The translations under genes were made by a program, and so were the position numbers. Of a stretch of 64,000 bases of DNA, positions 1 through 64,000 are shown one piece after another (within the stretch, counting starts at the first letter, position 1; the number at the start of each line of letters is the position of its first letter). This DNA is from Pseudomonas putida. Its GTDB lineage: Bacteria > Pseudomonadota > Gammaproteobacteria > Pseudomonadales > Pseudomonadaceae. The notes beneath the pieces were generated by a model that saw only the letters and a list, made by a program, of their open reading frames with translations, did not search any database and was not told the origin of the DNA. The stretch spans positions 1,736,001-1,800,000 of the forward strand of contig NZ_CP029693.1 in assembly GCF_003228315.1 (NCBI RefSeq). Direction: 5' to 3'.

Positions 1-1
1 G

Positions 2-1321
2 GCCGAAGCCATCGGCAACGGCAAGCTCAAGCCGGGCGAACGGCTGCCGCCCCACCGTGACTTCGCCAGTGCGCTGGGGGTGAACATCACCACCGTGACC
101 AAGGCGATGGCGGTGCTGCAGCAAAAAGGCCTGGTGGAAAGTCGCCCCGGGCGCGGCACCCAGGTCGCGCAACCCCGGCATCCGGCGGCGCAGTTCCAGT
201 CGGCTCCGAGCAATGATCCCGGCACCGTCGACCTGAGCGTCAATCGCCCGGCCACCGACGGTTTCAACCGGGTCCTTTCACAACTGCTGCCGCGCCTGGC
301 CAGCGACCCGCGCTTTGGTGACATGAAGGACTATCACCCCTCCGAAGGCCCGCTGTGGGCTCGCGAGGCCGCCGCGCAATGGCTGCGTCATACCGGTGTC
401 GAGGCCCATGCTTCGCAGATGCTGATTGCCGAGGGTGCCCAGCATGGCATCGCCAGCACTTTGCGCAGCCTGACCAGCAGCGGCGATACCGTGCTGGCCG
501 ACAGCGTCACCTACCAGGGCATCAATGCCTTGTGCCGCTCGCTGGGGCTGATTCTGGTGGGCGTTGATGCGGACGAGCGCGGGATGTCCCCCGAAGCGCT
601 GCGAAAGGCCTGCGCCGACCATCAGCCACGGCTGTTGTTTCTGGTGCCGTCGATCCACAACCCCACCGCCATCACCCTCGACGCCGAGCGCCGTCAAGCG
701 CTGGCGGCGGTGATCCGCGAAACCGACTTGCTGGTGATCGAGGACGATGTCTATCGACCGCTGCTGGATCAGTCGCCGCCCGCCTTCGCCGCCTTGCTGC
801 CGGAGCGCACGATCTACATTTCGGCTCTGTCCAAATGCATCGCGCCGGGCCTGCGCATGGGTTTTGTCATGGCGCCGCTGGCGATGGCCCAGGACATCGC
901 CGCGATGCAGCGCATCGACTGCTGGAGCACTTCGCCGCTGACCGCGCTGATCGCCACCCGGCTGATCGAGGACGGTCATGCCGAGCAACTGGTGGCCGAG
1001 CAACGCGAAGAATTGCGCGCCCGGCAGACGCTGCTTGCCAGCCACCTCGAAGGCCTGGAGTTCGAGCACAGCACCACCGGCACCCACGCCTGGCTGATCC
1101 TGCCGGAACCCTGGACCGGCTCGCGTTTCGCCCGCCTGTGCCACGACCGTGGTGTGGTGCTGCTGGCCGGTGGCGCCTTCACCCTGCGCCCGGAACTCTC
1201 GCCGCAAGCGGTGCGCATCAACATTTCGGCGGCCCTGTCCCGCGAGCAACTGATCAAGGCCCTGAAAATCATCAGCCAGCTGGCACGCCAGGGGCATCTC
1301 TACATGCACAACCGGATCTGA
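2..1321 (+). CDS. MocR/PdxR-type regulator with aminotransferase domain (5' partial)
   Basis: The reading frame is open to the first bases, so the true start lies outside the window. The visible N-terminus is the end of a GntR-type winged helix (LPPHRDFASALGVNITTVTK). A fold-type I aminotransferase domain follows, with the PLP lysine in SALSK (near base 835) and the usual SIHNPTA segment. MocR proteins bind DNA with the N-terminus and sense an amine or PLP-linked ligand with the aminotransferase-like domain. The gene ends 7 bases before an FAD amine dehydrogenase and then RidA, on the same strand, so it probably controls or belongs to that operon. It could instead be an active aminotransferase; sequence does not decide. 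Confidence 0.88.
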   Translation, partial: AEAIGNGKLKPGERLPPHRDFASALGVNITTVTKAMAVLQQKGLVESRPGRGTQVAQPRHPAAQFQSAPSNDPGTVDLSVNRPATDGFNRVLSQLLPRLASDPRFGDMKDYHPSEGPLWAREAAAQWLRHTGVEAHASQMLIAEGAQHGIASTLRSLTSSGDTVLADSVTYQGINALCRSLGLILVGVDADERGMSPEALRKACADHQPRLLFLVPSIHNPTAITLDAERRQALAAVIRETDLLVIEDDVYRPLLDQSPPAFAALLPERTIYISALSKCIAPGLRMGFVMAPLAMAQDIAAMQRIDCWSTSPLTALIATRLIEDGHAEQLVAEQREELRARQTLLASHLEGLEFEHSTTGTHAWLILPEPWTGSRFARLCHDRGVVLLAGGAFTLRPELSPQAVRINISAALSREQLIKALKIISQLARQGHLYMHNRI

Positions 1322-1328
1322 GAGAGAC

Positions 1329-2573
1329 ATGACACAGCCCGTTCATTGTGAAATCGCCGTCATCGGTGCCGGCGTGGTCGGGGTTGCCACCGCGCTCTGG
1401 CTGCGTCGCCAGGGTTACCAGGTGGCGTTGCTGGAGCGCGAGGCGATTGCCAGCGGCGCGTCCTATGGCAATGCCGGGACCCTGGCGCCCTATGGCGTGA
1501 TGCCGATTGCCCAGCCGTCACTGCTCAAGGCGATTCCGTCGCTGCTGTTTTCCAAAGAGTCGCCCTTTGTCATCAACTGGGCACGCCTGCCGCAGTTGAT
1601 GCCGTGGCTGGTGCGCTTTCTCAATGAATGTCGTGCGGCGCGCTGCGCGGTCAACACCCAGGCCCTGAGCCAGATCCTCCAGCACACCTACAGCGGTTAT
1701 GCACCGTTGCTGGCCGATTGTCCGCAGGCTGATCAACACCTGCAGCACAAGGGCTGCCTCTACGCCTACGGTACCGAGCAAGGATTTGCCGGCGCGCAGG
1801 CGGCCATCGAGTTGCGTCGTTCGCTGGGGATTGCCCAACAGGTGTTGAAGGCCTCGGAGATCGAACAGCTGGAGCCGGCGCTGGCGGGCAAGGCGGTAGC
1901 GGGCATCCTGTTTCCCGAGTCATCGCACATGGACGACCCGCGCGCCTTCATCGAGGCATTGGCAGCACCGCTGATCGCCGAGGGCGCCCTGCATCAGGCG
2001 ACCATCACCGATTTGCAGCGCAAGAGCGACGGCCTGTACCTCAGCAGCGCCGAAAGCAAACGCTGGCGCGCCGACCGCGTCGTGCTGTGTGGTGGTGCCT
2101 GGTCGGCGGCGCTGGCACAACAGGTCGGCGACCGCATTCCGCTGGATACCGAACGCGGCTATCACATCGAATTCGACATGCCCGAGACCCCGCTCAATCG
2201 TCCGTGCTGCCCGGTGGAAAGTGCGTTCTACATGACGCCCATGGCCGGTCGCCTGCGCGTGGCCGGCACGGTGGAGCTGGGTTCGATCAACGACCCGGCC
2301 AACCCCAAGCGCTTCGATTATCTGGAGCGCAACGTGCGCCGGGTCATGGGCCTGACCCAACCGGTGTCGCGCCAGTGGCTGGGCTTTCGCCCTTCCCTGC
2401 CGGATTCGCTGCCGGTGATCGGGCCTTCGCCAAACGAGCCGCGGCTGATCTACGCCTTCGGCCATCAGCACCTGGGCCTCACGCTGGCGGGCGCCACCGG
2501 CCAGTTGGTGGCCGACTGCATCGCCGGCAAGGCGCCTGCATGGCTCGACAGTTTTTCCGTGCAACGCTTCTGA
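1329..2573 (+). CDS. FAD-dependent D-amino acid dehydrogenase-like oxidoreductase
   Basis: A 414-residue protein opens with a dinucleotide-binding GAGVVG motif (residues about 11-16) and ends with a DAO-family FAD-binding segment ([20 protein letters not shown]). Length and layout match DadA-type D-amino acid dehydrogenases and related hydroxyproline or sarcosine oxidoreductases, which oxidise a C-N bond to an imino acid and pass electrons to the membrane chain. It starts 7 bases after the MocR regulator and is followed by RidA, which hydrolyses imines, so the three genes form a sensible imine-handling unit. The exact substrate cannot be read from sequence. An alanine racemase, usual beside classical dadA, is not present here. 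Confidence 0.85.
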
Positions 2574-2614
2574 GCTACGTTTCCGAGCTACGCCTAATAA
2601 CAGGAGAATTCTTG

Positions 2615-2968
2615 ATGCCAACCATCGAACGCCAACACACCAACCAGCGCATGAGCCAGATCGTCACCCACGGCAATACCGTGTACCTGGCCGGGCAAGT
2701 GGGCGAACCGCAGCACGACATCGCGGGCCAGACCCGCGATGCCCTGGCCCGGGTCGATGCCCTGCTTGCCGAAGCTGGCTCTTCCAGGGAGCACCTGCTG
2801 CAAACCACCATCTGGCTCGCCGACATGGCGGACTTCGCGGCAATGAACGAGGTGTGGGACGCCTGGGTCCCGGCGGGACACGCCCCGGCCCGGGCCTGTG
2901 GCGAGGCGAAACTGGCGGATCCAGCGTTGCTGGTCGAGGTGATCGTCTGCGCGGCAAGGGACCTGTAG
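2615..2968 (+). CDS. RidA family imine/enamine deaminase
   Basis: The 117-residue product starts at an ATG about 8 bases after the ribosome-binding site AGGAG. It matches the YjgF/YER057c/UK114 family: VYLAGQVG near residue 21, [17 protein letters not shown] in the helix, and a C-terminal [20 protein letters not shown] strand that carries the conserved arginine. RidA proteins hydrolyse reactive 2-imino or enamine intermediates to keto acids and ammonia. Its place directly after a D-amino acid dehydrogenase-like gene suggests it clears the imine made by that enzyme. Confidence 0.87.
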
Positions 2969-2991
2969 GAGCTGCCGCAGGCTGCGATCTT

Positions 2992-3020
2992 GATCGTTCC
3001 CACGCTCTGCGTGGGAACGA
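2992..3020. repeat. Short palindrome with core CGTTCCCACGCTCTGCGTGG
   Basis: A near-perfect hairpin lying just after ridA. The same palindrome recurs at 6577-6607 and, in an expanded nested form, at 30147-30252. It is an intergenic dispersed repeat distinct from the GTAGGAGCGAG elements. Confidence 0.75.
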
Positions 3021-3141
3021 GCAAGACCGGGATCGTACTTCATCCATGGTTTTTGCAGTCCCTCAACAAAAGGGAACTCTTGGCGAAGGCCGTGCATCTC
3101 AAAATATGAAGCACTTCCCTTTTGCTGCAGAGGACACCGTC

Positions 3142-3462
3142 ATGCGCCGTCTGATAATCCTTTCTTCCCTGCTGCTGTGTTTACCTGTCGGCTCTGCACT
3201 GGCCGACGTGGATGCGGGCGACGTCGCCACCTCGGCCGGCGTATCCGCTTCGCTGTATTCGACCTTCAAGGATCACAAAATGATGATTCCCGCCCGGGAT
3301 GACGCCTCCAGCTTCGTAGCCAGTGGCGGCACGATTCGCGGCGCGTATCTGGAGTCGGTGTTCCAGCAACTGCGCCAGGATCATCCTGACCTGGCCAACG
3401 CCAGTGACGAAGATCTGGCTCAGGCGATCCTCGTCCAGGACAGTGCCGTCGCCAATCACTGA
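3142..3462 (+). CDS. Exported DUF2388 family protein
   Basis: A 106-residue protein with a Sec signal peptide (RRLIILSSLLLCLPVGSALA, cleavage after about residue 20). The mature part has the conserved DUF2388 pattern: SAGVSASLYSTFKDHKMMIPARDDASSFVASGG followed by a helical tail. These small periplasmic proteins are common in Pseudomonas and have no established function. It stands alone between ridA and a convergent dehydratase gene. The start is set by an AGAGGA sequence 8-9 bases upstream of the ATG. Confidence 0.82.
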   Translation: MRRLIILSSLLLCLPVGSALADVDAGDVATSAGVSASLYSTFKDHKMMIPARDDASSFVASGGTIRGAYLESVFQQLRQDHPDLANASDEDLAQAILVQDSAVANH

Positions 3463-3469
3463 GAACCCC

Positions 3470-3569
3470 TGTAGGAGCGAACCTGCTCGCGATGGTCGTC
3501 AACGATAACGCGGGGAGCCTGACACCCCGTGGGGTCCTGACGTGCATCGCGAGCAGGCTCGCTCCTACA
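3470..3569. repeat. REPIN, long class, spacer in reverse orientation
   Basis: Two inverted arms (left arm with an A variant, GAGCGAACCTGCTC) enclose a spacer containing CAACGATAACG and CCTGACACCCCG. Lies between convergent genes. Confidence 0.85.
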
Positions 3570-3583
3570 AGGTACAAGGCGCT

Positions 3584-4492
3584 TCAACGCGCCCAGCCGG
3601 CCACCAGTTGCGCGCTGATGCTGACCCCGCCACACACCACAATCACCACATCGTGGGCGCCGGCAATCGCCGGGTGATCCAGGTAGGCAATCGCCAATGA
3701 AACCCCACAGGCCGGCTCCACCAGCTGACGCAAATCGCTGGCATAACGCACCACCCCCATGATCGCTTCCTCATCGCCAAGCACCACGCATTCGTGGCTG
3801 AAATCGCGGATGTGCTCCACCGGCCAAGCAGCCACCAGGGCTGCACCGAGTGAACGGGCGACCGTATCGATACGAGGAAACTTGACCGGATGCCCGGCCC
3901 TGACGGCGGCCGCGAAAGACGCAGCGCCCTCGGTTTCGCAGGCGATGATCCGACAATCCATGCGTTGGTGACGAATCAGCCCGGTGAGTATTCCCGCGAG
4001 CAGACCACCACCGCCCACCGACGTGACGATGGCGTCGACCTGCGGGCAATCCTCGAGGATTTCATCGACCATCGTGCTGTGCCCTTGCCACAGCACCGGA
4101 TGGTCGAAAGCCGGCACGTATTCGGTGTCCGCGCCTTTGGCCAATTCCTTGGCCCGTTTATTGGCCTCATCCCAAACCTTGCCATGGACGATCACTTGCG
4201 CCCCGGTTTTGCTGATCCTGGCCCGGGTCGACTCAGGGGTGGTGTGCGGCACCACCACACAGGCCTCCAACCCCAGGCGGGCGGCGGCCACAGCGGTGGC
4301 AAAGCCGGCATTGCCCCCTGACGGGCAAATCACCTTGCGCTTGCCCTGCGCCTTGGCCTGACTGCACAGCAGCCCGATGCCGCGCACCTTGAAGGAGCCG
4401 CCGGGTTGCAGGTTTTCCAGTTTGAGCCAGATTCGGCGGGACGCCGTCGAGAGGTCCGGGTGCAGGATCAAGGGTGTTCGGATGTGCAGCAT
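3584..4492 (-). CDS. L-serine/L-threonine dehydratase-like PLP enzyme
   Basis: A 302-residue fold-type II PLP enzyme. LKLENLQPGGSFKVRG carries the PLP-binding lysine (about residue 32), SGGNAGFA is the substrate loop, and SVGGGGLLAG is the phosphate-binding glycine loop. The short length, without an ACT regulatory domain, fits the single-domain serine dehydratase (SDS-like) class, which deaminates serine or threonine to the keto acid. The start chosen (base 4492) has AGGAG 7 bases upstream; an open extension to 4552 lacks such a signal. It is transcribed alone, between two REPINs. Confidence 0.84.
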   Translation of the reverse strand: MLHIRTPLILHPDLSTASRRIWLKLENLQPGGSFKVRGIGLLCSQAKAQGKRKVICPSGGNAGFATAVAAARLGLEACVVVPHTTPESTRARISKTGAQVIVHGKVWDEANKRAKELAKGADTEYVPAFDHPVLWQGHSTMVDEILEDCPQVDAIVTSVGGGGLLAGILTGLIRHQRMDCRIIACETEGAASFAAAVRAGHPVKFPRIDTVARSLGAALVAAWPVEHIRDFSHECVVLGDEEAIMGVVRYASDLRQLVEPACGVSLAIAYLDHPAIAGAHDVVIVVCGGVSISAQLVAGWAR

Positions 4493-4589
4493 GACGGGCT
4501 CCTGTTGCAGGCCACGGACCTTGGGGGCCGGTGGTGAACGGTGCTTCATCAAGCTTAGTTCATGCGGCGTTGCTAATGACGCCGCAGCC

Positions 4590-4689
4590 TGCAGGAGCGA
4601 GCCTGCTCGCGATGGTCGTCAACGATAACGCTGGCTGCCTGACACCCCGTGGTGCCCTGGCGTGCATCGCGAGCAGGCTCGCTCCTACA
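4590..4689. repeat. REPIN, long class, reverse spacer
   Basis: Left arm begins GCAGGAGCGAG (one mismatch); the right arm matches the consensus. Lies between the tandem dehydratase and SDR genes. Confidence 0.85.
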
Positions 4690-4703
4690 GGGGTGGGTCG
4701 GGG

Positions 4704-5495
4704 TTAGAGGTAACGCGGCGCCGGCCTGGAATTGCCGAACAACCCGGACAACACCCGACGTTGCGCCTCGTACTGATCCCACTGCGCACCGTCGTGCAGC
4801 CCCGGAATGGTCACCACCTCGCCGCTGGCCAATCCCGCCAGCGCCGCATCGACCATATCCCCGGCCGACATGACGATTTTCTGCGGCAGGTTTTCCACCG
4901 GGTTACCCGCCTCGCTCCAGAAGTCAGTGGCGGTGGCGCCCGGCAGCACGGCCTGGATACGCACGCCCTTGTCGACCAGCTCATGGTGCATCGACTGGCT
5001 CAGGGCGAGCACGAACGCCTTGGTGGCACCATACACGCCGTTGAGGACTTCCGGAGCGATGGCGACAATCGAGGCGATGTTGATCACGGTGCCGCCGCCA
5101 CGGGCGACGAAGCCCGGTGCCACCGCATAGGCCAGGCGTGTCAGCGCAGTGATGTTGAGGTTGATCATCTCTTGCATGTCATCCACCGGGCTGCCCAGCA
5201 GCGGCATGACCGCCCCCACCCCGGCGTTATTGACCAGCAGGGTGATGCTGGCGTCGCTGTGCAGAATCCGTTCGACCCGCAGCAGGTCCGCCGGGTCCTT
5301 CAAATCAGCGGCGACCACTTCCACGTTACGTCCGGTTTCATCGCTCAAGCGGTTGGCCAGAGCATTGAGTTTTGCCTGACTGCGGGCGACCAGAATCAGG
5401 TTGTAACCCAGACGGGCGAGCCGGTCTGCGTAGACCGCGCCGATGCCAGAGGATGCGCCGGTAATCAGTGCGGTGCCTTTGGATGAATGCGTCAT
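4704..5495 (-). CDS. SDR family NAD(P)-dependent oxidoreductase
   Basis: A 263-residue classical short-chain dehydrogenase. The Rossmann motif TGASSGIG lies near the N-terminus, NNAGVG follows, then the catalytic serine in NIASIVA and YGATK carries the Tyr/Lys pair. Three in-frame starts lie close together; GAAGGA sits 6-7 bases before the ATG at 5495, so that start is chosen over 5510. The gene is divergent from a GlxA-type regulator at 5619, with about 120 bases between, and the regulator may control it. The substrate is unknown. Confidence 0.86.
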   Translation of the reverse strand: MTHSSKGTALITGASSGIGAVYADRLARLGYNLILVARSQAKLNALANRLSDETGRNVEVVAADLKDPADLLRVERILHSDASITLLVNNAGVGAVMPLLGSPVDDMQEMINLNITALTRLAYAVAPGFVARGGGTVINIASIVAIAPEVLNGVYGATKAFVLALSQSMHHELVDKGVRIQAVLPGATATDFWSEAGNPVENLPQKIVMSAGDMVDAALAGLASGEVVTIPGLHDGAQWDQYEAQRRVLSGLFGNSRPAPRYL

Positions 5496-5618
5496 GTTCA
5501 TGTCCTTCACAAAGCGGCGAGATATTCGCCGGGTGTGAGCAGTTATAAAGGGGCTCGTACGCGTCGCAAATGACGTTTAAAGTACGTTTTCAGGACATGA
5601 CGATTTGAGGACATCCCC

Positions 5619-6566
5619 ATGATCTGCGTGGCGTTTGTGGTTTTCGACAGGTTCCAGTCCATGGCGCTGGCGGCGATGCCGGTGTTCGAGTACGCCAACT
5701 TCAGCGCCGGTGAAGACCTGTACGACGTGCGCGTGCTGTCCGAGGACGGTCGCACCTTGCGCGCTTCCGGCGGCCTGACAGTCGGCACCGAGGCGTTTGA
5801 TGAGCGGGTGTTCGATACGGTGATCGTGGTCGGTGGCGATTCGATCCTCGAACAGGCGCCCGAGGCCGTGCTCGACTACCTGCGGGCCAGCGCCAGTACC
5901 GCCCGGCGCACCGCCTCGATCTGCTCCGGCGCCTTCGTCATGGCCCAGGCCGGCCTGCTCGACGGACGGCGGGCTACCACCCATTGGGCCTACGCCCGGC
6001 AATTGCAGGAACGTTTTGCCTCGATCAAGGTGGAAGCCGACCGCATTTACGTGGTCGATGGCTCGATCTGGACTTCCGCCGGCATGACCGCCGGCATCGA
6101 CCTGGCACTGGCCATGGTGGAAAAGGATTTCGGCGCCGAACTGGCCCGTGCGGTGGCGCAGAAACTGGTGATGTACCACCGCCGTGGTGGCGGCCAGTCG
6201 CAACACTCGGCGTTGCTGGAGCTGGAGCCGAAATCCGACCGCATCCAGACGGTGCTCGGCTATGCCCGGGAACACCTGACCCAGGCGCTGTCGGTGGAAC
6301 AACTGGCGGAAGTGGCCCGCCTCAGCCCACGACAATTCAGCCGCGCGTTTCGCGCCGAAACCGGCCAATCGCCGGCCAAGGCTATCGAAAACCTGCGCCT
6401 GGAGGCGGCCCGGCAGTTGCTCGAACGTGGTCGTCTGAGCCTCGATCAAATCGCCCTGGAAACCGGCCTGGGCGACCGCCGACGCATGCGCGAAGCCTTC
6501 CTGCGGGCGTTCGGCCAGCCGCCGCAGGTGATACGCCGCGCTGCCCGCGCCGAAACGCCCGCCTGA
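5619..6566 (+). CDS. GlxA family transcriptional regulator (DJ-1/PfpI + AraC)
   Basis: A 315-residue protein with an N-terminal DJ-1/PfpI-like domain (cysteine in SICSGAFVMAQAGLLDG, then RRATTHW) and a C-terminal AraC-type pair of helix-turn-helix motifs (LSVEQLAEVARLSPRQFSRAF and the second helix at LSLDQIALETGLGDRRRMREAF). GAGGA lies upstream of the ATG. Family members sense small metabolites through the DJ-1 domain. It is divergent from the SDR gene, the most likely target. A second protein of this family is encoded at 48879-49919. Confidence 0.88.
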   Translation: MICVAFVVFDRFQSMALAAMPVFEYANFSAGEDLYDVRVLSEDGRTLRASGGLTVGTEAFDERVFDTVIVVGGDSILEQAPEAVLDYLRASASTARRTASICSGAFVMAQAGLLDGRRATTHWAYARQLQERFASIKVEADRIYVVDGSIWTSAGMTAGIDLALAMVEKDFGAELARAVAQKLVMYHRRGGGQSQHSALLELEPKSDRIQTVLGYAREHLTQALSVEQLAEVARLSPRQFSRAFRAETGQSPAKAIENLRLEAARQLLERGRLSLDQIALETGLGDRRRMREAFLRAFGQPPQVIRRAARAETPA

Positions 6567-6576
6567 CCTGATCGCT

Positions 6577-6607
6577 GATCGTTCCCACGCTCTGCGTGGG
6601 AACGATC
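6577..6607. repeat. Short palindrome with core CGTTCCCACGCTCTGCGTGG
   Basis: Perfect hairpin flanked by GATC, directly after the GlxA regulator and just before a REPIN. It may act as a hairpin in the 3' UTR, but has no T-run. Confidence 0.75.
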
Positions 6608-6616
6608 AGATCGCCC

Positions 6617-6716
6617 TGTAGGAGCGAGCATGCTCGCGATGGTCGCCAGAACACCACGGGGTGTCAGGCACCCCGCGTTTTCGTTAACGACCATCGCGAG
6701 CATGCTCGCTCCTACA
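6617..6716. repeat. REPIN, long class, CATGCTC arm variant
   Basis: Arms read GAGCGAGCATGCTCGCGAT, with A instead of C in the centre, in both arms. The compensated change suggests the pair evolves as a hairpin. Spacer CACGGGGTGTCAGGC is in forward orientation. Confidence 0.87.
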
Positions 6717-6747
6717 ATGAAGAGAGATGTGCATCGTGGAGGCGCTC

Positions 6748-7407
6748 ATGAAAATCTCGGCCAAACTGGCGTTCTTCGCCGTCGTCAGCACCCTCGCCTA
6801 CCTCGCCCTGGCCATTTGGGGACTGGGTGGCGTGGGTGCTTATTTCTCTCACCCGGCGCTGGTGGTGGTGGCGCTGGCCACGCTGGTGATGGCCATTGCC
6901 TCCCTGTTCACCGAGGTCAACCTCAGCCCCGGCGAACGTGAAGACCGGGCCAATCGCTGGGTGATCCCGGCGTTCGGGGTGATCGGCCTGCTGAGCGGCT
7001 ATCTGCCGGCTTACACCGACCGCATCGACTTCTGGACCTTCGGTGGCGAGAGCGTGCGTTGGCTCGGGGCGATCCTGTTCATCATCGGCGGTGCATTGCG
7101 GCTGTGGCCGGTGTTCATACTGGGCAAGCGTTTCAGTGGTTTGGTGGCAATCCAGCCGGGGCATCGACTGGTCACCGACGGGCTGTATCGCCGCCTGCGC
7201 AATCCCAGTTATCTGGGGATGATGGTCATCGGTTTGGGCTGGGCACTGGCGTTTCGTTCGGGAGTCGGGCTGGTGTTGGCGGCCTTGACCCTGATTCCGC
7301 TGATCGCACGGATTCATTCGGAAGAGGCGCTGCTGCGGGCGCAGTTCGGCGGCGAATATGAGGCGTATTGCGCCCGAAGCTGGCGGTTGATCCCCGGGAT
7401 TTACTGA
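6748..7407 (+). CDS. Isoprenylcysteine methyltransferase-like membrane protein
   Basis: A 219-residue membrane protein with about five hydrophobic segments. The C-terminal half has the ICMT/PEMT pattern: HRLVTDGLYRRLRNPSYLGM followed by EEALLRAQFGGEYEAYCARSWRLIPGIY, where RNPSY and the acidic EE near the end contribute to SAM binding. Bacterial members methylate varied small acceptors or have no known substrate. The start at 6748 has GGAGG 6 bases upstream; an upstream ATG at 6727 has no such signal. Confidence 0.8.
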   Translation: MKISAKLAFFAVVSTLAYLALAIWGLGGVGAYFSHPALVVVALATLVMAIASLFTEVNLSPGEREDRANRWVIPAFGVIGLLSGYLPAYTDRIDFWTFGGESVRWLGAILFIIGGALRLWPVFILGKRFSGLVAIQPGHRLVTDGLYRRLRNPSYLGMMVIGLGWALAFRSGVGLVLAALTLIPLIARIHSEEALLRAQFGGEYEAYCARSWRLIPGIY

Positions 7408-7422
7408 CACCCCTGCACCCCC

Positions 7423-7523
7423 TGTAGGAGCGAGCCTGCTCGCGATGAACCTGTGAGCACCACGGGGTGTCAGCCCCCCAGTGTTATCGTTGACGACCAT
7501 CGCGAGCAGGGCTCGCTCCTACA
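7423..7523. repeat. REPIN, long class, forward spacer
   Basis: Right arm has one extra G (GCAGGGCTCGC). Lies between convergent ICMT-like and HAD genes. Confidence 0.85.
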
Positions 7524-7526
7524 GTT

Positions 7527-8195
7527 TTAGCGGGTGTTCAGGCTGATGGAGCCATCTGCATTGACCTTCGCGGTGATCGAGTCATAACTGCCCAACGTCG
7601 CCTCTTCCGTCTCAAGCGGCTGCTCATGCGCCGCCGTGACAATCAGCAAATCCGCCCCCGCCGCTTGCGCCGCGAGTATCCCCACGGTGGCATCCTCGAA
7701 CACCAGGCACTCACTGATCGGCACATCCAGCCGCTGCGCAGCCAATCGATAACCTGCCGGATCAGGCTTGCCCACGGTCACGTCCTCGGCAGTGACCATC
7801 ACCGCAGGCTCCACAATCCCGGCCGCTGCCATGCGACGCAACGCCAGGGTCCTCGGCGCGGAGGTGACGATGGCCCATTGGTGGGCCGGCAGCGCCTTGA
7901 GAAAAGCCGCCGCGCCGGCCACCTCTTCGACTCCTTCGACATCCTCGATTTCCGCCTGGGTGATCCACGCCGCCTCAACCTCGGCATCGACACCGGGCAA
8001 ATCCAGGCGGCGGATGGTATCGATGGCGCGAGCACCATGGATGGTCGGCAGGAAGGTTTCGACATCGACACCATGGCGCCTCGCCCAGGTGGCCCAGACG
8101 CGCTCGGCGGCGGCGATGGAGGTCAGGATGGTGCCGTCCATGTCGAACAGGAAGGCGCGGTAGGGGGTGTCGAACACGGATTTGGCGGCGGGCAA
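7527..8195 (-). CDS. HAD family sugar-phosphatase-like hydrolase
   Basis: HAD superfamily subclass I phosphatase. Motif I is FLFDMDGTI (nucleophile and acid Asp), motif II the T/S in IVTSAPR, motif III the K in VGKPDP, and motif IV the acidic FEDATVG. A cap domain sits between motifs I and II, as in small sugar-phosphate or glycerol-phosphate phosphatases. No ATG precedes motif I. A TTG at 8195 with AGGAAG about 7 bases upstream is the best start; a GTG eight residues before the motif is the alternative. The phosphate substrate is not evident. Confidence 0.82.
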   Translation of the reverse strand: MPAAKSVFDTPYRAFLFDMDGTILTSIAAAERVWATWARRHGVDVETFLPTIHGARAIDTIRRLDLPGVDAEVEAAWITQAEIEDVEGVEEVAGAAAFLKALPAHQWAIVTSAPRTLALRRMAAAGIVEPAVMVTAEDVTVGKPDPAGYRLAAQRLDVPISECLVFEDATVGILAAQAAGADLLIVTAAHEQPLETEEATLGSYDSITAKVNADGSISLNTR

Positions 8196-8240
8196 AGGGA
8201 GGCTTCCTGTCAAAATATTTCAAGCAATCTACACCATCCC

Positions 8241-8340
8241 TGTAGGAGCGAGCCTGCTCGCGATGCACGCCAGAACAACACGGGGTGTCAGGCAGCCAGC
8301 GTTATCGTTGACGACCATCGCGAGCAGGCTCGCTCCTACA
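8241..8340. repeat. REPIN, long class, forward spacer
   Basis: Both arms match the consensus. It sits between the HAD gene start and the end of the response-regulator gene. Confidence 0.87.
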
Positions 8341-8363
8341 GGGGGCGTTGTGATGTTTGGGGG

Positions 8364-8771
8364 TTACAGGGTTCGGCGTGATTTGAGCGCACCGTCCACG
8401 CAATCGAGCAACTGCCCCAGCGCCCAGGGTTTCTTGATGAACGAGACTTCGTGGCGCACTCCGGAGCTTTCCGGGGTCTCGTAGCCGGACATGATCATGA
8501 TCGGCTTTTCCGGCCAGCGATCGCCGAACAGGTTGGCCAGGTCCGCGCCGTTGAGCGTGCCCGGCATGGTGATGTCAGTCAGCAGCAGGCCGACCTCTTG
8601 CGCATGGCGCTGCAAGTACACCGACGCGGCGTCCGCACTGGTGTGAGAGTGCACCGCATAGCCTTCGTCCTGAAGAATCTCGCAGAGAAACTCCAGGATC
8701 AGCGGATCGTCCTCGACCACCAGGATCAACCCGCCCGCAGGGTTTCCATTCGTCGCCGGTATTCGACTCAT
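8364..8771 (-). CDS. REC-only response regulator
   Basis: A 135-residue stand-alone receiver domain. Acidic pocket VVEDD, phospho-acceptor Asp in LLLTDITMPG, switch residue in IMSGYE, and conserved lysine in FIKKPW. The KPW form is typical of receivers that work with hybrid histidine kinases. No output domain and no neighbouring kinase gene, so it is an orphan that probably relays phosphate or acts by protein binding. Confidence 0.87.
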   Translation of the reverse strand: MSRIPATNGNPAGGLILVVEDDPLILEFLCEILQDEGYAVHSHTSADAASVYLQRHAQEVGLLLTDITMPGTLNGADLANLFGDRWPEKPIMIMSGYETPESSGVRHEVSFIKKPWALGQLLDCVDGALKSRRTL

Positions 8772-8883
8772 GACCTTGCCGCTCCCTGTCTGCCTCAATG
8801 ATTTCGCGGCTTCTCGTCCGCCACCTACAGGTATGAGCAGCGGACTCGATGGAAATTCATTTTTGATACAGACAACGGCGAAA

Positions 8884-10491
8884 TCAGGCGTCCTGCAAGA
8901 TCAGGTCGGCGCCCTTCTCCGCCACCATCAGCACCGCGGCATGGGTATTGCCGGAGGTCACGTTGGGGAAAATCGATGCATCGACGATGCGCAACCCGTC
9001 CAGGCCATGGACCTTGAGACGCTTGTCCACCACCGATTTCTGCGGGTCCGAACCCATGGCACAGGAGCCACACAGGTGATAGATCGAACCGCTGTTTTCC
9101 CGGAAGTACTGCAGCATCTGCTCGTCGGTCTCGACCACCGGTCCTGGCAACACCTCTTCGACGGTGATGCCCTTGAGCGCCGGTGCGTTCATGATCTTGC
9201 GCATCAGGCGGCTGCCCTGGATCACCTCGTCGATGTCCTTCTGCGTGCTCAGGTAGTTCGGGTCGATCAGCGCCGCGTCACGCGGGTTTTTCGAAGCGAT
9301 CTCGATGTGCCCGCGACTGGTCGGCCGGCACGGGTTGAAGCACAGCAGGAAGCCTGAATACGGCTCGGGCTTGAGGCTGGCCTTGTTGTTTTTCGGGATC
9401 TGGTACGACAGCGGGTTGAAATACAACTGCAGGTTCGGATTGGCCTGCTGCTCGTCGCCACGGAAGAACCCGCCCGCCTGATTGACGCTCATCGCCAGGG
9501 CGCCCTTGCGGGTGAACAGGTACTTGAGGCCCAGCTTGAACTGGCCGAACAGCGAACTCAGCTCATCGTTGAGCGTCGGGATGTTGGCCTTGTAGTAGTA
9601 GCTGGCGCACAGGTGGTCCTGCAGGTTCTGCCCCACCGCCGGCAGGTGCTTGACCAGCGGGATATTGTGCTTGGCCAGCAGCGCCTGATCGGCGACGCCG
9701 GACAATTGCAGGATCTTCGGCGTGTCCACCGCACCGGCGCAGAGGATCACTTCCTTGTTCGCGGTGAAAGTGCGCACCACGCCGTGCTGGGTGATGGAAA
9801 TCCCGGTCGCCCGGCCGTTATCGAACAGCACACGATCCACCAGGGCGTAGTGCTCGACCGTCAGGTTCGGCCGGCTCAACGCAGGATGCAGGTGGGCAAA
9901 GCTGCTGGAGCAGCGCTGGCCGTCGCGGGTGTTGACGTCGTAGATGCCCGCGCCTTCGAACCGGGCGCCGTTGAAATCCTCGCTCAGCGGATAGCCCAGC
10001 TCATCGCAGCCCTTGAGGAACACGTCGCAGATCGGATGGGTCTGGCCCTTCATCGGGGTAATGCTGATCGGGCCGCTGCCACCGTGGTACTCGCTGTCGC
10101 CCAGCGGATGGTTTTCCAGTTTGCGGAAGTACGGCAGCACGTCGGAAAAGCCCCAACCTTCGTTGCCGTTGGCCGCCCAGTCGTCGAAGTCATGGGCCTG
10201 GCCGCGCACGTAGATCATCGCGTTGATCGACCCCGAACCGCCCTGCACCTTGCCGCGCGGCGCATAGATTTCACGGTTGCCCAGCTGCTTCTGCGGCTGG
10301 CTGTAGTACATCCAGTTGAAGGTCGGGTTGTAATACATTTTGGCGAAGCCGACCGGGATCTTGAACCACGGGGAACTGTCCTTGCCGCCCGCTTCCAGCA
10401 GCAGCACCGTGTATTGGCCCGAAGCCGACAGGCGATTGGCCAGGACGCAGCCTGCGGCGCCAGCGCCAGCGATGATGTAGTCGTATGTCAT
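8884..10491 (-). CDS. GMC family FAD alcohol/choline dehydrogenase
   Basis: A 535-residue GMC oxidoreductase. It opens with YDYIIAGAGAAGCVLANRLS (ADP-binding fold) and EAGG, then the GMC signature GKVQGGSGSINAMIYVRG. The C-terminal catalytic segment has HLCGSCAMG (active-site His) and NTHAAVLMVAEKGADLI. Such enzymes oxidise primary alcohols to aldehydes at the membrane. It is the last gene of a reverse-strand group AldA-like dehydrogenase, MFS, enolase-superfamily protein, GMC, so it probably oxidises a polyol or an alcohol intermediate of that pathway. It is not beside betB or betI, so choline is unlikely to be the substrate. Confidence 0.88.
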   Translation of the reverse strand: MTYDYIIAGAGAAGCVLANRLSASGQYTVLLLEAGGKDSSPWFKIPVGFAKMYYNPTFNWMYYSQPQKQLGNREIYAPRGKVQGGSGSINAMIYVRGQAHDFDDWAANGNEGWGFSDVLPYFRKLENHPLGDSEYHGGSGPISITPMKGQTHPICDVFLKGCDELGYPLSEDFNGARFEGAGIYDVNTRDGQRCSSSFAHLHPALSRPNLTVEHYALVDRVLFDNGRATGISITQHGVVRTFTANKEVILCAGAVDTPKILQLSGVADQALLAKHNIPLVKHLPAVGQNLQDHLCASYYYKANIPTLNDELSSLFGQFKLGLKYLFTRKGALAMSVNQAGGFFRGDEQQANPNLQLYFNPLSYQIPKNNKASLKPEPYSGFLLCFNPCRPTSRGHIEIASKNPRDAALIDPNYLSTQKDIDEVIQGSRLMRKIMNAPALKGITVEEVLPGPVVETDEQMLQYFRENSGSIYHLCGSCAMGSDPQKSVVDKRLKVHGLDGLRIVDASIFPNVTSGNTHAAVLMVAEKGADLILQDA

Positions 10492-10536
10492 GCACGGTTA
10501 CCGCGTAAGTCGTTATTCAAAAAAGCCACGCTTCCC

Positions 10537-10628
10537 TGTAGGAGCAAAGCTTGCTCGCGATGGCGGCGTGTCATTCAACAGATGTGTTGCCTGGTCCGGC
10601 GCTATCGCGAGCAAGCTTTGCTCCTACA
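10537..10628. repeat. REPIN, short class, AAGCTTGC arm variant
   Basis: Arms read GTAGGAGCAAAGCTTGCTCG, the rarer arm type, shared with elements at 37599 and 43646. It lies between GMC and enolase-superfamily genes, inside the putative operon. Confidence 0.85.
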
Positions 10629-10648
10629 GGGGGTTGCGCCCTCTCCCG

Positions 10649-11866
10649 TCAGCCCTTGGCTGGCGATGTGTCCTTGACGTCCGCCGGCGTCGGCGCCATT
10701 TGCAGGTGCAGGCGTTCGCCGGTGTACGGCGAGTGCTTGCGCACCACGTCCATGTTCAGCTCCACGCCCAGGCCCGGCTCGGTGGACGGAATGATGTAGC
10801 CGTCTTCCCACTGCAACGGTTTGGTCAGCACTTCGGCATGGAAGCCGCCCCAGGTCATGATGCTTTCCTGGATCAGGAAGTTCGGCGTGCAGGTGGCCAG
10901 CTGGAAGCTCGCCGCCGCGCCAATCGGGCCGTTGTACAGATGCGGGGCGATTTGCGCGTAGTACGCCTCGGCCATGCTGGCGATCTTCTTGGCTTCCAGC
11001 AGGCCGCCGCAGCGAGCGACGTTCATTTGCAGGATCGACGCGCCGCCGGCCTTCAGCAGCTTGAAGAATTCATACTTGGTGGTCAGGCGCTCGCCGGTGG
11101 CAATCGGGATACTGGTCTTGGCCGCAACTTGCGCCATGGCGTCTTCCTGGCCCGGTGGCACCGGCTCTTCGAACCACAGCGGGTCGTACTTCTCCAGGCG
11201 CTTGGCCAGGCGGATCGCCGAGGACGGCACCATCTGCCCGTGGGTGCCGAACAGCAGGTCGCACTTGTCACCCACCGCTTCGCGGATCTTGCGGCAGAAG
11301 GTTTCGCAACGCTCCAGCACTTCCAGCGAGATCTGATGCCCGGAGTACGCGGTGTACGGGCCTGCCGGGTCGAACTTCACGGCGGTGAAGCCCTTGTTCA
11401 TGTTCTCGATGGCGCACTCGGCGGCCAGGTCCGGGTCGTCGTAGTCGTACTCGCCACGGCTGTTGACCGGATACAGGTAGGTGTAGGAACGCAGGCGCTC
11501 GTTGACCTTGCCGCCCAGCAACTCATACACCGGCTTGTTCGCCGCCTTGCCGATGATGTCCCAGCAGGCCATTTCCAGGCCGCTGACCACACCCATCATG
11601 GTCAGGTCCGGACGCTGAGTGAAACCGCTCGAATAAGCCTGGCGGAAGAAGCGTTCGATGTGGTGCGGATCCTGGTTCAGCAGGTAGCGTTCGAACACGT
11701 CTTCGATGATCGGCACCATGGCCTTGGGGCCGAAGGTCGCGGCGTAGATCTCGCCGACGCCTTCGATGCCGCAGTCGGTCTTGAGCTTGACGAACAGCCA
11801 GTACATGCCGCCGATGTGCGGTGGCGGTACGGCGACGATATGGGTTTCAAGGGCGACGATTTTCAT
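10649..11866 (-). CDS. Mandelate racemase/enolase superfamily sugar-acid dehydratase-like
   Basis: A 405-residue enolase-superfamily enzyme. It has an N-terminal capping domain and a TIM barrel with FTAVKFDPAGP on the second strand, acidic metal ligands on successive strands (LLFGTHGQ, WFEEPV, TGERLTT) and HLYNGPIG near the end. Family members abstract the proton alpha to a carboxylate, often dehydrating aldonic or aldaric acids or opening lactones. The ATG overlaps closely with the upstream MFS gene (one base between its stop and this start), so the two are translationally coupled and the transporter likely brings in the substrate. The precise acid is not evident. Confidence 0.84.
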   Translation of the reverse strand: MKIVALETHIVAVPPPHIGGMYWLFVKLKTDCGIEGVGEIYAATFGPKAMVPIIEDVFERYLLNQDPHHIERFFRQAYSSGFTQRPDLTMMGVVSGLEMACWDIIGKAANKPVYELLGGKVNERLRSYTYLYPVNSRGEYDYDDPDLAAECAIENMNKGFTAVKFDPAGPYTAYSGHQISLEVLERCETFCRKIREAVGDKCDLLFGTHGQMVPSSAIRLAKRLEKYDPLWFEEPVPPGQEDAMAQVAAKTSIPIATGERLTTKYEFFKLLKAGGASILQMNVARCGGLLEAKKIASMAEAYYAQIAPHLYNGPIGAAASFQLATCTPNFLIQESIMTWGGFHAEVLTKPLQWEDGYIIPSTEPGLGVELNMDVVRKHSPYTGERLHLQMAPTPADVKDTSPAKG

Positions 11867-11867
11867 C

Positions 11868-13187
11868 TCAAGCACCTGTTTTGATCTGAGTTTTACGATT
11901 GATACGCGCACGCAGGGTCAGGGCCGCCAGGGTCCCGAGCAGGCCGACGAATGCGATGTAGCCGAAATACAGCTTGTAACCAAAGGCACCGGGGAAATGC
12001 TCAGTGAGGTAGCCGTTGATCAACGGGATGAAAGCGTCCGGCAGGTAACCCACCACCGAGACGATGCCGATGGCCAGGCCGGTGATGCGCAGCGGAATGT
12101 TGCAGGTGTCGAGGATCGCCCAGTACAGGCCGCGAATGGCGTAGGTCATCAGGCCGATGAAAATCACCGTGGCGATCAACAGGCCCATGCTGCCCAGCGC
12201 CGGGAACACGATCAGGCCGACCATTGCCAGGCTGGCGAGCAGCAGTGCGACGATCAGTACCGAGATGTTGGAGAACTTGTCGCCCAGCCAGCCGCCGCCG
12301 ATGCCGCCGATGGGACGCATCCACAACTTGATGGTGGTGATGGTGCCGGCCATGACCGCGGTCATGCCGCCACCCTGCAGGTAATCGGAGAAGCTGTAGG
12401 TGGCCCAGAAGATGTGGTAGCCGCAGAACACGATGGCGGTCACCAGCCACAGCTCGGGGATCTTCACCAGCGTCGCCAGATCAGTGAGCAGGTTGAACTT
12501 GCCCTTCTCCACCGGCGCGGTGTCGTCCATCGACTTCGGGTCCTTGATCAGCACCAGCACGCAGCCGATGGCGATACAGGTGAAGGCGTACAGGTAGACC
12601 ACATGCTTGAAGCCTTCGGCGGTGGACTCGCCACGGGTTTCGGTGGCGTAGGCGAACAGGCCCAGGGCAACCGTCGCCAGCAAGGCTTCGACCAGCCCGC
12701 GACCGCCATCGAGGATGCCGAAGAAGCGGCCCTGCTCGGAGTGGTGGGCAATCATCTTCACCCGCTTGAGCACCGAGGCCCAGAAGGTCAAACCGGTGGT
12801 CAGGCCCCAGCAACCGAAGATGATCATCAGCCCGGTCATCGATGGCGCGGTGGAGTACCAAAGGCCCAATGCACCGGTGGCCACCAGCGAAAAGAAGATC
12901 AGGAAACGCGGGGCGATGCGGTCGGCCAGCCAGCCGCTCGGCAAATAGGACAACAGGAAAATCGTGCCCAGCATCGAGTACAGATAACCCAGCTCACTGT
13001 GGTTGATCTGGAACACTTCGAGCATGGTGGTCTGGTAGACCTGACGCAGGTAGAGGATCGGGTAGATCGCACCGGCGGCCAGCACCAAAAGCATCAGTTG
13101 GACATAGCGACTTCCCTTGTCGCTGTGGCTTTTGGAAGCCGAATTGGAACCCTGAACAGCGGCAGCAGAGGATGCTTGCTTGGACAT
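11868..13187 (-). CDS. MFS transporter, GlpT/UhpT-like
   Basis: A 439-residue carrier with twelve predicted membrane segments. YQTTMLEVFQINHSELGYLYSM and the loop SGWLADRIAPRFLIF resemble organophosphate:phosphate or hexuronate-type MFS carriers. A hydrophilic, Ser/Ala/Lys-rich N-terminal tail of about 25 residues precedes the first helix. AGAGG lies 8 bases before the ATG. It is coupled to the downstream enolase-superfamily gene, so it is the likely uptake route of the pathway, working with the porin at 16152. Confidence 0.85.
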   Translation of the reverse strand: MSKQASSAAAVQGSNSASKSHSDKGSRYVQLMLLVLAAGAIYPILYLRQVYQTTMLEVFQINHSELGYLYSMLGTIFLLSYLPSGWLADRIAPRFLIFFSLVATGALGLWYSTAPSMTGLMIIFGCWGLTTGLTFWASVLKRVKMIAHHSEQGRFFGILDGGRGLVEALLATVALGLFAYATETRGESTAEGFKHVVYLYAFTCIAIGCVLVLIKDPKSMDDTAPVEKGKFNLLTDLATLVKIPELWLVTAIVFCGYHIFWATYSFSDYLQGGGMTAVMAGTITTIKLWMRPIGGIGGGWLGDKFSNISVLIVALLLASLAMVGLIVFPALGSMGLLIATVIFIGLMTYAIRGLYWAILDTCNIPLRITGLAIGIVSVVGYLPDAFIPLINGYLTEHFPGAFGYKLYFGYIAFVGLLGTLAALTLRARINRKTQIKTGA

Positions 13188-13254
13188 TGAGTAGACCTCT
13201 GGCGCCCGGTGATCCGGACGCTCGGATAATTGTTTTTATATTTACTCCGGCCCC

Positions 13255-13344
13255 TGTAGGAGCGAGCCTGCTCGCGAAAGCGGTAGATCAGTTTATTGAT
13301 GTGTCGACTGACACACCGCCTTCGCGAGCAAGCCCGCTCCCACA
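13255..13344. repeat. REPIN, short class, degenerate right arm
   Basis: Right arm reads GCGAGCAAGCCCGCTCCCACA. It separates the AldA-like and MFS genes. Confidence 0.8.
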
Positions 13345-13370
13345 TGAGCGAGAGAGGTGCTGCATGTGGA

Positions 13371-14795
13371 TCAGTACTTCATCACCACCAGACGGGTCTG
13401 GGTGAATTCGAGCATGCCGTGCTTGCCGTCATCGCCGCCCAGGCCCGAGCGTTTCCAGCCGGCGTGGAAGCCCTGGTACGGGTCGGCCGGGGTGCGGTTG
13501 ACGTACAGCTCGCCGGCCTCGATGGCACCGGCGACTTTCATGGTGGTGCGATAGTTTTCGGTATAGAGCACCGAAGACAGGCCGAACTGGTGATCGTTGG
13601 CCATGGCCAGGGCTTCGTCGATATCGCGGTACTTGAGCACCGGCAGCACCGGGCCGAAGATTTCTTCCTGGATGATTTCCATGTCCTGGCGGCAACCGCT
13701 GAGCAGGGTCGGCGGGTAGAAATGGCCTTTGCCCTCGGGAATGAATCCGCCAGTCTCCAGCACCGCGCCGTCGGCGATGGCTCGCTCGACCATGGCATGA
13801 ATGTTCTGCTGCGAGCTGGCGTTGACCAGTGGCCCCATGAACGCAGGATCGACAGCGCGATCACCGAATTGCACGACGCTGATTTTCTCTTTCAGCAGGC
13901 CGAGGAATTTGTCGTAGACGCTTTCCTGCACGTAGACCCGCTCGACCGCCGTGCACAACTGGCCGCAGTGGGTGGTCTTGGAACCCACGATCGCGCTGGC
14001 GGCCGCTTCCAGATCGGCATCGGCCTCGATGATCGCCGGGGTCTTGCCGCCCAGTTCCAGGGACGGCTTGGCGATGTTGGCCTTGCAGTAGTCGAGCACG
14101 ATGCGCCCGGCGTTGACGCTGCCGGTCAGGGTGATCAGGCCGACGGCGTTGTGGGTGCAGACCGCAGCGGCGGTGGCGTGGTCCATGGTCAGGATGTTGA
14201 CCACACCTGCCGGGAGGCCGGATTGCTGCACGGCCTTGGCGATTTCGAAGGCCGAGATCGGCGTGTTGTTGCTCGGGCGCACGACCACGGTGTTGCCGGC
14301 AATCAGCGCCGGGGCGATCTTGCGCAGCAGGGTGTAGACCGGGTAGTTGAACGGAATCAGGCAGGCCACGACGCCAATCGGCTCGCGGTGCAGGAACAGG
14401 TTTTCGTTCGGTGTGTCGCTGGGAATGATCTCGCCTTCGATGCGGCGCGCCCATTCGGCGTGGTAACGGGTGATCTGCGCGGCGTAACGGGCTTCGTTGC
14501 TGGCGTCGGCCAGGCTCTTGCCGGACTCGGCGGCGAGGGCTTCACCGATGCTCTCGGCGCGGGTTTCAAGAGCGTCGGCAAAAGCGCGCAGGTATTCGGC
14601 ACGCTCGATGCTGGTGAGCTTGCCCCAGGTTTTCTGCGCGGCGGCGGCAGCATCGACGGCAGCCGTAGCTTCGTCGGCAGTGGCGGCAGACACCTGGCCG
14701 ACCAGTTCTTCGGTCGCCGGGTCATAGACGGCGATCAGCGCAGCGCCGGCCGGCTCAATAAATTGCCCGTTAACAAAGTTTCGCTCGAGTCGCAT
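13371..14795 (-). CDS. AldA-like lactaldehyde/glycolaldehyde dehydrogenase
   Basis: A 474-residue NAD-dependent aldehyde dehydrogenase. The catalytic glutamate is in SLELGGK, the catalytic cysteine in HCGQLCTAVERVYV, and the cofactor loop in TLTGSVNAG. The C-terminal GFHAGWKRSGLGGDDGKHGM and the EWARRIEGEIIPSD segment are close to Escherichia coli AldA, which oxidises lactaldehyde and glycolaldehyde. It is the first gene of the reverse-strand catabolic group, so it probably oxidises a short hydroxyaldehyde made from the substrate. Confidence 0.87.
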   Translation of the reverse strand: MRLERNFVNGQFIEPAGAALIAVYDPATEELVGQVSAATADEATAAVDAAAAAQKTWGKLTSIERAEYLRAFADALETRAESIGEALAAESGKSLADASNEARYAAQITRYHAEWARRIEGEIIPSDTPNENLFLHREPIGVVACLIPFNYPVYTLLRKIAPALIAGNTVVVRPSNNTPISAFEIAKAVQQSGLPAGVVNILTMDHATAAAVCTHNAVGLITLTGSVNAGRIVLDYCKANIAKPSLELGGKTPAIIEADADLEAAASAIVGSKTTHCGQLCTAVERVYVQESVYDKFLGLLKEKISVVQFGDRAVDPAFMGPLVNASSQQNIHAMVERAIADGAVLETGGFIPEGKGHFYPPTLLSGCRQDMEIIQEEIFGPVLPVLKYRDIDEALAMANDHQFGLSSVLYTENYRTTMKVAGAIEAGELYVNRTPADPYQGFHAGWKRSGLGGDDGKHGMLEFTQTRLVVMKY

Positions 14796-14924
14796 GTGAA
14801 TCGCCCATCGTTGTTTTTATCCAGTGCGAGCAGTTTTGGCGTCGGCAGCTTGTAGGACAAACGATTTATTGAGCGATGTAACATTCAAAAAATGCAGGTT
14901 ACTCCAAAAACACACGCCCTCCCC

Positions 14925-15024
14925 TGTAGGAGCGAGCATGCTCGCGATGCACGTCAGAACACCGCGGGGTGTCAGGCATCCAGCGTTATCGTTGACGACC
15001 ATCGCGAGCATGCTCGCTCCTACA
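14925..15024. repeat. REPIN, long class, CATGCTC arm variant
   Basis: Both arms carry the central A (GCATGC), as in the element at 6617; the spacer is forward. It lies between the AldA-like gene and the LysR gene. Confidence 0.87.
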
Positions 15025-15038
15025 GGGGAGGCGTTGTG

Positions 15039-15968
15039 TCAGGAGGCCGCGGTCGAGGGCTCCAACTGCCTTTGCGCCAGCCAGATCTCCTCCTGCAACC
15101 ACTGCCCGAACACCTGCAACTGCGGCAGCGACTGCTCCGGCCGGGTCACCAACCAATACGACTGATGGCCCTCGACGTGCACGTTGAGCACCTGGGTCAA
15201 CTGCCCGCTGGACAGTTCCGGGGCGACCATGTGCCAGTCGGCGATGGTGATGCCCAGGCCGTCGACGGCCGCGCGGATCGCCAGGTCAAGCAAATCGAAT
15301 TCATAGCCGCCCTGGGTATCGACCCCGCTGATGCGCGCCGCGTCCAGCCAGTGCTTCCAGGTCAGGTAGCGCTGGTCTTCCCGGGCCAAAACGTGCAACA
15401 GCGTCAAGCGGTTGAGGTCGATGCCCTGCTCGGTCCATTCCCGTGAATACAGGGTGGGTGCACACACCGCGATGTGCCGTTCCTGGAACAGCAGGGAGCT
15501 GTCCAGGCCATCCCATTCGCCATTGCCGAAACGGATCGCGCAGTCCAGGGTGCTGGTTTCCGCCAGGCTGTCCTGCAGGCGGGTGGTGATGCTCAATTCC
15601 AGCTCCGGATGCTGCTCGCGCAAGCGCCCAAGCCGCGGCATCAGCCAGCGGTTGGTGAAGGTCGGCGGTGCGTTGATGTGCAGGCGGTTGGCGTGGGACT
15701 TCTGCTGGATGCTGCGCACCGTCAGCTCGATCTTGTCGAACGATTGATGCAATGCCCGCAGCAGCACCCGGCCGGCGCTGGTCAGTTCCAGGTGATGGTG
15801 ACGGCGCTCCAGCAGGGTCTCGTCCAGTTGTTCTTCCAGCTGGCGCACCTGGCGGCTGACCGCGCTCTGGGTCACGTTCAACAGCTCTGCGGCGCGGGTG
15901 AAGCTGCCCGTGCTACCGGCCACTTCGAACGCTTTGAGCGCATTCAGGCCGGGCATTTTGCGTTTCAT
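15039..15968 (-). CDS. LysR family regulator (GcvA-like)
   Basis: A 309-residue LTTR. The N-terminal helix-turn-helix is LNALKAFEVAGSTGSFTRAAELLNVTQSAVSRQV..., typical of the GcvA branch. A substrate-binding domain follows (LHINAPPTFTNRWLMPRLGRL). It sits between the catabolic group and a divergent porin gene, with about 180 bases between, so it is the probable activator of both. The start at 15968 is preceded by GAGAGCC. Confidence 0.86.
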   Translation of the reverse strand: MKRKMPGLNALKAFEVAGSTGSFTRAAELLNVTQSAVSRQVRQLEEQLDETLLERRHHHLELTSAGRVLLRALHQSFDKIELTVRSIQQKSHANRLHINAPPTFTNRWLMPRLGRLREQHPELELSITTRLQDSLAETSTLDCAIRFGNGEWDGLDSSLLFQERHIAVCAPTLYSREWTEQGIDLNRLTLLHVLAREDQRYLTWKHWLDAARISGVDTQGGYEFDLLDLAIRAAVDGLGITIADWHMVAPELSSGQLTQVLNVHVEGHQSYWLVTRPEQSLPQLQVFGQWLQEEIWLAQRQLEPSTAAS

Positions 15969-16151
15969 GGAAGGCTCTCGAAAACCACGACAGACGCCAA
16001 GGATCCCATGCCGGCGGTACATTGTCCTACAGGATTTTCTCAGTAACATGCATTGGAGGAAGGTTTCCCCGGATTTTTAATCGTTTGTTCAATCACCCGC
16101 AGATCGCAAGACTGGCCGGCATCTCACATAAAAATAACCGAGAGCTGCCAC

Positions 16152-17330
16152 ATGCCCCTCCCTGCTTCCCTGCGCGTCAGTCCGCTTTATCTCGCTCTAC
16201 TCTGCACCTTTGCGGCCCCTGCCATGGCCGTGCAAGTCACCGACAATCTCGACCTGGGCGGCGCCATTCGTGCCCGCTGGGACTACGACCCGGACCGCGA
16301 CATCCAGACCTTCGGCCTGGACACCGTTTACCTCAGCGCCAAGTACAACTCCGACAGTTGGATCGGCGAGGCCCAGTACCGTTTCTACGGACGCTCCTAC
16401 CCCTACCGCTACACCAAGAACTACGGCGACATCCAGTTCGCCAAGCTCGCCTGGGTCGGCTACAAGTTCAACCCCGACCAGCAGGTGCAGGTGGGCCTGA
16501 ACACGGTGCCGTTCGGCTTGCAGCCGTATTTCGGCAGCACCTTCTACGAGACCCTGGGCAACGTCATCGGCCTGGAAGATGTGCAACAGGTCGGCGCCAA
16601 GTACATCCAGCAGAGTGGTGACTGGAACATCCAGGGTGGCTACTACCTGCGTCCGGCCTGGCAAGGCAAAGGCACCAGCAACGGCGTGACCTACTCCAGC
16701 GTGGTGTCGGAGGCCGACAGCTATGTCACCGACGGCAGCGATAACCAGGAACGCAACACTGTGGTCCTGCGGGTGGCCAAGGCGCTTGACTTGGGGCCGT
16801 GGAAATCCGAAGTCGGTCTGTCCGGCCTGACCTCGACCCTTGAGAACAGAGACACCAACAATGACGGCCGCCGCAACGCCGTGGCCGTGCACTACATGGG
16901 TAAAAACGGCCCGTGGGGTGTGCAATTGCAGGCGGCGCGCCAGCAGATGTCGCCGCGCAACCCCGGTACCGACGAATTGGTGACCCTCGGCGGCTACGAC
17001 GGCACCTACAACGTCGCCAGTCGCGGCAACCTGTACGTGGCGGATCTGAGCTATGACATCGCCGGCAAATACCTGTTCGACCAGGTCAGCGGGGTCAAGC
17101 TGTACGCCAACTACAGCGCCTTCGACAAATCCGCCGATGACTTCAAGACCTCCCAGCGGATGATCCTCGGCACCTCGTTCTCGGTCAGCAAACTGTGGGT
17201 CTACACCGAATGGCTGTACGGCAAGAACGATCCGTACATTGGGGGCAGCAGCTATACCCAGAGCCTGGGGGCGGGTGGCACTGATCATTGGGAGAATCAG
17301 CTTTACATGAACATCGGGTACTACTTCTGA
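16152..17330 (+). CDS. Outer-membrane porin
   Basis: A 392-residue beta-barrel protein. The signal peptide ends at APAMA (about residue 25); the body has alternating hydrophobic/polar strands rich in Tyr, Gly and Asp, and the chain ends in GYYF, the aromatic C-terminal residue used for BAM-dependent assembly. It is divergent from the LysR gene that adjoins the catabolic group, so it likely supplies the substrate through the outer membrane. It is not an OprD-type protein by its N-terminus; a phosphate-porin-like or general sugar porin is possible. Confidence 0.82.
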   Translation: MPLPASLRVSPLYLALLCTFAAPAMAVQVTDNLDLGGAIRARWDYDPDRDIQTFGLDTVYLSAKYNSDSWIGEAQYRFYGRSYPYRYTKNYGDIQFAKLAWVGYKFNPDQQVQVGLNTVPFGLQPYFGSTFYETLGNVIGLEDVQQVGAKYIQQSGDWNIQGGYYLRPAWQGKGTSNGVTYSSVVSEADSYVTDGSDNQERNTVVLRVAKALDLGPWKSEVGLSGLTSTLENRDTNNDGRRNAVAVHYMGKNGPWGVQLQAARQQMSPRNPGTDELVTLGGYDGTYNVASRGNLYVADLSYDIAGKYLFDQVSGVKLYANYSAFDKSADDFKTSQRMILGTSFSVSKLWVYTEWLYGKNDPYIGGSSYTQSLGAGGTDHWENQLYMNIGYYF

Positions 17331-17360
17331 TCCGGCATTTTCGGCGCCCATGAGGGCGCC

Positions 17361-17436
17361 ATCGCGAGCAGGCTCGCTCCCACAGGGGATTTGTGAACGG
17401 CACAGATCCCTTGTAGGAGCGAGCCTGCTCGCGATG
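17361..17436. repeat. Two REP arms in outward (inverted) order
   Basis: An arm of the form ATCGCGAGCAGGCTCGCTCC at 17361-17384 is followed at 17412 by GTAGGAGCGAGCCTGCTCGC. The order is opposite to that of the REPINs, so these are either two single REPs or the remains of two elements. Confidence 0.8.
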
Positions 17437-17526
17437 GGGTCAGCCCAAACAACACTTGCATCCGCTCAATGCCAATAGTCAGATAGGCAACACCACACAA
17501 AAAGAAAACCATCGAGCCCCCCACCC

Positions 17527-18402
17527 ATGCGCCAACTGCCCTCGCTCAACATGCTGCGCGTCTTCGAGGAGGTCGCGCGGCATCGCAGTTTCAGCCAGGC
17601 CGCCCTTGGCCTGAACGTCACCCAGGGCGCGGTGAGCCGGCAGATCAAGCAGCTCGAAGACTACCTCGGCGTGGCGCTGTTCATCCGCACGCCCCAGGGG
17701 CTGTCGCTGACCGAAGCCGGCACCGCCCTCTCCCCGCACCTGAGCGATGCCTTCGACCACATCGAACGCGCCCTGCAAGCCGTGCGCGTACCTAACCTGC
17801 GCCAGCGCTTGCGCATCGTCGCGCCGCCGACCTGGGCCACGCGCTGGCTGTCGGCGCACCTGCGCGCGTTCGTGCAACGCTACCCCGACATCAGCCTCAG
17901 CGTGACCAATCAGTTGGGCCACGAAAGCCTCGCGGAGATCGACTGCAATATTCGCTTCGGCCTCGAAGCGGACAGTCATTGCCACAGTCAGCTTCTGGTG
18001 ATGGAACGGCACATCGCCGTGGCCAGCCCGGAGCTGTTCACCGACGGTCAACCACCCGATCTGAAGCAGTGGCCGTTGCTGCACATCCTGCACAACGGCA
18101 AGCGCCTGAAGGTCTGGGAAAACTGGCTGGCGGCGATGGGGCGCGACGATGTCGATGCCGGGCAAGGCCTGGAATTCAGCACCCTCGACCAGGTGATTCA
18201 CACCACCCTCGCCGGCGGCGGGCTGGCGGTGATCGACCGGCAGATGATCGAGAAGGAACTGGCCAATGGCAGCCTGCTGCCCATCACCCCGGTGGAGGTG
18301 ATCGGGCCGTATGGCTATTGGCTGGATGTGGCGAATGACAAGTGGGGGTTGTCGAAGGTGCGGTTGTTCAAGGAGTGGCTGGAACTGGTGAGCAATCCCT
18401 GA
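17527..18402 (+). CDS. LysR family regulator (GcvA-like)
   Basis: A 291-residue LTTR. Helix-turn-helix LNMLRVFEEVARHRSFSQAALGLNVTQGAVSRQIKQLE, then a periplasmic-binding-like effector domain (LRIVAPPTWATRWLSAHL). It is convergent with the MFS/SSADH/AKR/Fae group that follows on the other strand and is the closest regulator to it. The porin upstream is another possible target. Confidence 0.85.
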   Translation: MRQLPSLNMLRVFEEVARHRSFSQAALGLNVTQGAVSRQIKQLEDYLGVALFIRTPQGLSLTEAGTALSPHLSDAFDHIERALQAVRVPNLRQRLRIVAPPTWATRWLSAHLRAFVQRYPDISLSVTNQLGHESLAEIDCNIRFGLEADSHCHSQLLVMERHIAVASPELFTDGQPPDLKQWPLLHILHNGKRLKVWENWLAAMGRDDVDAGQGLEFSTLDQVIHTTLAGGGLAVIDRQMIEKELANGSLLPITPVEVIGPYGYWLDVANDKWGLSKVRLFKEWLELVSNP

Positions 18403-18418
18403 ATTCACTTTGTCCCCC

Positions 18419-18508
18419 TGTAGGAGCGAGCCTGCTCGCGATGAGGGCCTGACATTCAACATCAGTGTTGACTGACAGTCCGCCATCGCGAGCAGGCTCG
18501 CTCCTACA
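18419..18508. repeat. REPIN, short class
   Basis: Spacer contains CATTCAACATCAGTGTTGACTG. Lies between convergent LysR and MFS genes. Confidence 0.87.
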
Positions 18509-18526
18509 GTGTTGTTTTGTGGCGGC

Positions 18527-19891
18527 TTAGATTGTCGCCGTGGCTTTTGCAGCCACATTCACACCACCCTCAACAGGACTCTGCGCCTTGCACGCCTGGC
18601 TCAACGTCAGCGACTTCGTCTCCGGCGCCCAGGCCCAGGACAGCAGTGCACCAATCGCCAGGATCGCCGCGAGGATGCCCATGGTCGGGCTGAGGCCGAT
18701 CCCCGCCACACTCACCGGCAGCAGGAAGGTGCTGATCGCCGAACCCAGGCGGCTGACTGCGGTAGCCAGGCCAATGCCGCTGGCACGCACTTCGGTCGGG
18801 AAGCTCTCGGCCGGGAACACGCCCACCAGGTTGCTCACCGCCGACAGCACCAGGGTGAACAGGCCGAACACCAGCACCATCAGCGCCGCAGCACTGCTCG
18901 GCAACACCGCCAACAGGAACAGGGCGATGGCGAGGATGATGAACGAGTTGATCAGGAACCCGCGGCGGGTGAACTTGATGGTGCACCAGATACCGATCAG
19001 CGCGCCGAGGATCAGCAGCATGTTCAACATCAGCTCGGTGCCGAAGCCTTCGGCCAGGCCCATCTTCTGCAGGATCGACGGCAGGAAGGTGTAGATGGCG
19101 AAATACGGCATGACGATGCAGACGAAAAACAGGCAGTTGAACGCGGTGCGTTTGCGGTACTCAGGGCTGAACAGTACGGCGTAGCCGGAGCGGGTTTCGG
19201 TGGAACGGGTTTCGTCGAGTTCGACGTTGTCGCCCAGGAACTTCTTGACGATGGCGCGGGCTTCGGCGATGCGCCCCTGATTGACCAGCCAGCGCGGCGA
19301 CTCCGGAGTGCCGATACGGGCAATCAGGATCAGTGCCGCCGGGATCGCCGACGAGGCCAGCATCCAGCGCCAGGCATCGTCGCCCAGGCTAAGCATCGCG
19401 GTGCCGACAAAGGTGGCCGCCACGTAACCGAAGGTCCAGATCACGCTGAAGGAGCCGAGCAATACACCCCGGTGTTTCTTCGGCGCGAACTCGGCGAGCA
19501 TGGCGTGGCCGACACTGAAGTCGCCACCCAGACCGATGCCGATCAGCACCCGACAGAGGAACAGGGTCATCGCCGATTCAACGTAGAACTGCATGACGGA
19601 GGCGATGGTGATCAGCACGAAGCTGACCAGGAAAATTTTCTGCCGGCCGACCTTGTCGGAAATCCAGCCGAAGAACAGGCTGCCGAGGAACAGGCCGATC
19701 AGCGCCGAAGAACCGATCAGGCCCTGCCAGAATGCGTCCAGCTGCATCTGCGGGCTCAGCAGGGTGAAAGCGATACCGATCAGGCCGAGGATGTAGCCGT
19801 CGGTGAAGTGCGCGCCGAAGGTCAGGCCGGCGATCTTGATGTGGAAGCGCCCGATGGGCAGGTCGTCGATTTTTACCGGTTGTACGGACAT
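18527..19891 (-). CDS. MFS transporter, sugar/aromatic acid symporter type
   Basis: A 454-residue carrier of the SP/AAHS type with twelve membrane segments. The loop motif GWISDKVGRQK follows helix 2, GIGLGGDFSVGHAMLAEFAPKKHRG lies after helix 4, and GTPESPRWLVNQGR precedes the central loop. GGAG lies 7 bases upstream of the ATG at 19891. It is downstream of Fae, AKR and SSADH on the same strand, with a REPIN between, and probably imports the substrate of that pathway. Confidence 0.85.
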   Translation of the reverse strand: MSVQPVKIDDLPIGRFHIKIAGLTFGAHFTDGYILGLIGIAFTLLSPQMQLDAFWQGLIGSSALIGLFLGSLFFGWISDKVGRQKIFLVSFVLITIASVMQFYVESAMTLFLCRVLIGIGLGGDFSVGHAMLAEFAPKKHRGVLLGSFSVIWTFGYVAATFVGTAMLSLGDDAWRWMLASSAIPAALILIARIGTPESPRWLVNQGRIAEARAIVKKFLGDNVELDETRSTETRSGYAVLFSPEYRKRTAFNCLFFVCIVMPYFAIYTFLPSILQKMGLAEGFGTELMLNMLLILGALIGIWCTIKFTRRGFLINSFIILAIALFLLAVLPSSAAALMVLVFGLFTLVLSAVSNLVGVFPAESFPTEVRASGIGLATAVSRLGSAISTFLLPVSVAGIGLSPTMGILAAILAIGALLSWAWAPETKSLTLSQACKAQSPVEGGVNVAAKATATI

Positions 19892-19960
19892 GTAAGTCTC
19901 CAATTTTTGTTATTGACGGAGAAATGAAACCGATCGCTTTTGTTGTGTGCTTTTGGCTTC

Positions 19961-20060
19961 TGTAGGAGCGAGCCTGCTCGCGATGAACTTGAGAACGCCA
20001 CGGGGTGTCAGGCTCCCAGCGTTATCGTTGACGTCTATCGCGAGCAGGCTCGCTCCTACA
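19961..20060. repeat. REPIN, long class, forward spacer
   Basis: Lies between the MFS start and SSADH stop, inside the putative Fae operon. Confidence 0.86.
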
Positions 20061-20076
20061 GGGGGCGGGGTACTCC

Positions 20077-21510
20077 TTACAACCCACCCATCAACAGGTA
20101 TTTGATTTCCAGGTAGTCATCCAGACCGTACTTCGAACCCTCGCGACCCAGGCCCGATTCCTTGATGCCGCCGAACGGTGCCACTTCCGTGGAAATGATC
20201 CCTTCGTTGATCCCGACCATGCCCGCTTCCAGGCCTTCGGCCATGCGCCACACGCGGCCGATGTCGCGGCTGTAGAAGTAAGCCGACAAACCGTACGGCG
20301 TGTCGTTGGCGCGCTGCAGCACTTCGGCTTCGTCCTTGAAGCGGAAGCACGCGGCCACCGGACCGAAGGTTTCGTCCTGGGCGATCAGCATGTCGCTGTT
20401 GGCTTCGGCGAGAATCGTCGGCTCGTAGAACGTACCGCCCAACGCATGACGGCGACCGCCGCACAGGACCTGGGCGCCCTTCTCCACGGCGTCGCTGACA
20501 TGCAGCTCCACCTTGGCCAACGCAGCAGCGTTGATCAGCGGGCCTTGCTCGGTTTCGCCTTCCAGGGCATTGCCGACACGCATGGCCGCCACGGCTTCGG
20601 CGAGTTTGCCGGTGAAGGCTTCGTACACGCCGTCCTGAATGAAAAAGCGGTTCACGCAGACGCAGGTCTGCCCGGTGTTGCGGAATTTCGAGGCCATCGC
20701 ACCTTTCACGGCGGCGTCGATATCGGCGTCGTCGAAGACAATGAACGGCGCGTTGCCACCCAGTTCCAGCGAGACCTTTTTCAAGGTGTCGGCGGCCTGA
20801 CGCATCAGCAATTTGCCGGTGCGGGTGGAGCCGGTGAACGACAGTTTGCGCACGACACCGGAGGCTTGCAGCGCGCCGCCAATCGCCACGGCATCGCCGG
20901 AGACCACGTTGAACACACCGGCCGGAATCCCGGCCTGCTCAGCCAGCACCGCCAGGGCGAAGGCCGACAATGACGTTTCTTCCGACGGCTTGAGGATCAT
21001 GGTGCAACCGGCCGCCAGTGCCGGTCCGACCTTGCGGGTGACCATGGCCAGCGGGAAGTTCCACGGGGTAATGGCTGCCACGACACCAATGGCTTCCTTG
21101 ACCACGACGATGCGCGCATCGGCCTTGTGGCTCGGGATCACATCGCCGTAGGCGCGCTTGGCTTCTTCGGCGAACCACTCCAGAAAGCTCGCGGCATAGA
21201 CCACTTCGCCCATGGCTTCGGCCAGCGGCTTGCCTTGTTCGCGGCTGAGCAAAGTGGCCAGGTCCTTCTGGTTGCTCAGCATCAGTTCGCCCCAGCGCTT
21301 GATGCGCTGGCTGCGTTCCTTGGCGGTCAGCTTGCGCCATGCCGGCAAGGCGCGGTTGGCAGCGTCGATGGCCAGGTTGGTTTCTTCGGCGCCGGCCTTT
21401 TGCACGTCGGCGATCAGTTCACCGGTGGCCGGGTTCAGCACCGGGTACGTCGCCCCGCCGCTGGACCAGCGACCGTCGATGAAATTGCCGTGACGGATCA
21501 GCGTGCTCAT
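20077..21510 (-). CDS. NAD(P)-dependent succinate-semialdehyde-type dehydrogenase
   Basis: A 477-residue aldehyde dehydrogenase close to GabD. The cofactor loop is SFTGSTRTGK, the catalytic glutamate is in SLELGGN, and the catalytic cysteine in NTGQTCVCVNRFF. The C-terminal VAPFGGIKESGLGREGSKYGLDDYLEIKYLLMG is typical of SSADH. No gabT or gabP is nearby. The ATG overlaps the stop of the aldo/keto reductase gene by ATGA, so the two are coupled, and the enzyme likely oxidises an aldehyde in a specific pathway rather than serving GABA use. Confidence 0.87.
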   Translation of the reverse strand: MSTLIRHGNFIDGRWSSGGATYPVLNPATGELIADVQKAGAEETNLAIDAANRALPAWRKLTAKERSQRIKRWGELMLSNQKDLATLLSREQGKPLAEAMGEVVYAASFLEWFAEEAKRAYGDVIPSHKADARIVVVKEAIGVVAAITPWNFPLAMVTRKVGPALAAGCTMILKPSEETSLSAFALAVLAEQAGIPAGVFNVVSGDAVAIGGALQASGVVRKLSFTGSTRTGKLLMRQAADTLKKVSLELGGNAPFIVFDDADIDAAVKGAMASKFRNTGQTCVCVNRFFIQDGVYEAFTGKLAEAVAAMRVGNALEGETEQGPLINAAALAKVELHVSDAVEKGAQVLCGGRRHALGGTFYEPTILAEANSDMLIAQDETFGPVAACFRFKDEAEVLQRANDTPYGLSAYFYSRDIGRVWRMAEGLEAGMVGINEGIISTEVAPFGGIKESGLGREGSKYGLDDYLEIKYLLMGGL

Positions 21511-22541
21511 GCCACGGCCTCGGTCAGGGTGAAGCGTTCCGAACCCGGACGGGCGGTACGCAGGATGCGCTTACCGGCGGTGTAATCGTTGATCACGTCG
21601 CACGGGGTGTAGTTGCGTTCCAGCTCGTACAGTTCTTCGGTGTCGAGCTTGGTCTCCAGTGCCGCCAGGGCGCTGTCGAACTGTTCGGTGGTGTCGGCGC
21701 CGACCAGCATGCAATCCACGCCCGGGTGATTGGCGACCCAGGCCTGGGCGATCTGTGCGTTGGACACGCCACGGGCACGGGCCACGCGCTGCACCGAACG
21801 GGCGATCTCGAACGAAGCTTCGTCGCTGTACATCTGCTGGGTGAAGAAGTCGGTCTGGTTGCGGGTCGACTGCACGTCACCGGTCAGCAGGCCACGGGCC
21901 AGCGGGCTGAACACCGAAACACCCAGGCCCTGGTCGCGGCAGAACGGGATCATCTCGCGTTCTTCTTCGCGGTAGGCGCAGTTCAGTTGCAGCTGCATGT
22001 TGATCGGCTTGACCCAGCCATTGCGCTCGCAGGCCATGAGGATTTTCGCCAGTTGCCCGGTGAGCATGGTCGACACGCCGATGTAGCGGGCTTTGCCGGA
22101 ACGCACGATGTCGTTCATGGCGCTCATGGTTTCTTCGACCGGGGTGTTCACGTCGAAGTAATGCAGCATGAAGACGTCGACGTAGTCCATGTCCAGGCGC
22201 TTCAGGGACGCATCGATGCTGTCCATGATGTGCTTGCGCGAGTGGCCGCTGGCGTTGATACCAGGACGGGTGCCGTAGCCGACCTTGGTGGTGATCACCA
22301 GGTCTTCGCGACGGGCCAGGCGCTTGACGATGCGCCCTACCACTTCTTCGCCGACACCGGCGGAATAGAAGTCCGCCAGGTCGATGAAGTTCACGCCGTT
22401 GTCCAACGCGTGCTTGACGATCGGCTCGCTTTTCTTCTCATCGAAGATCCACGGTTTCCAGTCCGGGGTGCCCATGTTCATGGTGCCCAGGCACAGGCGG
22501 GAGACTTCGAGGCCGGAGTTGCCCAAACGAATGTATTGCAT
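21507..22541 (-). CDS. Aldo/keto reductase
   Basis: A 344-residue AKR. The tetrad can be seen: Asp and Tyr in FIDLADFYSAG, Lys in VITTKVGYG, His in VFMLHYFDVNTP. A C-terminal NADP-binding segment follows (IAQAWVANHPGVDCMLVGADTTEQFDSAL). GAGGTCC precedes the ATG at 22541. It sits 10 bases after the Fae homologue and overlaps the SSADH start. It reduces or reversibly oxidises a carbonyl in the same route; the substrate is unknown. Confidence 0.87.
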   Translation of the reverse strand: MQYIRLGNSGLEVSRLCLGTMNMGTPDWKPWIFDEKKSEPIVKHALDNGVNFIDLADFYSAGVGEEVVGRIVKRLARREDLVITTKVGYGTRPGINASGHSRKHIMDSIDASLKRLDMDYVDVFMLHYFDVNTPVEETMSAMNDIVRSGKARYIGVSTMLTGQLAKILMACERNGWVKPINMQLQLNCAYREEEREMIPFCRDQGLGVSVFSPLARGLLTGDVQSTRNQTDFFTQQMYSDEASFEIARSVQRVARARGVSNAQIAQAWVANHPGVDCMLVGADTTEQFDSALAALETKLDTEELYELERNYTPCDVINDYTAGKRILRTARPGSERFTLTEAVA

Positions 22542-22551
22542 GGCGCGGACC

Positions 22552-23064
22552 TCAGGCTTTTGGCGTGTAGAAAGGGTTGCTGATGTGATTGACCACATCT
22601 TTGAGCTGCGCGGTTTCCGGCTTGCCGGTCAGGGCGGCGCGGATCGCGGTGCGGCAGGCGTTGTAGTTGTTCAGGTACACCGCATCCAGGTCGTCGCAGG
22701 ACGGGTTGACCCAGTTGGCGGTGACGATCGCCCACTCGTCTTCGGCTTCCGGCGGCAGGGTGCCGTCCAGCAGCGCTTCCAGGACAGCCTTGGCGATACC
22801 GGCCTGGGACGCGCCCCAGGTGGCGTTGCCGTGCAGGTCGCTGCTGATCGCGGCCTTGTTCACGTACAGGGTCATCGGCTTGACCGGGATGTTCGGCTGG
22901 GCGATCACCATGAACGGGCAGTGACCCTGGCTTGGCGACGCCAGGCTGTTGGCGAACGCCTGGCCGGCAGGACCATTGCGCGGGCCGATCAGGATGTTGA
23001 TGTGCGCGGCGTTCACGCCCGGGCCTTCGAAGCCTTCACCGATGTACAGGTCGAGTTCTTTCAT
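22552..23064 (-). CDS. Formaldehyde-activating enzyme (Fae) homologue
   Basis: A 170-residue protein matching the Fae family from end to end. It begins with YIGEGFEGPG, the catalytic-type His follows in NAAHINILIG (His21), then NGPAGQAFANSLASPSQGH. NIPVKPMTLYVNK and QAGIAKAVLEALLDG follow, with the C-terminal YNACRTAIRAAL. Known Fae condenses formaldehyde with tetrahydromethanopterin in methylotrophs. Pseudomonas is not known to make that cofactor, and no other C1-pathway genes are visible, so a different aldehyde or pterin partner is likely. It is first in the group Fae-AKR-SSADH-MFS. Confidence 0.83.
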   Translation of the reverse strand: MKELDLYIGEGFEGPGVNAAHINILIGPRNGPAGQAFANSLASPSQGHCPFMVIAQPNIPVKPMTLYVNKAAISSDLHGNATWGASQAGIAKAVLEALLDGTLPPEAEDEWAIVTANWVNPSCDDLDAVYLNNYNACRTAIRAALTGKPETAQLKDVVNHISNPFYTPKA

Positions 23065-23336
23065 GAGTCGTTCTCTTGTTCAGGACGCAGAGGGATTTGG
23101 TGTGGTCAGAAGCGCACGCCTGCAGGACGCATGGCGCGGCAAATGTCAGGGTTCGAAGAGCGCAGCAGGTGGCTGGCGAAGACGTGGCAGTGATGATTGA
23201 TCATGGTTGCAAACGCTCTTTTTTGTTGTTGATGAGCTGGTTTGCGATTTTTTATCACTGGGGGTTGGCGGGGCTGTAACCATTAAAAGTCATGGGGGTA
23301 TGACTTCAGGTCATACCTATGGATAACCGCAATTCC
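23065..23336. promoter_or_regulatory. Fae-operon upstream region with overlapping inverted repeats
   Basis: No gene is visible here. At 23297-23317 lies a perfect inverted repeat GGTATGAC-N5-GTCATACC. It overlaps a second one, AAGTCAT-N6-ATGACTT, just to its left, giving three GTCAT-type half-sites in alternating orientation. This fits a dimeric operator, about 230 bases upstream of the Fae ATG. Confidence 0.5.
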
Positions 23337-23419
23337 TGTAGGAGCGAGCCTGCTCGCGATGGTGGGTCAGTCAACCTGTCATCGACTGACACTCCATCGC
23401 GAGCAGGCTCGCTCCTACA
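23337..23419. repeat. REPIN, shortest element (about 83 bases)
   Basis: Spacer contains GTCAGTCAACC and CGACTGACAC, themselves inverted, so the whole element can fold as one long hairpin. Confidence 0.86.
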
Positions 23420-23440
23420 GGGGATCGGGGGTGTTTGGGG

Positions 23441-23719
23441 TTATTGGGACATGGCGTCCTTTTTCATCGCGTCCTTGGACATCGAATCGGTCTTCTTCAT
23501 GGCGTCCTTGGACATGGCGTCGCCCTTCTTCATCGTATCCTTGGACATTGAGTCGCCTTTCTTCATGGCGTCCTTGGACATCGAATCGGTCTTCTTCATC
23601 GCATCCTTGGACATCGAGTCCTTGCTCATGCTGTCGTTACTCATGGTGTCGGCAGCGAACACGGAGGCGGCGCCAACAGCCAGGCACATGGACAGAACAA
23701 CGGTGGTCAGCTTTTTCAT
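23441..23719 (-). CDS. Exported Met-rich MxKDx-repeat protein (MrpX-like)
   Basis: A 92-residue protein with a Sec signal peptide (MKKLTTVVLSMCLAVGAASVFA) and a mature part of about 70 residues built from DSMSKDAMKK-type pentapeptides. Thirteen of those 70 residues are methionine, and there is no cysteine or aromatic residue. It belongs to the pentapeptide MxKDx family. In Azospira suillum a similar peptide, MrpX, scavenges hypochlorite and is repaired by YedY1. Here it lies 50 bases downstream of a YedY-like gene on the same strand, which supports the same role. Confidence 0.85.
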   Translation of the reverse strand: MKKLTTVVLSMCLAVGAASVFAADTMSNDSMSKDSMSKDAMKKTDSMSKDAMKKGDSMSKDTMKKGDAMSKDAMKKTDSMSKDAMKKDAMSQ

Positions 23720-23771
23720 GATGAAACTCCTCGAGGCTCGGTTTGCGGGTGTGTGAAAACTTAAGGCGCTG

Positions 23772-24557
23772 TCAGCTGCCACCGAACCAGTTGTAGCCCT
23801 GGTCTTCCCAGTAGCCGCCGCTGTAGGTGTTGCTGACGAAAATCGCCTGGATGTGTTTGGGGTTCTTGTAGCCAAGCTTGGTGGGCATGCGCAGCTTCAT
23901 CGGGAAGCCGTATTCGCGCGGCAGCACCGCGCCGTCATAGGTCAGCGTCAACAGGGTTTGCGCATGCAGCGCGGTGGCCATGTCGATACTGGTGTAGTAA
24001 TCGTCGGCGCATTTGAAGCCGACGTATTTGGCGTCGGTGTCGGCGCCGATGCGCTTGAGGAAATCACTGAAGCGCACCCCGCCCCAGCGGCCGATGGCGC
24101 TCCAGCCTTCGACGCAGATGTGCCGGGTGATCTGGTCGGTCTGCGCCATGGCGCGCAGCTCTTCGAGACGCCAGCTGCGTTTGTCCGCCACCAGCCCCGA
24201 CACCTCCAGGCGATAACTCTCCTCGTCCACCGTCGGCGCTTCGTCGATGCCGTAGAAGGCATTGAACGGAAACGGCCGGGTGATCATCGATTCGGGATAA
24301 GTCGGCGCCATGGCATTGGGATTGAACAGCCAGCCCTGCACCCGATCATTGAAGCGCGACATCGACGACAGTGCGGTGTCGACGCTTTCGTTGTCGGTGA
24401 GGTTGCAGCCGGACAGCATCGCCACGCCACCGAGGGTCAGGCCGCGCAGCAGGAACGAGCGACGCGAGCGATCTTCGATCTGCGGCGCGAGGATCTTGCG
24501 GGCGTCGGTCAGGATCGAGGACTCGTCCAGATCCGGATTGTGCATGCGCTTTTTCAT
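23772..24557 (-). CDS. YedY/MsrP-like molybdopterin oxidoreductase, Tat-exported
   Basis: A 261-residue protein of the sulfite oxidase fold. A twin-arginine signal (RSRRSFLLRG, residues 30-39) is followed by a lipobox-like LSGC at 48-51, so a Tat-exported lipoprotein is possible. The Mo-ligand cysteine is Cys148 in RHICVEGWSAIGRWGG. The end has RMPTKLGYKNPKHIQAI, as in the family. MsrP-type enzymes reduce protein methionine sulfoxide in the periplasm using electrons from a membrane cytochrome. The start overlaps the stop of the cytochrome b gene by ATGA, and a Met-rich substrate-like peptide follows. Confidence 0.87.
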   Translation of the reverse strand: MKKRMHNPDLDESSILTDARKILAPQIEDRSRRSFLLRGLTLGGVAMLSGCNLTDNESVDTALSSMSRFNDRVQGWLFNPNAMAPTYPESMITRPFPFNAFYGIDEAPTVDEESYRLEVSGLVADKRSWRLEELRAMAQTDQITRHICVEGWSAIGRWGGVRFSDFLKRIGADTDAKYVGFKCADDYYTSIDMATALHAQTLLTLTYDGAVLPREYGFPMKLRMPTKLGYKNPKHIQAIFVSNTYSGGYWEDQGYNWFGGS

Positions 24558-25171
24558 ACGGACTCCTTGCGACCGACGATCATGGCGAGCAGGGTTTTCG
24601 GCACCAGTGCGACCATCACCAGATGCACCGCCACGAAGGCCACCAGCAGCGCCATGGCGATGAAGTGCACATGCCGCGCCGTGTCATAGCCACCGAGCAA
24701 TTCACGCAACAACGGGAACTGCACCGACTTCCACAGCACCAGCCCGGAGATCACCAGCAACGTGATATCCACCATGACGAACAGGTAGGCAAAGCGTTGC
24801 ACCTGGTTGTAATGGCTGAGGTCGGCGTGGCCGAGTTTTCCGCGCAGGGCGGCCCACAGGTCGTGCAGTACGCCTTTTGGCGAAACCGGGAAAAAGCGTC
24901 GTTTGAGGCGACCACTGAACAGATTGAAGGTCAGGTACAGGAGGCCGTTGAAGGCCAGCAGCCACATCGCCGCGAAGTGCCACTGCAGAGCGCCGCCGAG
25001 CCAGCCGCCCAGGGTGATCGTATTGGGGAAGCTGAAATCGTAAAGCGGCGAGGCGTTGTAGATGCGCCAGCCGCTGGTGACCATCACCAGCACGGCCAGG
25101 GCGTTGAGCCAATGGGTCAGGCGTAGCCAGCGCGGATGACTGGGCCTGGGTGAAGCAGTGCGCTGCGACAT
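24554..25171 (-). CDS. Cytochrome b561/YedZ-like membrane electron donor
   Basis: A 205-residue membrane protein of the bacterial cytochrome b561 domain. Four or five hydrophobic segments carry histidines at positions suited to haem: RLTHWLNALAVL, LQWHFAAMWLLA, TARHVHFIAMALLVAFVAVH. It is coupled by an ATGA overlap to the molybdoenzyme gene, so it probably passes quinol electrons to it. GGGAGCC precedes the ATG. It is not homologous to E. coli MsrQ in plain view but plays the same role in the A. suillum type system. Confidence 0.83.
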   Translation of the reverse strand: MSQRTASPRPSHPRWLRLTHWLNALAVLVMVTSGWRIYNASPLYDFSFPNTITLGGWLGGALQWHFAAMWLLAFNGLLYLTFNLFSGRLKRRFFPVSPKGVLHDLWAALRGKLGHADLSHYNQVQRFAYLFVMVDITLLVISGLVLWKSVQFPLLRELLGGYDTARHVHFIAMALLVAFVAVHLVMVALVPKTLLAMIVGRKESV

Positions 25172-25279
25172 GTCCGGCTCCCGTTTGTTGTTGTTCGTTG
25201 GGGCCGAGTATGGGAGCGACCAGATCGCCAAATCCTCACGCAGAGTTAAATTATTTGTGATAACTGCCCTGCGTCTCCC

Positions 25280-25379
25280 TGTAGGAGCGAGCCTGCTCGC
25301 GATGGACGACAGATCACCGCGGGGTGTCAGGTTGCCAGCGTCATCGTTGACGACCATCGCGAGCAGGCTCGCTCCTACA
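25280..25379. repeat. REPIN, long class, between divergent genes
   Basis: Forward spacer. It lies within the 280 bases between the cytochrome b start and the methyltransferase start, one of two REPINs in a divergent promoter region (the other is at 48074). Confidence 0.85.
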
Positions 25380-25452
25380 GTGGGTTGGGTGATCCTTTCA
25401 GGGTGCAACTATGGTTAAATGCCGCCCCCCGCAAATTCGCCGACCCAAACCC

Positions 25453-26388
25453 ATGAACACCGAAGCCCTCGCCACCCTCCACGACCATCTGCTGACCGCC
25501 CTCGCCTCCGCCCCCGCCGAAACCCGCCGCCTGTTCCACGGCCGCGGCCGTTGCTGGCCGGGGCTGGAGCAGGTGACGGTCGACTGGTTGCAGGGTGTGG
25601 TGCTGGTGGCGCTGTTCAAGGAGCCCGAGCCTTCGCAATTGGAAGATCTGAAGCGTTTGCTGATGGCGATCACTCAATCTGCCCAGTGGATGCAATCCGG
25701 CGCCCATACCCTGCTGCTGCAACACCGCTACCTGCTGCAAAGCACCACCGAATGGCTGCTGGGGGAAGAAATCGACGAACTGACCATCACCGAAGGCGGC
25801 CTGAAATACCGGGTGGACCTGGGCCGCAAGCAGAACACCGGCCTGTTCCTCGACATGCGCTATGGCCGCGACTGGGTGCGGGCCAATGCCGAAGGCAAGC
25901 GCGTGCTGAACCTGTTTGCCTATACCTGTGGTTTCTCGGTGGCGGCCATCGAAGGCGGCGCGTCCCATGTGGTCAACCTCGACATGTCGAGCCCGGCCCT
26001 GAGCCGTGGCCGCGACAACCATCGGCTCAATGGGCATGACCTGGGCAAGGTGACCTTTCTCGGCCACGACCTGTTCAAATCCTGGGGCAAGGTGATCGGC
26101 AAGGGCCCGTATGACCTGGTGATCATCGACCCGCCTTCGTTTCAGAAAGGCAGCTTCCTGCTGACCAAGGATTACCAGCGGGTGCTGCGCCGATTGCCCG
26201 AACTGCTAAGCCCGCAGGGCACGGTACTGGCGTGCATGAACGATCCGGCCTTTGGTGCGGACTTCCTGATCGACGGCGTGCCCCGTGAGGCGCCGAGCCT
26301 GCGGTTCGAGCAGCGGCTGGAGAATCCGCCGGAGTTTCCGGATGCCGATATCGAGTGTGGGTTGAAGGCGTTGGTGTTCAAGCAGTAA
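25453..26388 (+). CDS. Class I SAM methyltransferase, RlmI/RlmK-like
   Basis: A 311-residue enzyme with the PF10672-type domain. It has KYRVDLGRKQNTGLFLDMRYGRDWV, then the SAM-binding VLNLFAYTCGFSVAAIEGGA, and the catalytic-type IIDPPSFQKG. This pattern is that of 23S rRNA m5C or m2G methyltransferases of the RlmI/RlmKL group, though the PUA domain of RlmI is absent and it is shorter. The site modified cannot be inferred. Confidence 0.85.
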   Translation: MNTEALATLHDHLLTALASAPAETRRLFHGRGRCWPGLEQVTVDWLQGVVLVALFKEPEPSQLEDLKRLLMAITQSAQWMQSGAHTLLLQHRYLLQSTTEWLLGEEIDELTITEGGLKYRVDLGRKQNTGLFLDMRYGRDWVRANAEGKRVLNLFAYTCGFSVAAIEGGASHVVNLDMSSPALSRGRDNHRLNGHDLGKVTFLGHDLFKSWGKVIGKGPYDLVIIDPPSFQKGSFLLTKDYQRVLRRLPELLSPQGTVLACMNDPAFGADFLIDGVPREAPSLRFEQRLENPPEFPDADIECGLKALVFKQ

Positions 26389-26403
26389 GACCGCGTCGCC
26401 CCT

Positions 26404-26470
26404 ATCGCGAGCAGGCTCGCACCCACAAGGGACCGCATTTCAATTGTGGGAGCGAGCCTGCTCGCGATGG
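26404..26470. repeat. Two REP arms in outward order
   Basis: Arms with a CCCACA end at 26404-26427 and 26445-26470, arranged as at 17361. Located between convergent methyltransferase and LuxR genes. Confidence 0.8.
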
Positions 26471-26498
26471 GGCCGGCATGCCCACCAAAAAATCCGGA

Positions 26499-27272
26499 TC
26501 AGCGCGGCTGAAGCACCAACGCAAACAACTCCCCATGCCCGTTCACATTGAGCTTGTGATAGAGGTTGCGCCGATGCACTTTCACCGTCTCCGGCGAGAT
26601 GCCCATCTGCTGGGCGATGGCCTTGCTGGAGAAGCCTTGCAGGATCAACCGCGCGGTTTCGATTTCCCGGGCTGACAGCCGCGCGTCGAAGCGGTCGAGC
26701 AGAGTCGCCAGATCGCCGGCCACGGCTTCGGCAACCGCCCCCTCCGGCGGCAGCAATTGCAGGTGCCTGCGCATCGCCGCCAGCACCCAGTCGCGCACGC
26801 ACAGCAGACGGCCCTGCTCTTCGAGAGTGAAGCGCGTCGAGCGCCCAAGGGACAGACCCAGCACAGCGCCGTCGAGGTTGACCATGAACTGCAACTCGTC
26901 ACCACCCACCACTTTGCAGAAGTAGCTCTGGTAGTACTCGCTCTGCTGGAACTGGTCAGGGGCCACCGAATCGAGGCTGTGCAAACCGTCCGCGATGCCG
27001 GCACCCACCGCTTGGTAAAACGGATCGAGCAAGTACATGCCGGCGCTGTAATCCGCCAGTTCTTCCTGCTCCTCACCACTGCCCTTGGCATCGAAATCGA
27101 TCAGCAGGCGCGGTACCCGACCGGGCTTCATCACCGCCACCAGTGCGTTGTCCAGCGGCACCAAAAGACGCAGGGTATCGACCAGCGCACGCCAGAAGCC
27201 AGCCTCGCCCACGCTGCCGAACATCCGCGCCAGGCCCTGGTGCAGCGGCAACTCTTTCAACAACGCGTCCAC
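26499..27272 (-). CDS. LuxR family regulator
   Basis: A 257-residue protein with a C-terminal LuxR helix-turn-helix (LSAREIETARLILQGFSSKAIAQQMGISPETVKVHRRNLYHKL) and an N-terminal region of about 190 residues that does not look like an acyl-homoserine-lactone domain. The start is a GTG with AAGGGG upstream. It is divergent from a polyamine-binding protein gene 110 bases away, and is its likely regulator. Confidence 0.86.
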   Translation of the reverse strand: MDALLKELPLHQGLARMFGSVGEAGFWRALVDTLRLLVPLDNALVAVMKPGRVPRLLIDFDAKGSGEEQEELADYSAGMYLLDPFYQAVGAGIADGLHSLDSVAPDQFQQSEYYQSYFCKVVGGDELQFMVNLDGAVLGLSLGRSTRFTLEEQGRLLCVRDWVLAAMRRHLQLLPPEGAVAEAVAGDLATLLDRFDARLSAREIETARLILQGFSSKAIAQQMGISPETVKVHRRNLYHKLNVNGHGELFALVLQPR

Positions 27273-27290
27273 GCACTACCCCTTTTGAGT

Positions 27291-27313
27291 AACCCATGAT
27301 GGGAATGGGTAAC
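27291..27313. promoter_or_regulatory. Possible operator between LuxR and potF-like genes
   Basis: Overlapping inverted repeats CCCAT-G-ATGGG (27293-27303) and ACCCAT-N7-ATGGGT (27292-27310) lie just upstream of the luxR GTG, in the 110-base divergent region. Symmetry and place suggest a binding site for the LuxR protein. Confidence 0.45.
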
Positions 27314-27382
27314 CGCCACGGCGGTCGATAGGCTGCAAGCTCCTGAACATCACCGGCCGCAGCAGGCCAGGAGTGCCGCATC

Positions 27383-28486
27383 ATGAGGGGTCACCACGGG
27401 TATTTCAATCTGGGACTGGGCGCCTGCCTGGCGGTTTCGCTGTCGGCGGTTGCCAGCGAAAACCCGACTGTTCACGTCTACAACTGGTACGACTACATCG
27501 GCCCGAACACCCTGCAGGACTTCAAGCGCGACACCGGGATCCAGCCGGTCTACGACACCTTCGACAGCGCCGAAGTGCTGGAAGGCAAACTGCTGACCAG
27601 CCGCAGCGGTTACGACGTGGTGGTGGCCAGCAACTACAGCCTGCCGACGCTGATCAAGGCCGGCGCCCTCGCCCCGCTACCCCGTGCCCAGATGCCGGAC
27701 TTCCAGAACATGGACAGCGACCTGCTGGCGAAACTGGCCCACAACGACCCGGGCAACCAGTACGCGGTGCCGTACCTGTGGGGTACCAACGGCATCGGCT
27801 ACAACATCGACAAGGTGCGCGCGGTGCTCGGCGACAAGGCGCCGGTGGATTCCTGGGACCTGGTGTTCAAGGAAGAGAATCTGGCCAAACTGGGCGAGTG
27901 CGGCGTGGCGATGCTCGACTCGCCGGCGGAAATGCTCCCGGTCGCCCTGCACTACCTCGGCCTGCCGCCCAACAGCACCAACCCTGAGGATTACAAAAAG
28001 GCCGAAGCGCTGCTGCTCAAGTTGCGCCCGCACATCGCCTACTTCAACTCGTCGAAATTCATCAGCGACCTGTCCAACGGCAACATCTGCGTAGCGGTGG
28101 GCTGGTCCGGGGCGATGCTGGAGGCCAAGACCACTGCCGAACAGGCTGGCAACGGCGTGAAGATCGCCTATAGCCTGCCCAAGGAAGGCGCCCCGGTGTG
28201 GTTCGACACGCTGGTGCTGCTCAAGGATGCACCGCATCCGCAACAGGGGCTGGCGTTCATCGACTACCTGATGCGCGCCGAGGTCATCGCCCCGGTGAGT
28301 AACTTCCTCAACTACCCCAATGGCAATCGCAGCGCGACCGCGCTGGTGGCCGAAGCGACCCGCACCAATCCCGCCGTGTACCCGTCAGCCGAGGCGCTGG
28401 CCACCCTCTTCACCTTGCAACCGCTGCCGCCAGCGACCGAACGGGTGCGCACGCGGATCTGGAGCAAGGTCAAAAACGGTCAATAA
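27383..28486 (+). CDS. Polyamine ABC transporter substrate-binding protein (PotF/SpuD-like)
   Basis: A 367-residue periplasmic protein. Signal peptide to about residue 25, then VHVYNWYDYIGPNTLQDFKRDTGI and YDTFDSAEVLEGKLLTSRSGYDVVV, the PotF N-lobe signature, and later PYLWGTNGIGYN. Family members bind putrescine or spermidine. No ATPase or permease gene is adjacent, so it either serves a distant transporter or acts as a sensor. It precedes a P1 peptidase on the same strand. Confidence 0.87.
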   Translation: MRGHHGYFNLGLGACLAVSLSAVASENPTVHVYNWYDYIGPNTLQDFKRDTGIQPVYDTFDSAEVLEGKLLTSRSGYDVVVASNYSLPTLIKAGALAPLPRAQMPDFQNMDSDLLAKLAHNDPGNQYAVPYLWGTNGIGYNIDKVRAVLGDKAPVDSWDLVFKEENLAKLGECGVAMLDSPAEMLPVALHYLGLPPNSTNPEDYKKAEALLLKLRPHIAYFNSSKFISDLSNGNICVAVGWSGAMLEAKTTAEQAGNGVKIAYSLPKEGAPVWFDTLVLLKDAPHPQQGLAFIDYLMRAEVIAPVSNFLNYPNGNRSATALVAEATRTNPAVYPSAEALATLFTLQPLPPATERVRTRIWSKVKNGQ

Positions 28487-28504
28487 CCCCACCGCAATCC
28501 CCCC

Positions 28505-28594
28505 TGTGGGAGCGAGCCTGCTCGCGAATAGGGCGTGTCAGTCGACATCACCTTTGCCTGATCCATCGCCTTCGCGAGCAGGCTCGCTCCCACA
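28505..28594. repeat. REPIN, short class, GTGGGAGCGAG arms
   Basis: Left arm starts TGTGGGAGCG and the right arm ends GCTCCCACA, a matched pair variant. Sits between the potF-like and P1 peptidase genes. Confidence 0.85.
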
Positions 28595-28636
28595 GATTTT
28601 CACTTTTGCGCCATTCAATTGAAGATGAGAACTGCC

Positions 28637-29767
28637 ATGAAACCACGTGCCCGCGACCTGAACATCCAGATCGGCCAACTGCAACCCGGCCCGCTCAACG
28701 CCATCACCGACGTGCCCGGCGTGCGGGTCGGCCACAGCAATGTGCGCGGTCACACCGCCCGGGGTCGCGATATCCTGACCGGTGTCACCGTGGTCGAACC
28801 CCGTGCCGGCTCCACCAGTGCGCAACCGTGTTTTGCCGGCGTCCATGTGCTCAACGGCAACGGCGATGCCACGGGACTTGAGTGGATTCGCGAGGCCGGC
28901 CTGCTGACCAGCCCCATCGCTTTCACCAACACCCACAGCCTGGGCGTGGTGCGCGATGCGTTGATCGTGGTGGACCGTGAACAGCAACCGGATGACGGTC
29001 GGCTGTACTGGAACATGCCGGTGGTGCTGGAAACCTTCGACGGCCTGCTCAATGACATCAACGGCTTTCATGTAAAACCCGAACATGTGGCGCAGGCGCT
29101 GCATTCGGCGGTGGGTGGGCCGGTGGTCGAGGGTAATGTCGGTGGCGGCAGCGGCATGATCTGCCATGAGTTCAAGGGCGGCATCGGCACGGCCTCGCGA
29201 CAGCTCGACAGTGCGCAGGGCGGCTGGACCGTCGGCGCTATCGTCCAGGCCAACCATGGCATTCGCAACGAGTTGCGCGTCGACGGCTACCCGGTCGGGC
29301 GCTACATGACTCAGGTTGATTCGCCGTTCCTCAAGGCCTCGTTGCCGCATCCGGGCATGGGTTCGATCGTGGTCTGCCTGGCCACCGATGCACCGTTGCT
29401 GCCGCACCAATGCACGCGCCTGGCACAACGCGCCAGCCTTGGCCTGGCGCGCACCGGTGGCGGCAACGAAGACCACAGCGGCGACATTTTCATCGCCTTC
29501 GCCACCGGCAATGCCCATGTGCCTGCGGCTGCCTACGAACGCAAACGCGCGCCGACGACCGATCATCTGAGCATGGTCAATAACGATCACATCAGCGAAT
29601 TGTTCCTGGCGGCCACCGAAGCGGTGGAAGAAGCCATCATCAACGCCCTGCTCGCCGCCGAAACGACCGAAGGTAACGGCCATGCGGTGCCCGGGCTGGA
29701 TGCGCAGACACTGCTTGAAGCCTTGAATCAAGCCGGTTGGCCGGGGGCGCGAAATCGCAGAAGCTGA
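28637..29767 (+). CDS. P1 (S58) family aminopeptidase, DmpA-like
   Basis: A 376-residue member of the DmpA/BapA family. DVPGVRVGHSN lies near the N-terminus, GNVGGGSGMICHEFKGGIGTASR in the middle, and the self-cleavage site GMGSIVV with Ser243 as the future N-terminal nucleophile of the beta chain. These enzymes cleave themselves into two chains and release N-terminal D- or beta-amino acids from small peptides. No signal peptide. With the adjacent polyamine-binding protein it may serve uptake and hydrolysis of an amide or peptide, which is an inference from position only. Confidence 0.87.
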   Translation: MKPRARDLNIQIGQLQPGPLNAITDVPGVRVGHSNVRGHTARGRDILTGVTVVEPRAGSTSAQPCFAGVHVLNGNGDATGLEWIREAGLLTSPIAFTNTHSLGVVRDALIVVDREQQPDDGRLYWNMPVVLETFDGLLNDINGFHVKPEHVAQALHSAVGGPVVEGNVGGGSGMICHEFKGGIGTASRQLDSAQGGWTVGAIVQANHGIRNELRVDGYPVGRYMTQVDSPFLKASLPHPGMGSIVVCLATDAPLLPHQCTRLAQRASLGLARTGGGNEDHSGDIFIAFATGNAHVPAAAYERKRAPTTDHLSMVNNDHISELFLAATEAVEEAIINALLAAETTEGNGHAVPGLDAQTLLEALNQAGWPGARNRRS

Positions 29768-29787
29768 CATTTGTGGGAGGATTAGAC

Positions 29788-29973
29788 GTGCGGTACTTGA
29801 GGGCCATCCCCCATGTTCCTACGATGGAGTTGCGCAGCCGCTTGCTTGCCCAAGCCGTTGCGCAGGTGGTGAGTGTACTGAACCCCTATCAAGCTCACCG
29901 CCTGCTTCATGCGCATCTTGAGCCTCAATGGCTCCACTTCTCCCCATCAAAGAGCTTTGAGGCTCTTTTTTAA
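29788..29973 (+). CDS. Possible 61-residue small protein (or sRNA)
   Basis: A GTG codon preceded by GGGAGG at 7 bases opens a 61-codon frame with an acceptable codon mix (MRYLRAIPHVPTMELRSRLL..., ending SPSKSFEALF). Its last codons form the stem AGAGC/GCTCT followed by T6, so the stop lies inside a terminator. The product has no recognisable domain. The same segment may instead be a small RNA of about 180 bases ending at the terminator; the sequence alone does not choose. Confidence 0.4.
   Translation: MRYLRAIPHVPTMELRSRLLAQAVAQVVSVLNPYQAHRLLHAHLEPQWLHFSPSKSFEALF
29951..29971 (+). terminator. Rho-independent terminator overlapping coding end
   Basis: Stem AGAGC-TTTGAG-GCTCT followed by a T-run at 29965-29971; overlaps the stop of the small frame. 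Confidence 0.6.
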
Positions 29974-29984
29974 CCCAGACATCG

Positions 29985-30012
29985 AAAAGCCCGGCCTGGA
30001 GCCGGGCTTTTT
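29985..30012. terminator. Bidirectional terminator
   Basis: Hairpin AAAAGCCCGGC...GCCGGGCTTTTT directly after the small frame and before a REPIN. Confidence 0.75.
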
Positions 30013-30037
30013 GCTTTATCAAGAACACCATCATCCC

Positions 30038-30137
30038 TGTAGGAGCGAGCCTGCTCGCGAAAAACCAACGGGCGCCGCGGGGTGTCTGATTTCACGCGTC
30101 ATCGTTCACGACCATCGCGAGCAGGCTCGCTCCTACA
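30038..30137. repeat. REPIN, long class, forward spacer
   Basis: Left arm ends GCGAAAAA instead of GCGATGG. Followed at once by the nested palindrome at 30147. Confidence 0.85.
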
Positions 30138-30146
30138 GGTTATTCA

Positions 30147-30252
30147 ATCGTTCCCACGCTCTGCGTGGGAATGCAGCCCGGGACGCTCTGCGTCCCAAAG
30201 GCGTGACGCAGAGCGTCACAGGAGGCGTTACCACGCAGAGCGTGGGAACGAT
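30147..30252. repeat. Nested palindrome, 106 bases
   Basis: The outer arms CGTTCCCACGCTCTGCGTGG and its inverse form one long-range pair. Between them lie the hairpin GGGACGCTCTGCGTCCC and the hairpin GTGACGCAGAGCGTCAC. The left outer arm is itself a hairpin. All use the motif ACGCTCTGCGT or its reverse. It resembles a composite of the repeats at 2992 and 6577. Confidence 0.75.
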
Positions 30253-30266
30253 CAGGCAGAGGGAGA

Positions 30267-30884
30267 TCACGTTTCGGTGGCGGCGATCGAGCGCCATGCC
30301 GCCTCGGCCAGCAGCTCCCGGTAGGCCTTCGGGCTGCCCTTGGTCCGGCCCGACAACCAGGCGCGGCAGTAGCTGTCGGCCTGGCCGATGATCAACGACG
30401 GCATCAACTCGGCGGAAAAGCCACCCATTTGATCGCGGTGCGCCGACAACCACTCCAACAGCTTCTTGTTGCGCACCTTGTTGCGCTCGGCAAGCTCGTC
30501 ACTGAACGGCCCCTTGGTCACCGCAAATCGCGCGTGATACTGGAAACGCGCCCACTCGGGCTGGCTGTCGACCCAATCCACGTAGCTGTGCACCAGCGCG
30601 TGCACCCCCGCCTGCGCGGTGCCGGCGTCGGCCATGTAGCTGTCGCGCAGCCGGGCCTGATCGTCCAGCGCGGTGAAAAACAGCGCGGCCACCAGGCCTT
30701 CCTTGTTGCCGAAATGATGGTAGATCGCGCCGACGCTGGTATCGCATTCGGCGCGAATCATGTCGATGGTGGTGGCCTCGATGCCCTGCTCGTTGAACAG
30801 CTGCAAGGCCTTGCGAAAGATGTCGCGCTTGAGCTCGGCACGGCGGCCGGGCCAGGCGCGCTCGAGCAAATCCGAAGTTTCCAT
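30267..30884 (-). CDS. TetR family regulator
   Basis: A 205-residue protein with the N-terminal TetR helix-turn-helix (RDIFRKALQLFNEQGIEATTIDMIRAECDTSVGAIYHHFGNKEGLV) and a helical ligand-binding domain. It is divergent from the DUF4442 hotdog gene 160 bases away; a perfect palindrome between them is the probable operator. Confidence 0.88.
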   Translation of the reverse strand: METSDLLERAWPGRRAELKRDIFRKALQLFNEQGIEATTIDMIRAECDTSVGAIYHHFGNKEGLVAALFFTALDDQARLRDSYMADAGTAQAGVHALVHSYVDWVDSQPEWARFQYHARFAVTKGPFSDELAERNKVRNKKLLEWLSAHRDQMGGFSAELMPSLIIGQADSYCRAWLSGRTKGSPKAYRELLAEAAWRSIAATET

Positions 30885-30983
30885 GGTGAGAACAGACCGA
30901 AATCAGGGGTGAAGGCTGGCGGCTGCCAACTCGAAAGTGACGCTAGGTTGACAGATTTCCCGTCGACAGAATACTGTTCCGTC

Positions 30984-31000
30984 ACAGAATAATATTCTGT
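30984..31000. promoter_or_regulatory. Probable TetR operator
   Basis: ACAGAATAATATTCTGT is a perfect 8-1-8 palindrome in the divergent region. A related half-site set ACAGAATACTGT lies about 15 bases to the left, and CATTCTGC to the right, so the regulator may bind as stacked dimers. Confidence 0.65.
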
Positions 31001-31044
31001 TACCGAGCATCATTCTGCAAATCACCCATCACAGAGGCTTTCAC

Positions 31045-31485
31045 ATGAGTCAGTTCCTCAGCATGTTCAACAGCGCAGGCCCCCAGGCGTTCAGCAAGAT
31101 GGCCTGCCAGGTGGCGCCCTATTTCTCCACCATCAATCCGCTGGTCACCGACCTGCGCGAACGCAGCGCGACCGTTCAGGTGCCGTTCGCCAAGGAAATC
31201 ACCAACCACCTGGGCACCGTGCATGCGATTGCCATGTGCAACGCCGCCGAGCTGGCAGCCGGGATGATGACCGACGTGTCCATCCCCAAAGGCGCACGCT
31301 GGATTCCCAAGGGCATGACGGTGGAGTATCTGGCCAAGGCGAAGACTGATTTGACGGCGGTGGCCAATGGCGAGGGGCTGGATTGGAGCAGCGAGGGTGA
31401 CAAGATCGTGCCGGTGGACGTTCACGATACCGAAGGCAAGAAGGTGTTTACGGCGCGGATTACGATGAATGTGAAGCTGGCCTGA
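31045..31485 (+). CDS. DUF4442 hotdog-fold protein
   Basis: A 146-residue protein matching the PaaI-like DUF4442 hotdog family. NHLGTVHAIAMCNAAELAAGMM is the long central helix with the family's conserved HxGT...N..A pattern; VPVDVHDTEGKKVFTARITMNV is the last strands. Thioesterase activity on an acyl-CoA is plausible but unproven. It is under the divergent TetR regulator. Confidence 0.83.
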   Translation: MSQFLSMFNSAGPQAFSKMACQVAPYFSTINPLVTDLRERSATVQVPFAKEITNHLGTVHAIAMCNAAELAAGMMTDVSIPKGARWIPKGMTVEYLAKAKTDLTAVANGEGLDWSSEGDKIVPVDVHDTEGKKVFTARITMNVKLA

Positions 31486-31509
31486 TACCCGGCTGGAACA
31501 CAGAGCCAC

Positions 31510-31598
31510 TGTAGGAGCGAGCCTGCTCGCGATAGCGGTATGTCAGGCAACACAATGCCGGCTGACAGATCGCCATCGCGAGCAGGCTCGCTCCTACA
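31510..31598. repeat. REPIN, short class
   Basis: Between convergent DUF4442 and GNAT genes; spacer contains TGTCAGGCAACACAATGCCG. Confidence 0.86.
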
Positions 31599-31627
31599 GT
31601 GGGTTCGCGGCGTTGAATTAAGCGTTA

Positions 31628-32350
31628 TCAGACCAACCGCAACCGCGGTCCGCTGACGGGCACTGCATCCTCCCCCAACCGCTCACGCACGAACTCATTG
31701 GCCCTGCGCGTCAGCTGATCCAGATGCCGATCCCGCTGCTTTTCCGCATCCTGCATCGCCCGCTTGCCGTGTTTTTGCAGCAGGTAAGTATGAATCTGCC
31801 GCACCTCCAGCGAGCTGTAGATCGACGCAACGTCGAGCAATGCCATCAAGCCATCGCTGCCGTGGTCGCGGGTGTTCATCAGCACCTGGGTTGCGCGCAC
31901 GCCCACTACTTGAAAACCCATGGCTTCGAAGTACGGCACCTTGGCCACCGCGCAGGTCAGTTCGGCATGGGGATAGCGGGCGACCATCTCGCGCAGCATC
32001 CGCCGTGCGATGCCCTGGCGCCGATGGCCGGCGTGCACCGCCATGTAGGCCACGCCGCAGGCCTCGGGGTCGTCCTTGACCGGCAGGTACAACAGGAACC
32101 CCGTGACCTGCTCCGGGTCGTCCAGGTCAGTGGCGACGATCAGTTCCACGTCGATCCCTTTCGCCCCGTTCAACGCCTCCAGGTACAGGTGCACCTCAAA
32201 GCCGATCGCGTACTGATAGACGTTGTAGAGCAGGTTGCTCGGCGGGATCGCGACCATGCTGATGTCGGTCAGGTTGTCGACCACCATCTGCAGGATCTGG
32301 CTGTTGATGTGCTCGGGGCACGGGGTCTTGAAATGGGTGATCTGGGGCAT
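31628..32350 (-). CDS. GNAT family N-acetyltransferase
   Basis: A 240-residue acetyltransferase. The acetyl-CoA site is in VAYMAVHAGHRRQGIARRMLREMV, after the strand TGFLLYLPV. An extended C-terminal region rich in Arg/Lys (HGKRAMQDAEKQRDRHLDQLTRRANEFVRERLG) is not part of the GNAT fold. The substrate is unknown. The ATG at 32350 is preferred over an extension to 32446. Confidence 0.82.
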   Translation of the reverse strand: MPQITHFKTPCPEHINSQILQMVVDNLTDISMVAIPPSNLLYNVYQYAIGFEVHLYLEALNGAKGIDVELIVATDLDDPEQVTGFLLYLPVKDDPEACGVAYMAVHAGHRRQGIARRMLREMVARYPHAELTCAVAKVPYFEAMGFQVVGVRATQVLMNTRDHGSDGLMALLDVASIYSSLEVRQIHTYLLQKHGKRAMQDAEKQRDRHLDQLTRRANEFVRERLGEDAVPVSGPRLRLV

Positions 32351-32840
32351 TGCGGGGGGACGACTCCGGGGGGCGATGGCTGCGTATGATAACGCGCCAT
32401 CACAGCTTGCACGCGCCCGCCATCTTTTGAGTCTGACGAACGTCATTCAACAGTCCTTTCAAAATTGCTCAATCGCTGTCACGGCTGAATGGATGACAGC
32501 CATTTGAACGGTAAAAAACCGGTGAAAACATTATTGATAAAGCCTCTCATTCTGCTTAAGTCAAAAATATGCCGGTAAGACTCGACCACCTGTTGGGGAA
32601 AGCAAGCAACTGAAAATAGCTGTCTTTTACCCGTAATTGAGGAATATTCCCCACTCCCCCCAACTCACCTCCTCACCCCCTGAATACACATTTGGAAACA
32701 ACTAACTAATTAGTTTGAACTTTTTCGCAGGCCCGCAGTCCGGCCCGCCTGTTGCATAAGCCCCTTTACCCGCAGCAGCTGTCGTCCCGATAGAGGGCGG
32801 TGGGTTTCGCCGATATGGCATGACGCGAGGGGTCCTCATC
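32351..32840. promoter_or_regulatory. Long AT-rich leader of the multicopper oxidase gene, with possible sigma-54 site
   Basis: About 490 bases without a convincing gene. It is clearly more AT-rich at 32500-32720 than its neighbours. At 32740-32757 the sequence CCGGCCCGCCTGTTGCAT has GG and GC 10 bases apart and matches TGGCAC-N5-TTGCA at most positions, so it is a sigma-54 promoter candidate about 85 bases before the ATG. Confidence 0.45.
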
Positions 32841-36248
<3,408 letters not shown>

Positions 36249-36398
36249 TGCCGCTTCGACCCGCGCCCGGTCCATGCAATGTGGACCGGGCGCTGTTCGA
36301 TTACGGAGCAATTGGTCCACAGTGAGCGGAGCCCGAGCCCGTTTTTCTCTGTAATCGCTTTCCCTACAGTTGCCTCCAGACATTTACTGGAGGTCACC

Positions 36399-37505
36399 AT
36401 GAATCACCCCACCCTGCTGTCCAACATCCAGATAGGCCCGCACGCCCTCGCCCACCGCGTCGTCATGGCGCCCCTGACCCGCATGCGCTCGGAACCCGGC
36501 GACAAACCTGGCGCCCTGATGGCCGAGTACTACGCCCAACGCGCCAGCCACGGCGGCCTGATCGTTTCCGAAGCTACGGTGGTCTCGCCGACCGGCAACG
36601 GCTACCTCGGCTCACCCGGCCTGTACAACGATGCGCAGATCCCAGGCTGGAAAGCCGTTACCGAAGCGGTGCACGCCAAGGGCGGACGGATTTTCCTGCA
36701 ACTGTTCCATGCCGGTCGCCAGTCCCACAGCGACATGCAACCCGACGGCGCGCAACCTGTAGCGCCTTCGGCAATGGAGTACAACGGCGTCGCCTACACC
36801 GCCAACGGCTGGGTACCGAGTACGCCGCACCGCGCGCTCGAAACAGCGGAAGTCGAAGCGCTGGTCGAGGACTTTCGACGCGCCGCGCAGCGCGGTCTGG
36901 AGGCCGGATTTGATGGTGTTGAAATCCACGCCGCCAACGGTTACCTGATCGACCAGTTCCTGCAGGACGGCAGCAACCAGCGTACCGATGCCTACGGCGG
37001 CAGCATCGCCAAGCGTGCGCGATTTCTGCTGGATATCACCCGAGCGGCGATTGAGGTCTGGGGCAACGATCGGGTGGCGGTGCGCCTGGGGCCAAGCGGC
37101 AGTTTCGGCGATATGAAGGACAGCGATCCCGAGGCGCTGTTTGTGTATGTCGCGCAACAGCTGGCGCCACTGAACCTGGCCTATCTGCACCTGATCGAGC
37201 CCCGCGTGATAGGTAACTCGATCGACGAAAGCAAAGATCAGAACCCGGTGGCAGCACAGTTGATCCGTCAGCATTACAAGGGCCTGATCATCGCCGCCGG
37301 CGGCTTCACCGCCGAATCCGCCGAGCGGATCCTGCAAGCGGGCGACGCTGACCTCGTGGCCTTCGGTCGCGACTTCATCGCCAACCCGGATTTGCCGGAG
37401 CGGATTCGTCATGGGCAGCCGTTGAATGCCTATGATCGGGACACGTTCTACGGTGGCAGTGAGGTGGGGTTTACGGATTATCCGTTCTATCAGCAAAGCG
37501 CCTGA
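36399..37505 (+). CDS. Old Yellow Enzyme family alkene reductase
   Basis: A 368-residue FMN-dependent enzyme. MAPLTRMRS and AEYYAQRASHGGLIVSEAT lie near the N-terminus. Substrate-binding His and Asn occur in EIHAANGYLIDQFLQDGSNQRTDAYGGS, and AFGRDFIANPDLPERI near the end. This is the NemA-like branch, which reduces activated alkenes, nitrate esters or nitroaromatics with NAD(P)H. GGAGG lies 6 bases before the ATG. Confidence 0.88.
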   Translation: MNHPTLLSNIQIGPHALAHRVVMAPLTRMRSEPGDKPGALMAEYYAQRASHGGLIVSEATVVSPTGNGYLGSPGLYNDAQIPGWKAVTEAVHAKGGRIFLQLFHAGRQSHSDMQPDGAQPVAPSAMEYNGVAYTANGWVPSTPHRALETAEVEALVEDFRRAAQRGLEAGFDGVEIHAANGYLIDQFLQDGSNQRTDAYGGSIAKRARFLLDITRAAIEVWGNDRVAVRLGPSGSFGDMKDSDPEALFVYVAQQLAPLNLAYLHLIEPRVIGNSIDESKDQNPVAAQLIRQHYKGLIIAAGGFTAESAERILQAGDADLVAFGRDFIANPDLPERIRHGQPLNAYDRDTFYGGSEVGFTDYPFYQQSA

Positions 37506-37529
37506 TTGTTCGCGCCATTCAATACCGTC

Positions 37530-37553
37530 ATCGCGAGCAGGCTCGCTCCCACA
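37530..37553. repeat. Single REP arm
   Basis: One arm ATCGCGAGCAGGCTCGCTCC with no partner at the usual distance; 45 bases before a full REPIN. Confidence 0.8.
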
Positions 37554-37598
37554 CTGGATCTGCGCCGGGCACAAATTGCGTGTTCACAGCAGCTCCCC

Positions 37599-37690
37599 TG
37601 TAGGAGCAAAGCTTGCTCGCGATGGCGGTTTTACATTCAACATTAGAGTTGTTTGACGCACCGCCATCGCGAGCAAGCTTTGCTCCTACA
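37599..37690. repeat. REPIN, short class, AAGCTTGC arms
   Basis: Second of three elements with GAGCAAAGCTTGCTC arms; spacer contains TTCAACATTAGAGTTG. Lies between OYE and LysR genes. Confidence 0.86.
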
Positions 37691-37776
37691 GGATTTCATA
37701 TATCCCCCATCCTTTGCATTTCCCCCTCCCCGCTCTACGCTGCCTTAACCCCCTCCCCACACCGAGCACACCAGCC

Positions 37777-38667
37777 ATGATGGACAGCCTCAGCGGTATC
37801 ACGGCCTTCATTCAGGTGGCCGAAACCCGCAGCTTCACCGAAGCCGGCCGCCTGCTGGAAATCTCCGCTTCTGCCGTGGGCAAGAGCGTGGCGCGCATGG
37901 AGGAACGGCTGGGGGTGCGGCTGTTCCATCGCAGTACCCGCAGCGTCACCCTGACCACCGAAGGCGAGTTGTTCCTGGACCGCTGCAAACGCATCCTCAG
38001 CGAAGTGGAAGCGGCGCAGATGGAACTGCTGGAACTGTCCGCCAACCCTCGCGGCAAGGTGCGCATCAGCGTGCCGATCCAGAACGTGCTGATCATGCCG
38101 GTGCTGGCCGGGTTCATGCGCGCCTACCCGGACGTCGAACTGGACGTGGACATGTCCGACCGCATGGTGGACGTGATCGAGGAAGGTTTCGACGCGGTGA
38201 TCCGCACCGGCGCACCGCAGGATTCACGGCTGATGGCGCGCAAGCTGGGGGGTTATCAATTGCAGTTGGTGGCGTCGCCTGCCTACCTGCAACAGCACGG
38301 CGAACCCAGGCACCCGGATGACTTGATCAACCACGTGTGCCTGCTGCACAAGTTCCCGGCCACGGGGATGATCGAGCGCTGGCCGCTGCGAGTCGGCGAG
38401 ACGCACATCGAGCCGAATCTGTCGAAGGCGCTGACCTGCACCACGATGGATCCGCTGACGTACCTGGCGATGGACGGGGTAGGAATTGCCTGCCTGCCGG
38501 ATTTTTCAATCCGCCAGCCACTGGCCGATGGCAGGCTGAAGGTGGTGCTGGACGATTACACCGATCACACCGGAAACCTGTGGATGCTCTGGCCTGCGTC
38601 GAAGCAGACCGCACCGAGGCTGCGGGTGTTGATCGACTACTTCAAGGACAACATTCTCAAGGTCTGA
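37777..38667 (+). CDS. LysR family regulator (CrgA/DmlR-like)
   Basis: A 296-residue LTTR. Helix-turn-helix: FIQVAETRSFTEAGRLLEISASAVGKSVARMEERLGVRLFHRSTRS. The effector domain has GKVRISVPIQNVLIMPVLAGFMRAYPDVELDV. It is convergent with an MFS exporter, and an ATG-ATG pair makes the start uncertain by one codon. Confidence 0.86.
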   Translation: MMDSLSGITAFIQVAETRSFTEAGRLLEISASAVGKSVARMEERLGVRLFHRSTRSVTLTTEGELFLDRCKRILSEVEAAQMELLELSANPRGKVRISVPIQNVLIMPVLAGFMRAYPDVELDVDMSDRMVDVIEEGFDAVIRTGAPQDSRLMARKLGGYQLQLVASPAYLQQHGEPRHPDDLINHVCLLHKFPATGMIERWPLRVGETHIEPNLSKALTCTTMDPLTYLAMDGVGIACLPDFSIRQPLADGRLKVVLDDYTDHTGNLWMLWPASKQTAPRLRVLIDYFKDNILKV

Positions 38668-38668
38668 C

Positions 38669-39889
38669 TCAACGTTGCAGGGCTTCGCCGATCGGCGCCT
38701 TGTCGATACCGAAACTCAGCATCGTTACCAGCCCCAACAAGCCGACCCCGGCGCCCAGCCACATCGCCGAAGGTACGCCCAGGTGATCGACCATCAGGCC
38801 GCCAAACAACGAACCCGAGGCAATCGCCAACTGGAACATGGTGACCAGCATCGCCGAGCTGGCTTCCGGCAATTGCGGCGAGGTCAGTTGCATCCAGGTG
38901 CTCACGCCCAGAGGAATCGCCCCATAAGCCGCGCCCCATGCCAACACCGCCAGTGCCACACCGAAGCCTTGCAAGTGCGGCAAGGTCAGTTGCGCGATGA
39001 CCATCATCAACACCACGGCCCCCAATGACAGTCGAAGATGCCTTGCGACACCGCCGGCCATGGCGAAGTTGGCCAACATGCCAACCATCCCGAAGCCCAG
39101 CAGAATGGAGGTGATTGCAGAGGTCGAGAACCCCGCTTCACGCCCCAGAAACGGCGCGATGTAGGTGTAAGCCGAGAAGTGCGCCGCCACCACCAGCGCC
39201 AGCAGCAACATGCTGCGTCGGGCAGTTTTACGCCCCAGAAAATCCAGCAGTGCACGCACTGGCAAACCCTCGCGCGACGGCAGTGAAGGCAGGCTCAGAC
39301 CCTGTGCAATCAGTGCCAGCAATGCCAGGGCCGCGGTCACCGCGAACGACACCCGCCAGGAAAACACATCACCCAGCCACGTGCCGAAGGGCACGCCAAA
39401 CACGGTGGCGAGGGTAATGCCGGCGAAGATCAGCGCCGTGGCTTTTGCTGCATTCGATTCACTGACCAGTCGCCCGGCCACCGCAATCGCCACCGCCCAG
39501 AAGCCGCCCAGCGCCACGCCCAGCAGCGCCCGCCCCAGCAACATGATTGCCAGCGACGGCGCGAGCGCCGCCACCAGATTGGCAATCACCTGCAACAGCG
39601 TCAGCACCAGCAGCAGTTGGCGCCGGTTCATGCGCCCGGCGCCCACCATGATCGCCGGTGCCGCCACCGCCGCCACCATGCCCGGCACGGTGACCATCAA
39701 CCCCGCCTGCCCATCGCTGATATTTAACGCTTGGGCAATGGGTGGCAGCACGCCCACCGGCAAGTATTCAGTGGTGACAAAGGCAAAGGCACCGAGGGCA
39801 ACGCTGAATACGGACAGCCATTCGCGCCAGGAGGATGGATTGGCCGGCGCGAGCGAGGCGCCAGCCGGTAATGCATGTGTATCGTTCAT
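38669..39889 (-). CDS. MFS transporter (DHA1 exporter-like)
   Basis: A 406-residue carrier with twelve membrane segments. FVTTEYLPVGVLPPIAQALNISDGQAGLMVTVPGM resembles sugar-efflux and arabinose-efflux DHA1 proteins. Its stop lies next to the LysR stop. It probably exports a small molecule under control of the LysR protein; no substrate can be named. Confidence 0.84.
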   Translation of the reverse strand: MNDTHALPAGASLAPANPSSWREWLSVFSVALGAFAFVTTEYLPVGVLPPIAQALNISDGQAGLMVTVPGMVAAVAAPAIMVGAGRMNRRQLLLVLTLLQVIANLVAALAPSLAIMLLGRALLGVALGGFWAVAIAVAGRLVSESNAAKATALIFAGITLATVFGVPFGTWLGDVFSWRVSFAVTAALALLALIAQGLSLPSLPSREGLPVRALLDFLGRKTARRSMLLLALVVAAHFSAYTYIAPFLGREAGFSTSAITSILLGFGMVGMLANFAMAGGVARHLRLSLGAVVLMMVIAQLTLPHLQGFGVALAVLAWGAAYGAIPLGVSTWMQLTSPQLPEASSAMLVTMFQLAIASGSLFGGLMVDHLGVPSAMWLGAGVGLLGLVTMLSFGIDKAPIGEALQR

Positions 39890-40108
39890 AGCAAAGCTCC
39901 ACAGGAATGAGTGGAGCCATGCTAGGCAGGCGGGCTTCGGGGAAAAACGGGGTGCGGATCCGCTCTGTGTGGAGCGATGGGTCCGCAATCACGTGTCCTT
40001 GAAACCTGACGCACTTGATCTACCGTTTTGTGACGTGCCCATTGCTGGTGCCTGCATGTCGGTGATGGTCAGTCCCTGAAGCTGCAACTGCCGAGTTTCC
40101 AAGGAGCC

Positions 40109-42220
40109 ATGATGGCCACCTCTGCGCGCAAGCCTGCATCCACTGCCGCCAGCAAAACCAGAGCCACAAAAAAAACCGCCGCTACCGTCACCGACAGCCT
40201 GAATCGCCGGCGCCCGGTCTGTCCGGATCAACTGGATTTGCGTGACCGGCTCTACCAGCCGCCCGTGGGTTTGCAGCCGGCGAAAATGCTGATGCCGACG
40301 CTCTGGATGAGCATCAAGAACCAGCTGCAAACCAATGCCTGCACGGGCTTTGCGCTATCGACCGTGATCGAATACCTGCTCAGCAAAGGCAAACGGGAAA
40401 ACAAGCCCGCCATCTCGCCGTACATGCTGTACAGCATGGCGCGTCGCTACGACGAAATCCCCGAAGCACCGAATGCCGATCCCAAGCTGGCCGACAGTGG
40501 CTCTTCCCTGCGCGGCGCGCTCAAGGGCTGGTACAAACAGGGTGCGTGCGCCGCCGACCTGTGGCCGAACCTGGACATGCCGCCGGCCACCAACCTGCCC
40601 GATACCGACTGGTGGATCGACTCGGTGCAACGCCCGCTCGGGGCCTATTACCGGGTGGACCCGCTGTCGATCAGCGACATGCACGTGGCCCTCAATGACC
40701 TGGGCGTGCTCTATGCCAGCGCCGCCTGCCACGCCGGCTGGACCGTCGCCGCCAGCGAGGCCGCGCAACTGGCCACACCACCGGGTGCCTGGGACGATTA
40801 CTGGCGCATTCCCTGCCAGAAGGCCGGGCTCGACGACGGTGGCCATGCCTTTGTGATCGTCGGCTACAACGAGGATGGTTTCCTCATCCAGAATTCCTGG
40901 GGCACCGGCTGGGGCAGCGCCGGCTATGCGATCCTCACCTACTCGGACTGGCAGTACAACGCCATGGACTGCTGGGCGCCGCAACTGGGGGTGATCACCG
41001 CCGAACACACGGCGATCTCCGAAGCCACGACCCTGCGCGAAAATCCTGCTGGCGATGTGGTGGTCGCGTCCTCGGACGTGCTGGCCAATCGGGAAATCAA
41101 TCCGTTCATCATCGACCTGGGCAACAACGGCGAATTGAGCCAGACCGGTGACTTTCGTACGCGCCGCGAAGACGTGGAGGATCTGGTCGGCTTCCATCTC
41201 GGGGAAGCGCGCAAACGCTGGAACCTGTCCGCCTCTGACGCCATCGACATTGCCATCTATGCCCACGGTGGGCTCAACGACGAGAAAGCGGCTGCCGCCA
41301 CGGCGAAAGAGTGGATTCCCCTGCTCTACGACGCGAAGATTTTCCCGATTTTCCTCATGTGGGAAACCGGGGCCATGACCACGGTGCTCAATCTCATCGT
41401 CGACGCCTACCGGCAAGTGCCCCGCAGCACGGGTGGGGTGTTCTCGGAGCTTGGCGATGCCGTCAAACAGTTCTACGACAAGCGCCTGGAGCGTGCGCTG
41501 GCAGGACCTGGAACATTGTTGTGGGGCGAGATGAAACAGAACGCCGACGCCCTGAGCGGCAATTCGCAAAGCGGTTTGCAGATTCTGCACAAGGCGTTTC
41601 TCGAGTCCGGCAACATCGGCAAATTCCGCCTGCACCTCATCGGCCATTCGGCAGGCGCCATCGTTCACAGTTTTATCATCGACCGGCTCGCCAAAGACGG
41701 CCTGCGCTTTGCGTCGCTGAACCTGATGGCGCCAGCAGTACGGGTCGACACCTTCGAGCGCCTGGTGCTGCCGCACCTGATCAGCAAGGCCGTGGACAAC
41801 TGCCTGCAGTTTTCCCTGACCGATGAGGCGGAAAACAAGGACCCGACGTGCCGGCCCTACCTGCGCTCATTGCTCTATCTGGTTTCGGAGTCATTTGAAG
41901 CGGGCGTGCGCACACCGATCCTGGGCATGGACAAGTACGTCAGGGCCTCGTCGGTGTTCAATCTGGCCAACTTCACCTACGTCACCACGCCCTCGGCCGA
42001 TTCGATCAACTCGACCCACGGCGGGTTCGACAACGATGTGCCGACGCAAAAACGGATCGTCGCGCAGGTGCTCAAAAGCAAAGCCAATGTCATTGGCCTG
42101 TCCGGCGTTGGCGGGGGCAGCAATTGGGCGGGCAAGGCAGCCCCGGCGGCCAAGGCGCCGCGCGGCAAGGCCGCTGCCGCCAAACCGAAAAAAGCGCCGG
42201 CAGCGAGGGCGAAGAAATGA
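40109..42220 (+). CDS. Papain-like C1 peptidase fused to lipase-like alpha/beta hydrolase
   Basis: A 703-residue protein with two catalytic domains. The N-terminal domain (about 40-290) is papain-like: DLRD, then IKNQLQTNACTGFALS with oxyanion Gln72 and nucleophile Cys78, GGHAFVIVGY with His246 and QNSWGTGWGSAGYA with Asn262. The second (about 330-640) has YAHGGLND (oxyanion loop) and IGHSAGAIVH with nucleophile Ser514, and a candidate His637. Lys/Ala/Pro-rich tails flank both ends (residues 1-30 and 675-703). No signal peptide is seen. AAGGAG precedes the ATG-ATG start. No fusion partner genes are adjacent, and I do not know this architecture from a characterised protein. Confidence 0.8.
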   Translation: MMATSARKPASTAASKTRATKKTAATVTDSLNRRRPVCPDQLDLRDRLYQPPVGLQPAKMLMPTLWMSIKNQLQTNACTGFALSTVIEYLLSKGKRENKPAISPYMLYSMARRYDEIPEAPNADPKLADSGSSLRGALKGWYKQGACAADLWPNLDMPPATNLPDTDWWIDSVQRPLGAYYRVDPLSISDMHVALNDLGVLYASAACHAGWTVAASEAAQLATPPGAWDDYWRIPCQKAGLDDGGHAFVIVGYNEDGFLIQNSWGTGWGSAGYAILTYSDWQYNAMDCWAPQLGVITAEHTAISEATTLRENPAGDVVVASSDVLANREINPFIIDLGNNGELSQTGDFRTRREDVEDLVGFHLGEARKRWNLSASDAIDIAIYAHGGLNDEKAAAATAKEWIPLLYDAKIFPIFLMWETGAMTTVLNLIVDAYRQVPRSTGGVFSELGDAVKQFYDKRLERALAGPGTLLWGEMKQNADALSGNSQSGLQILHKAFLESGNIGKFRLHLIGHSAGAIVHSFIIDRLAKDGLRFASLNLMAPAVRVDTFERLVLPHLISKAVDNCLQFSLTDEAENKDPTCRPYLRSLLYLVSESFEAGVRTPILGMDKYVRASSVFNLANFTYVTTPSADSINSTHGGFDNDVPTQKRIVAQVLKSKANVIGLSGVGGGSNWAGKAAPAAKAPRGKAAAAKPKKAPAARAKK

Positions 42221-42790
42221 TCAGCGCTGCGGCGCAACCATTCGAAAGCGGATATTGATCTCATTGGAAACGAGGGTGTCGGCCCACTCGCCCTCGCCGA
42301 TCTTGAAATCATTGCGCTTGAGCGTCAGCTCGCCATCGAAAATGCCGATGGCGTTTTCCGCCTTCAACAACACCGGCACCGTCACTTCCCGCGTGAGTCC
42401 CCGCAGAGTGAGGTTGCCGGTGATCTGGTAACGGTTGTTGCCCAGGTTCTTGAAGCGGCTCGACTCAAAGGTCGCCACCGGGTAGCTGGCGGTGTCGAAC
42501 CAGGCGGGCTTTTGCAGTTCGGTATTGGCGTCTTCGCTGCCGGCATCGATGCTGCTCAGTTCGATGGTCAATTTGGCGTGGGCCGCCTCGGGTTGGGCGG
42601 TGTCGAAATCCAGATCCCCTGCAAACTTGCCAAAGGTGCCGTACACCCTCGACCCCATCTGGTTATAAGTGAAACTGATGGTGCTGGCCGTGGCATTGAC
42701 GTCGCTGTATTCCACCGCGTAAGCGCCGGGCAAGGCATTGAATGCAACCACGGCGATCAATGCCGTGAAACGCTGGAATCTGGGGCTCAT
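42221..42790 (-). CDS. YceI family periplasmic lipid-binding-like protein
   Basis: A 189-residue protein. Signal peptide to about residue 26 (ending AYA), then the lipocalin-like YceI domain: ISFTYNQMGSRVYGTFGKFAGDLDFDTAQPEAAHAKLTIELSSIDAG and FKNLGNNRYQITGNLTLRGLTREVTVPV. Family members bind polyisoprenoid or fatty lipid. Its stop codon abuts the stop of the protease/lipase fusion from the other strand with no gap. GGAG precedes the ATG. Confidence 0.87.
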   Translation of the reverse strand: MSPRFQRFTALIAVVAFNALPGAYAVEYSDVNATASTISFTYNQMGSRVYGTFGKFAGDLDFDTAQPEAAHAKLTIELSSIDAGSEDANTELQKPAWFDTASYPVATFESSRFKNLGNNRYQITGNLTLRGLTREVTVPVLLKAENAIGIFDGELTLKRNDFKIGEGEWADTLVSNEINIRFRMVAPQR

Positions 42791-42899
42791 GGAACACTCC
42801 GGGCCGGGCGCCCTGATGGGTTGAAGTGCCAAACACACGCAGCCGATGACAGGAGGACTAAAGCAAAGAACGGCTGTTTATGCCAGTTGAGCCTGGCCT

Positions 42900-43580
42900 T
42901 CACCGCTGGCTGGCACTCGCCTCGTGCTGCCACGCCCGTTGCAACAGATCGATGACCTCCCGGTCCGAGGTCTGGGAAAAATCCACGTACCAGTGCCCGA
43001 TCGAGGTGAACCAGTCCGGGTACAGCGGACACACCAGCTCATCCACTTCCCTGCGCAGCGCCTCGGCCGTTTCAACCGGCGCCACCGGCACCGCCACCAC
43101 GATGCGCGACGGTGCCTGCACCCGCACCGCCTGGATCGCCGCCTTCATCGAGGCACCGGTGGCCAGGCCATCGTCGATCAGGATCACCACCTGATCCTTG
43201 AGCTCTAAGGGTGCACGTGAGCCGCGATACACCTGCTCGCGCCGCAACAGCTCCTGGCTTTCCCGGGCGACCACCGTGTCGAATTCAGCCTTGGATATCG
43301 GATGAAACCGTAGCGCCTCTTCATTGCGAATCAGCACCCCACCACTGGCAATCGCGCCCATGGCGTACTCGGGGCGGGACGGCACACCGAGCTTGCGCAC
43401 CAGCATCAGGTCCAGACAAAGGCCCAGCGCCATGGCCACTTCATAAGCCACCGGCACCCCGCCACGGGGCAAGGCCAGGAGAATCACGTCGGATCGATGC
43501 GCGTAATTCTGCAAAAGCTCCACCAGACGCCGGCCGGCCTCCGGGCGATCCTGCAGGATGGAATGGGATAAAGGGCTCAT
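42900..43580 (-). CDS. Phosphoribosyltransferase domain protein
   Basis: A 226-residue type I PRTase-like protein. PRPP-binding motif VILIDDGLATGASM lies at about residues 130-143, and LALPRGGVPVAYEVA is an early loop. It belongs to the group often found beside dienelactone-hydrolase or erythromycin-esterase genes, which here are absent. The base substrate is unknown. Confidence 0.84.
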   Translation of the reverse strand: MSPLSHSILQDRPEAGRRLVELLQNYAHRSDVILLALPRGGVPVAYEVAMALGLCLDLMLVRKLGVPSRPEYAMGAIASGGVLIRNEEALRFHPISKAEFDTVVARESQELLRREQVYRGSRAPLELKDQVVILIDDGLATGASMKAAIQAVRVQAPSRIVVAVPVAPVETAEALRREVDELVCPLYPDWFTSIGHWYVDFSQTSDREVIDLLQRAWQHEASASQR

Positions 43581-43645
43581 GGAAAACCTCTCCAGGCGGT
43601 TACGCCTGACGGTTCAGAATTCCCCGATAGATTGTCACCGTTCCC

Positions 43646-43737
43646 TGTAGGAGCAAAGCTTGCTCGCGATGGCGGTGTGCCAAACAACCTCAATGTCGAC
43701 TGACAATTCGCCATCGCGAGCAAGCTTTGCTCCTACA
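43646..43737. repeat. REPIN, short class, AAGCTTGC arms
   Basis: Third AAGCTTGC element; spacer contains CCTCAATGTCGACTGACA. Lies between PRTase start and MATE stop. Confidence 0.86.
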
Positions 43738-43771
43738 GAACACCAGCAGCGCAGGACAAGGCACCGCCCCC

Positions 43772-45148
43772 CTACACCAACCGCTCAATCTTCTGATGCT
43801 TCCAAACCAGTTTGTAATACAAGGTTTGCAACGCCAGCATCCCCAGATACGCCACCGGAAACGCCATCCACACCCCTTGCAGGCCGAACCGCGCATCCAG
43901 CAGATAAGCCACCGGCAACTGCACGCCCACCACGCAAACAATCGAAATCCCCACCGGCACCATTACCGTGCCGCTGGCGCGCATGATGCCGCCGATGATC
44001 GCCTGGAAGCCGAACACCAAAAGGCTCCAGAGCATGATGTGCAGCAGGTGATCGGCCATGCTGAGCGTCGCTTCCTCGGTGAGGAACGAACCCAACAGCC
44101 AGTGCGACAGCAAATACCCCAACACCACCAGGCCACCGGTCAGGCACACATTGATCATCAACCCCGTACGCAGAATCGCGCCGATACGTTCGATGCGCCC
44201 TGCCCCGATCGCCTGCGCGCCGAGGATCGACGCGGTGATGGCAATCGACAGCGCCGGGAACTGCACATAATTGACTATTTGCGTGACCGCGCCGTAGGCC
44301 GCCGTCGCCTGGGAACCGTGCTGGTTCACCAGCGCCAGAATCACCAATTCCGAGAGCGACAACACCACCATCTGCAAGCCGGTGGGCAGACCGATGCGTA
44401 GCACTTTGCCGAGAATCGCCCAGTCCAGCTTCATCGCCGCGAAAAACTCCCGATCCGGCGCCATCGGATGCCCCTTGCGAATCAGCCGCCACGCCAGCCA
44501 ACCCATCGCCGCCAGGTTGCCCGCCAGCCCGGCGAACGCCGCACTCTGGATCCCCAGCGGGGGAATGCCCAACCAGCCGCGAATCAATGCTGGCGTCAGC
44601 GCCAGGCCGATCGCGGTCGACACCAGCAACGCCAGCAACGGCGACAGCGTGTCACTGACCCCGCGCAGCAATTGCGTGAACAACACGAACACCAACAGCG
44701 ACGGCATGAACCACAACATCACATGGGCATACGCCACCGCATCGTCCAGCACGTCCCCGGGCGTGCCCAGGCCCATCAACGAAGACCGCGCAAACACACT
44801 GCCCACCACCGCCGCCACCAGCCCGATCAACACGCCCAACAACAGGGTCGCCCCGGCAATCGCCTTCACCAGATGCGTCTCCCGCGCCCCCCACGCCTGC
44901 CCGATCAACACCCCAGCGCCAGCACCGAGGCCGATGACCAGGGCGATGAAAAAGAAAACGATCGGGAACATCCCCGACACCGCCGCCAACGCCTGGGTGC
45001 CGAGCATCTGGCCGATGTAGATGCTGTTGACCGTGCCGGACATGGATTGCAGGAAGTTGGACAGGACCATGGGCGCGAGGAACAGCAGGTAGGTTTTCCA
45101 GAGAGGGCGTTGGGGTTGGGCGGGGTTTTGCATGGGATAGAGGTCCAT
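43772..45148 (-). CDS. MATE family multidrug exporter
   Basis: A 458-residue protein (from the ATG at 45148) with twelve hydrophobic segments arranged as two similar halves. PMVLSNFLQSMSGTVNSIYIGQMLGTQALAAVSGMFPI and ASILGAQAIGAGRIERI are typical NorM/DinF features. These carriers expel cationic drugs or dyes using Na+ or H+. ATGs at 45148 and 45133 are both possible and a longer frame runs to 45205; no strong ribosome site decides. Confidence 0.84.
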   Translation of the reverse strand: MDLYPMQNPAQPQRPLWKTYLLFLAPMVLSNFLQSMSGTVNSIYIGQMLGTQALAAVSGMFPIVFFFIALVIGLGAGAGVLIGQAWGARETHLVKAIAGATLLLGVLIGLVAAVVGSVFARSSLMGLGTPGDVLDDAVAYAHVMLWFMPSLLVFVLFTQLLRGVSDTLSPLLALLVSTAIGLALTPALIRGWLGIPPLGIQSAAFAGLAGNLAAMGWLAWRLIRKGHPMAPDREFFAAMKLDWAILGKVLRIGLPTGLQMVVLSLSELVILALVNQHGSQATAAYGAVTQIVNYVQFPALSIAITASILGAQAIGAGRIERIGAILRTGLMINVCLTGGLVVLGYLLSHWLLGSFLTEEATLSMADHLLHIMLWSLLVFGFQAIIGGIMRASGTVMVPVGISIVCVVGVQLPVAYLLDARFGLQGVWMAFPVAYLGMLALQTLYYKLVWKHQKIERLV

Positions 45149-45353
45149 CTCGACGGCTGGGGTGCAGATGGAGGATAGCTTCGGCCAGTTGGGGTCGGGG
45201 GGCAATGAGCATTTATGGGGCGTGTTTAAAATTCTAGTGAAGTCATGTGAAAGGTCCGGGATTTGATCAGCCCGGTCCTACATGTTGCGGGACGGATGTG
45301 ACTCGATGGATGTGATTGGGCGGCCATTGCCGGCGCAGGTGGCAGGGTAAATG

Positions 45354-45383
45354 AAAACGGGCGCCTAGACGCCCGTTTATTCA
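45354..45383 (-). terminator. Rho-independent terminator
   Basis: Stem ACGGGCGCCTAGACGCCCGT flanked by T- and A-runs, 30 bases beyond the stop of the acyl-CoA oxidase-like gene. Confidence 0.8.
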
Positions 45384-45412
45384 TTCAACTGAAACAGAGT
45401 CAGGATCCGTAA

Positions 45413-47158
45413 TTACGCATCCCCATGAACATTTTTATACCACTGGATATAGTCGTCACTGGAAATGGGGGTTTGAATATTCGCTTGTTCTACAGCAAAA
45501 GCCTCAATGAGATTGTTGATACGATCTGCATGCTGACGAATAAACTCCAAACGGCGAGCTTCTATCATTTGGGCTTCAGCACTGCCCAGCACACCATGAC
45601 TGATCAGACTTCGCAGAGCACGGAACAGGCTATCAAGCAGGTACCCCTCGGCAACCAGCATGGTGTCTTCATCTTCCTGCCGTTCGAGAAGACAGGTGGC
45701 TACGTTGATCACTGCCCACACCTGGCTTAATGCAATAACATCATCGGTGTATTTATCTCCAACATTGAGCTGAATGCGCCGTCCGCTCGAAGTTGAAAGT
45801 GTATTCAGCTTAAGAATCAGACAATCCATCCAGCTTTGGAGAACGCCCACCAGATCCTGTAAAAGAGGGGTGGATTGTTGCGGCACGAGTTTATCTTGCA
45901 ATAACAGAGCACCTGCTTTCAGAGATAGAACCAGATTATCTCCCTCCGCCGTAATAGCGCCAAAGTTTGAAATAACATAAGTAACTATTTTATTGTCCGA
46001 AAATAAACCCTGAGCCCCGCAACGCTCCCGGCAGGCGACCAACACTTCCTGAGTTCGCCAGGTGCAAAGCGCCTTGGCGACAATCAATTCCGCGAGGAGC
46101 CTGTCGGAAAATATAAAATTCTCCCTTTCACTCTCAAATGCCCGGGATACTTTACACCCCAACATTCTTAGATAAAGCGAGTGCGCAACGGTACTCAGCG
46201 TATCCCACGCCAAACCTTCTTTTATATGCTGATAGTTCAAAACCGGCATCAATCCCGCATACCCATGGACTTTCCGTTGCTGCGCATAGCGATAGGTAAT
46301 ATGCAGAGCGGACTTGGCAGCGGCAACCGAACTCACCGCCATGCACAATTTCCCGGAGTGGATTTTGCTGGTCACCAATGCAAAGCGGTCTCTGAACTTC
46401 GGCATTTTAACGGTCACTTGCCCGTCCCTGGACAGGGTTAACATATCCCCCGCAAGCAGCGCCTCATACGGGAGCTCAACCTGATTGAACGAAGTAATAG
46501 CGTTATCCAGATAAAGCCCCGGCTTTTCACCCAACGGGGTGATGGTGACGCCTTTGGTCATGGTGCCGTGACTGGATAAAGGCACCACGAACGGAAAAAT
46601 GCCATAGCGCTTTCCTGCAACTGACAAGTTGGCCAGCACTACCGCGATCTTGGGTCGTTCACAGGGTGAGCTGTTGGGCATGAACTTCCATGCCCGCTCC
46701 GTCTCGGAATTGAGTAAAAACAGGCGTTTCTCGGGTAAGTACGTTGCGTGAGTCTCCAGTGCGACCAAGTTGTTACCATGGGCCAACTCTGTTGCCAGAT
46801 AGACGCCGATCGCTCTGCCAGACGTCAGTTGCCGATACAGATTCTCTACGTATGGGTTTAGCGGGGCCAGATTACTAATAGTCCCAATTGCCAGATTGAA
46901 ATGGATCGACAACATGGATACGACCGCCCCGTCGTGAACGGCGACCAGTTCATGCAGCAGAGCCAAATTCTCGAAAGAACCGATATCAATGTTGTAATCA
47001 TTGACCGCATCCAGCAGGGCCACGAATTTTCTTATCGTTGACGACACATCCGTACAATCTCCTTGCAGGACTTCGGCCAATTGCGCGGAAAGTTGCCTAT
47101 TCCCTATCTGCAACAGAGATTCCAAGCTCTCGAACTTAGCTGTTTTATATCGACTCAT
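45413..47158 (-). CDS. Acyl-CoA oxidase-like flavoprotein
   Basis: A protein of about 581 residues (from the ATG at 47158) with the acyl-CoA dehydrogenase/oxidase fold. The region YLATELAHGNN...ATY matches the FAD-binding strand of oxidases, HGTMTKGVTITPLGEKPGLYLDNA the following sheet, and CGAQGLFSD...ISNFGAITAEGDNLVL the C-terminal loop. In that loop EGDN carries the catalytic-type Glu. Oxidases transfer electrons to O2, making peroxide. Codon use is AT-richer than neighbours and no beta-oxidation genes are near, which hints at transfer. Starts at 47188, 47203 and a TTG at 47215 are also open. Confidence 0.72.
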   Translation of the reverse strand: MSRYKTAKFESLESLLQIGNRQLSAQLAEVLQGDCTDVSSTIRKFVALLDAVNDYNIDIGSFENLALLHELVAVHDGAVVSMLSIHFNLAIGTISNLAPLNPYVENLYRQLTSGRAIGVYLATELAHGNNLVALETHATYLPEKRLFLLNSETERAWKFMPNSSPCERPKIAVVLANLSVAGKRYGIFPFVVPLSSHGTMTKGVTITPLGEKPGLYLDNAITSFNQVELPYEALLAGDMLTLSRDGQVTVKMPKFRDRFALVTSKIHSGKLCMAVSSVAAAKSALHITYRYAQQRKVHGYAGLMPVLNYQHIKEGLAWDTLSTVAHSLYLRMLGCKVSRAFESERENFIFSDRLLAELIVAKALCTWRTQEVLVACRERCGAQGLFSDNKIVTYVISNFGAITAEGDNLVLSLKAGALLLQDKLVPQQSTPLLQDLVGVLQSWMDCLILKLNTLSTSSGRRIQLNVGDKYTDDVIALSQVWAVINVATCLLERQEDEDTMLVAEGYLLDSLFRALRSLISHGVLGSAEAQMIEARRLEFIRQHADRINNLIEAFAVEQANIQTPISSDDYIQWYKNVHGDA

Positions 47159-47382
47159 GGCTAATGAATATCTCGGAAAGTTCAGCATAATCGCTGGGTG
47201 CATGACTGGTGACAAAGAGTAAGACGATGGGGTGCTCGCGTGACAATGGCAAAGACACGGGCACTCCTATCGTTTGGGAAATTTCTGCAACCCAAACTGG
47301 TAATTTCCTACATAACAATCTGATTTATCATCTGGACTAGCCCGTCGAGCCGTCAGGAAATTCCACGTCGCACATTGGAAAA

Positions 47383-47423
47383 CGAAAAAAAGGGGGCGGA
47401 TTCTGAGAATTCCGCCCCCTTCT
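47383..47423 (-). terminator. Strong terminator
   Basis: Stem AGGGGGCGGA paired with TCCGCCCCCT, followed on the minus strand by T7. It ends transcription of the cupin gene. Confidence 0.8.
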
Positions 47424-47444
47424 TACATCCGCTCTGTTTATGCC

Positions 47445-47939
47445 TCATTTCGAGGCATTGCGAGGATCATCCTGTTTATCGACATACTCGATTCCCAGCG
47501 GCCCGGTCCCATATACCTGCGAGATGTACTCACCTGATCTGGCCCAATGAAAATGCGGGGTATTGGCCGGAAGGATCACAACGCTGCCCGGGCCGTAGGC
47601 AACTAGTTTGTCCGGATCGAAAACAGTGCCAAAGCCGATGTAGAAAACACCGGACATGACGGTGTAGATGCGGTTTTCGGGGTGGATGTGGGGCATCAGC
47701 TTGATGCCGTTGGGGACTTTGACGCGGACCACGTAAGGGGCTGGTTTGCCGGGGTCGCCGGCGATGACGGCCAGTTTTACTTCTACGGGGAAGGCGGGAA
47801 AGCTGCGCCATTCCACGTCTTCGTTGTGTATAGAGCCTGTTTTGTCCAGGGGCAGTGGTTCTGCCTGGGCCAGAGGGATGATTGCGCTTGCGACGATAAA
47901 TGCTGCCAGACCTGCTGTTTTAATCATGCTTTTGATCAT
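47445..47939 (-). CDS. Exported cupin-domain protein
   Basis: A 164-residue protein with a signal peptide (IKTAGLAAFIVASAIIPLAQA). One cupin barrel follows: PHIHPENRIYTVMSGVFYIGFG gives the first metal motif (H-x-H-x3-E) and GPGSVVILPANTPHFHWA the second histidine motif. Single-domain cupins bind a divalent metal, and many have oxygenase or epimerase activity. AGGGGATC precedes the ATG. It is divergent from the first repeat-protein cassette and follows the acyl-CoA oxidase-like gene. Confidence 0.82.
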   Translation of the reverse strand: MIKSMIKTAGLAAFIVASAIIPLAQAEPLPLDKTGSIHNEDVEWRSFPAFPVEVKLAVIAGDPGKPAPYVVRVKVPNGIKLMPHIHPENRIYTVMSGVFYIGFGTVFDPDKLVAYGPGSVVILPANTPHFHWARSGEYISQVYGTGPLGIEYVDKQDDPRNASK

Positions 47940-48073
47940 GAAAGATCCCCTGCTCCGTCACTCATACAAAACCGATTAGTCCACTGTATTAGTGATCGGC
48001 AAAGATGATAACGATGCGGTGACGCACAACTGTTGATACGCAATGTAATCAACGGCCGGACCGCAATTCCCCC

Positions 48074-48173
48074 TGTAGGAGCGAGCATGCTCGCGATGGA
48101 CTCAAGGACGCCGCGTTTATCCAGATATCCCGCGTTATCGTTGACGACCATCGCGAGCAGGCTCGCTCCTACA
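48074..48173. repeat. REPIN, mixed arms, degenerate spacer
   Basis: Left arm is the CATGCTC type while the right arm is the CAGGCTC type, unlike other elements. The spacer keeps CGCGTTATCGTTGACGACC but has lost the GGGGTGTC part. Confidence 0.8.
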
Positions 48174-48175
48174 GG

Positions 48176-48319
48176 GGGCATCATCAAAGCCACGAGCGGT
48201 AGTCCGCCCGCCATATCAATGCCGTCGATGTTCGCAATCACCTCAATCAAGTTCTGTTAAAAACCCTGCGGCGTAACAATGGCTCCACACCAACCAGAAC
48301 ACCCCCGGAGCACACGATC
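48176..48319 (+). promoter_or_regulatory. Conserved leader of repeat-protein cassette 1
   Basis: About 120 bases upstream of the ATG are almost identical in the three cassettes (compare 50838 and 52205), including AACCCTGCGGCGTAACAATG and GGAG 9 bases before the ATG. Such conservation outside coding sequence implies promoter and leader moved together with the gene. Confidence 0.6.
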
Positions 48320-48805
48320 ATGAAACGCCAAACCATCCTCAGCATCGTTTTCTCGGTTTTCGCAGTGAACGCTTTCGCCGCCACTTCCGCTCAACCTGTT
48401 GTCGCTGAAGGCGGCTCGGATCGTTTGATCGAAAGCCGTGTGGCAGAAGGTGGTTCCGACCGCCTGCAACAGAATCGTGTTGCCGAAGGTGGTTCGGATC
48501 GCCTGCTGGAAAAACGTAACGCAGTCGCTGCCGATGGTTCGGATCGTTTGAAAGGTAATGAAGTCGCCGCTGATGGCTCTGATCGCCTGAAAGGTAACGA
48601 AGTTGCTGCCGATGGCTCTGATCGCTTGAAAGGTAACGAAGTCGCCGCTGACGGCTCCGACCGCCTGCATGGCAACACTGTCGCCGCCGATGGCTCTGAC
48701 CGTCTGCACGGCAACACTGTCGCCGCCGATGGCTCTGACCGTCTGCACGGCAACACTGTCGCCGCCGATGGCTCCGACCGCCTGCACGGCAACACTGTCG
48801 CCTAA
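48320..48805 (+). CDS. Secreted 13-residue-repeat protein, copy 1 (10 repeats)
   Basis: A 161-residue protein with a signal peptide (KRQTILSIVFSVFAVNAFA) and then ten tandem units of 13 residues. Three are VAEGGSDRL-type, then VAADGSDRLKGNE three times and VAADGSDRLHGNT four times. The DNA repeats are 39 bases and nearly identical. Every unit has the GSDRL core; no cysteine or aromatic residue occurs. I do not recognise a functional domain. The repeats may bind metal or form an extended fibre, which is speculative. It ends at a strong terminator. Confidence 0.8.
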   Translation: MKRQTILSIVFSVFAVNAFAATSAQPVVAEGGSDRLIESRVAEGGSDRLQQNRVAEGGSDRLLEKRNAVAADGSDRLKGNEVAADGSDRLKGNEVAADGSDRLKGNEVAADGSDRLHGNTVAADGSDRLHGNTVAADGSDRLHGNTVAADGSDRLHGNTVA

Positions 48806-48830
48806 GACATTCGCTTCACCGCAACACCCG

Positions 48831-48864
48831 CAAAAAGCCCGGCCTGATCAGCCGGGCTTTTTCG
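48831..48864. terminator. Terminator after cassette 1
   Basis: AAAAAGCCCGGC...GCCGGGCTTTTT hairpin; identical stem at 52756 and 58184, one base different at 51338. Confidence 0.85.
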
Positions 48865-48878
48865 TGCCTGATTTCAAC

Positions 48879-49919
48879 TCAATCTAAGGAACGAACACTC
48901 CTGTCATCACGCGCAAAACGCATCGCATACTCCTTTGGACTGACCCCCAGCCGCCGGACGAACGCTTTGCGCAGCACATCAACACTGTTGTAACCGCATC
49001 GACGCGCGATCTCCTCCATCGAGCGCCCTCCCATCTCGAACGCCCTGCACGCCGCCTCAAGCCGCACGTCCTCGACATACTTCGCCGGTGTGGTTTTCAG
49101 GTCTCGCGCAAACTGCCGAATCAAGGTCCTGACGCTGGTCGACATGCGGTCGGCGAGAATTTCGACGGTCAGTTCCGTGTGCAGGTGTTCGCTGATCCAC
49201 ACGCACAACTTATCCAGGCTCGAACCGCTCGCACGCTGGGATTGCAGGGTCACGCTGAACTGCGCCTGGCCACCCGGACGACGCAGGAACAGGACCAGAT
49301 TCTTTGCGATGTCCATTGCCATTTCATCGCCAAGATCCTCACCGACCAGCGCCAGTGCCAGATCGATGCCGGCCGAGATGCCCGCCGAGGTGTAGATATG
49401 GCCGTCCTTGATCCAGATCGGGTTGGCGTCGACCTCGACCATGGGAAAACGCTCGGCCAATTCCCGCGCCATCCCCCAATGGGTCGTCGCCCGACGCCCG
49501 TCCAGCAGACCGGCGCCGGCCAGGGCAAACGCGGCAACGCAGATCGAACACACGCGACGCATGTTCGCCGAGCGCTCGCGTATCCAGACCATCGCCTCGC
49601 GATCCGGGTTGCTCGCCGAGTCCCAGCCGCTGGCGACTATCAGGGTATCGATGGGCTTGTCGTCCAGGCGCTCCTGCGCAAGGGTTTTGTGGGCGATCAA
49701 GCCAATGCCGGTCGCGCTTTGCAGTTGAAGATCGGCAGTAGAAGACACCAGTTCCAGCCGGTAAGGCGCGACCTCGCCGCCATACAGGCGATTGGCAACG
49801 GTAAAGACCTCCGCCGGGCCGATGACGTCGAGGGCATCCACGGGGTTCAAGCCCAGGATCACCACGCGTTTCTGCGCCTGACTGCCGCGCTGCCCACGGT
49901 TGCTCGAAGGTTTTTTCAT
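48879..49919 (-). CDS. GlxA family transcriptional regulator (DJ-1/PfpI + AraC)
   Basis: A 346-residue protein. A DJ-1/PfpI-like domain (VSSTADLQLQ, cysteine in SICVAAFALAGAGLLDGRRATTHW) is followed by an AraC domain with LTVEILADRMSTSVRTLIRQF and SMEEIARRCGYNSVDVLRKAFVRRLGVSP. The start at 49919 has ACGAGG upstream. It is divergent from an HD-domain enzyme gene with about 130 bases between, which it probably controls. The N-terminus is Lys/Arg-rich (KKPSSNRGQRGSQAQKR). Confidence 0.87.
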   Translation of the reverse strand: MKKPSSNRGQRGSQAQKRVVILGLNPVDALDVIGPAEVFTVANRLYGGEVAPYRLELVSSTADLQLQSATGIGLIAHKTLAQERLDDKPIDTLIVASGWDSASNPDREAMVWIRERSANMRRVCSICVAAFALAGAGLLDGRRATTHWGMARELAERFPMVEVDANPIWIKDGHIYTSAGISAGIDLALALVGEDLGDEMAMDIAKNLVLFLRRPGGQAQFSVTLQSQRASGSSLDKLCVWISEHLHTELTVEILADRMSTSVRTLIRQFARDLKTTPAKYVEDVRLEAACRAFEMGGRSMEEIARRCGYNSVDVLRKAFVRRLGVSPKEYAMRFARDDRSVRSLD

Positions 49920-50046
49920 GGATTGAACCTCGTGTGAATGCCCTGACAGGCGAATCACTCTGGCACAAATAAACTGAAAATAGTCATTTTGGACATTGGC
50001 GATAACTTTAGATTGGAGGCCAGTCAACTTCACTTGGTAAGCCCAC

Positions 50047-50688
50047 ATGAATACCCCAGTCACTATCGGCGGCATCATCGCCCCGGACTCCGAACTCACC
50101 CGCAAGGCGGCATCGCTCGTTGATCGGGTCCACTCCAGGGCGCTCAGCAATCACGTGCATCGCACATGGTGGTTCGCCGACTTTCTCGGTCAGCGACGTG
50201 GTTTCAAATACGACCGCGAAACGGTCTATCTCGCCGCACTGCTGCATGATCTGGGGCTCACCGACGAGTTCTGCGCCGACCAGCGTTTTGAAGTCGATGG
50301 CGCTGATGCGGCCAGCCGTTTCCTGCTCTCGAACGGCTACCCGCAGGAGAAGGCAGAGCTGGTCTGGGATGCCATCGCGCTGCACTCCAGTGCCGGTATC
50401 GCCGATCGCAAGCAGCCGGAAATCGCCCTGATCTACATGGGCGCCCACGTCGATGTCATGGGCCTGTTCATGGAAGAAATCACGCCCTCGCTGATCGACG
50501 ACACCCTCGCGCTGTATCCCCGCATCGGCATGAAGGCCGCGTTTGCCCAGGCGGTGGCCGAAGTCGCCAGGAAGAAACCGCATACCGCCATCGGCACCGG
50601 GCTGGCGGATGTCGGACGTCGCCACATCCATGGGTTCGATTGCCCGAACGTGTGTGACCTGATCGACAACGCACCGTTCGATAGTTAA
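50047..50688 (+). CDS. HD-domain hydrolase, cyanamide hydratase-like
   Basis: A 213-residue HD-superfamily protein. Metal ligands are seen in NHVHRTWWFADF, the HD pair in YLAALLHDLGLTD, and later histidine/aspartate in IALHSSAGIADR and MGAHVDVMG. Spacing resembles the DDI2/cyanamide hydratase group rather than nucleotide phosphohydrolases. It is divergent from a GlxA regulator. Substrate unproven. Confidence 0.82.
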   Translation: MNTPVTIGGIIAPDSELTRKAASLVDRVHSRALSNHVHRTWWFADFLGQRRGFKYDRETVYLAALLHDLGLTDEFCADQRFEVDGADAASRFLLSNGYPQEKAELVWDAIALHSSAGIADRKQPEIALIYMGAHVDVMGLFMEEITPSLIDDTLALYPRIGMKAAFAQAVAEVARKKPHTAIGTGLADVGRRHIHGFDCPNVCDLIDNAPFDS

Positions 50689-50735
50689 GGGGGATTCTTC
50701 GAGAAAAACGGGATGTCATGTACGGCATGAATCCC

Positions 50736-50835
50736 TGTAGGAGCGAGCCTGCTCGCGATGGACGTCAACGATAACGCGGGCAGCCTGACACCCCACTGCG
50801 CCCTCAGGTTCATCGCGAGCATGCTCGCTCCTACA
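50736..50835. repeat. REPIN, long class, reverse spacer, mixed arms
   Basis: Left arm CCTGCTC, right arm CATGCTC. Precedes cassette 2 as the element at 48074 precedes cassette 1, and the bases after both are alike. Confidence 0.85.
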
Positions 50836-50837
50836 AG

Positions 50838-50981
50838 GGGCTTCATCAAGCTCACGAGCGGTAGTCCGGTCGCCCTATCAATGCCGTCGATGTTCGCAAT
50901 CACGTCAATCAAGTTCTGTTGAAAACCCTGCGGCGTAACAATGGCTCCACACCAACCAGAACACCCCCGGAGCACACGATC
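50838..50981 (+). promoter_or_regulatory. Conserved leader of cassette 2
   Basis: Near-identical to 48176-48319, with similarity beginning just at the REPIN edge (CACGAGCGGTAGTCCG). Confidence 0.6.
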
Positions 50982-51311
50982 ATGAAACGCCAAACCATCC
51001 TCAGCATCGTTTTCTCGGTTTTCGCAGTGAACGCTTTCGCCGCCACTTCCGCTCAACCTGTTGTCGCTGAAGGCGGCTCGAATCGCCTGATCGAAAGCCG
51101 CGTGGCAGAAGGCGGTTCCGATCGCCTGCAACAGAATCGTGTTGCCGAAGGTGGTTCGGATCGCCTGCTGGAAAAACGTAACGCAGTCGCTGCCGATGGT
51201 TCGGATCGTTTGAAAGGTAATGAAGTCGCCGCCGATGGCTCCGATCGCCTGAAAGGCAACGAAGTCGCCGCCGATGGCTCCGACCGCCTGCACGGCAACA
51301 CCGTCGCCTGA
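50982..51311 (+). CDS. Secreted 13-residue-repeat protein, copy 2 (6 repeats)
   Basis: A 109-residue protein with the same signal peptide as copy 1. The mature part has three GGS-type units (the first reads GGSNRL), two VAADGSDRLKGNE and one VAADGSDRLHGNT. The length difference from copy 1 is exactly four units. It lies between an HD-domain enzyme and a possible nuclease gene, with its own terminator. Confidence 0.8.
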   Translation: MKRQTILSIVFSVFAVNAFAATSAQPVVAEGGSNRLIESRVAEGGSDRLQQNRVAEGGSDRLLEKRNAVAADGSDRLKGNEVAADGSDRLKGNEVAADGSDRLHGNTVA

Positions 51312-51337
51312 GACATTCGCTTCACAGCAACACCCAC

Positions 51338-51369
51338 AAAAAGCCCGGTCTGATCAGCCGGGCTTTTTC
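51338..51369. terminator. Terminator after cassette 2
   Basis: As at 48831, with one base change in the loop-side stem (GGTC for GGCC). Confidence 0.85.
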
Positions 51370-51487
51370 GTGCTCGCCGTTTCACTCACAGACCATGAGC
51401 GGCCTCTATTGCGCTGGAGGATTGCCCCGGTGTTGAATGCCACTGTTTGGCCATCAATTATCGTTCGAATCCACAAGGAAGTTACCC

Positions 51488-52120
51488 ATGCCGGGCATCA
51501 GTAACGTTGCAACCGCCTTTAGCGAATTCATGCAGTCCTGGGAGGTGGAACGCAACTATCTACCCTCTTCAATCGGTGCACTGGCCAACGGCTTCGAAGG
51601 ATGGCTGAAGTTCGAGTTTTACTTCTGGCTGATCCGCGCCCGTCACCTTCGCGGCCCTCACGATGGCTGGATGGGCGATGTCGGCGTCGAGTACAAGGTC
51701 GCGCTCGATCAGCGCTGGACCGACATGGATATCGAAAAGAAACAATGCGACATGTGGGTCCGCGACCACGACGAAAAGCGCTTTCACTTCATCGAACTCA
51801 AGGCACCTTTCGCCAATAACAACCAGGGCAAGATGTTCGAGAGCGCGGCCAAGGATTATTGGTACATGACCCGCCTGAAAGCACAGGCGGAGAAGGTCGC
51901 GACAGGCAGTGTGATTATTCTGGGTGTGAACTTTGAGGAGGAGGAGCGCTGGGAGCGGCACCTGCGACAGGTCGAGGAGTATGCGGGCTACGTCGAGCAT
52001 TCATCCAGCGCGTCCGGTGTGGTGCCTGGGGTAGACGGTTTGAGGTGGGCGGTGCTGACCATGCATTACCCGCAGGTGGGTGGGTTTGTGCCGCCGACAA
52101 CCGAGGCACAAATGCTGTGA
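51488..52120 (+). CDS. Possible PD-(D/E)XK-fold protein
   Basis: A 210-residue protein without a clear family. It has an N-terminal helical region (FSEFMQSWEVERNYLPSS...FEGWLKFEFYFWLI), then EYKVALDQRW...DMWVRDHDEKRFHFIELKAPF. D-x-hydrophobic stretch-E-L-K resembles a PD-(D/E)XK nuclease core, and GSVIILGVNF with a helical RLKAQAEK follows. AAGGAAG precedes the ATG. It sits between repeat cassettes 2 and 3. Fold and function are inferred only from that motif. Confidence 0.6.
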   Translation: MPGISNVATAFSEFMQSWEVERNYLPSSIGALANGFEGWLKFEFYFWLIRARHLRGPHDGWMGDVGVEYKVALDQRWTDMDIEKKQCDMWVRDHDEKRFHFIELKAPFANNNQGKMFESAAKDYWYMTRLKAQAEKVATGSVIILGVNFEEEERWERHLRQVEEYAGYVEHSSSASGVVPGVDGLRWAVLTMHYPQVGGFVPPTTEAQML

Positions 52121-52169
52121 TCGCCAGGCCGCTGCGTTAATCCTGGCAGTGTGCGTCATCGTTGACGCC

Positions 52170-52194
52170 CATCGCGAGCAGGCTCGCTCCCACA
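52170..52194. repeat. Single REP arm
   Basis: One arm ATCGCGAGCAGGCTCGCTCC, preceded by GTCATCGTTGACGCCC, which is the right end of a long-class spacer; the left half of the REPIN is lost. Confidence 0.8.
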
Positions 52195-52204
52195 GGGGCG
52201 ATAG

Positions 52205-52321
52205 TCTGCTCACCCTATCAATGCCGTCGATGTTCGCCATCACATCAATCAAGTTCTATTGAAAACCCTGCGGCGTAACAATGGCTCCACACCAACCAAA
52301 ACACCCCCGGAGCACACGATC
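52205..52321 (+). promoter_or_regulatory. Conserved leader of cassette 3
   Basis: Same leader as cassettes 1 and 2 with a handful of changes (for example TTCTATTG for TTCTGTTG). Confidence 0.6.
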
Positions 52322-52729
52322 ATGAAACGCCAAACCATCCTCAGCATCGTTTTCTCGGTTTTCGCAGTGAACGCTTTCGCCGCCACTTCCGCTCAACCCG
52401 TGGTCGCTGAAGGCGGCTCGGATCGTCTGATCGAAAGCCGTGTAGCGGAAGGTGGCTCTGACCGCCTGCAACAGAATCGTGTGGCTGAAGGTGGTTCGGA
52501 TCGCCTGCTGGAAAAACGTAACGCAGTCGCTGCCGATGGTTCGGATCGTTTGAAAGGTAACGAAGTTGCCGCTGATGGCTCTGATCGCCTGAAAGGTAAC
52601 GAAGTTGCTGCCGACGGTTCTGATCGCCTGAAAGGCAACGAAGTTGCTGCCGATGGCTCTGATCATCTGAAAGGCAACGAAGTCGCTGCCGATGGCTCCG
52701 ACCGCCTGCACGGCAGCACCGTCGCTTAA
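52322..52729 (+). CDS. Secreted 13-residue-repeat protein, copy 3 (8 repeats)
   Basis: A 135-residue protein of the same family. Three GGSDRL units, four VAADGSD-type LKGNE units (one reads DHLKGNE) and a final LHGST unit. The length differs from copy 1 by exactly two units. Synonymous differences between copies show the arrays have diverged a little since duplication. Confidence 0.8.
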   Translation: MKRQTILSIVFSVFAVNAFAATSAQPVVAEGGSDRLIESRVAEGGSDRLQQNRVAEGGSDRLLEKRNAVAADGSDRLKGNEVAADGSDRLKGNEVAADGSDRLKGNEVAADGSDHLKGNEVAADGSDRLHGSTVA

Positions 52730-52755
52730 GACATTCGCTTCACAGCAACACCCGC

Positions 52756-52787
52756 AAAAAGCCCGGCCTGATCAGCCGGGCTTTTTC
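52756..52787. terminator. Terminator after cassette 3
   Basis: Same GCCCGGC/GCCGGGC hairpin as at 48831. Confidence 0.85.
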
Positions 52788-53170
52788 GTGGATGCTGTAG
52801 TGAAAGCGGCATCAGCTCCATTGGCCAGTTACGTTGTTCCGCAACGCCCTCCAGACAAAGAGACAAGTCACTCTCAATCCAACAAATAAACACGCCACCT
52901 CTTCTCAACCGAGGGTGAGTGAACGGTTTGCAGATTTCCCGTAGCGGTTGAACCGGTTGTGAAGCTTGAAGGCATTTTATGATCGAAAAAAATCCGGCTG
53001 TGGTGACAGCTCTTTCTTGCACTCTGTAGTGATCAGCATTGACTGTCTGATGTGCAACACCTGCATTGTCCAAATTGAATAGATGTTCAAGTGCAAATAT
53101 CTCAACTTCATCGAGCTTCACTCATCTCCCTCACAACAATGATTGAGTTCCTGGCCTTCGCCATATCGCC

Positions 53171-53202
53171 AAAAGCCCCTGACTCAGGGTTACAGGGGCT
53201 CT
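53171..53202. terminator. Hairpin with terminator form
   Basis: AGCCCCTG and CAGGGGCT pair around a 12-base loop, followed by CTTC. It lies beyond the stop of the binding-protein gene, read on the minus strand into AAAA-complement (TTTT), so it may end that gene. Confidence 0.55.
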
Positions 53203-53289
53203 TCACATCTGTCAGTCATGGATTTGAATCCCGGACACAACAGTCACGTTTTAATACTGCTGAACAGAAGACAAATTAAGCCTGTACGG

Positions 53290-54072
53290 TTAATTACCAC
53301 ACACTTCGAACTTGAAATACTTTTCCTGCAGGCGTTTGCAGGTGCCATTGGCGTTAACGGCGGCAATCGCCGAATTGAACTGTTCCAGCATCGCTTTGTC
53401 GCCTTTGCGCACAGCGATTCCGTTGCCTTCGCCAAAGTATTTCGGGTCATCATAGTCAGGACCGACCACGGTATAACCCTTACCCGCTTCGGTATTGAGG
53501 AAGGCTTCATAGACATTGACGATATCGGCCAGCCCCGCATCCAGTCGACCCGCTACCAGGTCCAGAAAGAGTTGCCCCTGTGACCCGTAACGCACGACTT
53601 CTACTCCATTGGGTGCAAAGACGTCCGAAGCGAAGCGATCGTTTGTCGTTCCCTGTTGGACTCCGACTTTTTTGCCTTTAAGGTCGACCAACGGATTATT
53701 GATGACAATTCCCGACTTCATGACCAGTTTGGCGGGCATGCTCCGATAATACTGATGGGTAAAGTCAACGGACTTCAGGCGCTCCGAGGTAATCAACATG
53801 GAAGAGAGAATGGCATCAATCTTCCTGACTTTCAGTGATGGAATAAGTCCATCAAACTCCTGATCCACCCAGACACACTTGACTTTCATTTCCGCGCAAA
53901 GGGCATTGCCCATGTCATAATCGAAACCGGCGGTACCTCCATCGATTGTTTTGTATGAAAATGGCGGATAACTCGGCTCTATTCCGATGCGCACGGTTTT
54001 TGGCTCTTCGGCTGATGCCAGCGTCGATATCAAGGCGAGCGCAAAGAGCCCGATCAACTTGATCATACTCAT
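53290..54072 (-). CDS. Amino-acid ABC transporter substrate-binding protein
   Basis: A 260-residue periplasmic protein. Signal peptide (KLIGLFALALISTLASA), then VRIGIEPSYPPFSYKTIDGGTAGFDYDMGNALCAEMKVKCVWV, the family-3 solute-binding signature for basic amino acids, and FDGLIPSLKVRKIDAILSSMLITSERLKSVDFT. No permease or ATPase is nearby. It is downstream of a ureohydrolase gene on the same strand, and arginine or agmatine may be the ligand (inference). Confidence 0.87.
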   Translation of the reverse strand: MSMIKLIGLFALALISTLASAEEPKTVRIGIEPSYPPFSYKTIDGGTAGFDYDMGNALCAEMKVKCVWVDQEFDGLIPSLKVRKIDAILSSMLITSERLKSVDFTHQYYRSMPAKLVMKSGIVINNPLVDLKGKKVGVQQGTTNDRFASDVFAPNGVEVVRYGSQGQLFLDLVAGRLDAGLADIVNVYEAFLNTEAGKGYTVVGPDYDDPKYFGEGNGIAVRKGDKAMLEQFNSAIAAVNANGTCKRLQEKYFKFEVCGN

Positions 54073-54146
54073 TATTTATATTCCTGTTTTTATTGGGTTT
54101 AGTGAAAGTATAAATATACAAACGCTTGAACTTTAAAATCACGGCT

Positions 54147-55109
54147 TCACTTGTATTGGTTATAAGCCCCTCCAGTTCCCCATGAAGAGCCCAAAACATT
54201 AAGAATCATTCTGCCGGCTGTAATGCAGGTCACGGCGTTACTGGCATCGAAGCTGGGCGCAACCTCTACAACATCCATGCCCACCACCTTGCAACGGCGC
54301 GACACGGCCCGAAGCAACGGTGCAATCTGGTCGAAGCGCAAACCACCGGGCGACGGCGCAAGAACGCCGGGCATGCCGGAAGGATCCAGCCCGTCGGCGT
54401 CGACGGTGATATAGACGGCCGCCCCTTTGGGGATCGTGTCGAGCACCGGCTCTATCCCGGCGCTGTGTATCTGTTGCGCGGTGAAAATCCGCGACCCGTA
54501 TTCCTCTGCCGCGGCAAACTCCTCACGTCTGGCGCTGCCCGTTCCTCGCATTCCGATCTGCGTCATACCCGAAATCCAGGGCTTTTCGCTGGCCCAACGC
54601 AAAGGGCTGCTGTACCCGCGACGAACGCCACCCACCTCGGCCCGCCAGTCCAGGTGGGCATCGATATGCAGGATGTGCACGGGGGCTTGCAGGACCGCCA
54701 GGGCGTCCAGTGCCGGGATCGTGACCCCATGATCCCCGCCCAGGATGAACACCTGTGCGCCATCGCCCCAGAGGCTGGCCAGCAATTCGGTCACCAATGA
54801 AGCGTGTTCGTCATAGCTACCCTTCGTCCAGGGCATGTTGCCGTAGTCGACGCAGTGGGGTGGCAGCACACTTGCGAGTTCAGCGCCAAGGTCAAAATCC
54901 CAATGTTCCTTGCCATCGCAGAATTGACCCGATTGCCAGCGAATGGCGTCCGGTGCGCGCGCCTGGTCATTGGGGTACGTGTTGCCCGGGTAGGGTTCAC
55001 TGTGCGGAAGCCCCAGCAGCGCCACTTGCGTAGTCTGGGCCCGTGGATTTGTCGCGACAGGCCAGTCCAGAAAAGGACGAACCGGGGCATGGGTGGTTTG
55101 CATGGTCAT
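54147..55109 (-). CDS. Arginase/agmatinase family ureohydrolase
   Basis: A 320-residue enzyme with the binuclear-Mn motifs in order: FILGGDHGVT, LHIDAHLDWR, ITVDADGLDPS, and EVAPSFDASN. GGAG lies about 11 bases before the ATG. Family members hydrolyse a guanidino group to urea. It could be agmatinase, guanidinobutyrase or a related guanidino-acid hydrolase. It lies next to a basic-amino-acid binding protein and is divergent from an ArgP-like regulator. Confidence 0.87.
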   Translation of the reverse strand: MTMQTTHAPVRPFLDWPVATNPRAQTTQVALLGLPHSEPYPGNTYPNDQARAPDAIRWQSGQFCDGKEHWDFDLGAELASVLPPHCVDYGNMPWTKGSYDEHASLVTELLASLWGDGAQVFILGGDHGVTIPALDALAVLQAPVHILHIDAHLDWRAEVGGVRRGYSSPLRWASEKPWISGMTQIGMRGTGSARREEFAAAEEYGSRIFTAQQIHSAGIEPVLDTIPKGAAVYITVDADGLDPSGMPGVLAPSPGGLRFDQIAPLLRAVSRRCKVVGMDVVEVAPSFDASNAVTCITAGRMILNVLGSSWGTGGAYNQYK

Positions 55110-55186
55110 TACTCGGATACTCCTGTTGAAGCCGTGGCGTGTTGTCCAGGCACATTGAGTAGACGTAATGCCACGAGTATCCTCAA

Positions 55187-55201
55187 GCTAAATAAATTAG
55201 C
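55187..55201. promoter_or_regulatory. Possible LysR-type operator between ureohydrolase and ArgP-like genes
   Basis: GCTAA-ATAAA-TTAGC is a perfect 5-5-5 inverted repeat with the T-N11-A form, midway in the 120-base divergent region. Confidence 0.45.
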
Positions 55202-55232
55202 CTGTCTTTAAAAAAACTAAACCAGAGGCACC

Positions 55233-56108
55233 ATGCTCGACACTCGTGATTTGATGACATTTCTCGCCGTAATCGAGGAAGAAAGCTTTGAAGCGGCGGC
55301 TCGAGTCCTACATGTCACGCCTGGCGCCGTGTCTCATCGGATCAAGCAACTGGAAGAGAGTGTTGGAACGCTGCTGGTGAAGCGACTGCTGCCGACTCAG
55401 GTGACCTGCGCCGGCGAAGTCGTCTTGCGTCTGGCGCAGCAGGTTCGAATGCTGCAGATGGATACTCGACAGGAATTGAGTGAGGCCAACAATACGGTCA
55501 ATGTCCGTCTCACCATTGCCTTGAACGATGACTCACTCTCAACCTGGTTTCTTGCGACCATCTTTCCCGTGATCAAGGCACATGACGTGTCGCTGGATCT
55601 GCGGATGGGCGATCACGAACACACCAATCAGTTGCTACGCGACGGCACCGCTATCGCTGCCATCACCACCGATCCCAAGCCGGTCAGGGGCTGCGTCATC
55701 AAGGCGATCGGGGCCATGCGCTACAAGGCTGTAGCGACCCGCCAGTTTCAGGAAGAATATTTTCCCCACGGGCTTACACAACAGGCTCTGGAACGGGCTC
55801 CGACCATTCTTTTCGATCGCCAGGACACCATGACGGATCGCTTCTGCCAACAGCTGTTTGGTCAGGCACTCCAAATGCCCGTTCATTACATCCCCAGCTC
55901 ACGAAACCTGATCGAGGCTGCAATCATGGGCCTGGGCTGGTGCATGGCACCTCAAAAGCTGGTCCGTGAAGAGTGCGAAAGTGGCCGACTGGTAGAACTT
56001 GCGCCTGACCAAAACCTGGACATCAAGTTGTTCTGGCAAGCATTCAAGCTCAACACCCACTTACTGAAAGAACTCACCAGGCACATCATGATTTCAATCG
56101 ATGATTGA
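55233..56108 (+). CDS. LysR family regulator, ArgP-like
   Basis: A 291-residue LTTR. The N-terminus (LDTRDLMTFLAVIEEESFEAAARVLHVTPGAVSHRIKQLEESVGTLLVKR) and the NNTVNVRLTIALNDDSLSTWFLAT segment match the ArgP/IciA branch, which senses arginine or lysine. It is divergent from the ureohydrolase and binding-protein genes, which fits an arginine-linked function. Confidence 0.85.
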   Translation: MLDTRDLMTFLAVIEEESFEAAARVLHVTPGAVSHRIKQLEESVGTLLVKRLLPTQVTCAGEVVLRLAQQVRMLQMDTRQELSEANNTVNVRLTIALNDDSLSTWFLATIFPVIKAHDVSLDLRMGDHEHTNQLLRDGTAIAAITTDPKPVRGCVIKAIGAMRYKAVATRQFQEEYFPHGLTQQALERAPTILFDRQDTMTDRFCQQLFGQALQMPVHYIPSSRNLIEAAIMGLGWCMAPQKLVREECESGRLVELAPDQNLDIKLFWQAFKLNTHLLKELTRHIMISIDD

Positions 56109-56123
56109 AACCCGAATTTTCAT

Positions 56124-57005
56124 TCAGGTGGTGGCTGCGAGCCATTCGATTAACTCAAGGACTTCAGGTCGACTCCTGTTGCTCTCACTACAAACGCAAT
56201 AGTAATTGTGCAACGCCGGGACGCTGAGGGAAAAAGGCTGGACCAGCCGCCCTTCGTCAAGGTCTCTGGCCGATACCACTTCATCGCTGAGAGCAACGCC
56301 AAAGCCATCCTTCGCGGCTTCGAGGACCATTCCAAAGTCTTCGAAATGGACGTCGCTGTATTCTCTGTCCTGACAGCCCGCTTCGGTCAGCCAGCGTCGC
56401 CATTGCCTGCCATCGTCTTCATGTAGCAAGCGATGATGGGTAAGGTCGGAGAAATGACGAAGAGCCCGGTCTCCACGCAGTAGTTGAGGACTGCAGACCG
56501 GCGTCATACGAATACCGTGAAGAAGGCGCCACCAATAACCTGAATCCGGAGGCGTTCCATAAGCAACGGCAACATCCGCCCTGCGCCAGTCAATCATTCC
56601 AAAGCCGGCTTCAGTGATTACCGTGAGCTTGATGTGGACATTCTCCTCCATGAACTTGAACAGGCGCGTCGCAAGCCAACTCAGTCCATAAGCGCCCGGA
56701 ATGGACAGCACCAGTTGTTTCACTTCATCGGGTTTGATAGTCGCGTTTCGCAGCACTGACACCGCCCCGCCAATCTCTTTGATCGCGCTGGCTACATGCT
56801 TCTGCAAGACTCTTCCGCTGGTGGTCAGCACCAATTGCCGGCCCTGTTTTACCAACAGTTCCACCCCGAGGCTGGCCTGCAGTATTTTCAATTGCTGGCT
56901 CACGGCGCCGGAAGTGACATGCAGTTCATCCGCCGCTGCACTGATATTGCCTAGCCGCGCAACGCATTCGAAAACCTTGAAACTGTGGAGGGGCGGTAAG
57001 CTCAT
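56124..57005 (-). CDS. LysR family regulator (GcvA-like)
   Basis: A 293-residue LTTR. Helix-turn-helix: LHSFKVFECVARLGNISAAADELHVTSGAVSQQLKILQASLGVELL. The effector domain has LSIPGAYGLSWLATRLFKFMEENVHIKLTV. It is convergent with the ArgP-like gene and divergent from a metallo-beta-lactamase-fold gene, the likely target. Confidence 0.85.
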   Translation of the reverse strand: MSLPPLHSFKVFECVARLGNISAAADELHVTSGAVSQQLKILQASLGVELLVKQGRQLVLTTSGRVLQKHVASAIKEIGGAVSVLRNATIKPDEVKQLVLSIPGAYGLSWLATRLFKFMEENVHIKLTVITEAGFGMIDWRRADVAVAYGTPPDSGYWWRLLHGIRMTPVCSPQLLRGDRALRHFSDLTHHRLLHEDDGRQWRRWLTEAGCQDREYSDVHFEDFGMVLEAAKDGFGVALSDEVVSARDLDEGRLVQPFSLSVPALHNYYCVCSESNRSRPEVLELIEWLAATT

Positions 57006-57225
57006 CGAGAATGGCCTGACTTAATCGGTAATGATTGTCCGGCAGGTAATAACTTATCCCGCAGACCCCGTCAATGTGATATCTGCCAGGTATCCAACAC
57101 TCCTCAAAAAACACCAAAGCACGCACTGTTTAGATTTTCTAAATATAAAGACTTTAGTATTTATCGATTGTTTGTCGAAAACTTATTCGCTTGACTGAGC
57201 CCTCCATCAATCGGAAGTTTTACCC

Positions 57226-58131
57226 ATGAAAATCAACAATAAAAAAATAGTGCTCGCTCTTACACTGGTTTCGGTTTTTGCTTTCAACGCCAACGCGGAA
57301 AACGCCCCAAAGGAAAATTCTGGTTTCGTCGTACATAAACTAAGCGATAGCCTGTATGCCATTGGCGAACCCACTTATTACCAAGCGAACTATTCCTACC
57401 TGATTGTCGGAGATGACAAAGCCTTGATGCTGGATGCCGGTGCCAATCAAAAGGAAGATATCACCAAAGTCATCAAGACCATTACAAATAAACCCGTATC
57501 CGTTCTGCCATCGCACTTGCACTTTGACCATATTGGCGGCCTGCATAACTTCGACAGCATTTACTTGCTCGACACTGAATTCACTCGAAAATTCAAGCAA
57601 AAAGACGGGCTCTACCATGTACCCGAGTCAGTTTATCTGGGTAACTTCGATAAATTTGTGCTGGAACCCTTCAAGGTGTCGCGATTAGTCAAACCCAATG
57701 ACGTCATCGACCTCGGCGGCGTCAAACTGAAACTGCTCGGCGTACCTGGTCATACTCAGGATGAAGTAGCCCTTTATGATGAAAAGAACAATGTGCTTTT
57801 GTCAGGCGACCATCTTTACCCGTCATCGCTTTTCGTCGGCAACATGAACGACTATGTCGATTCTGTTTCAGCAACGCTGAACATCATTAACAAAAACACC
57901 GCCATCTATGGCGCTCATGCCGGCCTGGACCCCAACCAGGTTCCCAAGATGACGTATGAGCAGATCGAACTCATTCGCGACAAGCTGAAAGCCGCACAGA
58001 ATAAAGCCACCATGCCTGATCCTTTTCCAGGCTCAGACCTTGTCAAGAGCACACATCTTTATAACGTCGATAAAGAAGTCAGCATCCTTTCGGATATTGA
58101 ATTCAAAGATGGCAGAAAATACGGATACTAA
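57226..58131 (+). CDS. Exported metallo-beta-lactamase-fold hydrolase
   Basis: A 301-residue protein. Signal peptide (to about residue 24, ending NANA), then the MBL fold with the metal motif SHLHFDHIGG, a second histidine in VPGHTQDEV, the metal Asp in LLSGDHLYP and the last histidine in IYGAHAG. AT-richer codons than the core genes suggest horizontal transfer. Substrate unknown; a quorum-quenching or beta-lactamase role is not supported beyond the fold. Divergent from a LysR gene. Confidence 0.84.
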   Translation: MKINNKKIVLALTLVSVFAFNANAENAPKENSGFVVHKLSDSLYAIGEPTYYQANYSYLIVGDDKALMLDAGANQKEDITKVIKTITNKPVSVLPSHLHFDHIGGLHNFDSIYLLDTEFTRKFKQKDGLYHVPESVYLGNFDKFVLEPFKVSRLVKPNDVIDLGGVKLKLLGVPGHTQDEVALYDEKNNVLLSGDHLYPSSLFVGNMNDYVDSVSATLNIINKNTAIYGAHAGLDPNQVPKMTYEQIELIRDKLKAAQNKATMPDPFPGSDLVKSTHLYNVDKEVSILSDIEFKDGRKYGY

Positions 58132-58183
58132 TTGCCAAACGGAAGAATCCGGTATTCAAACGTGTGCGCGATGACCGCCCACG

Positions 58184-58216
58184 AAAAAGCCCGGCCTGAT
58201 CAGCCGGGCTTTTTTC
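58184..58216. terminator. Bidirectional terminator
   Basis: Same GCCCGGC/GCCGGGC hairpin as after the repeat cassettes, here between convergent MBL and YdiJ genes. Confidence 0.85.
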
Positions 58217-58235
58217 GTGTCGGTAAACCGGACAA

Positions 58236-61200
58236 TCACCGGCTCAGGACATGCTCCAACACCACTTCCAGCGGGTGACGCAGTTGCACGTCAGCCTGAC
58301 GCTTGACCTGGCTGCGGCACGAATAACCGGTTGCCAGCGCCTCGCCCTCCTTGTCCAGCTTGCCCGCCCAGGACTGCTCGAAAATAGCCCGTGACGTGTC
58401 CTGGTTGCGTGCTTCATGGCCGTAAGTGCCGGACATGCCGCAGCAGCCGGTCGCCTCGGTCACCAGCTTGAGGCCGATCCGGGCGAACAGTCTTTCCCAT
58501 TGCGCCGTCGCAGCCGGAGCGTTGGTTTTTTCGGTGCAGTGAGCCAGCAGGCGGAATGTTCCTGCTGCCGCAGATTGCTTCTCGGGCAAGGCATCCATCA
58601 GCCATTCCTGAGGCAACAGGACTTTCGGGCAGTCCTCGATGCCCGGCACTTTCTGGTATTCCTGGCGATAGACCAGGGTCATCGCCGGGTCGAGCCCCAC
58701 CAGCGGCACGCCGCAATCGGCCAGGGCCTTGAGCTGGCTGGCGTTGCGGATCGCGGCCTTTTCGAAGGCGCCGAGGAAGCCCTGCACGTGCAGCGGTTTG
58801 CCGTTGGCGCTGTAGGGTGCCAGGAACACCCGATAGCCCAGTTGATGCGCGAGCTGAATGAAGTTGGCCAGCAGCGGCGTTTCGAAGTATCGGGTGAAGG
58901 CGTCCTGCACCAGCACCACGCTGCGCTCACGCTGGGCAGCGCTGAGTTCGCGCAAGGCCGGTACGCTGGCCACGGCGACCTTGCAGCCATTCAAGGTGGT
59001 TTGCAGGTTGTGGCGGTGGATCAACGGGCTGTCGAGCATGCCCACCTGTTGTTCCAGCAGGCGAGTCACCCATTTCGAGCCGATCACCGCGTTGTACAGG
59101 CCCGGCGCGCGCGCCAGGTACGGAATGGTGAATTCCAGCGAGCCGATCAGGTAGTCGCGCAGCGGGCGCTGATAGCGACCGTGATACAGCTCGAGAAAAC
59201 GCGAGCGGAACTCGGGCACATTGACCTTGACCGGGCATTGCCCCGCGCAGGACTTGCACGCCAGGCAGCCGGCCATCGCGTCGTAGACCTCATGGGAGAA
59301 GTCGGCTTCGCCCTTCGAACGCGACAGGTTATTGCGCAAGCGGGCAGGCAGCCCGCTCAGCCAGGACAGCTTGCCCCGCGCCACCTGCAACACATCGATG
59401 TCCGCCGCCCCTTGCAAGCGCAGCCATTCACGAATCAGCGACGCCCGGCCCTTGGGCGAATGCTGGCGTTCACGGGTGGCTTTCCACGACGGGCACATCG
59501 CATCGTCGGGGTCGTAGTTGTAGCAGGCGCCGTTGCCGTTACAGTGCATGGCGGTACCGAAACTTTGCCAGACGCGCTCGTCGATTTGCCGATCGAGATC
59601 GCCACGCATTGTCACTTCATTGACCTTGAGCAGACCTTCGCCAGCATCCGGCGGCGTGCAGATCTTGCCGGGGTTGAGCTGGTTGTGCGGATCGAAGGCG
59701 CCCTTGAGCGATTGCAGCGCCGGATACAGTTCGCCGAAGAAATCCGGCACGTATTCCGAGCGCAGGCCCTTGCCGTGCTCGCCCCACAGCAGCCCGCCGT
59801 AGCGTCGGGTCAATTCGGCCACCGCATCGGAAATCGGCTTGACCAGTGCGGCCTGGGCCGGGTCTTTCATGTCCAGTGCCGGGCGTACGTGCAACACACC
59901 GGCATCGACGTGGCCAAACATGCCGTAGGTCAGGCCATAACCATCGAGCAAGGCGCGGAACTCGGCGATGTAATCGGCCAGACGCTCAGGCGGAACCGCC
60001 GTGTCCTCGACGAAAGGCTGCGGACGAATTTCGCCCTCGACGTTGCCCAGAAGCCCCACCGAGCGCTTGCGCATACCGTAGACGCGGCCCACGGCAGCGG
60101 CGCCTTCAGCGAGGGTGTGGCCCAGGCGTTCAATGGTGGTGTCTGCCCGCAGATGCTCCACGAATGCCGCCACGCGAGCGTTGACTTCTTCCACGTCGTC
60201 GCCGCAGAACTCCACCAGGTTGATGCCCAGGGTCGGACGTTCGGCATCGCTTGGGAAATACTCGGCGACGCTGTGCCAGACGATGTCTTTCATCGCCAGC
60301 ATGAGCACCCTGGAATCCACGGTTTCAATCGACAGCGGCTTTTGCGCCAGCAACGCATTGGCGTCGTGCAGCGCGTCCATGAAGCTGCCGTAGCGCACGT
60401 TCACCAGCACCGAGTATTTGGGAATCGGCAGCACGTTGAGCTTGGCTTCGACGATGTAGCCCAACGAACCTTCGGCCCCGCACAGCACGCTATTGAGGTT
60501 GAAACGCCCCTGTTCGTCGCGCAGGTGCGCCAGGTCGTAGCCGGTCAGGCAGCGGTTGAGTTTGGGGAACACCGATTCGATCAGCTCGGCCTGGGTTTCC
60601 TGGATCTGTTGCGCGACCCGGTACACCTCGCCGCTGCGACCGGGTTGCGCGCACGCCGCCTGCAACTCGGTGTCGGACAGAGGCCGGGTATGCAGGCGCT
60701 CACCGCCGAGCAGCACGCTATCCAGCTCCAGCACATGGTCACGGGTCTTGCCGTAGGTGCAACTGCCCTGGCCACTGGCGTCGGTGTTGATCATGCCGCC
60801 GACGGTGGCACGGTTGGAGGTCGACAGCTCCGGGGCGAAGAACAGCCCGTGGGGCTTGAGCGCGGCGTTGAGCTGGTCCTTGACCACACCCGCCTGCACT
60901 CGCACCCAGCGTTCGGCGACGTTGATTTCCAGGATGCGGTTCATGTGCCGCGACAGGTCGACCACGATGCCATCGGTCAGTGACTGACCGTTGGTGCCGG
61001 TTCCACCACCGCGCGGGGTCAGCTTGATCTGGCGAAAACGCGGTTCGGCCATCAGCGTCGCAACGCGCGCGATGTCATCCGCGTCCAGAGGGAACACCGC
61101 CGCTTGCGGCAGGCGCTGATAGATCGAGTTGTCCGTCGCCAGCACCGTGCGGGTGGCGTAGTCGGCGCTGATCTGGCCCTGAAAACCGCAGGTAGCAAGG

Positions 61201-61289
61201 GCTTGCAGGAATTCCGGGTAGTTGGCTGCAGGTGCGACGGCAGGCAACCGGGCGATCATCGAAGTCTGCTGGGTAGTTGAACTCATCAT
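58236..61289 (-). CDS. YdiJ-type FAD and Fe-S D-2-hydroxyacid dehydrogenase
   Basis: A 1017-residue two-part enzyme. The N-terminal FAD-binding type 4 domain (about 50-290) has LTPRGGGTGTNGQSLTDGIVVD and GSCTYGKTRDHVLEL. The FAD-oxidase C-terminal domain follows to about 545. A ferredoxin-like Fe-S segment has CLACKSCAGQCPVKVN (near 690), and the end has VTEATGCCGMSGTYGHE (near 960), a CCG domain. E. coli YdiJ and related proteins oxidise D-2-hydroxyglutarate. ATG-ATG at the start; AAGAG lies upstream. Divergent from a LysR gene. Confidence 0.87.
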   Translation of the reverse strand: MMSSTTQQTSMIARLPAVAPAANYPEFLQALATCGFQGQISADYATRTVLATDNSIYQRLPQAAVFPLDADDIARVATLMAEPRFRQIKLTPRGGGTGTNGQSLTDGIVVDLSRHMNRILEINVAERWVRVQAGVVKDQLNAALKPHGLFFAPELSTSNRATVGGMINTDASGQGSCTYGKTRDHVLELDSVLLGGERLHTRPLSDTELQAACAQPGRSGEVYRVAQQIQETQAELIESVFPKLNRCLTGYDLAHLRDEQGRFNLNSVLCGAEGSLGYIVEAKLNVLPIPKYSVLVNVRYGSFMDALHDANALLAQKPLSIETVDSRVLMLAMKDIVWHSVAEYFPSDAERPTLGINLVEFCGDDVEEVNARVAAFVEHLRADTTIERLGHTLAEGAAAVGRVYGMRKRSVGLLGNVEGEIRPQPFVEDTAVPPERLADYIAEFRALLDGYGLTYGMFGHVDAGVLHVRPALDMKDPAQAALVKPISDAVAELTRRYGGLLWGEHGKGLRSEYVPDFFGELYPALQSLKGAFDPHNQLNPGKICTPPDAGEGLLKVNEVTMRGDLDRQIDERVWQSFGTAMHCNGNGACYNYDPDDAMCPSWKATRERQHSPKGRASLIREWLRLQGAADIDVLQVARGKLSWLSGLPARLRNNLSRSKGEADFSHEVYDAMAGCLACKSCAGQCPVKVNVPEFRSRFLELYHGRYQRPLRDYLIGSLEFTIPYLARAPGLYNAVIGSKWVTRLLEQQVGMLDSPLIHRHNLQTTLNGCKVAVASVPALRELSAAQRERSVVLVQDAFTRYFETPLLANFIQLAHQLGYRVFLAPYSANGKPLHVQGFLGAFEKAAIRNASQLKALADCGVPLVGLDPAMTLVYRQEYQKVPGIEDCPKVLLPQEWLMDALPEKQSAAAGTFRLLAHCTEKTNAPAATAQWERLFARIGLKLVTEATGCCGMSGTYGHEARNQDTSRAIFEQSWAGKLDKEGEALATGYSCRSQVKRQADVQLRHPLEVVLEHVLSR

Positions 61290-61417
61290 GGAAAAATCAA
61301 AACTCTTGTCGCCAGAACATTAATGGGTCAGTCTCGAATTGTCGGCTCTGCCAATGATCCCGTGGGTCCTGGCGCCAGACAAACGGATATTCTTGCCGCT
61401 ATCGATGACTTTTACGA

Positions 61418-62302
61418 ATGAATTACCGCCACCTTACGCCTTCGATGTCGTTACTGCTGGCCTTTGAAGCCGCCGCCCGCCATGAAAGCTACACCCGTGC
61501 CGCCACGGAGCTGTCCCTGACCCAGAGCGCCGTGAGCCGGCAGGTCCAGGCGCTGGAGCAGCAACTGGGCCTGAGCCTGTTTCGCCGCGAAGGCCGACAA
61601 GTGCAACTGACCGATGTCGGCCGCCTGTATCAGCGCGAACTGAGCGAAGCCCTGGGGCGCATCCGCAGCGCCACGTTGCAGGCCATGGCCTATCAGTCGG
61701 GCCGTGGCACCCTGCGACTGGCCACCCTGCCCACCTTCGGCTCGAAATGGTTGTTGCCGCGCCTGCATGACTTCTACAAGACTCACCCCGGCATGCTGGT
61801 GCACATCAATTCGCGGATCGATGCCATCGACTTCGAAACCAGCGGCATCGATGCCGCCATCGTCGTTGGCGCCAACGATCTGCCGGGGCTGATCAGCCAT
61901 CGCCTGCACACCGAAGAACTGATGGTGGTCATCTCCCCTGAAGCCGCCGCGCTTCATGAGGACTGGACGCCCACGCGCATTGGCGGCCAGACGCTGCTCA
62001 ACGTCGCGAGCAATGCCAATGTCTGGGGCGAATGGTTCAGTCATCACGGCCTGCCCCATCGCATGATGCGCCTGGGGCCGAGCTTCGAGCTCACCTCGCA
62101 TTTGATCCAGGCCGTCAGGGCCGGCATTGGCATCGGCCTGGTGCCGCGCATTCTGGTGACCGAGGAACTGGCCGCTGGCGAGTTGATCAGCCTCGACCTG
62201 CCCTTCGCCAGTCAGCGCAGCTATTACCTGACCTACCCGCCGCGCAACGAAATGCTGCCCTCGCTGGTCGCGTTTCGTACCTGGTTGCTGGAACAGATCT
62301 GA
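61418..62302 (+). CDS. LysR family regulator (GcvA-like)
   Basis: A 294-residue LTTR. Helix-turn-helix LLAFEAAARHESYTRAATELSLTQSAVSRQVQALEQQLGLSLFRR, then TLRLATLPTFGSKWLLPRLHDF. It is divergent from the YdiJ-type gene with about 130 bases between and is its likely regulator. Confidence 0.86.
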   Translation: MNYRHLTPSMSLLLAFEAAARHESYTRAATELSLTQSAVSRQVQALEQQLGLSLFRREGRQVQLTDVGRLYQRELSEALGRIRSATLQAMAYQSGRGTLRLATLPTFGSKWLLPRLHDFYKTHPGMLVHINSRIDAIDFETSGIDAAIVVGANDLPGLISHRLHTEELMVVISPEAAALHEDWTPTRIGGQTLLNVASNANVWGEWFSHHGLPHRMMRLGPSFELTSHLIQAVRAGIGIGLVPRILVTEELAAGELISLDLPFASQRSYYLTYPPRNEMLPSLVAFRTWLLEQI

Positions 62303-62410
62303 ACGACGTCACCGAATCGGCCAGCGCTGACTATGCTTGGCGCACGGGCAGCCCACGGCGAAGTGGTACCCTGCGCGCCGCTTTGTCACCCATCACATGG
62401 AAGCCGGCCT

Positions 62411-62986
62411 ATGAAATCACCTCACTCGTTCACCCGCGCCTTTGCCCTCGCATCGCTCATGACAAGCGTCAGCCTGGCAGCCCATGCCGAAGAAATACCG
62501 CTGAACAGCGAAGCCTCGAATGAACACTTTCAGACGCAGGTGCTGGCTGTCGATTCAGCCAAGCACCAGGTCACCATCGAGGGCCTCGACAAGCGCCCGG
62601 TGCCCTTCCAGCTCACCGATCAGGCCAAGGCGCTGCACAACCTGAAAGTCGGCGACAAGGTCGATATTCGCGTGACTCGTTCGATCGATTACGTGCTCGA
62701 TACCGACGTCAATGGCAAGCCGGCGGTCAGCAATGACACCTGGGTGAACCGCGCTTCCCCCGACAACCTGCCCGGCGGTGAGATGTATCGCACCGTCAAG
62801 GTGACGTTGAAGGTCACTGGCGTCGATGTGACGAACCATCAAGTGGCCCTGCTGCATCCGGATGGAAGTGAGCAGGTCGTCACCGTGGTGGACCCCAAGG
62901 TTCAGGCAAAACTGAAAGACTTCCGGGCGGGGCAGACGGTCGATGCCATTCATACGGAAGTGCTGAAGGTCGAGACGTCGCGCTAG
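62411..62986 (+). CDS. Exported small beta-rich protein of unknown function
   Basis: A 191-residue protein with a signal peptide (FTRAFALASLMTSVSLAAHA). The mature part has two similar beta-rich modules: VLAVDSAKHQVTIEGLDKRPVPFQLTDQAKALHNLKVGDKVDIRV and VTGVDVTNHQVALLHPDGSEQVVTVVDPKVQAKLKDFRAGQTVDAI. These look like duplicated OB-like or DUF-type units. I do not recognise a named family. It stands alone. Confidence 0.75.
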   Translation: MKSPHSFTRAFALASLMTSVSLAAHAEEIPLNSEASNEHFQTQVLAVDSAKHQVTIEGLDKRPVPFQLTDQAKALHNLKVGDKVDIRVTRSIDYVLDTDVNGKPAVSNDTWVNRASPDNLPGGEMYRTVKVTLKVTGVDVTNHQVALLHPDGSEQVVTVVDPKVQAKLKDFRAGQTVDAIHTEVLKVETSR

Positions 62987-63010
62987 GCGGCATGAACGAC
63001 CTCAATCCCC

Positions 63011-63110
63011 TGTAGGAGCGAGCCTGCTCGCGATGGACGTTAACGATAACGTTGACTGTCTGGCACCCCGAGGTGCTCCTGATTCCATCGCGAGCAGGCT
63101 CGCTCCTACG
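63011..63110. repeat. REPIN, long class, reverse spacer
   Basis: Right arm ends CTCCTACG (one change). Lies between convergent genes. Confidence 0.85.
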
Positions 63111-63119
63111 GGGGTTGGG

Positions 63120-63821
63120 TTATGGGGTGGTCAGCAGTTCGTTGATCCAGCGGATCTGACGGGCGATGTCCTGCACGGTGGCTTCAGGCACCGCTTGTTG
63201 CGCCTTGGCGAAGTGGCTCAGGGTCTTCTGTTTCTGGCGCAGCCTGCGCTGCCACTTGTCGAGGAAGGCCGGGCTGCGGGCCTGCAGTTGCAGTGGCCCG
63301 AAGTACAGTTCTTCGGCGGTGTAAGTCACCGGTTCCGCGCGTTCGGCAACGATGATTTCGTAGTCGAAACGGTTTTCCCGCAGCACTTCTTCAAAGAGGA
63401 TGCGATAGCCATTGTCCATCAGCCATTGGCGCAACGGCTGCTCGCCGCCGTTGGGTTGCAGGATCAACCGCTCCCGGCCGTTCAGGCGCGCCTTGCCGCT
63501 TTCGAGGATGTCGCGGATCGTCTCGCCTCCCATTCCGCACAAGCTGATCGCCGTGATGCCGTCGGTTGACTCGATGGCATCCAGACCGTTGGCCAGGCGC
63601 ACGGTGATCTGCCGTTCCAGGTCGTTTTCGCGCACGGTACGCGCGGCGGCGTGGAACGGCGTCAAGGCCACTTCCCCCGCCACCGCCGCCGTGATCACGC
63701 CACGGTGCATCAGCGCCACTGGCAGGTAACCGTGGTCGGAGCCGATATCGGCCAGCCGCGCGCCCACTGGCACCTGCGCCGCCACACGCTCCAGGCGCAT
63801 GGACAATGTCTGTTCGTTCAA
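63120..63821 (-). CDS. trmK: tRNA (adenine(22)-N1)-methyltransferase TrmK family
   Basis: A 233-residue class I methyltransferase. The SAM-binding motif is ARLADIGSDHGYLPV, followed by AVAGEVALTPFHAAARTV and ISLCGMGGETIRDIL; the C-terminal half is a helical, coiled-coil region (RQKQKTLSHFAKAQQ). This is the TrmK family, which methylates A22 of tRNA in bacteria. The start is a TTG at 63821 with AAGGGG about 6 bases upstream; an ATG at 63800 is the alternative. Confidence 0.84.
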   Translation of the reverse strand: MNEQTLSMRLERVAAQVPVGARLADIGSDHGYLPVALMHRGVITAAVAGEVALTPFHAAARTVRENDLERQITVRLANGLDAIESTDGITAISLCGMGGETIRDILESGKARLNGRERLILQPNGGEQPLRQWLMDNGYRILFEEVLRENRFDYEIIVAERAEPVTYTAEELYFGPLQLQARSPAFLDKWQRRLRQKQKTLSHFAKAQQAVPEATVQDIARQIRWINELLTTP

Positions 63822-64000
63822 CCGCAACCCCTTTCCACCGCGAATGTCCGGCACTACAGGCCGGATCGGGGAGCGATTTTGTCGGGCAATGGCGGGTATT
63901 TCAAATTTATGCGACCGGGGTCATGGGATGTGGGTGCGCGTCATCGTTCAACGCCAGCGGTGGGCTACGACGCTTGCCTGCCGTATCATCGACATCACGC

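Follow-up and report, generated by a model that had tools for sequence, protein, structure and literature searches.

The window analysed here is a stretch of 64,000 nucleotides of Pseudomonas putida (contig NZ_CP029693.1), in which a short gene with its own leader and terminator occurs three times within a few kilobases (Table 1). This arrangement raises the question of what the repeated unit is and how its copies have stayed alike while the number of repeats that they encode differs.

The repeated cassette and its limits

Three leader-gene-terminator cassettes with 10, 6 and 8 units were confirmed from the sequence, each with a conserved upstream box and a hairpin. All three proteins have an identical 20-residue signal-peptide-like start and the same number of GSDRL-type cores as units; one core reads GSNRL and another GSDHL. 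Units have 13 residues except in third position, where all three proteins have 15, and the protein lengths are spaced by whole units, in two steps of 26 aa, as originally noted. The corresponding 39-base arrays were detected in the three genes with TRF. At the DNA level the units are rather diverged, as 31 ADG-type units from seven copies comprise 26 DNA versions and 5 protein versions, and identical neighbours are therefore few; one such pair is formed by units 8 and 9 in the cassette 1 gene. Between repeat units, Ka was 0.088 versus a Ks of about 0.85 (45 units fitting the 13-residue pattern, with the 15-residue third units dropped). The repeat word is under strong purifying selection, and unit spacing is 13 in 743 of 824 steps.

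Table 1. Positions of the cassettes and neighbouring features in the window
Feature	Position	Strand	Remarks
Cupin-domain gene	47445..47939	-	left syntenic landmark; weak Cupin_2 match
REPIN just 5' of cassette 1	48074..48180	.	REP cores; absent from cassette in relatives
Class-A 15-bp inverted repeat, cassette 1	48215..48229	+	ATCAATGCCGTCGAT; predicted activator site
Second symmetric element, cassette 1	48243..48260	+	across predicted -35
Cassette 1 gene	48320..48805	+	161 aa, 10 units
Cassette 1 terminator-like hairpin	48832..48862	+	hairpin at 48841
AraC/DJ-1 type regulator	48879..49919	-	between cassettes 1 and 2; Pfam/NCBIfam
HD-domain protein	50047..50688	+	between cassettes 1 and 2; Pfam/NCBIfam
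Further REPIN, cassette 2	~50736-50840		
Class-A inverted repeat, cassette 2	50877..50891	+	
Cassette 2 gene	50982..51311	+	109 aa, 6 units
Cassette 2 terminator-like hairpin	51338..51368	+	hairpin at 51347
210-aa protein	51488..52120	+	between cassettes 2 and 3; no clear family, no match above cut-off
Half REPIN, cassette 3	~52183		
Class-A inverted repeat, cassette 3	52217..52231	+	
Cassette 3 gene	52322..52729	+	135 aa, 8 units
Cassette 3 terminator-like hairpin	52756..52786	+	hairpin at 52765

The cassette unit runs from about -110 to +62. Homology begins at -124 between cassettes 2 and 3, at about -200 between cassettes 1 and 3, where it takes in half a REPIN, and at -249 between cassettes 1 and 2, where it takes in a REPIN (the 1.80-Mb copy was left out of this comparison). 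On the 3' side, the limit among the three copies is +61 or +62, which is the end of the terminator hairpin. The cassettes are separated by unrelated genes, as had been noted: the AraC/DJ-1 and HD genes and the gene for the 210-aa protein. At E <= 1e-60, 3 of 199 genomes had a match to the HD-domain protein.

REPINs resemble the cassettes in forming a dispersed, near-identical chromosomal family of Pseudomonas, and adjoin them here. That REPINs carry the cassette about would fit the REPIN or half REPIN 5' of all three window cassettes, as well as the upstream REP cores at 22 of 109 cassettes, compared with 30 of 344 long-ORF controls. However, 87 of the 109 cassettes have no upstream REP, downstream REP sequences were fewer at cassettes (10/111) than at controls (52/362), and in two relatives no REPIN accompanies the cupin-side cassette. 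Furthermore, REPINs are short, non-coding and mobile, whereas the cassettes are protein-coding and frequently lack a REP in their vicinity, REP sequences being found at a minority of cassette borders. The probability of such carriage is next to negligible, and REPINs were rejected as the carrier; the idea is mostly refuted, and only joint copying in this genome remains of it.

Family distribution and predicted promoter

The cassettes had been pictured as lying within 4.6 kb, but 8 more family members are encoded elsewhere in the genome. The 11 family genes are scattered along the chromosome, and 7 of them have the box. The family was present in 32 of 36 Pseudomonas genomes and in none of 21 genomes from other genera; the list of family frames held 135 entries, one of them plainly outside the family. 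The box was found in 152 of 298 Pseudomonas genomes, with up to 7 copies each, while a reversed-pattern control gave no hit, and at least one copy occurs in roughly half of the Pseudomonas species sampled. Copies may be under-counted, because the ends of several draft contigs fall within a cassette or close to one. Among the matches listed, a GSDRL-type gene lay downstream of the box in all 30 loci, and at least 2 units were counted in 26 of the 30. This tie between box and gene offers a direct handle on the regulator.

In database records of Pseudomonas, family members go by the name 'phage infection protein' (120 of the 573 matches listed). This identity is unsupported, as neither Pfam nor NCBIfam gave a match to a related family; the family is common in Pseudomonas under a misleading name. 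A text search of the literature returned no description of the family, and neither GSDRL together with Pseudomonas nor AEGGADR occurred in any paper found.

The class-A inverted repeat is kept across 113 upstream sequences, of which 109 are distinct, the set holding some duplicates. Promoters driven by LysR-type activators have two sites, an ATC-N9-GAT-type inverted repeat around -65 and another site around -35. If TAACAT is assumed as the -10 element, the ATC-N9-GAT box of the cassettes is centred near -64, and its sequence and spacing fit this layout. No sigma-70 consensus promoter was found upstream of the cassettes, which is consistent with activator dependence. Given the box near -64 and the symmetric site over the predicted -35, the box would bind an activator in a LysR-like arrangement, and one such activator would turn on all copies jointly.

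A search of this genome for the box with 2 mismatches returned the 7 cassettes and 2 chance-like hits. As the control also gave 1 hit, a wider box regulon in this genome was rejected. At the same 2 mismatches, no regulator gene in this genome bore the box, a search that covers box-bearing regulators only. A leader hairpin masking the ribosome site was likewise rejected, as one of its arms would contain the predicted start and the stem is disrupted in relatives (judged by eye).

Concerted pattern among dispersed copies

The dispersed copies show a concerted pattern. Two box classes coexist inside genomes, and coding starts from the same genome but different box classes were more alike than those of one class from different genomes; none of 500 shuffles, which treat genomes as unrelated, reached the observed value. 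A nearest-neighbour count was confined to 67 cassettes in 24 genomes grouped by contig name (other loci were left out), 65 of which came from genomes that have at least two; counter to the concerted pattern, the nearest neighbour was in another genome for 26 of these 65 coding starts. From the comparison across box classes, gene conversion likely keeps the copies of one genome alike. Recombination between cassettes, as originally predicted, is supported by the concerted evolution and by the REPIN and leader that cassette 1 and the 2.24-Mb copy have in common at 97% identity.

Ordinary paralogy, in which recent duplications and losses produce the within-genome likeness without gene conversion, would also fit this shared REPIN and leader, as well as the 95 to 97% identity of most copies in this genome. 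However, at least 8 genomes have a cassette at the cupin-side locus, which makes the copy there old, and still its coding part is like that of the other copies in the same genome. In addition, box classes are common to different genomes, whereas coding starts are not. Ordinary paralogy is thus a rather doubtful explanation of the pattern; recent duplication could account for part of the within-genome likeness.

Unit numbers differ between species. Relatives used for loci were the best 80 of 241 (78 loci). Intact cupin-side copies in 7 other genomes have 12, 9, 8, 8, 8, 7 and 10 units, compared with 10 here; the copy of one further genome has 9, another copy is broken and one more is truncated at a contig end. 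Repeat numbers are hence not fixed in related genomes, and the suggested length variation by whole units holds between species (7 to 12 units in 8 genomes with intact cupin-side copies, one genome per species being compared). The suggestion that intervening genes could be deleted fared less clearly. In Pseudomonas sp. REP124, ArsR, quinone-oxidoreductase-like and ABM genes come after the cupin-side cassette, with the same SBP gene beyond them; the AraC and HD genes and the second and third cassettes are missing from this locus, which is suggestive of deletion. However, another genome has the AraC-HD pair with no cassette within 16 kb, and the history of the locus could therefore differ from deletion.

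Overall, we consider it somewhat probable that the cassettes belong to a Pseudomonas family of 13-residue-repeat proteins, predicted to be Sec-exported and disordered, that is built of box-array-hairpin units and whose copies are likely homogenised by gene conversion. The amount and valency of the product would be set by unit number and copy number. More tentatively, the cassettes may form an intragenomic population whose members overwrite each other's arrays while two ancient operator classes stay fixed in place. An exported repeat peptide would then be placed on two regulatory inputs, its dose and valency tuned by copy and unit number, and the cassettes would act as recombination ports that swap AraC-HD and ArsR-quinone oxidoreductase-ABM modules. 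Concerted evolution over two operator classes offers a natural test of how frequent gene conversion is between distant bacterial loci.

The repeat protein and known systems

Sec export of the family proteins is predicted from their signal-peptide-like start alone. A namesake gene in 2P24, a putative family member, is reported as Sec/SPI in a published study. For the three window proteins, no Pfam or NCBIfam family scored above its cut-off, the best sub-threshold families being PF20844 (21.5 bits, cut-off 43) and NF041599, and a PDB sequence search with a 27-sequence alignment gave no match. AlphaFold returned no confident fold (pLDDT 40.7), which is consistent with disorder, although for a repeat with 27 aligned sequences this is weak evidence. 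The protein is predicted to be induced by stress and to act, unstructured and multivalent, as a filler or ligand in the periplasm or at the cell surface.

Near-identical tandem words behind a signal peptide, with ERR or EKR at unit ends in some species, could also suggest a precursor from which many short signal or antimicrobial peptides are excised. However, the commonest units here (KGNEV, HGNTV) have no dibasic site, and the neighbours of the cassettes vary, none resembling a processing system in the stretches examined. Such a precursor is very unlikely.

Hydrophilins have more than 6% glycine and a mean hydrophilicity above 1. Glycine makes up 20 of 141 residues of the first mature protein, above the former value, but the hydrophilicity of the mature proteins (GRAVY -0.74 to -0.75) does not reach the latter. 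Calcium-binding RTX repeats (PF00353) have the G-x-D-x-L pattern in common with the family and a nine-residue period. They were rejected, as the first protein scored 15.1 bits against a cut-off of 23, none was listed for the other two, and the period here is 13. The window also encodes a candidate member of the pentapeptide MXKDX repeat proteins of Pseudomonas. These are likewise exported low-complexity repeat proteins, but their word is MSKD/MKK rather than GSDRL, and no common leader was noticed.

A close comparison is with PtrA (PA2808; NCBIfam NF041599), a small protein with a signal peptide and with AEGG[AGS]DR at the start of the mature chain or close to it. It is reported to be a periplasmic copper/zinc-response protein that raises copper tolerance. 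The window proteins also have AEGGxDR after the signal peptide, and their repeats are acidic in this genome, as would suit a multivalent version of PtrA that buffers metals in the periplasm. However, the mature window proteins lack Cys and Met and contain only 1 to 4 His, the unit is charge-balanced in other species, and the NF041599 scores (24.4, 28.6 and 27.2 bits) fall below the cut-off of 31. Metal buffering is accordingly an unlikely function. An hhalign comparison with PtrA gave 29.7% over 13 columns, and a search for AEGGxDR gave 18 single-word proteins (10 PtrA-like, 8 of the GSDRL kind) and 84 multi-word ones. PtrA-like proteins have the word once and a different C-terminal part ending in Cys, whereas the window family has several copies after a short linker. 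In its predicted role, the family protein would multiply a word that PtrA-like metal-response proteins carry a single time at the mature start.

Window cassettes and the family in Pseudomonas

The proteins encoded by the three window cassettes open with an identical 20-residue stretch resembling a signal peptide; after a short linker come the 13-residue units, three of which are of the AEGG type in each protein and the remainder of the AADG type. 3' of each gene lies a GC-rich hairpin that ends in a T tail. As the hairpin scan returned 7 such sites on both strands versus 5.7 in shuffles, the hairpin alone is a weak sign; its position is nevertheless identical in all three copies, despite this near-background count. 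On the upstream side, likeness among the copies begins near -110, or higher where copies have a REPIN or half REPIN in common; it stops at about +62, with none beyond. Between the cassettes lie genes for a regulator of AraC/DJ-1 type, an HD-domain protein that matches the cyanamide hydratase family below threshold, and a 210-aa protein that belongs to no clear family.

Cassette genes and neighboring genes in the window
Feature	Position	Strand	Product
Cupin-domain gene	47445-47939	-	
Cassette 1 gene	48320-48805	+	161 residues, 10 units
AraC/DJ-1 gene	48879-49919	-	
HD-domain gene	50047-50688	+	
Cassette 2 gene	50982-51311	+	109 residues, 6 units
210-aa protein gene	51488-52120	+	210 residues
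Cassette 3 gene	52322-52729	+	135 residues, 8 units

Eleven family genes were found in the source genome (12 match rows, the last two being one gene). The upstream box is common to seven of them: the three window copies and those at 58.0, 59.3, 1803.0, and 2240.9 kb. The other four (G000:C1:3038980, 1684436, 6818010, and 4803467) are more diverged and differ in their words and leaders (ADGYDRTGGAT, AEGGADRLQELRER); a pattern search allowing 2 mismatches detected no box at them. Family matches occurred in 32 of 36 Pseudomonas genomes, source genome included, versus none of 21 others (57 genomes, rows counted by hand). A protein database search yielded 573 relatives; among the 120 matches listed, any name given by the source was a variant of "hypothetical protein" or "phage infection protein."

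Upstream box and its predicted layout

A footprint of 113 upstream rows revealed a block of conservation that begins at about -105 and continues to the start codon. It opens with a 15-bp inverted repeat of two classes (A, like ATCAATGCCGTCGAT; B, like ATTGACTGCGTCAAT). Next come TCACCAT, a second element with symmetry (CAATGAAGTTCTC), and TAACAT, which resembles a -10 element. No consensus sigma-70 promoter was found in the box region. If TAACAT is the -10 element, the first repeat would be centered near -64 and the second would lie over -35. On the same proviso, this predicted layout would be that of LysR-type activators.

With 2 mismatches allowed, the box pattern matched the seven cassettes and 2 other places in the source genome (control, 1 match). 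A box pattern was present in 152 of 298 Pseudomonas genomes (control, 0 in the table), the source genome having the most boxes, 7, and the next, by eye, 5. All 30 loci among the matches listed lead to a frame that starts with MKRQ or MKTQ and contains the word AEGG or AADG, at a distance of 60 to 86 bases (35 in one, with an earlier start codon). At least 2 units were counted by script in 26 of these loci; the remaining 4 are apparently cut by a contig end, gap, or frame break.

The second element was compared across 109 distinct upstream regions: its paired positions were G/C in 94, C/G in 7, C/A in 2, and C/C in 1, while 5 did not fit the pattern. Such a symmetric double change is compatible with a dimeric protein; C/A (cassette 3 and one copy in the relative G002) and C/C are exceptions. 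The C/G cases comprise 5 source-genome copies and 2 copies of the relative PS918; they are related and may reflect a single event.

Evolution of units, copies, and neighboring genes

Selection was analyzed on 45 units from the seven box-bearing source-genome copies. Of these, 31 are of the ADG type, with 26 versions at the DNA level versus 5 at the protein level (Ks 0.85, Ka 0.088), and the 14 EGG-type units gave a Ks of 1.06 and a Ka of 0.093. These values indicate that the repeat word is maintained by selection and that most units are old. Across 112 proteins, core spacing was 13 in 743 of 824 steps, and proteins held 3 to 14 units, most commonly 8. At the cupin-side locus, where the source genome has 10, seven named relatives have 12 (REP124), 9, 8, 8, 8, 7, and 10, and one further genome has 9; one additional copy is broken and one is interrupted by a contig end. 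Three loci (L181, L183, and L191) contain 26-residue higher-order repeats built from two alternating unit types, which points to gains of two units at a time.

Among 67 cassettes from 24 genomes, coding-start identity was 0.947 within versus 0.894 between genomes. The nearest neighbor of the coding start was in its own genome in 39 of 65 cases, compared with 30 for the promoter, 21 for the box, 23 downstream, and 12 far upstream. Boxes (32 class A, 35 class B) of different class within one genome were 0.711 identical, and those of the same class in different genomes 0.874. For coding starts this order was reversed (0.939 and 0.895, respectively), and 500 shuffles of the genome labels, made inside each class, never gave so large a difference. 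Class tracks the boxes and genome the coding parts, a pattern of concerted evolution such as would be expected from gene conversion confined largely to the gene. A REPIN and leader are also common, at 97%, to the copies at 1784 and 2241 kb, so some tracts or duplications extend further.

REP124 has a single 12-unit cassette next to the cupin gene. Beyond it come ArsR, quinone-oxidoreductase-like, and ABM genes, and then SBP, agmatinase-like, and LysR genes as in the source genome; AraC-HD and cassettes 2 and 3 are absent from this locus. A single short contig of the relative C1C7 reads cassette, AraC, HD, NmrA, next leader. Among 199 Pseudomonas genomes searched at strict cutoffs, 3 had the HD gene and 10 the cupin gene, with a cassette within about 1.5 kb at 4 of the 10 cupin loci. 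In one genome AraC-HD stands without any cassette over 16 kb. Accessory genes in the slots between cassettes thus change among genomes, and the cassettes are a putative cause of this exchange. REP sequences as cassette carriers were rejected: the upstream excess of REP cores was modest (22/109 cassettes versus 30/344 long-ORF controls), and downstream they numbered 10/111 versus 52/362.

The window itself is rich in REP/REPIN sequences (36 REP cores, e.g., at 6617, 8241, 14925, 19961, and 25280). A palindrome-like GTTGATACGCAATGTAATCAA at 48001-48060, 5' of the cupin gene, is conserved before most compared cupin genes. Cassettes also recur beside a chorismate mutase gene; this type of neighbor has a signal-peptide-like start (L140, 2687-3283; L160, L161, and L162) and was seen by eye at L055, L072, L093, and L110.

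Protein properties and the PtrA lead

With modest confidence, we consider the family product a repeat protein that is exported, disordered, and induced by stress, and whose dose and valency would be set by copies and units. The AlphaFold model (alignment of 27 sequences) had a mean pLDDT of 40.7, and no PDB chain matched the family profile. Mature source-genome proteins are acidic (pI 4.8 to 5.1) and devoid of Cys, Met, Phe, Trp, and Tyr; the charges of the unit are more evenly balanced in other species (e.g., VAEGGSDRLIERR). A second exported-looking repeat protein of the window (23441-23720, minus strand), with MSKD/MKK words encoded by 33-base tandem repeats, resembles pentapeptide MXKDX repeat proteins.

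Genes named "phage infection protein," candidate members of the family, are reported to be upregulated 32-fold in P. fluorescens In5 against Rhizoctonia solani (PMC5557065) and, in 2P24, to be InvF dependent with a Sec/SPI signal (PMC8490769). PtrA (PA2808; family NF041599) is the sole functional lead suggested by sequence for the repeat family. It is reported to be periplasmic, to raise copper tolerance, to have a disputed role in type III secretion, and, of the PAO1-specific genes, to be the one most strongly induced by zinc (PMC7922089, PMC7744410). The three window proteins missed the PtrA family cutoff, and hhalign of the GSDRL family versus PtrA-like proteins aligned 13 columns at 29.7%. 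In 1.3 Mb of loci, a sample biased toward both families as it was fetched for them, 18 single-word proteins comprised 10 of PtrA-like and 8 of GSDRL kind. PtrA-like proteins have AEGG[AGS]DR at the mature start, a word in common with the GSDRL family.
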